IMG/VR virus record: IMGVR_UViG_3300007345_000403
Span: 1-20,167 of that record
Source of the DNA: a virus
Direction: 5' to 3' (one strand)
DNA: 20,167 nucleotides
Shown here: positions 1-20,167 of the stretch, piece by piece
Layout of the letters: every line of letters starts with the position of its first letter
Numbering within the stretch: the stretch's first letter is position 1
The notes under the pieces: generated by a model
What the model was told of the DNA's origin: nothing
What the model saw: only the letters and a program-made list of their open reading frames with translations
Databases searched by the model: none
Position numbers and translations under genes: made by a program

Positions 1-2
1 CT

Positions 3-47
3 CCACCAAAAACTCAGAAACATAAGAAGTATGGTAAGGAGAAATAA
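3..47 (+). CDS. 3' end of an upstream gene (partial)
   Basis: The frame starting at base 3 is open and ends at a TAA at 45-47. It reads as a lysine-rich tail (PPKTQKHKKYGKEK) with codons typical of this region, and it overlaps the AAGGAG ribosome site of the next gene. A second frame ending at a TAA at 49-51 would give the TAATG junction so common here, but its peptide looks less natural. Fifteen codons are too few to assign a product or to be certain of the frame. Confidence 0.3.
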   Translation, partial: PPKTQKHKKYGKEK

Positions 48-50
48 ATA

Positions 51-422
51 ATGTCTAATAATAGATTATATGATACAAGTAAAGTTAAAATTATTAAAAT
101 TCCCGCAGCTATGAATTATGGTATGCGTAAAGATGTAGAAGTTACTGCTAGTTCTAAAGATGGAGCAAACCGTGGTCAGCGAACACCCTATGCTCGTACA
201 TCAAAAAAGAAAGGCGGTTCAATAGCTAAAATGAACAAAGGAAAGCAACCAAAAAGTTATGCACAAGATACTACCCCACCATCTCCGTATGTTGCAACTC
301 CAGATGGATATATGGTTCTTAAAGAAAAAAGTGTTAATATACCTATACCTAAATCAAAACCTAAAGCCCAGCGTAAGAAAAAGGGTGGACGAATTGGTTC
401 AGGTTGTAATAGGCTTTATTAA
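51..422 (+). CDS. small basic protein of unknown function, NRLY at both ends
   Basis: This 123-aa protein is not assigned to a family. An AAGGAG ribosome site at 36-41 sits nine bases before the ATG. The protein is strongly basic, with two lysine/glycine clusters: KKKGGSI (residues 52-58) and KKKGGRIGSG (109-118). A proline-rich middle (about 75-105) suggests disorder. NNRLY occurs at residues 3-7, and the protein ends in NRLY, which the next small gene also does. Its stop overlaps the next start (TAATG), so it is probably co-translated with that gene and with the head-tail adaptor. Its place just before the adaptor suggests a minor capsid or DNA-associated virion protein, but this is inference from position and charge. 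Confidence 0.75.
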   Translation: MSNNRLYDTSKVKIIKIPAAMNYGMRKDVEVTASSKDGANRGQRTPYARTSKKKGGSIAKMNKGKQPKSYAQDTTPPSPYVATPDGYMVLKEKSVNIPIPKSKPKAQRKKKGGRIGSGCNRLY

Positions 423-556
423 TGGCTATAAATCGTGGAAGTATTCGGCAACAAATTACAAAACCAGGATTGACAAAACGATTGACCAAGACTTCTGGAA
501 AGAAGAATGGGAAAAAGAAATTAAAGGTTTCTACACCAAACAATAGGTTATACTAA
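422..556 (+). CDS. 44-aa basic protein ending in NNRLY, function unknown
   Basis: This short frame is linked by TAATG overlaps at both ends (420-424 and 554-558) and fits exactly between its neighbours. It encodes 44 residues starting MAINRGSIRQQITK, with a central run rich in Lys, Thr and Gly, and ends NNRLY. That ending matches the ending of the preceding gene and the beginning of that gene's protein. No Cys, no membrane segment and almost no acidic residues are present. A competing 95-codon frame (259-546) overlaps both genes but lacks the coupled start and the shared ending. It may be a small nucleic-acid-binding or capsid-associated protein. Function is unknown. Confidence 0.7.
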   Translation: MAINRGSIRQQITKPGLTKRLTKTSGKKNGKKKLKVSTPNNRLY

Positions 557-1227
557 TGGCTACTTCAGGTACATTTAATTTTTCTATGGATATAGATGAA
601 ATTATCCAAGAAGCTTTGGAAATGATTGGGGGTGAAGAAACTCTTGGTCACGAGCCTAAGTCTGCTCGGCGTTCCATTAACTTGCTTCTTCAGGATTGGC
701 AGAACCGTGGTGTTATGCTATGGACTGCTAATACATCTGCAGTAACGCTTACAACAAGTGTTACTACATTTACTCTTGCATCTGCAACTATTGATGTGCT
801 TGAAGCTGTACATAATCGTAGCAATACTGATATTCAACTTGAACGTATTTCTATGCAGGAGTATTTAAAAATTCCTAATAAAGGTCAGACAGGACGTACT
901 ACACAGTATGCTGTTAGACATGAACGTGGCGCACCTGTAGTACATCTTTGGCCTATTCCTTCTAATTCAACAGACCAAATTAAATTAGAACTTGTACGTT
1001 ATATGGAAGATGTAGATAAGTCTGCTTTTCAAAATGCAGATATTTCTCGTAGATTTATACCATGTCTTACTGCAGGTCTTGCGTATCAAATGTCTATGAA
1101 ACGTCCCGGCGTAGAAGGTGGTCGCATTCAAATGATTAAACAAGAATATGAAGAAAGACTAGGACGTGCTATGGAAGAAGATAGAGAACGTGTAAGTATT
1201 TTCTTTAAACCAAAGGTTAATATTTAA
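556..1227 (+). CDS. P22 gp4-like head-tail adaptor
   Basis: This 223-aa protein resembles the head-tail adaptor of P22-type podoviruses (gp4), which docks under the portal and closes the head after packaging. The N-terminus has the expected helical segment (MDIDEIIQEALEMIG, about residues 11-25). It is followed by ARRSINLLLQDWQNRG (37-52), a pattern I associate with this adaptor group in marine phages. A beta-rich middle and a long charged C-terminal helix (about 183-215) complete the fold. P22 gp4 is 166 aa, so this is a longer version. The start is fixed by a TAATG overlap. It lies about 9.7 kb upstream of the gp10-like hub, although the two are close in P22. Confidence 0.7.
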   Translation: MATSGTFNFSMDIDEIIQEALEMIGGEETLGHEPKSARRSINLLLQDWQNRGVMLWTANTSAVTLTTSVTTFTLASATIDVLEAVHNRSNTDIQLERISMQEYLKIPNKGQTGRTTQYAVRHERGAPVVHLWPIPSNSTDQIKLELVRYMEDVDKSAFQNADISRRFIPCLTAGLAYQMSMKRPGVEGGRIQMIKQEYEERLGRAMEEDRERVSIFFKPKVNI

Positions 1228-1490
1228 TGGCAAGTGGTAAGTATGCTTTTGGCATATGTGATATATGTGGGTTTAGATATAAGTTAAAAGAGTTAAAAAA
1301 GAATAGCTATGGCATGATGGTATGTCCATTAGACTACGATGGTAAGTATGATTTACAAAGCCATCCTCAAAATAAAACACCTAAGATATCAGATGATATA
1401 TCTATTAAAGACCCTCGTCCACGTTCACCTATGCCACCTACAAATGTAACAGTAACAGATTGGTTACCACCTTACCCACCGGGAGTATAA
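1227..1490 (+). CDS. small zinc-ribbon-like protein, copy 1
   Basis: This 87-aa protein has Cys11-x2-Cys14, Cys33 and His46 in the pattern CDICGF...VCPLDY...SHPQNK. Similar small proteins are common in phage virion gene clusters, where I recall two CxxC pairs. Here the fourth Cys is replaced by Asp36, so a metal site would need His46 or Asp36. The tail (residues 63-87) is proline-rich. The start overlaps the adaptor stop (TAATG). The next gene is a clear paralog with all four residues at identical positions. It is probably a minor virion or assembly factor; metal binding is inferred. Confidence 0.7.
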   Translation: MASGKYAFGICDICGFRYKLKELKKNSYGMMVCPLDYDGKYDLQSHPQNKTPKISDDISIKDPRPRSPMPPTNVTVTDWLPPYPPGV

Positions 1491-1491
1491 A

Positions 1492-1803
1492 ATGGCTAGA
1501 GGTAAAAATGTAATCCAAGAATGTCAAATCTGTGGGTTTGAATTTAGACGTTCTTTGATGCGTTTAAACTCTAGTGGTCTACTTGTTTGTCCTGAAGATT
1601 ACGAAGGTTCTTATGATTATAAAAGTCACCCACAAAATAAATCACCCGATACTCGTAAAGAACAACCTTGGGTTATAAATGCAAGACCAGAAGATACATC
1701 ATTTAATTCTTCTGGTGGTGGTGGTGGCGGTAGAAATATTGTTTGGAACACTGCCATAGTAAACTATAATAATATTACTACTCTTTATTGGAATAATATA
1801 TAA
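1492..1803 (+). CDS. small zinc-ribbon-like protein, copy 2
   Basis: This 103-aa protein is a tandem paralog of the gene before it. Cys11, Cys14, Cys33 and His46 fall at exactly the same residue numbers, and the pattern GxxVCPxDYxGxYDxxSHPQNK is shared. The C-terminal half differs completely: it has a run of six glycines (about residues 75-80) and then a hydrophobic, asparagine/tyrosine-rich end. GGGAG-type spacing (GGGAG at 1481-1485) gives a good ribosome site six bases before the ATG. The stop overlaps the next start. Shared N-terminal domains with different tails suggest one common partner and two different outputs. Function is unknown. Confidence 0.7.
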   Translation: MARGKNVIQECQICGFEFRRSLMRLNSSGLLVCPEDYEGSYDYKSHPQNKSPDTRKEQPWVINARPEDTSFNSSGGGGGGRNIVWNTAIVNYNNITTLYWNNI

Positions 1804-4124
1804 TGGCATCATTAACTAATAAAACTATTGCTAGTACCTACAAAGATTTGCTACAAGTTAGTAATAGCAATTCAGGTGTAGATGGTACTCTTAGAAATAT
1901 TGAAGATGGCGAAGGTACTTCTTCTGCTTTACAGATTTCTCAAAGTGGTGTTAATATTGATGGTGACTTCTATATAGGTGGTAACCAGCTTACCGCAACT
2001 GTATCCGCACTAAATAATATTGCTGACCTTACTGGCACTAATGGCATTGTAGCTGTTAGTGGTGGTAATGTTTATGGGCGTTCAATCGCTGCTACAGGCC
2101 CTCTGAGCGTCACTAACGCTGATGGTACAGAAGGTAACCCAACAATTGCTTTAGTTAGCTCTGCAGTCTCTGCAGGGGCTTATGGGCCTATGTCTACATT
2201 TACTGTAGATGGGTATGGTATCATTACTGATGTAACTGTTGCTTCAACTATTTCTGCTAATGCTTTTATTGGTGGTACATTTGATGGTTCTAAACTTGAC
2301 ATTGAAAACAATGTTTCTATTGGTGGTACACTTATTGTATCAGGAACTTCTAATTTAAAAGAAATTAGTGCAACAGATGTTATCTTCAATACTGTTAGTG
2401 CAACATCTAATATTTATTCGCCTGTTGTAAGTACTGGTAGTCTTCATGCAGTTAGTGCAAGTATTGGTGATTTATATGCTGCCAATCTTTCATTTACAAA
2501 TGTGTCTGCAAATGCGCTTACTCTTTCTAATCTTACCGTACAAACATCTTCAAGTTTTGCTGGTGTTGCAACATTTACTGCAAGTACAACATATGATTCC
2601 AATGTAAACTTTAAAGATAATAAAACTCTTTCATTTGGTGATTCTGGTGATTTAGAAATTATTCATAATGGTGTACATTCAAATATTCGTGATATAGGAA
2701 CTGGTAATCTATTTATTCAAAGTAATGAAATTAGACTTACTAATAATGGTTCATTTTCTATGCTTACCTTGGCTGATGGTCAAGATGCAGATTTCCCATA
2801 TGGTGTTCAGGTAAGTGGCACGGTTAGTGCTACTAGTTTTGTTGGCCCAACTATTACAAGTATTACTACTGCTATTACATCTATTAATACTTACATTACT
2901 GGGGTGTCTGCAGTTTTTGCAGCAAGTATTAATAATACTAACAATGCTCTTACAGCTTTGTCAGCTACGATGGCTACATCTATTGACAACAGTAATACAA
3001 ACATTACAGCAAATGCGAATGCTATTACATCAGTCAATAGTGTTATTACTGCATTGTCTGCTACTATGGCTACAAGCATAGACAACACAAACACAAATCT
3101 TACAGCACTATCAGCAACAATGGCAACTAGTATAGCAAATACTAATGCCAATGTCACTACAAATATTAATGCAATTACATCTGTAAATTCTGTTATTGCT
3201 AATCTTTCTTCTACTCTAGCTACATCTATTGGCAACCATCTTCCTTTGGCTGGTGGTACAATGACAGGAACACTTACACTTGCAGGTGCGCCTAGTGCTA
3301 ATCTTGAAGCTGCAACTAAACAATATGTAGATAATCTGACTGCTGCAGCTATTCACTTCCATGACCCTGTTCGTGTAGAAAGTCCTGATAGTGCAGGTAA
3401 CTTGAATGCTACCTATAACAATGGCACTGCAGGTGTGGGTGCTACACTTACTAATGCAGGTACTCAGGCAGCACTTGTTATTGATGGTGTAACACTAAAT
3501 ACAAGTGACCGTGTTCTTATTTACAACCAAACTAATGGTTATGAAAATGGTGTATATACTGTAACTGATACAGGCTCTGCATCAACTAACTGGGTACTTA
3601 CTCGTGCTACAGATGCAGATAGTTATCAGCCAAATGATAATACTGGTATTGATGGTGGTTCATACTTCTATGTTCAAGAAGGCGATGACGGTGCAGGTGA
3701 GGCTTATGTATGTAGTAACATAGGTACAATTACCATTGGTACTACACCAATTACATTTGTTCAGTTTAGTTCTGCACTTGTATATACTGCAGGTAATGGT
3801 ATTAATATTAGCAGTGGTCGTGTAATATCTGTATCTGGTGTTCCTTCTTCAGCTACTATTGCTGCCTTGTCTGCAACAATGGCAACATCTATTGATAATA
3901 CTAATACTAATCTAACTGCACTATCTGCAACAATGGCTACAAGTATTGCAAATCATTTACCCCTTGCAGGTGGTACACTAACAGGTCATGTATCTGGTAC
4001 GGCTCTTACAATGTCTGGAGATGTTTCTGCTAATGCTTATTATGGTGATGGTTCTAATTTGACTGGTATTACTGCAGGAGCATCAGAAGGATTTGCTATT
4101 GCAATTGCTATTGCTTTAGGCTAA
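1803..4124 (+). CDS. large repeat-containing tail fibre protein
   Basis: This 773-aa protein is built from modules typical of marine phage fibres. Residues about 85-115 carry the IAATGPLSVTNADG...NPTIAL pattern. Residues about 268-325 carry the FGDSGDLEIIHNG type. A low-complexity stalk from about 360 to 478 has repeats of ALSATMATSI (at 385, 417 and 435, with a variant at 467). A GGTMTG motif (484-489) leads to AATKQYVDN and then a compact domain (518-658) beginning HFHDPVRVE and ending FVQFS. Two more ALSATMATSI copies (688, 706) and a second LPLAGGTLTG (719-728) follow. The end is hydrophobic (GFAIAIAIALG). It likely trimerises as a long adhesin. The start overlaps the preceding stop (TAATG). 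Confidence 0.75.
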   Translation: MASLTNKTIASTYKDLLQVSNSNSGVDGTLRNIEDGEGTSSALQISQSGVNIDGDFYIGGNQLTATVSALNNIADLTGTNGIVAVSGGNVYGRSIAATGPLSVTNADGTEGNPTIALVSSAVSAGAYGPMSTFTVDGYGIITDVTVASTISANAFIGGTFDGSKLDIENNVSIGGTLIVSGTSNLKEISATDVIFNTVSATSNIYSPVVSTGSLHAVSASIGDLYAANLSFTNVSANALTLSNLTVQTSSSFAGVATFTASTTYDSNVNFKDNKTLSFGDSGDLEIIHNGVHSNIRDIGTGNLFIQSNEIRLTNNGSFSMLTLADGQDADFPYGVQVSGTVSATSFVGPTITSITTAITSINTYITGVSAVFAASINNTNNALTALSATMATSIDNSNTNITANANAITSVNSVITALSATMATSIDNTNTNLTALSATMATSIANTNANVTTNINAITSVNSVIANLSSTLATSIGNHLPLAGGTMTGTLTLAGAPSANLEAATKQYVDNLTAAAIHFHDPVRVESPDSAGNLNATYNNGTAGVGATLTNAGTQAALVIDGVTLNTSDRVLIYNQTNGYENGVYTVTDTGSASTNWVLTRATDADSYQPNDNTGIDGGSYFYVQEGDDGAGEAYVCSNIGTITIGTTPITFVQFSSALVYTAGNGINISSGRVISVSGVPSSATIAALSATMATSIDNTNTNLTALSATMATSIANHLPLAGGTLTGHVSGTALTMSGDVSANAYYGDGSNLTGITAGASEGFAIAIAIALG

Positions 4125-4139
4125 TATTTAATGTATAAT
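4111..4139 (+). promoter_or_regulatory. possible sigma70-type promoter in the fibre/virion-protein gap
   Basis: A perfect TATAAT (4134-4139) lies 17 bases after TTGCTT (4111-4116), in and just before the only sizeable gap (4125-4166) in the first 9.5 kb. The -35 matches the consensus at three of six positions, and AT-rich DNA throws up such matches often. It would drive the small virion protein and the adhesin genes after it. Confidence 0.3.
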
Positions 4140-4166
4140 TACATAATTGAAATATAGGAAGATAAT

Positions 4167-4502
4167 ATGGCTAACGCATTTAAATCTGTAACAGCACAAA
4201 ACGTAGGAACCGTACAGGTATCTGTGTACGAATGTCCTGTAGCTACGTCTACAACAATGATTGGAATGACTATTGCTAATACTGCAGCATCTCAAATTCT
4301 TGTAGATGTTCAGATGAAAGATGCAAGTAATAGCGACACACAAATCTATTTGGTAAAGGACGCACCTATTCCAGTTGGGAGTTCTCTTGTTGTTCTTGGG
4401 GGTGACCAAAAGGTAGTCTTTGAAGTTTCAGATAGTATGAATATTACAAGTGACACAACAACAAGCGCAGATGTAGTATTGAGTTTCTTGGAGATTGCAT
4501 AA
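4167..4502 (+). CDS. small beta-rich virion protein
   Basis: This 111-aa protein starts MANAFKSVTAQNVGT and contains KDAPIPVGSSLVVLGGDQKV (about residues 64-83). I recognise the pattern from small virion proteins of marine phages that sit among fibre genes. Alternating hydrophobic residues, few helix formers and the ending SADVVLSFLEIA suggest a beta-sandwich. An AGGAAG ribosome site (4156-4161) lies five bases before the ATG, and the gene follows a 42-base gap with a promoter-like sequence. The stop overlaps the next start. It could be a collar, decoration or fibre-connecting subunit; the exact role is not shown. Confidence 0.6.
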   Translation: MANAFKSVTAQNVGTVQVSVYECPVATSTTMIGMTIANTAASQILVDVQMKDASNSDTQIYLVKDAPIPVGSSLVVLGGDQKVVFEVSDSMNITSDTTTSADVVLSFLEIA

Positions 4503-5869
4503 TGCCTTATATGGGTAATCAACCTGCAACTTCTTTTTCTTCTGTATCCTATCAAGACTTAACTGGTAGTAATGGTACGTCCTTTACTCTTGACTATCCT
4601 GTAGGTAATGCACAAGAAATTGAAGTATTTGTAAATAATGTTCGTCAAGAACCGGGGGTAGCATATACTGCTAACGGTACAGAACTTATTACTACTGGTA
4701 CTATTTCTATCTCAGATGACTTCTATGTTGTATTCCAAGGTAAAGCACAACAAAGCGCAACACATCCTGCAAATCAAGACCTCAATGCAAATAATGGTAT
4801 ATTTACTGGTACAGTTACTGCTAATTCTTTTATTGGAATTCCAAACCCTTCGCTTATAATCAATGGGGCTTGTTCTATTGCACAGCGTGGCACGAGCGGC
4901 ACGGGCGGCGACTATCAGTCAGTAGATAGATTTGGAGTTACATTTGGCACTGTGGCAATTACCCAATCACAAGACACAGACGTGCCATCAAATCAAGGCT
5001 TTAGTAACAGCTTCAAGATAGAATGTACTACGGCATCTTCTTCAACTGCGGCATATGTTGCGTTATATCAAAAGATTGAAGCGCAAGACGTAAGAAATAG
5101 TGGTTGGGATTACACATCATCTAGCAGTTATTTGAGCATTTCATTCTGGGCGAAGGCGTCTGTTGCTGGGACGTATTTGTGGTCTGTTCGCACGAATGAT
5201 GGCACTGCTTACAATTACGCTGACAGCTATACATTGGCGGCTAACACTTGGACAAAGATTACAGGCACAATACCGGGCAACTCTAATATAAGCTTTGATA
5301 ATGATAACGGTGAAGGCCTTGCTGTTTACCCAATGCTTGAACTTGGCTCTGATTATACATCAGGGTCATCATTTAAAACTTGGACAGCGCACACTGGAAC
5401 AACCCAGTCGCCAGACGTTACTGTTAATTTCTTTGATACGCTTAACGCCACGTTCAAGATTACAGGATTAAAAGTTGAAGTAGGCGAGACTGCGACTGAC
5501 TTTATTCACGAAGATATTGGTACCACGCTTATAAAGTGTCAACGATATTGTAGAGTTTATTATGGTGATAATAACTATTCACAAATGGGCGGTACTGGCT
5601 TTGCTGCTAACGGAACTACTGTAAATATACCTGTATTACTAAATCCACAAATGAGAGCTACGCCAAGCTTATCAGCGTCAGGTAATAGTCAGCTTAGTGA
5701 TGGTGCTGCTGGAACTATAATAAGTGGAATAAGTGTAATTACACAACAAAGCAGTAGAGATGTATTATCAGTTGCACCAACTGCTACTGGACTGACGCAA
5801 CACAGACCTTATAGATTAGAATCAGCAAATAACACAACTGCAAGAATAACTATTAGTGCGGAGTTATAA
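4502..5869 (+). CDS. tail fibre with carbohydrate-binding-like module
   Basis: This 455-aa protein has an N-terminal domain (about 1-82) with the EIEVFVNNVRQEPGVAY pattern of fibre attachment domains. A short linker contains GIFTGTVTANSFIG (99-112). A large beta-sandwich-like module (about 117-345) runs from NGACSIAQRG to ITGLKVEVGE (320-329) and CQRY (346). That last arrangement is a frequent signature of marine phage spikes and resembles carbohydrate-binding modules. A separate C-terminal tip (about 350-455) follows. The DNA of the middle module is visibly richer in GGC/ACG/AGC codons than the ends (hand count 34 of 60 G+C at 4881-4940), suggesting module exchange. The TAATG overlap fixes the start. 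Confidence 0.75.
   Translation: MPYMGNQPATSFSSVSYQDLTGSNGTSFTLDYPVGNAQEIEVFVNNVRQEPGVAYTANGTELITTGTISISDDFYVVFQGKAQQSATHPANQDLNANNGIFTGTVTANSFIGIPNPSLIINGACSIAQRGTSGTGGDYQSVDRFGVTFGTVAITQSQDTDVPSNQGFSNSFKIECTTASSSTAAYVALYQKIEAQDVRNSGWDYTSSSSYLSISFWAKASVAGTYLWSVRTNDGTAYNYADSYTLAANTWTKITGTIPGNSNISFDNDNGEGLAVYPMLELGSDYTSGSSFKTWTAHTGTTQSPDVTVNFFDTLNATFKITGLKVEVGETATDFIHEDIGTTLIKCQRYCRVYYGDNNYSQMGGTGFAANGTTVNIPVLLNPQMRATPSLSASGNSQLSDGAAGTIISGISVITQQSSRDVLSVAPTATGLTQHRPYRLESANNTTARITISAEL
5860..5863 (+). promoter_or_regulatory. ribosome binding site deciding the 5871 start
   Basis: GGAG seven bases before the ATG at 5871 favours that start over the in-frame GTG at 5856, which lies upstream of this site and inside the preceding gene. 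Confidence 0.6.
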
Positions 5870-5870
5870 G

Positions 5871-6050
5871 ATGACAAAAACTATAACAAATGCAAAATAT
5901 ACAGTTGATGTAAATGGAGATAATGCATCAATAAATGCAATAATTAATGGTGTTTTAACATCAGTTCCGCTTGACCCTGCTAATTCAGATTATGCAGAAA
6001 TTTTAAAACAAGTTCAAGCTGATACACTAACTATTGAGGATGCAGATTAA
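5871..6050 (+). CDS. 59-aa fibre-associated accessory protein
   Basis: This 59-aa protein has a beta-rich start (KYTVDVNGDNASINAIINGV) and the ending VPLDPANSDYAEILKQVQ...LTIEDAD. The 'DPAN..Y.EI..QV' tail is frequent in small proteins encoded beside phage fibre genes, where they are thought to help fibre assembly. The ATG follows the preceding stop by one base and has GGAG at the right distance. The stop overlaps the next start (TAATG). The acidic C-terminal helix could contact the fibre made from the gene before or after it. The chaperone role is inferred from neighbours. Confidence 0.65.
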   Translation: MTKTITNAKYTVDVNGDNASINAIINGVLTSVPLDPANSDYAEILKQVQADTLTIEDAD

Positions 6051-6565
6051 TGGCACTTAGTAAAATTAAAACAGGTAGTATAGAAGATACTATTGACCTT
6101 ACTGCAAACGATGGTACATTTACTGGAAATATTACAGCAACAACTGGTATTGGTGTTATTCAAGTAACATCTACGCAAGTTACAGCAACAGGTTCTTTTA
6201 CTACAGCATCTACATCATATGTTACTGACAGTACGATGCCAACTTTAAATATTACACCAAGTTCTGCATCCAGTAAAATTATGATTATATTTCGTATTGG
6301 TATGCAACATGATGCAAGTGGACAAATTGAAAATACTATTTATAGGAACAGCACAACTGATTTATCTAATGGCAATACTTACGGCTTGTCTTTTAGCGGC
6401 GGCGCACAACCCGGTTGGTTTAATAATACGATTACGTGGGTTGATGCTCCTACTACTGTAGGTGAGGTAAGATATACTTGGTATAGCCGTGCTGAATCTC
6501 CTGTAGATATTACACCTGTTCATCCCGGCACTACTTGGAGTGCTATTTTGATGGAGTTACCATAA
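6050..6565 (+). CDS. small tail fibre / adhesin protein
   Basis: This 171-aa protein starts MALSKIKTGSI, a common beginning of small marine phage fibre proteins. NDGTFTGNITATTG (20-33) echoes the GIFTGTVTA linker of the 455-aa fibre. Residues about 38-171 form a beta-rich head with SSASSKIMIIFRIG (about 72-85) and NTIYRNSTTDLSNG, a pattern seen in small trimeric phage heads. No enzyme motif is visible. The start overlaps the stop of the 59-aa gene, and the stop overlaps the start of the C1q-type gene, so all three are probably made together. Its receptor is unknown. Confidence 0.65.
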   Translation: MALSKIKTGSIEDTIDLTANDGTFTGNITATTGIGVIQVTSTQVTATGSFTTASTSYVTDSTMPTLNITPSSASSKIMIIFRIGMQHDASGQIENTIYRNSTTDLSNGNTYGLSFSGGAQPGWFNNTITWVDAPTTVGEVRYTWYSRAESPVDITPVHPGTTWSAILMELP

Positions 6566-7047
6566 TGACTGAAGCAAGAGACTTGGCAGATGTGCCTAAT
6601 GGTTTGACTGTAAATAGTAGTGGATATGTTTTAACTTCATTAAGACCAGCTTTTAACGCAAGTAGAACATCAAGCCAAGCAGTAAACAATTCAACAATTG
6701 TTTTTGACCAAGTTTCATTAAATGTTGGAAATCATTATAATAATACTACAGGTCAATTTACTGCGCCTGTTGCTGGTGTTTATCAATTTAGTTTTGAATG
6801 TGTGGGTGGGGCTTCCCTTGGTGGACATGATTATTTTGCAAAAGTTAATGGTGTAACAAACCAACAATTAATTTCAGTAAGACCGCCTTCTGTTAATAAT
6901 ACTGACACACTTGCTTCTAAAACTGCAAGTACCGGGTTAATATCTTTGAGTGCTAGTAATACTGTTGAAGTTTTTTCTCCACAAAATTTAACTGTATATA
7001 GTGATGGAAATAGTTGGTTAAAATTTTCAGGATATTTAATAGGATAA
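6565..7047 (+). CDS. C1q-domain virion protein
   Basis: This 160-aa protein has a short N-terminal tag (TEARDLADVPNGLTV) and a C1q/TNF-like jelly-roll domain (about 27-160). The hallmarks are RPAFNASRTSSQ (27-38), TIVFDQVSLNVGNHYN (44-59), TGQFTAPVAGVYQFSF (62-77) and a C-terminal WLKFSGYLIG. C1q heads form compact trimers and often bind surface ligands, so this is a likely receptor-binding head. An in-frame ATG at 6535 would add ten residues from inside the preceding gene. The ATG at 6565 is preferred because it forms the TAATG overlap and begins with the ARDLAD tag, which the tail-collar protein downstream also carries. Confidence 0.8.
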   Translation: MTEARDLADVPNGLTVNSSGYVLTSLRPAFNASRTSSQAVNNSTIVFDQVSLNVGNHYNNTTGQFTAPVAGVYQFSFECVGGASLGGHDYFAKVNGVTNQQLISVRPPSVNNTDTLASKTASTGLISLSASNTVEVFSPQNLTVYSDGNSWLKFSGYLIG

Positions 7048-7050
7048 CAT

Positions 7051-8424
7051 ATGGCATATATAGGAAAATCACCACAGGGTTCAGGAGTTAGAACTCGTTA
7101 CTATTACACTGCAACAGGTGGAGAAACATCTATCAGTGGTGCAGATGATAATGGTAGAACTCTTACATTTACTGATGGTGAATATGTAGACGTATACCTG
7201 AATGGTATTTTGCTTGTGGCTGGTACTGACTATGGTACTGGTACTACAAATACTATTAATGGATTAACTGCTTTAAATGCAAGTGATATTGTAGAAATTG
7301 TTGTATATGATATTTACTCTGTAGCTAAGATAAACTCAGAAGCAATCAGGTATCGTTATTATAAAACTGCTTCTGGTGGTGAAACATCTATTAGTGGTGC
7401 AGATGATAGTGGTGCAACAATTACTTTCCCAGCTAATGCAGAGATTGATGTTCGTGTAAATGGTGTGTCACTTGTTCAAGGCACAGACTATAATACAACA
7501 ACTGCTAATACTGTTGGTGGCTTGACAGCATTGACTGCAGGACAGGTTGTTGAGATTGTTTACTTTAGTTCGTTTCTTTTATCTGACACAGTAAGTAAAG
7601 CTTCTGGTGGAACCTTTGGTGGAAATGTGGCTATGAATGGCGACCTCACCGTAGACACTAACACCCTTTACGTTGACAGCACGAACAATCGGGTTGGCAT
7701 TGGGACGACTTCGCCCAGTTATAAAATGTCTCTGGAAGATAGCAGCAACTTTGCCATTCACCTGCTAAAGACAGGCAGCAACGACGGTTGGGTCAGAAAC
7801 ATTGGCACGATGGACATAGCTGCCGCATCTGGCGGCGGTGGCGGTCAAGTAATTACATTCAGCACTGGTGCAAATTACGCTGGTTTGGCAGAGCGTATGC
7901 GTGTGGATGGGGTCGGAAAATTGCTTATCAACAGAACTACGGCATTATCAAATGGTTATTTAGCAATCAATGGCGGTGCTGCTGAAGCAATGTCAATTCA
8001 AGGCGGCAGTAATGACTATATTGTTTCTTGGCACAACACTAGCGGTACACTTATAGGTTCAATTACTGGTTCTTCAGGTTCTTCAACATCCTACAACACA
8101 ACATCCGATTACCGCCTAAAGACCGCAGTCACTTACGATTGGGATGCCATCACACGCCTAAAGCAGTTACGTCCTGCAAGGTTTGAGTGGATTGTTGATG
8201 GTGATGACGCTGTTCCTGTCGATGGTTTCCTTGCACACGAACTTGCAACAGTCATCCCTGAAAGTGTCACCGGCACACATAATGAGGTAGATGATGAGGG
8301 CAACCCTGTGTACCAAGGCGTTGACCAGAGTAAGCTAACCCCATTGCTTACCAAGGCACTGATTGAGGCGGTTGAAAAGATTGAACAACTAGAGACCCGC
8401 ATTGCGGCACTGGAGAATGTGTAA
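7051..8424 (+). CDS. tail fibre with peptidase S74 self-cleaving chaperone
   Basis: This 457-aa protein has two tandem N-terminal domains (about 15-90 and 100-175) that share GGETSISGADD. They are followed by a stalk with the RVGIGTTSP pattern and a C-terminal intramolecular chaperone of the S74 family (about 352-457). The cleavage site is clear: Ser352 begins SDYRLK, with Lys357 five residues on, as in the Ser/Lys pair of endosialidase-type chaperones. The end is a coiled coil (EAVEKIEQLETRIAALE). The chaperone would fold the trimer and then cut itself off before Ser352. AGGA (7041-7044) lies six bases before the ATG. The DNA from about 7610 to the end is richer in G+C (30 of 60 by hand at 7621-7680). 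Confidence 0.85.
   Translation: MAYIGKSPQGSGVRTRYYYTATGGETSISGADDNGRTLTFTDGEYVDVYLNGILLVAGTDYGTGTTNTINGLTALNASDIVEIVVYDIYSVAKINSEAIRYRYYKTASGGETSISGADDSGATITFPANAEIDVRVNGVSLVQGTDYNTTTANTVGGLTALTAGQVVEIVYFSSFLLSDTVSKASGGTFGGNVAMNGDLTVDTNTLYVDSTNNRVGIGTTSPSYKMSLEDSSNFAIHLLKTGSNDGWVRNIGTMDIAAASGGGGGQVITFSTGANYAGLAERMRVDGVGKLLINRTTALSNGYLAINGGAAEAMSIQGGSNDYIVSWHNTSGTLIGSITGSSGSSTSYNTTSDYRLKTAVTYDWDAITRLKQLRPARFEWIVDGDDAVPVDGFLAHELATVIPESVTGTHNEVDDEGNPVYQGVDQSKLTPLLTKALIEAVEKIEQLETRIAALENV
7123..7413 (+). repeat. near-identical 33-base direct repeat inside the S74 fibre
   Basis: Bases 7123-7155 and 7381-7413 differ at only two positions by eye. They encode ETSISGADD-x-G in the two N-terminal domains of the S74 fibre. 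The surrounding domain copies are much more diverged, which points to a constrained surface or local gene conversion. Confidence 0.7.
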
Positions 8425-9014
8425 TGAGTAGGGCAAGAGACATAGCAAACAGCGTAGGCGGTGGTAGCCTTGTATCAGTAGGAACTATTTTTCCTTTTGG
8501 TAATGGTACGCTTCCAACAGGTTATTTAGCCTGTGATGGTTCTGCTGTTTCTCGTACAACTTACTCAGATTTATTTGGAGTTATTGGAACTGACTATGGT
8601 GTGGGAGATGGGTCTACTACATTTAATGTTCCTGATTTACAAGACAAAGTTCCAGTAGGTTCTAGTGGTACAAAAGCTATTGCTTCTACTGGTGGTAGTG
8701 CAACACAAACCCCAACTGGTACAATAACTGTAAACAACCACACACTATCTACTAGCGAAATACCTGCTCACGGACACAGTATTACTGCAAATGCTTTTGC
8801 AGGTAATCTTGGATTAGTTCAGTGTCCTGTTGGTGGTGATGGTAACAAGTATGGTACTGGGGATGATGCCAGAGATGCCTCTTCTGAAACTGCAAGATAT
8901 GTTGCAAACAATACAGGTAGCGGTGGCGCACATAATCACGGCGGTTCATTTAGCGGTAGTTCAATGAGTGTTGAACAACCATATGTCGCTATGAAATTTA
9001 TGATAAAACACTAA
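8424..9014 (+). CDS. phage tail-collar domain protein (short fibre), copy 1
   Basis: This 196-aa protein starts with a tag (MSRARDIANSVGG) like that of the C1q protein. A tail-collar domain (about 19-79) follows: GTIFPFGNGTLPTGYLACDG, TTYSDLFGVIGTDYGVGDG, FNVPDLQDKVPVG. The C-terminal part has His-x-His pairs at HGH (116-118) and HNH (170-172) and ends EQPYVAMKFMIKH, as in collar fibres where such histidines can bind metal inside the trimer (known for T4 fibres). TAATG overlaps the S74 fibre stop. It is probably a short fibre or tip. A related collar protein lies at 9942-10958. Confidence 0.8.
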   Translation: MSRARDIANSVGGGSLVSVGTIFPFGNGTLPTGYLACDGSAVSRTTYSDLFGVIGTDYGVGDGSTTFNVPDLQDKVPVGSSGTKAIASTGGSATQTPTGTITVNNHTLSTSEIPAHGHSITANAFAGNLGLVQCPVGGDGNKYGTGDDARDASSETARYVANNTGSGGAHNHGGSFSGSSMSVEQPYVAMKFMIKH

Positions 9015-9024
9015 AGGAAAATAA

Positions 9025-9519
9025 ATGTCATACTCAGCAATTGTACCAGATAAAATGTTAGCCAGTAATAATGTAGGCGTTAAATGTGAAGACGATTCTT
9101 TCTGGAATCAATTTACAAACATACACGCTATTCAGGTAGATGTTAATAATTCTTCATGGGTAGAGATGTCTGATGGAACATCTCGTGATGCAACTGAAGA
9201 AGAAAAGACTGCAGTAATAAATAAATTTAATGAAATTAATAATGCCATTATTGAAGCAGAACGTCAGAAAGAATTTGATTGGGATAACTCTTGGGATAGG
9301 GTTCGTAGAACAAGAACAATTCTTTTACAAGAAACAGATAAATATCTTGTTGCAGACTTTCCAATTACACCTGAAAAGCGTACTGAATGGGAAACATATA
9401 GAACTGCCCTTCGTAATATTCCTATTACTTACGCAGATGAACAGCCTATAAACATTACATTTGATGGTCCGGGGAACGTATATGTTAGCGGAACAAAAGT
9501 CATTGCAGTACCAAGTTAA
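9025..9519 (+). CDS. tail assembly chaperone-like protein
   Basis: This 164-aa protein has a central helix (about 56-84) and the block RRTRTILLQETDKYL (94-108) ... EWETYRTALRNIP (121-133). This is the pattern of phage tail assembly chaperones (R..R...L..TD...D.P...W..YR.ALR.IP). AAGGA (9014-9018) lies six bases before the ATG. It directly follows the collar protein, where fibre chaperones commonly sit. In the same frame after its stop lies a damaged sequence (9556-9726) that looks like part of another fibre-associated protein, so this gene may once have had a partner downstream. Confidence 0.7.
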   Translation: MSYSAIVPDKMLASNNVGVKCEDDSFWNQFTNIHAIQVDVNNSSWVEMSDGTSRDATEEEKTAVINKFNEINNAIIEAERQKEFDWDNSWDRVRRTRTILLQETDKYLVADFPITPEKRTEWETYRTALRNIPITYADEQPINITFDGPGNVYVSGTKVIAVPS

Positions 9520-9555
9520 AACACCTGACTTTCAAGGCGTACATTTGTGGGATAG

Positions 9556-9726
9556 ACAGATAAATTACCAAAAACAAGACTTTGGCGTGATGCTTGGGTT
9601 TTATCTGGAGACAAAATAGACTATAATAATAAGTTAGCAGTAAATGTTTTAAAAAAAAAATCAAAAAACCCTGTAGAAATGCAGCAACTAATTGAAATCT
9701 GGGAGCAAACAAATGGAAATGTCTAG
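9556..9726 (+). pseudogene. startless remnant of a fibre-associated gene
   Basis: An open stretch of 56 codons begins just after a TAG at 9553-9555 and ends at a TAG at 9724-9726, with no ATG, GTG or TTG before the ATG at 9676. It reads as real protein: TDKLPKTRLWRDAWVLSGDK, then a lysine-rich part, then EMQQLIEIWEQTNGNV. The 'LP..R..R.AW.LSG' block matches one I know from small phage proteins encoded beside tail chaperones. The same frame upstream has stops at 9517, 9526 and 9553, so the 5' part looks lost or mutated. Its 3' end overlaps the next gene by 14 bases, as a living gene would. A sequencing error or unusual start remains possible. Between 9520 and 9555 nothing else is recognised. 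Confidence 0.5.
9701..9705 (+). promoter_or_regulatory. ribosome binding site deciding the 9713 start
   Basis: GGGAG seven bases before the ATG at 9713 supports that start. The in-frame TTG at 9692 lies upstream of the site, and the ATG at 9719 is 13 bases away. Confidence 0.6.
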
Positions 9727-9937
9727 TTTAATTGATATGCTTATCGCGTCAATTGTTGCTGGATTTGCTTGGTGGGCTAATGGAACATCACGTGAACAAA
9801 AACGAATTGAAATTTTGTTAAATAAAACAAGAGAAGATTATGCTACTCGTATGGAAATGCGAGATGATATGCGCCGTGTTATGGAAGCACTTCACCGTGT
9901 AGAAGATAAATTAGATAAAGTTTTACAGAGGGATTAA
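9713..9937 (+). CDS. small membrane / coiled-coil protein (possible holin or spanin type)
   Basis: This 74-aa protein has one membrane segment (about 6-23, LIDMLIASIVAGFAWWAN) followed by a charged helical region (about 26-72) with heptad-like spacing, ending MRRVMEALHRVEDKLDKV. Such small proteins with a single membrane helix and a coiled coil occur in phage late regions and are often called holin-like or spanin-like. No endolysin is seen nearby in this window, so a lysis role is uncertain; tail-associated membrane protein is an alternative. There is no signal-peptide cleavage box or lipobox Cys. Its start overlaps the broken gene at 9556-9726. Confidence 0.6.
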   Translation: MEMSSLIDMLIASIVAGFAWWANGTSREQKRIEILLNKTREDYATRMEMRDDMRRVMEALHRVEDKLDKVLQRD

Positions 9938-9941
9938 ATAA

Positions 9942-10958
9942 ATGGCATCAACTTATACTTCCAGAATTAGACTAGAAAAACAAGCAGATGGAGAAAATCC
10001 AAACTCTTGGGGTTTGATTATGAATCAGAATGTCATTGACCTTATTGATGAGGCAGTGGCAGGATATGCAATTGTGTCTGTGTCAAGTGTACCTGTTTCA
10101 CTTACATCAAATAATGGTGCAACAGACGAGGCTAGACAAGCATCTCTTGAAATTGCTGGTGAACTTTCTGCTATTGTTACTATTACTATTCCATCTGAAG
10201 AAAAAACATATTTTATTCGTGACAACACAACTCAGATTTCAGCAACAAACTTTGCAGTTGAAATGAAAACAGCAGGTGGTACAGGTGTTCGTGTCAACAA
10301 TGGTTCAAATATCTTTGTTGCTTGTGATGGTACAGATATTTATAAACTAGAATCTGCTACTTCTGTATCTGCATTTACAGCTAATACTTTAAATGCTACG
10401 AATATCATAGTATCTGTTGTGTCTGCCACTAATATTTATGGAGATATATCTAATGCCACTGGAACAATTCCTCTTCCATCAGGTCTTGTATTCCCCTATG
10501 CTGGAACAAGCGCACCTAGTGGATATTTATTTTGTTATGGACAGCAAGTTAATAGAACTACCTATGCTAACTTATTTAGTGCTATAGGAACTACGTATGG
10601 TGTTGGAGATGGCTCAACTACTTTTAATTTACCAGACCTTCGGGGGCGTGTAGTTGCTGGTAAAGATGATATGGGTGGAACAAGTGCGAACCGCCTTACT
10701 AACCAAAGCGGTGGACTTGATGGCGACACGCTGGGTGCTACTGGCGGTGGTGAGACGCATACACTTACAGTTGCTCAAATGCCATCGCATAATCACTTTA
10801 GTGGGTGGTATGGTCCACGTCCTGCCAGTGGCACTGCTAACGAATTTTCGACATCATCAGGGGCATACCCTTCAGTTAATACAGGTTCCACTGGCGGTGA
10901 TGGAGCGCACAACAACGTACAGCCAACATCTATTCTCAACTATATTATTAAGACATAG
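9942..10958 (+). CDS. tail fibre with tail-collar domain, copy 2
   Basis: This 338-aa protein starts MASTYTSRIRLEKQADGENP followed by NSWG, the beginning of a fibre attachment domain I know from marine phages (about 1-120, including EARQASLEIAG and EEKTYFIRDNT). A short linker (about 140-178) leads to a tail-collar domain (about 179-245: GTSAPSGYLFCYGQQ, NLPDLRGRVVAGKDDMGG). The tip carries HTH and HNH and ends GAHNNVQPTSILNYIIKT. The collar resembles that of the 196-aa protein upstream, but the N-terminal half is different. The DNA near the tip is locally GC-rich (34 of 60 by hand at 10681-10740, against 21 of 60 at 10141-10200). Confidence 0.8.
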   Translation: MASTYTSRIRLEKQADGENPNSWGLIMNQNVIDLIDEAVAGYAIVSVSSVPVSLTSNNGATDEARQASLEIAGELSAIVTITIPSEEKTYFIRDNTTQISATNFAVEMKTAGGTGVRVNNGSNIFVACDGTDIYKLESATSVSAFTANTLNATNIIVSVVSATNIYGDISNATGTIPLPSGLVFPYAGTSAPSGYLFCYGQQVNRTTYANLFSAIGTTYGVGDGSTTFNLPDLRGRVVAGKDDMGGTSANRLTNQSGGLDGDTLGATGGGETHTLTVAQMPSHNHFSGWYGPRPASGTANEFSTSSGAYPSVNTGSTGGDGAHNNVQPTSILNYIIKT

Positions 10959-10966
10959 AAAATTTT

Positions 10967-12847
10967 ATGGCAACAAAGTTTACATCATTAAATTTTCTTC
11001 CCGGTTTTCACAGGGAATCTACCCAATATGCCGAAGAAGGTAAATGGTATGATGGTAATCGTGTGCGTTTTCGTGAAGGAAAACCAGAAAACTTACGTGG
11101 TTACGAAAAACATAATACAGAAAGTTTGGTAGGTATTGCTAGAGATATACTTGCGTGGGCAGATAATGATACACGTAAGCATATTATCTTAGGTACTAAT
11201 GAACAGGTATATGTAGAAAAAGACCAAACACTATATGATGTAACACCTATTGTATCTGTTGTATCCGCATCAGATATTTTTTCTACTAATGCAGGTTCTG
11301 CACTTGTTTCTGTAAATATTACAAACCACGGCGCACAAGCAGGTGACCGTATTATTATTGAGGCTGCTGCTACAGTAGGTGGTAATATTGATTTGACTAC
11401 ATCTGCCGCAGGTGGTCCTATTTTTACAATTGTAACTGCAGCAACATTAAATGATTTTACAATTCAATCTGTTATTACTGCTACAGATACTTCTGCTACC
11501 GCAGGTGGAACTGCAGTATCTGTAGCTTTTTTATTGCCTAAACAATTATCCAATAGTATTCAAGGTCTTGGTTGGGGTGCTGGTAATTATAATGCAGGTG
11601 CTTCAGTAACTGGTGGTCGTGCTTGGAATAACCCTTCTGCAACATCTGGGTTTACTTTCCGTGGCGCACAGTGGCAGTTTGATAACTGGGGTGAAGATGT
11701 ACTAGGTTTACGTAGAGGTGGTAATTTATTTTACTTTGATACAGATGTATCTATTACACCAGAGCGTATGAAAATTTTAACAAGTGCTACCAATGCACCT
11801 GTTGTTACTGTTACGGATGCGCCTTCACAATCTAATTACTTTGTTGTGTCTCCTAATGATAGACACGTTATTTGTTATGCGACTAATGAATACGCAAGTG
11901 GTAACTTTAATGCAATGCTTGTACGTTGGTCAGACCAAGAAAACTTTACAAACTGGACACCTTCTATTCAAACTACATCAGGTGAAGTTATTCTTGCGGA
12001 TGGTACAGAAATTGTAGGGGCTGTACGTTCTCGTAACTCTATTCACATTTGGTCTGATAATGCAATGTATACACAGCAGTTTGTTGGTCCACCTTTTATC
12101 TTTAACTTTCAACAAGTTGGTACAAACTGTGGTTTGATTGCACCCCATGCAGCAATAGACTATGATGGTATTTCATTCTGGATGGGTGACAATAACTTCT
12201 ATGCTTTTGATGGTCGTGTAAATAATTTGCCTTGTACAATACGTAGACATATCTTTGATGACTTTAATATGACTAATAAAGATAAAGTATTTGCTGGGGT
12301 TAATTCAGAATTTAAAGAAATTATTTGGTTATACCCTAGAGGAAATAGCACTGAGCCTAACGCATATGTTATATTTAATGTTGCGGAACAAACGTGGGTG
12401 TATGGTGATACCTTCTACACTACCTTTGCTGATAGAAATATATATGATAATACTTTAACAACAGGTGCAGTGTCTGCTACTGCTGGTCAGTATCTTTGGG
12501 ATAACGAACCTGCTGATTTGTATACAGGAGATGGACTACCCTTGTCTTCATATATTGAATCTGCAAAAATTGATATTGAAGATGGTACTCAAATTATGTT
12601 TATGGATAAAATTATTCCTGATTATACTTTGGGTACAGGTAATGATATTGAAATATATGTTAAAACAAATGAGTACCCTGCAAGTCCAGATATAATTAAA
12701 GGACCATTTACTATTAATAGTACTACAAAGAAAATTGATTTTAGGGCAAGAGGAAGACAAGCATCAGTTCGTGTGTCTGGTACTAATGATGGTACATGGC
12801 GTTGGGGTTCTGTGCGTGTAGGTATACAGCCGGATGGTGGTAGATAA
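10967..12847 (+). CDS. gp10-like tail hub / packaged DNA stabilisation protein
   Basis: This 626-aa protein resembles the gp10-like tail hub of P22-type phages. Landmarks are FTSLNFLPGFHRESTQYAEE (5-24) with RFREGKPENLRGY (34-46), YAFDGRVNNLPCTIRR (412-427), then an EIIWLYPRG block, and a C-terminal RGRQASVRVSGTNDG...RVGIQPDGGR. These match a conserved set I recall from marine podoviruses. P22 gp10 is 472 aa. The extra length here is partly a beta-rich, threonine/alanine-rich stretch (about 93-192) that looks like an inserted Ig-like domain. The start has no clear ribosome site (AGAAAATTTT precedes it). Its stop overlaps the next gene. It probably binds below the adaptor ring and forms the tail nozzle. 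Confidence 0.65.
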   Translation: MATKFTSLNFLPGFHRESTQYAEEGKWYDGNRVRFREGKPENLRGYEKHNTESLVGIARDILAWADNDTRKHIILGTNEQVYVEKDQTLYDVTPIVSVVSASDIFSTNAGSALVSVNITNHGAQAGDRIIIEAAATVGGNIDLTTSAAGGPIFTIVTAATLNDFTIQSVITATDTSATAGGTAVSVAFLLPKQLSNSIQGLGWGAGNYNAGASVTGGRAWNNPSATSGFTFRGAQWQFDNWGEDVLGLRRGGNLFYFDTDVSITPERMKILTSATNAPVVTVTDAPSQSNYFVVSPNDRHVICYATNEYASGNFNAMLVRWSDQENFTNWTPSIQTTSGEVILADGTEIVGAVRSRNSIHIWSDNAMYTQQFVGPPFIFNFQQVGTNCGLIAPHAAIDYDGISFWMGDNNFYAFDGRVNNLPCTIRRHIFDDFNMTNKDKVFAGVNSEFKEIIWLYPRGNSTEPNAYVIFNVAEQTWVYGDTFYTTFADRNIYDNTLTTGAVSATAGQYLWDNEPADLYTGDGLPLSSYIESAKIDIEDGTQIMFMDKIIPDYTLGTGNDIEIYVKTNEYPASPDIIKGPFTINSTTKKIDFRARGRQASVRVSGTNDGTWRWGSVRVGIQPDGGR

Positions 12848-13113
12848 TGGCTAACTATCCTAATCTTCCTAAGTATATTTATGCTACTAGTCCTCTTGAA
12901 GTATATAGAGAAGTACAGTCTTGGGCTAATCAACTGTCTCAAGAATTAGATTTAAGAGATAATAAAGTAGATAGTACACCTTCTACAAAAGTATATGCAG
13001 TTACTACAGTAGCTGATATCGGTCGTCCTAGTAGTGGAGATATAGCATATTCAAAAGATGAAGGTAAGTTTAAAGGTTATGTAAGTGGCACAGGATGGGT
13101 GGATTTTAACTAA
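12847..13113 (+). CDS. small virion protein of unknown function
   Basis: This 88-aa protein has a helical N-terminal half (about 15-45, EVYREVQSWANQLSQELDLR) and a beta-rich C-terminal half with GDIAYSKDEGKFKGYVSGTG ending WVDFN. That end pattern recurs at the tips of phage structural proteins. It is coupled by TAATG on both sides and follows the tail hub directly. In P22 the tail needle gene comes right after gp10, so a small needle or hub-closing protein is conceivable, but at 88 residues it is far shorter than the P22 needle. Function is not shown. Confidence 0.6.
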   Translation: MANYPNLPKYIYATSPLEVYREVQSWANQLSQELDLRDNKVDSTPSTKVYAVTTVADIGRPSSGDIAYSKDEGKFKGYVSGTGWVDFN

Positions 13114-13328
13114 TGAACAATAAAGAATATTTTGATATGCTTAATAATGGTAGCTATATTACCAATATTAATAAGGGTGTCGTACAAACTAATGATTATT
13201 TTGGAACAAAAACAGTTCAGGGTATGGCATTAAACCTTGGTTCATTGTATAATAAGAGCAGTAACTTTCAAGCAGATATGACAAAAGCGCAATCTAATTA
13301 TATGTTTCCAAATAAGGCAGGTAAGTAA
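13113..13328 (+). CDS. 71-aa protein of unknown function
   Basis: This 71-aa protein (MNNKEYFDMLNNGSYITN...) is rich in Asn, Tyr and Gly and has no membrane segment, Cys or recognisable motif. It is held in place by TAATG overlaps at both ends, between the post-hub protein and the repeat-containing internal protein, which is the main evidence that it is a real gene. Its codon use matches its neighbours. It is probably a minor virion protein by position only. Confidence 0.6.
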   Translation: MNNKEYFDMLNNGSYITNINKGVVQTNDYFGTKTVQGMALNLGSLYNKSSNFQADMTKAQSNYMFPNKAGK

Positions 13329-14065
13329 TGGCTTATTATATTAACAGACAAGCACCACAATCTGGCCTTGCTAATCTACTTGCTTTACGTGGTAGACAGG
13401 GAGACACAGAACTTGTTCATATGTCTAAGCCTGAAATGAATGTGCTACGTTCAATGGGACAATTAAGTATTAATCCTAAGACTGGATTACCTGAAGCATT
13501 TAATCTTCAAGAAGCATTCCAAGGTATCGCTGGTTTGATTAATCAGTCTCTTACTGGTAAAGAAGCAATGCAAGAACTTATGAACTTTGGTCGTAATAAA
13601 ATTGCTGAGTATAATGCTGATGATATAGAAGAAGAAATGCCTCCACAACAACCACCAATGCAAATGGCTCCGCAACAGCCACCAATGCAAATGGCTCCGC
13701 AACAGCCACCAATGCAGCAGGAAGCAATGCAAGGTCTTCCAGCTATGTTGGCAAAGGGTGGTGAAGTTAGTGGCGGTGGTAGGCCGTTTGAGGGCATGAT
13801 AGATGTAAATAATAATGGTGGGGATGGTATGTCTGATGACATAGGGTTTAAGGTAAAAGGTGACCCTGTAATTAAGAATGCTCTTCTTAGCCGTGATGAA
13901 TATGTAATACCTGCAGATGTAGTATCTAATCTAGGTAATGGTTCTTCTGATGCAGGTGCAGAAAAACTAGATAACTTTTTAGATAGTGTTCGTAAAGCAT
14001 CAACAGGAACAACAAAACAGATTAAACAAATAGACGGTGACAAAAAACTTGAGGAGTTGAAGTAA
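13328..14065 (+). CDS. modular internal virion protein with Pro/Gln/Met repeats
   Basis: This 245-aa protein combines two blocks that recur together or apart in marine phage virion genes. The first is QGDTELVHM (24-32) with SINPKTGLPEAF (47-58). The second is GDGMSDDI (165-172) with LSRDEYVIPADVVSNLGNG (187-205) and a helix to about 225. A disordered linker of PPMQMAPQQ repeats (about 105-131) lies between them, followed by AKGGEVSGGG. The biochemical role of these blocks is unknown to me. It begins the block of internal/ejection-type genes, is coupled by TAATG at both ends, and has no membrane segment. By position it could be the smallest of the proteins delivered with the DNA. Confidence 0.65.
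   Translation: MAYYINRQAPQSGLANLLALRGRQGDTELVHMSKPEMNVLRSMGQLSINPKTGLPEAFNLQEAFQGIAGLINQSLTGKEAMQELMNFGRNKIAEYNADDIEEEMPPQQPPMQMAPQQPPMQMAPQQPPMQQEAMQGLPAMLAKGGEVSGGGRPFEGMIDVNNNGGDGMSDDIGFKVKGDPVIKNALLSRDEYVIPADVVSNLGNGSSDAGAEKLDNFLDSVRKASTGTTKQIKQIDGDKKLEELK
13652..13716 (+). repeat. 27-base tandem repeat, 2.4 copies, within a gene
   Basis: Units 13652-13678 and 13679-13705 are identical by eye (starting CCACCAATGCAAATGG), and a third partial copy covers 13706-13716. The repeat is in frame and encodes PPMQMAPQQ. Exact identity suggests recent expansion, so copy number may vary between related phages. Confidence 0.85.
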
Positions 14066-15759
14066 TGGCAGAACCACTATACAACGTACCAGAGGATTAT
14101 AAATCTGGTCTTGCGGATATTCTTAAAGAAGCTAAGAATATTTATGAAGCAAAGAAAGGTGCTGGTTACCAAACATATACTGGGGAACAGATTGCTGGGT
14201 TTTCTCCAGATGAACTTGCAGCTATGCAGGGTATTGCTGGTCTTGTAGGAAAAGGACAAGAGTACTTTAAACCTGCTGAACAAATTACGTATGGTCAGTT
14301 GGAACGCTTTACTCCTGACACTGCTCAACAATATATGTCACCGTATCAACAGGCAGTTGTAGATGTAGAAAAGCGTGAGGCTCGTAGACAAGCTGAACGT
14401 ACAATGCAAGATATTGGTGCAGGTGCAGTTAGCAAAGGTGGATTTGGTGGGTCACGTCAAGCTATTCTCGAAGCCGAAGCTGGTAGAAATCTGCAACAGC
14501 AATTAGGTGATATTCAAACTCGTGGTTCTCAAGCTGCTTTTGAAACTGGTCTGCGTTCATTTGAAGCACAAAAAGAACGTGAACGTGCAGCAGCGTCTGG
14601 GTTGTCTTCTCTTGGACAAGCTGCTCCTAGACAGGCACTTACAGAACTAACTGCATTGTCAGGTATTGGTGAAGCACAGCGTGGTATGACACAGGCTGGT
14701 CTTGATATTGCTCGTTCAGAATTTGAAAGACAGCAGCAATATCCATATGACTTGCTTGGTCAGTATCAGGCAACTCTATATGGTTACCCTTATCAATCTA
14801 CTCAACAGTTCCAACCAAAGGCTAAAGCTTCTGCTGCACAAAACCTTGCAGGTTTGTTAGGTGCGGGTGCTAAAGCATATGGTAGTGGTATGTTTAGTAG
14901 CTTTGGTTTTAATACTGGTGGTCGTATTGCTTACAACTCTGAAGGTGGTTTATCAGGTGTTATAAAAACACTGGCTGATGGTATGACAGTAGGTAGTGAT
15001 AAAGATATGACACCTGCGGGTCAGGCATTAAATAAAGCAAAACTTGCTTCTAAAATGTTAGAATCATATTCTGGTTTACAAGAATCTATTGGAGCATATG
15101 GAACTGCTGCAGAAGAAGCTTTTAAAAAACAAGCAGAACTAGCTGCAGAAAGACAAGCTGAACTAGAAAAACAATCTTCTCCTTTAAATTATATTAGTGA
15201 TTTACTTATTGGATATGCTGCTGCAGACCCTGAAGCAGGACTTGGTTCACAACTTGCTGGTGCTGCTACTTATGCAGAGGAACAAAGAAGTATAGTTGAT
15301 AATGAAATAAGGCAAATACAAAAAGATTTAGCTGAAGGAAAAATTTCTCAAGCTGAAGCTAACTTAAAAATACGTCAAGCAGAACTTAAAGCATCTAGTG
15401 ATATTGCAGATGTCTTTGATACTGATACAGATATTGAATCAGCGGATATAGGACAACTAAAATCAATTGCTGCTCAAATGTCAGATGTTAAGTTTTATCC
15501 AGATACAGGAGTTCTGGAAGGAACCCCTCAAGCAAAAACTGAATATTTAAATATTCTTAAAATTTTAACTAATGCTTTTAAAGAATCAGGTGGTGATTAT
15601 ACTAAAGCATTAGAAGCATTATCAAAAACTAGAAAACCAATAAAAGACCTTGATGATGTACCTAGTGTTCCGCTTGACCCTAACAGTCCTGCAGCCAAAG
15701 CAGATAAGTTTAAACAGTCTAAAAAAATTAGTGATTTAGCACCAAAGCCAACGACATAA
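14065..15759 (+). CDS. internal virion / DNA ejection-type protein (medium)
   Basis: This 564-aa protein is mostly helical. The N-terminal half carries YMSPYQQAVVD (90-100), RREARRQ-type charged helices and GGFGGSRQA (125-133) with a following RN...DIQ..G block. I recognise this order from internal virion proteins of marine podoviruses. Residues about 257-280 are an Ala/Gly-rich hydrophobic stretch followed by NTGGRIAYNSEGG (283-295). A charged coiled coil (about 345-372) and a second hydrophobic patch (about 374-390) follow, and the C-terminus is disordered and Pro-rich. It lies directly before the 1255-aa protein, like the middle members of the T7 and P22 ejection sets. No enzyme motif is visible. 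Confidence 0.65.
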   Translation: MAEPLYNVPEDYKSGLADILKEAKNIYEAKKGAGYQTYTGEQIAGFSPDELAAMQGIAGLVGKGQEYFKPAEQITYGQLERFTPDTAQQYMSPYQQAVVDVEKREARRQAERTMQDIGAGAVSKGGFGGSRQAILEAEAGRNLQQQLGDIQTRGSQAAFETGLRSFEAQKERERAAASGLSSLGQAAPRQALTELTALSGIGEAQRGMTQAGLDIARSEFERQQQYPYDLLGQYQATLYGYPYQSTQQFQPKAKASAAQNLAGLLGAGAKAYGSGMFSSFGFNTGGRIAYNSEGGLSGVIKTLADGMTVGSDKDMTPAGQALNKAKLASKMLESYSGLQESIGAYGTAAEEAFKKQAELAAERQAELEKQSSPLNYISDLLIGYAAADPEAGLGSQLAGAATYAEEQRSIVDNEIRQIQKDLAEGKISQAEANLKIRQAELKASSDIADVFDTDTDIESADIGQLKSIAAQMSDVKFYPDTGVLEGTPQAKTEYLNILKILTNAFKESGGDYTKALEALSKTRKPIKDLDDVPSVPLDPNSPAAKADKFKQSKKISDLAPKPTT

Positions 15760-15772
15760 TAGAGTTACATTT

Positions 15773-18700
15773 ATGATTGCTCCTAACACACAAGAATTTT
15801 ATAATTTAAAAACTGAAGTTGATAATCAATTAGATACAGGTTCTATTGATAGTCAAGAAGGTTTGAAAAATTTTCTTGAAAGTCAAGGCGTGGGCTTTGA
15901 TGAGTATATGACTGTGCTTAATGACTTTGAAAATCAAGAGCCTACTGCCGAAGATAAACTTAGAGAAAGTCCTTTCTATATTATTCCAGACCCGGTAAGA
16001 ACTATAGGTGCTTTTGTTGGTGAAACAGTTAGTGATTTAGGTACATTAGGTGGACAAGCAATTGAACTTATAGGCGGTAAAGAAAAACGAAAAGAAGTTG
16101 AAGGTGGTTTAAAGAAAGCTGCAGAAGTAGTTGAGGAATATACTCCCAAACCTGTATCATATTTTTTTAAAGAAAAATTTGACCCTAAGTTAAGCACATC
16201 GGAAGCTATTGCCTCTGAACTATTGCAGTTTGGAACAGCGGCAGGTGCAGTTAAGCAAACTATAAAAAATATTGTAAAACCTAAAAGCAAATTAGGCAAG
16301 GCTGCAGAGGCTTTTGGAATAGGTGTAGCTGCAGATGTTTTAATTAGAGATGAAGATGAGCAAATAACAACAGAATTAATTTCTTTAATTCCGGGAATGG
16401 AAAGTGTTGTAGAAGATTTAGTAATCAATCCAGATGATTCAGTTGCTGAGAAAAGACTTAAACAGCTTATTGATTCTGCTGCAGGTGCTGGTATTATTGG
16501 TGCGGGTTTTGCTACCTTGGCTCCTATTTTAAAAACAGGCGGCAAAAAAATACTTAATAAATATAAAGCTGTAACCAAAGATAAAGTTACAACACCTGTA
16601 AAACCTTTGGGTGAGGCAAAGGTTGTTGAATCTGCTGTTGAAGATATTGGTAATGGTATTTATAGACAAAGAAATAAAATAATAGAAACAATTGGTAAAA
16701 TTAATACTGGACTAGGTAGAGTATTTACTTCTAATTTGTCTATTCCAAAACCACTTTATGAATCTATTCTTAAAAAGAATAGTTTTGTAAAAGCTAATGA
16801 AATTATTAGTAGGTCTGAATTAAAAAAATTAGAAAGTTTACAGAAAAAATATGGCGGTGATTGGCAAGTAATGAATAAGGTGTTGGATGGTACAGCATCT
16901 CAAGGAGATATTCAATCTTTAAATCCAGAAATTATTAAACAGTTAAACACAATGCGTAATATGTTAGATGATAAAACTCAACTAGCATTAGATTTACTTG
17001 AGTTACCTATGGATAATGAATTACGTATTCAGCTTGATAAGGGAATGGGTGCATACCTTACAAGAACATTTGAAAACTTTTCAAATCCTAGTTGGTCTAA
17101 AAAAATTATGTCTGTTGTTGATAATAAAATTGACATCACAGATGCTAACAATACTGAGGTTATAAAAATTGTTAATAATGCAAGGAGACATTTTAAAAAA
17201 ATGTATCCTTCTTATACGGAAGCACAGATTGATGGTATTATTGATACTGTTATTAGTAGTGCAAAAAATAAAGACCAGATGAGTTCTATTATTGATATGA
17301 TTAGCGGTAGTGGTTATGGTGGACCCGCAGCTAAAATTCTTAGAGGAAGACAGGACTTAGATAAACCTATCTTAGAATTACTTGGTGAAGTAAAAGATGT
17401 TAAAAGAAATTTTATTGAAACAATTTCCAATCAAAATAAACTGATAGCTAAAGCAGAATACTTGCAGGATATTAAAAAATTTGCTGAACAAAATTTAAAT
17501 AAAGAGGTTAAACTTGATGGTTTGATTCCTTTTATTCCAACAGACGTGGCAACATTTCTTAATAAAGCAGAACCCGGAGTTGTGTCTAACCTTGGAAAAA
17601 TATCTCAAAAAGAATTAGGTGAGTTGGGTAAAGCTGCTGACCCTGTAGGTTTAAATAAGTTTACTACAACTGACCAGCTTTCTACAATGCTTGAAAAGGG
17701 AGTTGATTTATTTGAGTTAGATAGTAATAGTGCTTTAGGAAGAATATATAATGCTACGGTTGCAAAGCCTTTAGCATACACACAGGCAACAGAAACTATC
17801 TATGACCATACTGCTTATCTTTTAAATACTGCAGGTATGTTCCAACAACTAGCAGTTAATGGTTATTTGTTTAGACCATCAGGTATTAAGAATGCAAAGA
17901 ATGCCGCTTATAATATTATTCAAAGAGTTAAAAAAGATGACCCCGAAGCAATCAATACTATTAGAATATTATTAGAAGAATCTGTATTAGATTCTGATAT
18001 TGCTGTTGAGAATATTAAAAAAAATATAGATAGGTTTGGAGAAGATATAGAGAATACTGTTTTAAAAGCAGCCAAGAGAGGTATCAAAGCACCGGGTCAA
18101 GTTTACGGTGGTATAGATGACTTTGGTAAAATAATGGCTACCTTTGCAGAAGTAGAAGATTATAGAAAAGTCTTCCCAAATTTAACCGAAGAAGAACTTC
18201 TTAGAAAAGCTGCTAAGAATGTTCGTAATACTATGCCTTCTTATACAACAGGGGCTTTTTACGCTCGTGCTTTAGGTCGTGTTCCTTTAGGAACATATGC
18301 TATGTATCCTGCAGAAGTTTTAAGAACAAGTGCTAATATTTTAAAAATAGGGGTTAGTGATTTACGTGAGGGATTTAAAACTGGTAATAGTGCTTTAGCC
18401 CAAAAAGGTTTTAATAGATTAGCATCTGCTGGTGGAGTTACTGCAGGTATAGTTGCGTATAACAGAAGAAACAACGAAGCAATGGGAATTACAAAAGAAG
18501 ATGAACGTGCTATAAATATAGTGTCTCCCGAATGGCAGCAAAACAGTACAAAAATTTTTACACAACCATTATATCTTGACCCAAAAACAAATGATGTAAT
18601 GACAAAATTTACAGACACATCTACTATAGATGCACATGAGTTTCTTAAAACACCTATTCGTGCTATAATAGGTAGAGTAATGGCAGGTGAAGAAATTACA

Positions 18701-19540
18701 GATAGAGAAATAGATGATGCAGTTTGGAGTGGTTTTAAAAGTATCATGTCTCCTTTTGTTTCTGAAAAGTTTTTAACAAGCGCAGTCTTAAATGCATCTC
18801 GTGGTGTAGATGATAATGGTAATCCTGTTCCATATGTTGAAACATTAGGTGATAATTTTTGGGGAAGAATTGTTTATGCTGTACCTGAAATAGCAAAACC
18901 CGGTAGTTTAAAAGGCCTTAATAAATTAGAGGAAGCCAAAAACTCTGAAGCGGTACTAGGTAAAGATGAGGGTGTTTCTTACGGAGGATTTCCTAACAGA
19001 GCAAAAGAACAAGAGTTCTTTTTAAAGACAGGTATTAGAAATAATACAATGAACTTTTCTAAATCTGTTGGTTATAGTATATATAAAGACGTGCAAGAAA
19101 TTAATAAAACAAAACAAGTATTTAAAGATTATTTAAAAAAAGAAGTAGGCATTCGTCCAATTACTCCTGAAATTGCTGACGAAATTTATGATAAGTATCT
19201 TTCAATACAACAGCAAAAAAGAGAATTACAAAGTAGACTATTAGATAAAATTAATATTATATCTAATGTACAGTATTATACTAAGGATTCAAACGAACCA
19301 AAAACTTTTGGAACTGAGGGTATATTAAAAGCTGTGACATCAAAAGGAAAGTATAAAGTTAATCCACTTATTCTTAGGACGTTAGCACAAAAAAAGAATG
19401 GTTTTTTCCAACCAGATTCATTTTCAAGTAGTGAGTTGTCAGAACTATTTAAAGATAAAAAACTACCCTTGGAAGTTATAAAAGGTTTAAAAGAAATAGA
19501 AGTAGGTATAACAGGTTCAGCATTAAAGGATATTAAATAA
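15773..19540 (+). CDS. large internal virion / DNA ejection-type protein
   Basis: This 1255-aa protein is the largest in the window. It has an acidic start, several amphipathic or Ala/Gly-rich patches in the first 260 residues (best at 235-253, SAAGAGIIGAGFATLAPIL) and long charged helices in the middle. A C-terminal block around VSPEWQQNSTKI (917 on) continues through FLKTPIRAIIGRVMAGEEIT and PFVSEKFLTSAVL. That block matches one I know from large internal proteins of many marine phages. Its size is close to T7 gp16 (1318 aa), but no lytic transglycosylase motif (E with GLMQ-type block) is seen at either end. The start has only a weak GAG six bases or more upstream. It probably enters the host with the DNA. 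Confidence 0.65.
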   Translation: MIAPNTQEFYNLKTEVDNQLDTGSIDSQEGLKNFLESQGVGFDEYMTVLNDFENQEPTAEDKLRESPFYIIPDPVRTIGAFVGETVSDLGTLGGQAIELIGGKEKRKEVEGGLKKAAEVVEEYTPKPVSYFFKEKFDPKLSTSEAIASELLQFGTAAGAVKQTIKNIVKPKSKLGKAAEAFGIGVAADVLIRDEDEQITTELISLIPGMESVVEDLVINPDDSVAEKRLKQLIDSAAGAGIIGAGFATLAPILKTGGKKILNKYKAVTKDKVTTPVKPLGEAKVVESAVEDIGNGIYRQRNKIIETIGKINTGLGRVFTSNLSIPKPLYESILKKNSFVKANEIISRSELKKLESLQKKYGGDWQVMNKVLDGTASQGDIQSLNPEIIKQLNTMRNMLDDKTQLALDLLELPMDNELRIQLDKGMGAYLTRTFENFSNPSWSKKIMSVVDNKIDITDANNTEVIKIVNNARRHFKKMYPSYTEAQIDGIIDTVISSAKNKDQMSSIIDMISGSGYGGPAAKILRGRQDLDKPILELLGEVKDVKRNFIETISNQNKLIAKAEYLQDIKKFAEQNLNKEVKLDGLIPFIPTDVATFLNKAEPGVVSNLGKISQKELGELGKAADPVGLNKFTTTDQLSTMLEKGVDLFELDSNSALGRIYNATVAKPLAYTQATETIYDHTAYLLNTAGMFQQLAVNGYLFRPSGIKNAKNAAYNIIQRVKKDDPEAINTIRILLEESVLDSDIAVENIKKNIDRFGEDIENTVLKAAKRGIKAPGQVYGGIDDFGKIMATFAEVEDYRKVFPNLTEEELLRKAAKNVRNTMPSYTTGAFYARALGRVPLGTYAMYPAEVLRTSANILKIGVSDLREGFKTGNSALAQKGFNRLASAGGVTAGIVAYNRRNNEAMGITKEDERAINIVSPEWQQNSTKIFTQPLYLDPKTNDVMTKFTDTSTIDAHEFLKTPIRAIIGRVMAGEEITDREIDDAVWSGFKSIMSPFVSEKFLTSAVLNASRGVDDNGNPVPYVETLGDNFWGRIVYAVPEIAKPGSLKGLNKLEEAKNSEAVLGKDEGVSYGGFPNRAKEQEFFLKTGIRNNTMNFSKSVGYSIYKDVQEINKTKQVFKDYLKKEVGIRPITPEIADEIYDKYLSIQQQKRELQSRLLDKINIISNVQYYTKDSNEPKTFGTEGILKAVTSKGKYKVNPLILRTLAQKKNGFFQPDSFSSSELSELFKDKKLPLEVIKGLKEIEVGITGSALKDIK

Positions 19541-20167
19541 TGGCTAAGAAAAAATCAGACACATCAGGATTGTCGGGTATTATTAAAAACGTACCTCGTG
19601 AGATTGACATCAAGGGTCAGCCTCATATGTTGGCATGGATTACACCTAAAGAAGGTAAGACATTGAAAGACCTTGGTGGTGCTGGTAAACCCGGACCTAT
19701 GGGTATCCCTGCTTACTACGGTGAAGACCCGGGGTTTGATGGTGGAGGTGGTGGGTCAGCACAGGATGACCCGGGAGGTCGTGAGGATACTTCTGCAGGA
19801 GATACCAGTACATCAGATGCTGAAACAGATGACCCAGATACACGTGGTGATGTAAGCGATAGCTATCGTGGTAGCGTAGGCACAGGATTTGGTAGTTATA
19901 AAGGTGGTGCTTATGAAGGAGATGATGATAGGTCGGGAAGGTCTTATGCCGATACAAGCTACGCTTTCCAAGGTTATGGCGGTCCTCGTGATATAGGTGG
20001 TGCTACTCAAGCACAACTTGATGAACTTGCTAAAAGAGATTCATGGTTATCAAGAAAAATATTAGATGAAAGAGAAAAAGGAAATGTGTATGGGTATAGT
20101 GTAAACCCAGAAACAGGTAAAATTGTAGGTATATCACATAAAGATACAACAGGTATTGGCGGTCTTA
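19540..20167 (+). CDS. internal virion-type protein, 3' end outside window
   Basis: The frame opens with a TAATG overlap at 19538-19542 and stays open for 209 codons to the window edge. Residues about 10-65 include NVPREIDIKGQPHMLAWITP and GGAGKPGPMGIPAYYG. This 'GQPHMLA.I.P...L..LGG.G.PG..GIP' block recurs in marine phage virion clusters, and its function is unknown to me. Residues about 66-160 are low-complexity, rich in Gly, Asp, Ser and Thr, and likely disordered. The last part turns helical (AQLDELAKRDSWLSRKILDE). Its place after the largest internal protein suggests another ejection-type or internal component. Confidence 0.7.
   Translation, partial: MAKKKSDTSGLSGIIKNVPREIDIKGQPHMLAWITPKEGKTLKDLGGAGKPGPMGIPAYYGEDPGFDGGGGGSAQDDPGGREDTSAGDTSTSDAETDDPDTRGDVSDSYRGSVGTGFGSYKGGAYEGDDDRSGRSYADTSYAFQGYGGPRDIGGATQAQLDELAKRDSWLSRKILDEREKGNVYGYSVNPETGKIVGISHKDTTGIGGL

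Follow-up and report, generated by a model that had tools for sequence, protein, structure and literature searches.

The start of this virus record, which was analysed over its whole length of 20,167 bases (the window), holds two adjacent genes for small basic proteins that end in the same four residues, NRLY. This arrangement raises the question of whether the shared end is a signal borne by the proteins or a consequence of the way in which the genes are translated. The genes, called mechanically by script with the longest ORF chosen, and their relevant parts are as follows.

51-422, + strand: gene 1, a basic, tag-bearing protein of 123 aa (ORF; relatives have the same slot and tag)
57-71, + strand: N-terminal NNRLY of gene 1, judged coincidental (a homologue, at locus L017, reads MPKNKLYD)
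375-389, + strand: KKKGG stretch preceding the gene-1 tag (relatives often have a stretch of this kind ahead of the tag)
408-419, + strand: gene-1 C-terminal NRLY tag, AAT AGG CTT TAT (stop at 420-422)
411-413, + strand: AGG, the tag Arg codon and a Shine-Dalgarno-like triplet 8 nt 5' of the gene-2 ATG
422-556, + strand: gene 2, a basic, tag-bearing mini-protein of 44 aa (ORF; a family in relatives)
422-469, + strand: gene-2 N-terminus MAINRGSIRQQITKPG, like the coat N-terminus MAINRASIAKELLPG of relatives (ranking of N-termini)
542-553, + strand: gene-2 C-terminal NRLY tag, AAT AGG TTA TAC (stop at 554-556)
545-547, + strand: AGG, the tag Arg codon and a Shine-Dalgarno-like triplet 8 nt 5' of the adaptor ATG
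556-1227, + strand: SU10-type adaptor protein, the downstream gene, given as context (PF24175, E=1.8e-10)

As a sequence-only reading of this DNA had claimed, both proteins end in NRLY (408-419 and 542-553), the two C-terminal DNA copies are similar but not identical, differing synonymously only (CTT/TTA and TAT/TAC), and the genes are coupled, since the gene-1 and gene-2 stops each overlap the next ATG as TAATG. For the 22 + strand genes of the window and the composition of their ends, the chance expectation was 0.005 pairs sharing the last four residues. The NNRLY that had been pointed out at residues 3-7 of gene 1 is also present (57-71, with Arg as AGA, in a protein starting MSNNRLY), but its inclusion in the shared-peptide pattern did not hold: the L017 homologue starts MPKNKLYD, and for this reason the N-terminal peptide was left out as a coincidence and rejected as a third copy of the tag. 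From their sequences, the expected C-terminal Lys-C peptides are GGRIGSGCNRLY for gene 1 and VSTPNNRLY for gene 2; KKKGGRIGSGCNRLY is a tag-bearing C-terminal end of which the tag is the last four residues. The bodies of the two proteins gave zero Pfam matches up to E=1 and nothing convincing in PHROGs (the best hit of gene 1 had E=0.094), and the AlphaFold2 structure of gene 2 was not confident (mean pLDDT 60.3).

Because the Arg codon of each tag lies where a ribosome-binding site of the next gene would be expected, the codon was compared in the 121 distinct NRLY genes whose downstream DNA was long enough. It was AGG in 77 of the 79 genes whose stop is followed by the next ATG within 3 nt (abutting genes), against 9 of the 39 that are followed at a distance by a gene with a ribosome site of its own, AGA being used in the other 30 (Fisher p 9e-18 for AGG in abutting versus spaced genes, kinship ignored). 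Three more spaced genes without a clear site all had AGG, and the background share of AGG among Arg codons was 9.9% (1460/14701). These counts show a link between the choice of the Arg codon and gene overlap, and they indicate that the AGG of the tag can also act as the Shine-Dalgarno site of an abutting gene. The shared peptide had been proposed as a docking or sorting signal kept by selection; selection at the protein level was upheld, as described below, and the proposal is corrected in that AGG doubles as the Shine-Dalgarno triplet of the next gene. The arrangement resembles TAATG coupling with a Shine-Dalgarno site inside the preceding gene, with AGG 8 nt upstream and TAATG overlaps, and differs from the ordinary case in that the same bases encode a conserved tag, which persists without coupling. 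This codon result is useful in its own right, as it separates, within one motif, the part kept for translating the following gene from the part kept for the protein.

NRLY might then be a mere by-product of translation coupling, the string AATAGG..TAATG combining a ribosome-binding site with a stop/start overlap and the encoded peptide being inert. The position of AGG at 8 nt from both next ATGs and its near fixation among abutting genes (77/79) agree with such an origin, as does the situation in relatives (best 80 of 162 loci), in which different genes precede the adaptor and have a similar purine-rich site, their proteins ending in KGGRVY, KGGRIF, NRLY or GNRGKS. However, the peptide should then be lost where the ribosome site is unneeded, and this was not seen: NRLY stays with AGA where the next gene owns a site (30/39) and with CGN codons (14/14 loci), its N, L and Y codons vary mainly synonymously, and a control search of IMG/VR with the same tag codons in another order gave 0 loci. 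The pure Shine-Dalgarno reading accounts for the AGG codon only, and since the AGA- and CGN-coded tags rule it out as the sole cause, an inert peptide appears hardly credible, while coupling remains a valid second function.

Constraint on the peptide itself was examined in the slot upstream of gene 2, which was sampled regardless of the tag in 81 loci, namely the window and the best 80 of 162 loci fetched with the adaptor. The pattern used for gene 2 found nothing in 11 of these loci; at least four of them (L085, L087, L090 and L092) were false negatives, as a gene-2-like ORF with RASIRFQVTKPN precedes their adaptor. After exclusion of seven junctions that belong to an unrelated gene (six LRGK and one LKDK) from the 45 distinct junctions upstream of gene 2, the 38 related ones ended in NRLY (33), NRMY (2), GRLY (1), NSLY (1) and GNCL (1), and the differences of the tag codons from the commonest codon in the slot were 33 synonymous versus 8 non-synonymous (kinship ignored). 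These results are in agreement with the suggestion that the peptide is kept by selection.

Tags coded by AGG, AGA and CGN were found on many bodies. A search of IMG/VR for KGG (AAAGGTGG) and, after it, HNRLY-stop found 55 loci for AGR codons, six of them on contigs already in the sample, and 14 loci for CGN codons, and the tag was in frame in 55/55 and 14/14, respectively. A looser NRLY-stop pattern that also tolerates S in place of R and F in place of L matched 33 times in 20 long records and, read backwards, once. The 133 distinct NRLY ORFs divide into 90 with AGG, 33 with AGA and 10 with CGN; because L129-L183 were fetched by the AGR + KGG pattern, the CGN share is biased low, and the comparison of AGG with AGA is unbiased by the fetch. 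Since tags are coded by AGA and CGN, slot changes are mainly synonymous and the scanned ends lie in frame, the protein end itself is conserved, and where genes abut its Arg codon acquires a further function. Taken together, these data show at the level of coding sequence that the peptide is kept in the protein as a modular tag that has an additional role in translation.

A conserved end could also reflect recent copying rather than function, if 3' ends of the type KKGG..NRLY..TAATG had spread as DNA cassettes by recombination. Neighbours with near-identical ends do occur (L035:3119-3418 with GTHNRLY and 3418-3753 with GSHNRLY), and the Arg codons of the tag are AGR in 123 of 133 cases, an excess made larger by the retrieval of L129-L183 with an AGR pattern, whereas CGN accounts for 285 of the 598 Arg codons outside the tag in NRLY genes. 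Because AGR prevails even where no ribosome site is needed, this bias suggests common descent at the DNA level as one route by which the tag spread. Nevertheless, the excess of synonymous over amino-acid changes at the tag codons (33 versus 8) makes recent copying alone insufficient, and cassette spread as the whole explanation is very unlikely.

We then considered how widely the tag is distributed over proteins. Among the 1352 distinct genes called greedily from L001-L128 and the window, NRLY was the commonest C-terminal 4-mer (54 genes), and its 23 permutations were found in 0. The 112 distinct complete NRLY proteins fell into 26, 23 or 19 body clusters by increasingly permissive BLASTP, the loosest clustering merging some gene-1 variants, and in our judgement roughly ten or more unrelated bodies carry the tag. 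A [KR].?GG motif lies within the 30 residues before the tag in 41 of the 54 tagged genes, versus 107 of the 1298 others, and in 0 of the 11 tagged gene-2 types; the residue just before NRLY is often H, C or S. One body was seen both ways, as the 87-aa protein of L018:3160-3423 ends in YRKVK and its relative in L132, with 65% identity, continues into KGGKVSGHNRLY. This L018 body was untagged in HMO-2011, HTVC033P, Lederberg, MEP401, HTVC103P and CRP-1 (6/19 records examined). That a body can swap its tag type for another is no more than suggested, since two proteins that seemed to carry swapped tags showed no clear homology.

The gene-2 family behaves in the same modular way. Homologues that lack NRLY and keep the rest had been named beforehand as evidence against a shared signal, and they exist for gene 2: among its 43 distinct relatives (best 80 of 162 loci plus the window), 18 are tagged (NRLY in 15 and SRLY in 3) and 25 are not. 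The conserved end was thus retained as an observation and its strict linkage to gene 2 was not; the tag was rejected as a fixed part of this protein and is best regarded as an optional module that is not strictly needed, as the slot exceptions NSLY, GNCL and GRLY also indicate. No ORF of at least 25 aa ending in R[LM]Y was present in 14 fetched stretches of named phage records, and for this reason the tag looks lineage-bound. Searches of INPHARED by tblastn with short tag or gene-2 peptides mostly returned none, one of them giving five records, all at E 1 or worse. A scan of genome contigs with the tag pattern had 0 matches, so no host was inferred. In the open library covered, no paper was found on NRLY with phage or, by a strict search, on conserved C-terminal ends of small basic virion proteins; for cargo peptides with phage capsids (among the matches listed) and for Shine-Dalgarno overlap coding, no title or opening of an abstract described such a tag.

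NRLY stands at the exact C-terminus in 57 of its 67 occurrences, which suggests that a free end is recognised. The recognising partner could be a host or phage protein that binds C-termini, such as a protease, with the tag as a degron or PDZ-type ligand, in which case the tag would set the lifetime or the cell location of the proteins and not their loading into the virion. This placement at the end fits such a ligand, but in 12 long contigs the tagged proteins have a basic charge and occur only on the strand of the coat gene, as virion parts would, and we consider a ligand of this kind unlikely. In the 12 long contigs all 23 NRLY ORFs, which represent 22 genes because one is a nested 34-aa ORF at the fetch boundary of contig G003, lie on the strand of the coat gene, and 0 of 360 opposite-strand genes are tagged. 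The median net charge per residue in these contigs was +0.188 for tagged proteins (minimum 0.100) and -0.016 for the others, 12.3% of the untagged proteins reaching 0.100. The coat of G003 was identified by PF25209 and PF10124, and its terminase by PF17289; we take the two families matched by this coat to have the HK97 fold. No PDB sequence matched the coat up to E 0.1, and its AlphaFold2 model, made from an alignment of two sequences only, had a pLDDT of 28.7.

The charge of the tagged proteins could also be explained if they had a basic nucleic-acid-binding end that condenses or holds the phage DNA, NRLY being part of the binding surface and having no role in sorting. The high net charge, the frequent K.GG stretches and the lack of a confident AlphaFold2 fold for gene 2 would all be consistent with this role, which we nevertheless regard as quite improbable, because charge alone would not call for so specific an end, four fixed residues with a terminal Tyr, and because two more recurrent C-terminal peptides occur on similar proteins.

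The explanation that we favour, with about even confidence and partly by analogy with known systems, is that NRLY is a short C-terminal tag placed on many unlike small basic proteins as a sorting or cargo-loading signal for the virion. Given the small size and basic charge of these proteins, their genes on the coat strand and the coat-like start of gene 2, the docking or sorting to the portal or capsid that had been proposed for the peptide is plausible as a putative function. A lineage of marine phages has placed NRLY on many unlike small basic proteins, often behind KK.GG; in abutting genes the Arg codon is nearly always AGG, which can at the same time provide the following gene with its Shine-Dalgarno site, AGA being commoner elsewhere and CGN occurring as well. 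The free C-terminus would then be recognised by a part of the virion, which may be the coat, scaffold, portal or adaptor, and the basic proteins would be packaged in the head, much like proteins with the T4 capsid targeting sequence or encapsulin cargo with its C-terminal targeting peptides. Gene 2, with its coat-like N-terminus in addition, may sit directly against the shell. Should NRLY be a sorting address, it would provide a sequence rule for finding proteins that may be delivered to the host by uncultured marine phages and that annotation misses because their bodies have no known family, and it would be a C-terminal phage counterpart of the T4 signal.

The T4 capsid targeting sequence is, according to PMC9026906, a short terminal peptide of the small basic internal proteins IPI, IPII and IPIII, whose bodies are divergent. 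NRLY shares the shortness, the terminal position and the small basic carriers with unlike bodies (19-26 body clusters, median charge +0.188). In contrast, the T4 sequence is N-terminal, 10-19 residues long and removed by proteolysis, whereas NRLY is C-terminal (exactly so in 57/67 occurrences), has four residues and is known from sequence alone. The targeting (cargo-loading) peptides of Family 1 encapsulins, as presented in PMC8346489, are short and C-terminal, occur on different cargo proteins and bind an HK97-fold shell in a pocket formed partly by the N-terminal helix of the shell protein. The C-terminal position on different bodies is common to both, but the encapsulin consensus, SDGSLGIGSLKRS, is unlike NRLY, and encapsulins are microbial compartments, not phages. 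Because NRLY lacks a defining feature of each system, the N-terminal position in T4 and the consensus in encapsulins, it was filed with neither. The neighbourhood, with SU10-type adaptor and capsid proteins, also resembles that of SU10-type phages, whose heads contain five types of ejection proteins as stated in PMC9509320; in contrast, genes 1 and 2 showed no relation in sequence to any Pfam family (up to E=1) and had no convincing PHROG.

A second lead open to testing is the resemblance between the N-terminus of the 44-aa protein and that of the coat. Gene 2 of the window starts MAINRGSIRQQITKPGL, and the coat N-terminus in the long contigs reads MAINR[AG]SI[AS]KELLPGLN; as the window's own coat lies outside the record, the comparison was made with the coats of relatives. 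Gene 2 ranked first among all gene N-termini against the coat in 10 of the 12 long contigs, with scores of 22-32 versus 8-14 for the next best. In the other two it was absent from the gene list: G011 has a 45-aa ORF, and the record of G007 holds L090. The short loci L184-L189 and DSL-LC04 gave no match between gene 2 and the coat N-terminus. The stretches concerned in this resemblance are 422-469 of the window, L105:7741-8679, L094:6804-6944 and L096:3276-3410.

Eight of the 19 named records with this coat family were also examined. A small basic protein ranked first against the coat N-terminus in HTVC023P (gp50, 32 versus 19) and in CRP-901 (gp63, 36 versus 20), and none was prominent among the annotated genes of the fetched stretch in 023Pt_psg01, HTVC027P, Pag-Yong1, QDWS535, GB2A and DSL-LC04. 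The CRP-901 protein fits its own coat best (36, versus 13-26 for other coats), NRASFGKLM in the small protein standing against NRANFAKML in the coat, and HTVC023P gp50 fits its own coat and one other equally. The N-terminus of the small protein appears to track the coat of each phage, CRP-901 being the clearest case. Since the codons differ, with CGT versus AGA for the shared Arg, a recent duplication of the 5' end of the coat gene was not claimed as the origin of gene 2. Loading might have two parts, an NRLY address on changing basic effector or DNA-binding proteins and a gene-2 protein that mimics the coat N-terminus, is itself addressed in some lineages and hence sits in the shell; we hold this combined scheme to be doubtful.

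Several other features were observed in these loci. Two further recurrent C-terminal peptides are found on basic proteins, one of the VARQVKGFGAARRPKK type (19 distinct proteins in 2 body clusters) and one of the RGCGKALRGYGKAM type (17 distinct proteins in 5 body clusters), and genes of these types occur upstream of the equivalent of the window start in L009, L018, L031, L049, L060, L074, L083 and L105. In 10 of the 14 CGN loci (L201, L202, L205, L206 and L209-L214), small proteins consist of repeated KSKYMSKGGA-like units ending in CGN-coded HNRLY, and each of these loci holds the same adaptor type. Two relatives of the SU10_adaptor family were noted, one at 556-1227 of the window, after genes 1 and 2 (E=1.8e-10), and one near the coat in G003 (L105:6667-7320, E=1e-19). 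Beyond the adaptor, the window encodes adjacent, similar small proteins at 1227-1490 and 1492-1803 with C..CG and a later C, which recall zinc ribbons and match no Pfam family, followed at 1803-4124 by a protein of 773 aa in which LSATMATSI(D/A)N units recur and whose counterparts at this position in relatives vary in length.

Follow-up and report, generated by a model that had tools for sequence, protein, structure and literature searches.

The region between the adaptor and nozzle genes of an aquatic phage genome fragment reads best as a fibre locus of the SU10 type, in which a conserved protein, s111, would form the joint at the end of the long tail fibre and carry tagged, chaperoned and swappable heads. 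We hold this explanation, taken as a whole, to be moderately probable. The region would be where a short-tailed, SU10-like phage ordinarily keeps its fibre genes, among them those for the changeable outer half of the long fibre. A variable fibre locus as such is an ordinary phenomenon, already known from C1q and fibre islands in marine and cryoconite phages and from HMO-2011, which is annotated with many fibre genes. The pairing of a hydrophobic fibre tail with s111 as a general coupling, with its grammar of tags and heads, was not found described in the searchable papers. A search for the AIALG peptide or the tags (MAIALG/MPYIG) returned no phage-fibre paper, few subscription papers being within its reach.

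The locus between adaptor and nozzle

The window, meaning the whole stretch of DNA analysed, is an entire IMG/VR record of 20,167 bases and a piece of an aquatic phage genome; the longest related contigs measure about 52-59 kb. All genes from the adaptor (556-1227) to the nozzle (10967-12847) lie on the + strand. The interval holds two zinc-ribbon-like genes, the long fibre gene fib773, s111, five more fibre or adhesin genes, two chaperone-like genes, the small membrane-type protein s81 and the Collar fibre colB, which adjoins the nozzle gene. This gives seven candidate fibre/adhesin genes besides s111 and the two chaperone-like genes. Searches for defence genes, tRNA and Rfam families found none.

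The upstream edge of the locus belongs to the SU10_adaptor family (PF24175, E 2e-10, above the cut-off). It is followed by zr1 (1227-1490), a small protein with two CxxC-like motifs recognized by reading, which is constant in the frame and kept between adaptor and fibre in relatives, and by its paralogue zr2 (1492-1803), which matches the same relatives by blastp. The downstream edge matches phrog_3287 (E 3e-77), and a profile built from its relatives matches the solved nozzle proteins 9nwi, 8zkm and 8zkk (E 7e-13; 9nwi chain E 4e-29) over about 160-190 of 611 positions. The nearest isolates by adaptor and nozzle are DSL-LC04, HTVC023P, HTVC027P and CRP-901/902, at roughly 29-40% identity, and they likewise have tail and other genes between the two.

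In the kuravirus SU10 the adaptor is gp11, the proximal and distal parts of the long fibre are gp12 and gp13, the short fibre is gp16 and the nozzle is gp17; the adaptor bears the long fibres, which have an elbow joint, and the nozzle bears the short fibres (PMC9509320). The window and its relatives have the SU10 order of adaptor, proximal long fibre, distal parts, short fibre and nozzle. This order suggests that fib773 is the proximal half of the long fibre, whose N-terminus would be bound to the adaptor, that the gene at 9942-10958 encodes the short fibre, which would sit on the nozzle, and that the genes between them make up the distal part. The likeness to SU10 thus covers the adaptor family, the gene order and the two fibre kinds adjoining the adaptor and nozzle genes. 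The difference, seen at the level of genes, is that SU10 has a single distal long-fibre protein whereas the window has s111 and several heads instead.

The assignment of the short fibre draws on a second observation. The N-terminus of colB (9942-10958, PF07484) is kept upstream of the nozzle in all three states of the locus described below (A, B and C), which places it outside the swappable set, and colB is probably the short tail fibre, with a constant N-terminus and an exchangeable Collar head. The gene before it, s81 (9692-9937), encodes a small product that seems to contain a membrane segment and a coiled coil (phrog_12220/462) and belongs to the frame of most relatives.

The first-pass annotation had described a multi-adhesin cassette inserted between a gp4-like adaptor and a gp10-like hub, and had set it against P22-type phages. 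The cassette is real, and most of its listed parts were confirmed: a repeat fibre, a phrog_4492 fibre, a small protein, a C1q protein, an S74 protein, two Collar proteins and a PF16778 chaperone-like gene. The list left out s111, and it counted both Collar fibres as cassette members; the one at 8424-9014 is retained and colB, with its constant N-terminus, is not. An insertion is contradicted by the relatives and isolates read, which carry tail genes in the same interval. A P22-type tail is not supported, the adaptor being of the SU10 family, and no tailspike family was matched in family searches of the window proteins. The supposed hub matches solved nozzle proteins.

The fibre tail and s111

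The 773-residue fib773 (1803-4124) is a repeat-rich tail fibre protein (phrog_2647/8745) with a constant N-terminus, and it ends in the hydrophobic peptide GFAIAIAIALG. The next gene is s111 (4167-4502). Homologues of s111 were found in 50 phage records. In 13 isolates that are very different phages, a short hydrophobic peptide closes the gene upstream of the homologue, such as AGFAVAMAIAL in HMO-2011, SIPFAIALG in HTVC019P, DTALALAIALG in Rhizobium phage I1_18 and NTLSMAIALG in YerA41, and M-x-[YF]-[IL]-G is the usual start of the gene after the homologue.

The pairing was counted over all loci compared, using strong s111 matches (>50 bits and with upstream DNA, n = 203). In 201 of the 203 the immediately preceding gene carries the tail (200 pattern matches and one near miss, IAIGVALG), and in the other two a protein one gene further up does; many of these loci are interrelated, so that the pair counts, like the tag counts below, are not independent events. 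Only 6 of 4,236 other ORFs match the tail pattern. Four of these belong to s111 loci: two adjoin truncated copies of s111 and two are the cases of a tail one gene further up. The remaining two are membrane helices. A separate genome-contig collection has the pair in 2 of 2 s111 matches.

Fibres with different bodies share the tail: the bodies that bear it form 25 clusters at 50% identity, or 10 groups at E<1e-5. Phages of the T7-like, HMO-2011-type, T4-like and SU10-like kinds have the pair, and so does a Polynucleobacter chromosome, in which the tail is on a 72-residue protein and xYIG, AEL-type and ARDLA proteins lie downstream. Proteins of 72-81 residues bear the tail in three phages. The two partners also match in kind: MAN-type s111 goes with a tail ending in G (122/122) and MAQ-type s111 with a tail ending in L (79/79). 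HMO-2011-type phages (CRP-9, HMO-2011) show both combinations, as do pelagiphages whose internal virion proteins are T7-like (HTVC019P, HTVC203P). The codons of the tail vary synonymously, so the constraint acts on the protein, and a DNA-level constraint such as translation coupling is ruled out.

Structure prediction gives s111 a single jelly roll at high confidence. The nearest solved structures in Foldseek include nucleophosmin cores, a trimeric phage cement protein and the HFTV1 turret, and several of the nearest predicted viral structures are annotated as virion structural proteins. No solved structure matching s111 by sequence was found; there was no Pfam match, and phrog matches were only to families of unknown function. 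We propose that the last ~10 residues of fib773 dock onto the jelly roll of s111 to make a joint at the fibre end. The fibre tail, linker and s111 of one locus (L115) were modelled with AlphaFold as a single chain, the intergenic stop being read as glycine. The tail was not docked and formed a low-confidence helix end; since the model is of a monomer and not of a trimer, it counts neither for nor against docking. The alternating small and large residues of the AIAIAIALG tail had suggested that it enters s111 by donor-strand insertion, but this model did not show such an insertion and it is not proposed here.

The HMO-2011 group, marine phages with a P22-like coat, has the same elements: a fibre ending in AIAL, an s111 homologue and many small fibre genes, C1q and Collar among them. 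It differs from the window in its virion backbone and adaptor, and the joint is unnamed in its annotation and in the papers searched.

A small separate protein at the fibre end, encoded beside a variable fibre gene, recalls gp37-gp38 of the T-even phages and S16, where gp38 is a separate distal adhesin (PMC7289586). By this analogy s111 could itself be the receptor-binding tip, held by the hydrophobic tail, with the downstream adhesins attached elsewhere, such as to the nozzle, the short fibre or the head, or to other fibres. The position of s111 after the fibre gene and the tail pairing are both as expected for such a tip. We nevertheless consider it unlikely: gp38 is a variable adhesin, whereas s111 is conserved, has a predicted jelly roll and does not match the gp38 family. 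Within the group s111 is 50-60% identical while the heads are replaced, unlike a receptor-binding tip, and tagged head genes nearly always follow it.

Distal adhesins, tags and chaperone-like genes

Five candidate adhesins follow s111. The first, fib455 (4502-5869), has an xYIG tag and an AEL-type C-terminal head (phrog_4492, E 1e-40), and the chaperone-like gene s64 (~5871-6050) comes directly after it. The next, s171 (6050-6565), has an xLSKI tag; what was first listed as a small fibre stands as a candidate adhesin and is now predicted to have a TNF/C1q-like head. Its AlphaFold model has a mean pLDDT of 75 with a disordered tag end, and the best matches are the TNF-like domains of BC2L-C and Pgp3. 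A C1q adhesin with an ARDLA tag (6565-7047; PF00386, E 2e-17, 64 bits against a cut-off of 23.7) most likely starts at ATG 6565 rather than at 6535. The fourth adhesin (7051-8424) combines two tandem xYIG-type N-terminal domains with an S74 chaperone domain (PF13884, 24.9 bits against a cut-off of 22), whose self-cleavage is predicted from the family. The last is a Collar adhesin with an ARDLA tag (8424-9014; PF07484, E 8e-21). It is followed by apc (9025-9519), which is tail-assembly-chaperone-like by family and position (Phage_tail_APC, PF16778, E 2.5e-11, 43.7 bits against a cut-off of 26.6; phrog_4912, tail fiber assembly).

The N-terminal motifs xYIG, ARDLA, xLSKI and LKVDTI are concentrated after s111. 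They occur on 412 of 762 ORFs of at least 100 residues within 6.5 kb downstream of s111 and on 23 of 2,311 elsewhere, with patterns derived after inspection from the same data; about half of the ORFs after s111 have no recognized tag. Heads and tags recombine. S74, C1q, TNF-like, Collar and AEL-type heads are combined with a few short N-terminal tags, each of the five with at least three different N-termini; the short fibre, too, is found with Collar, S74 and TNF-like heads. Through the tags xYIG, ARDLA and xLSKI, the distal adhesins (4502-9014) would be mounted at or beyond the joint, possibly all on one fibre, where they may bind receptors. The shared tags and the conserved joint are compatible with the many-part tip of mixing subunits proposed in the first-pass annotation and make it more likely.

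Each distal adhesin would be folded by its own S74 domain or by a small chaperone encoded downstream. A second chaperone-like gene had been claimed from the start; s64 has no match in the databases searched, and its position favours the claim. Genes of the s64 type are directly preceded by an AEL-type head in 33 of 34 cases, and in the other direction 22 of 29 distinct AEL-type heads are directly followed by such a gene, four others having no ORF before the contig end. This pairing suggests that s64 is a chaperone for the upstream head. A marine model is Alteromonas phage V22, in which the receptor-binding protein gp26 needs the chaperone gp27, encoded just downstream and absent from the final complex (PMC7289586). 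The V22 system differs in that gp27-like proteins carry DUF4376, which is matched neither by s64 nor by the 9025-9519 product. In Rhizobium phage Y65 a DUF4376 gene lies directly after an AEL-ending fibre.

Replacement of the distal set

The interval was compared across 80 relatives by nozzle and 80 by adaptor. The distal part is replaced almost wholly between close relatives while the frame stays, and at least three alternative sets were distinguished after inspection of the data. In state C a fibre ending in AIALG is followed by s111 and a head array; the members are the window, L012, L014, L016, L057, L008+L316, L004+L336, L005+L298 and others. In state A a fibre with a different C-terminus is followed mostly by one giant protein of 807-1,574 residues and a chaperone-like gene. 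The giant protein is multi-lectin where tested, with Laminin_G_3, SPRY and DUF7483 domains in L017. In state B the fibre carries its own tip.

The nearest many-head relative with both ends is L298+L005, which are probably one phage, as their overlapping genes agree. Its adaptor is 87% and its nozzle 80% identical to those of the window, the short-fibre N-terminus 72% and s111 59%. There is no match in it to fib455, s64, s171, the C1q gene or apc, and the S74 adhesin is matched just in its S74 domain. This comparison of gene content bears out the suggestion of a swap-in set and refutes a fixed set between species. Within the species the head set is unchanged in six overlapping contigs, 99.65-99.9% identical in nucleotides over the part that each covers.

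Trees of the two edges conflict. The adaptor tree requires five changes for state C, well-supported branches forcing four of the five, and a single state-C clade is rejected (p-AU 4e-6); the nozzle tree places state C in one clade and requires one change. The window adaptor is 91% identical to that of L017, which is in state A, and the nozzles are only 58% identical. These results indicate that the distal set and the nozzle tend to be exchanged as one block, with recombination on the adaptor side. When fib773 is aligned with state-A fibres, the match ends by residue 730 of 773 in 7 of 7 compared (at 730 in five and at 702 in L015 and L278); with the state-C fibres L173 and L298 it reaches the C-terminus. 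The part replaced is therefore the C-terminal joint. Recombination would exchange heads one by one, as a standardized joint and tags make possible, and the whole distal set with the nozzle would be replaceable by another type, either a giant protein or a self-tipped fibre.

High turnover between species could also mean that the heads are alternatives or decoys, one or two being present in the virion and the rest forming a genomic reservoir for recombination. The reading frames of the heads are intact, the heads bring tags of their own and are paired with chaperone-like genes, and the set does not change among the same-species contigs, which makes this reading improbable. Mere co-inheritance of tail and s111 as a recombining block, without physical contact, is very improbable even though C1q and tail-fibre host-recognition genes form known variable islands (PMC7468147) and block exchange including the nozzle was observed here, because linkage alone does not suffice to keep some ten residues, under synonymous codon change, on adjoining bodies of 25 clusters and on the 72-81-residue proteins.

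We therefore retain the reading of s111 as a joint that carries exchangeable heads. Marine and cryoconite phages have variable host-recognition islands in which tail fibre and C1q genes are replaced and the core is retained (PMC7468147); what sets the window apart is that exchange leaves a conserved joint, the tags and the pairing with chaperones intact. More tentatively, and with somewhat less confidence than for the locus itself, we suggest that the C-terminal tail and s111 are a general standardized coupling in unrelated tail types, carrying several heads per fibre that are addressed by a tag code and can pass between phages with little else in common. It is still mostly unclear in what way abundant marine phages such as HMO-2011-type phages and pelagiphages mount many tail-fibre genes on a short tail, and the usual annotation of these genes is hypothetical. 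A ten-residue tail and a protein of ~111 residues, found together almost always across T7-like, SU10-like, HMO-2011-type and T4-like phages, offer a cheap and concrete handle on the problem. If the coupling is physical, the connector would be named, the heads, tags and chaperones would become predictable, and the movement of heads between unrelated phages would be explained. A joint common to many unrelated phages may account for the ability of phages to bear several heads and to exchange them.

Further s111 loci and tandem heads

A phage-like fibre locus lies within a Polynucleobacter chromosome (L339:4764-10318). The tail motif, a hydrophobic C-terminal peptide, is carried there on a 72-aa protein followed by s111, the small predicted jelly-roll protein proposed as a joint, and then by proteins with the xYIG N-terminal tag, the AEL head type and the ARDLA N-terminal tag. 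Phage Melnitz has two s111 genes, each preceded by a separate AIALG-type protein. Weak s111-like proteins scoring 45-48 bits are encoded directly 3' of the nozzle gene in CRP-902 (L083:16279-16617) and DSL-LC04 (L082:15633-16043), and neither is accompanied by the tail motif. Three TNF-like heads of the s171 type stand in tandem with differing tags at L171:6873-8529 and again at L176:6872-8516.

Genes around the adaptor and nozzle

Two tandem zinc-ribbon-like paralogues occupy window positions 1227-1803 between the adaptor and the long fibre. Relatives with a fibre plus giant protein (state A) or a self-tipped fibre (state B) have one copy, and most with the window's arrangement of AIALG fibre, s111 and head array (state C) have two. 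The adaptor-nozzle interval of isolates DSL-LC04 and HTVC023P contains 2OG-Fe(II) oxygenase genes. Alignment of the window to two contigs of its species (L002 and L003) stops at 12892-12913, the start of the gene 3' of the nozzle, and this break is a small within-species variant.

Long-fibre match to a roseophage

The sole near-DNA match to any phage isolate falls in window segment 3307-3804, within the long fibre, where identity with the Roseobacter phage CRP-603 tail fibre is 72.8%. This similarity is a sign of putative fibre-domain exchange with a roseophage.
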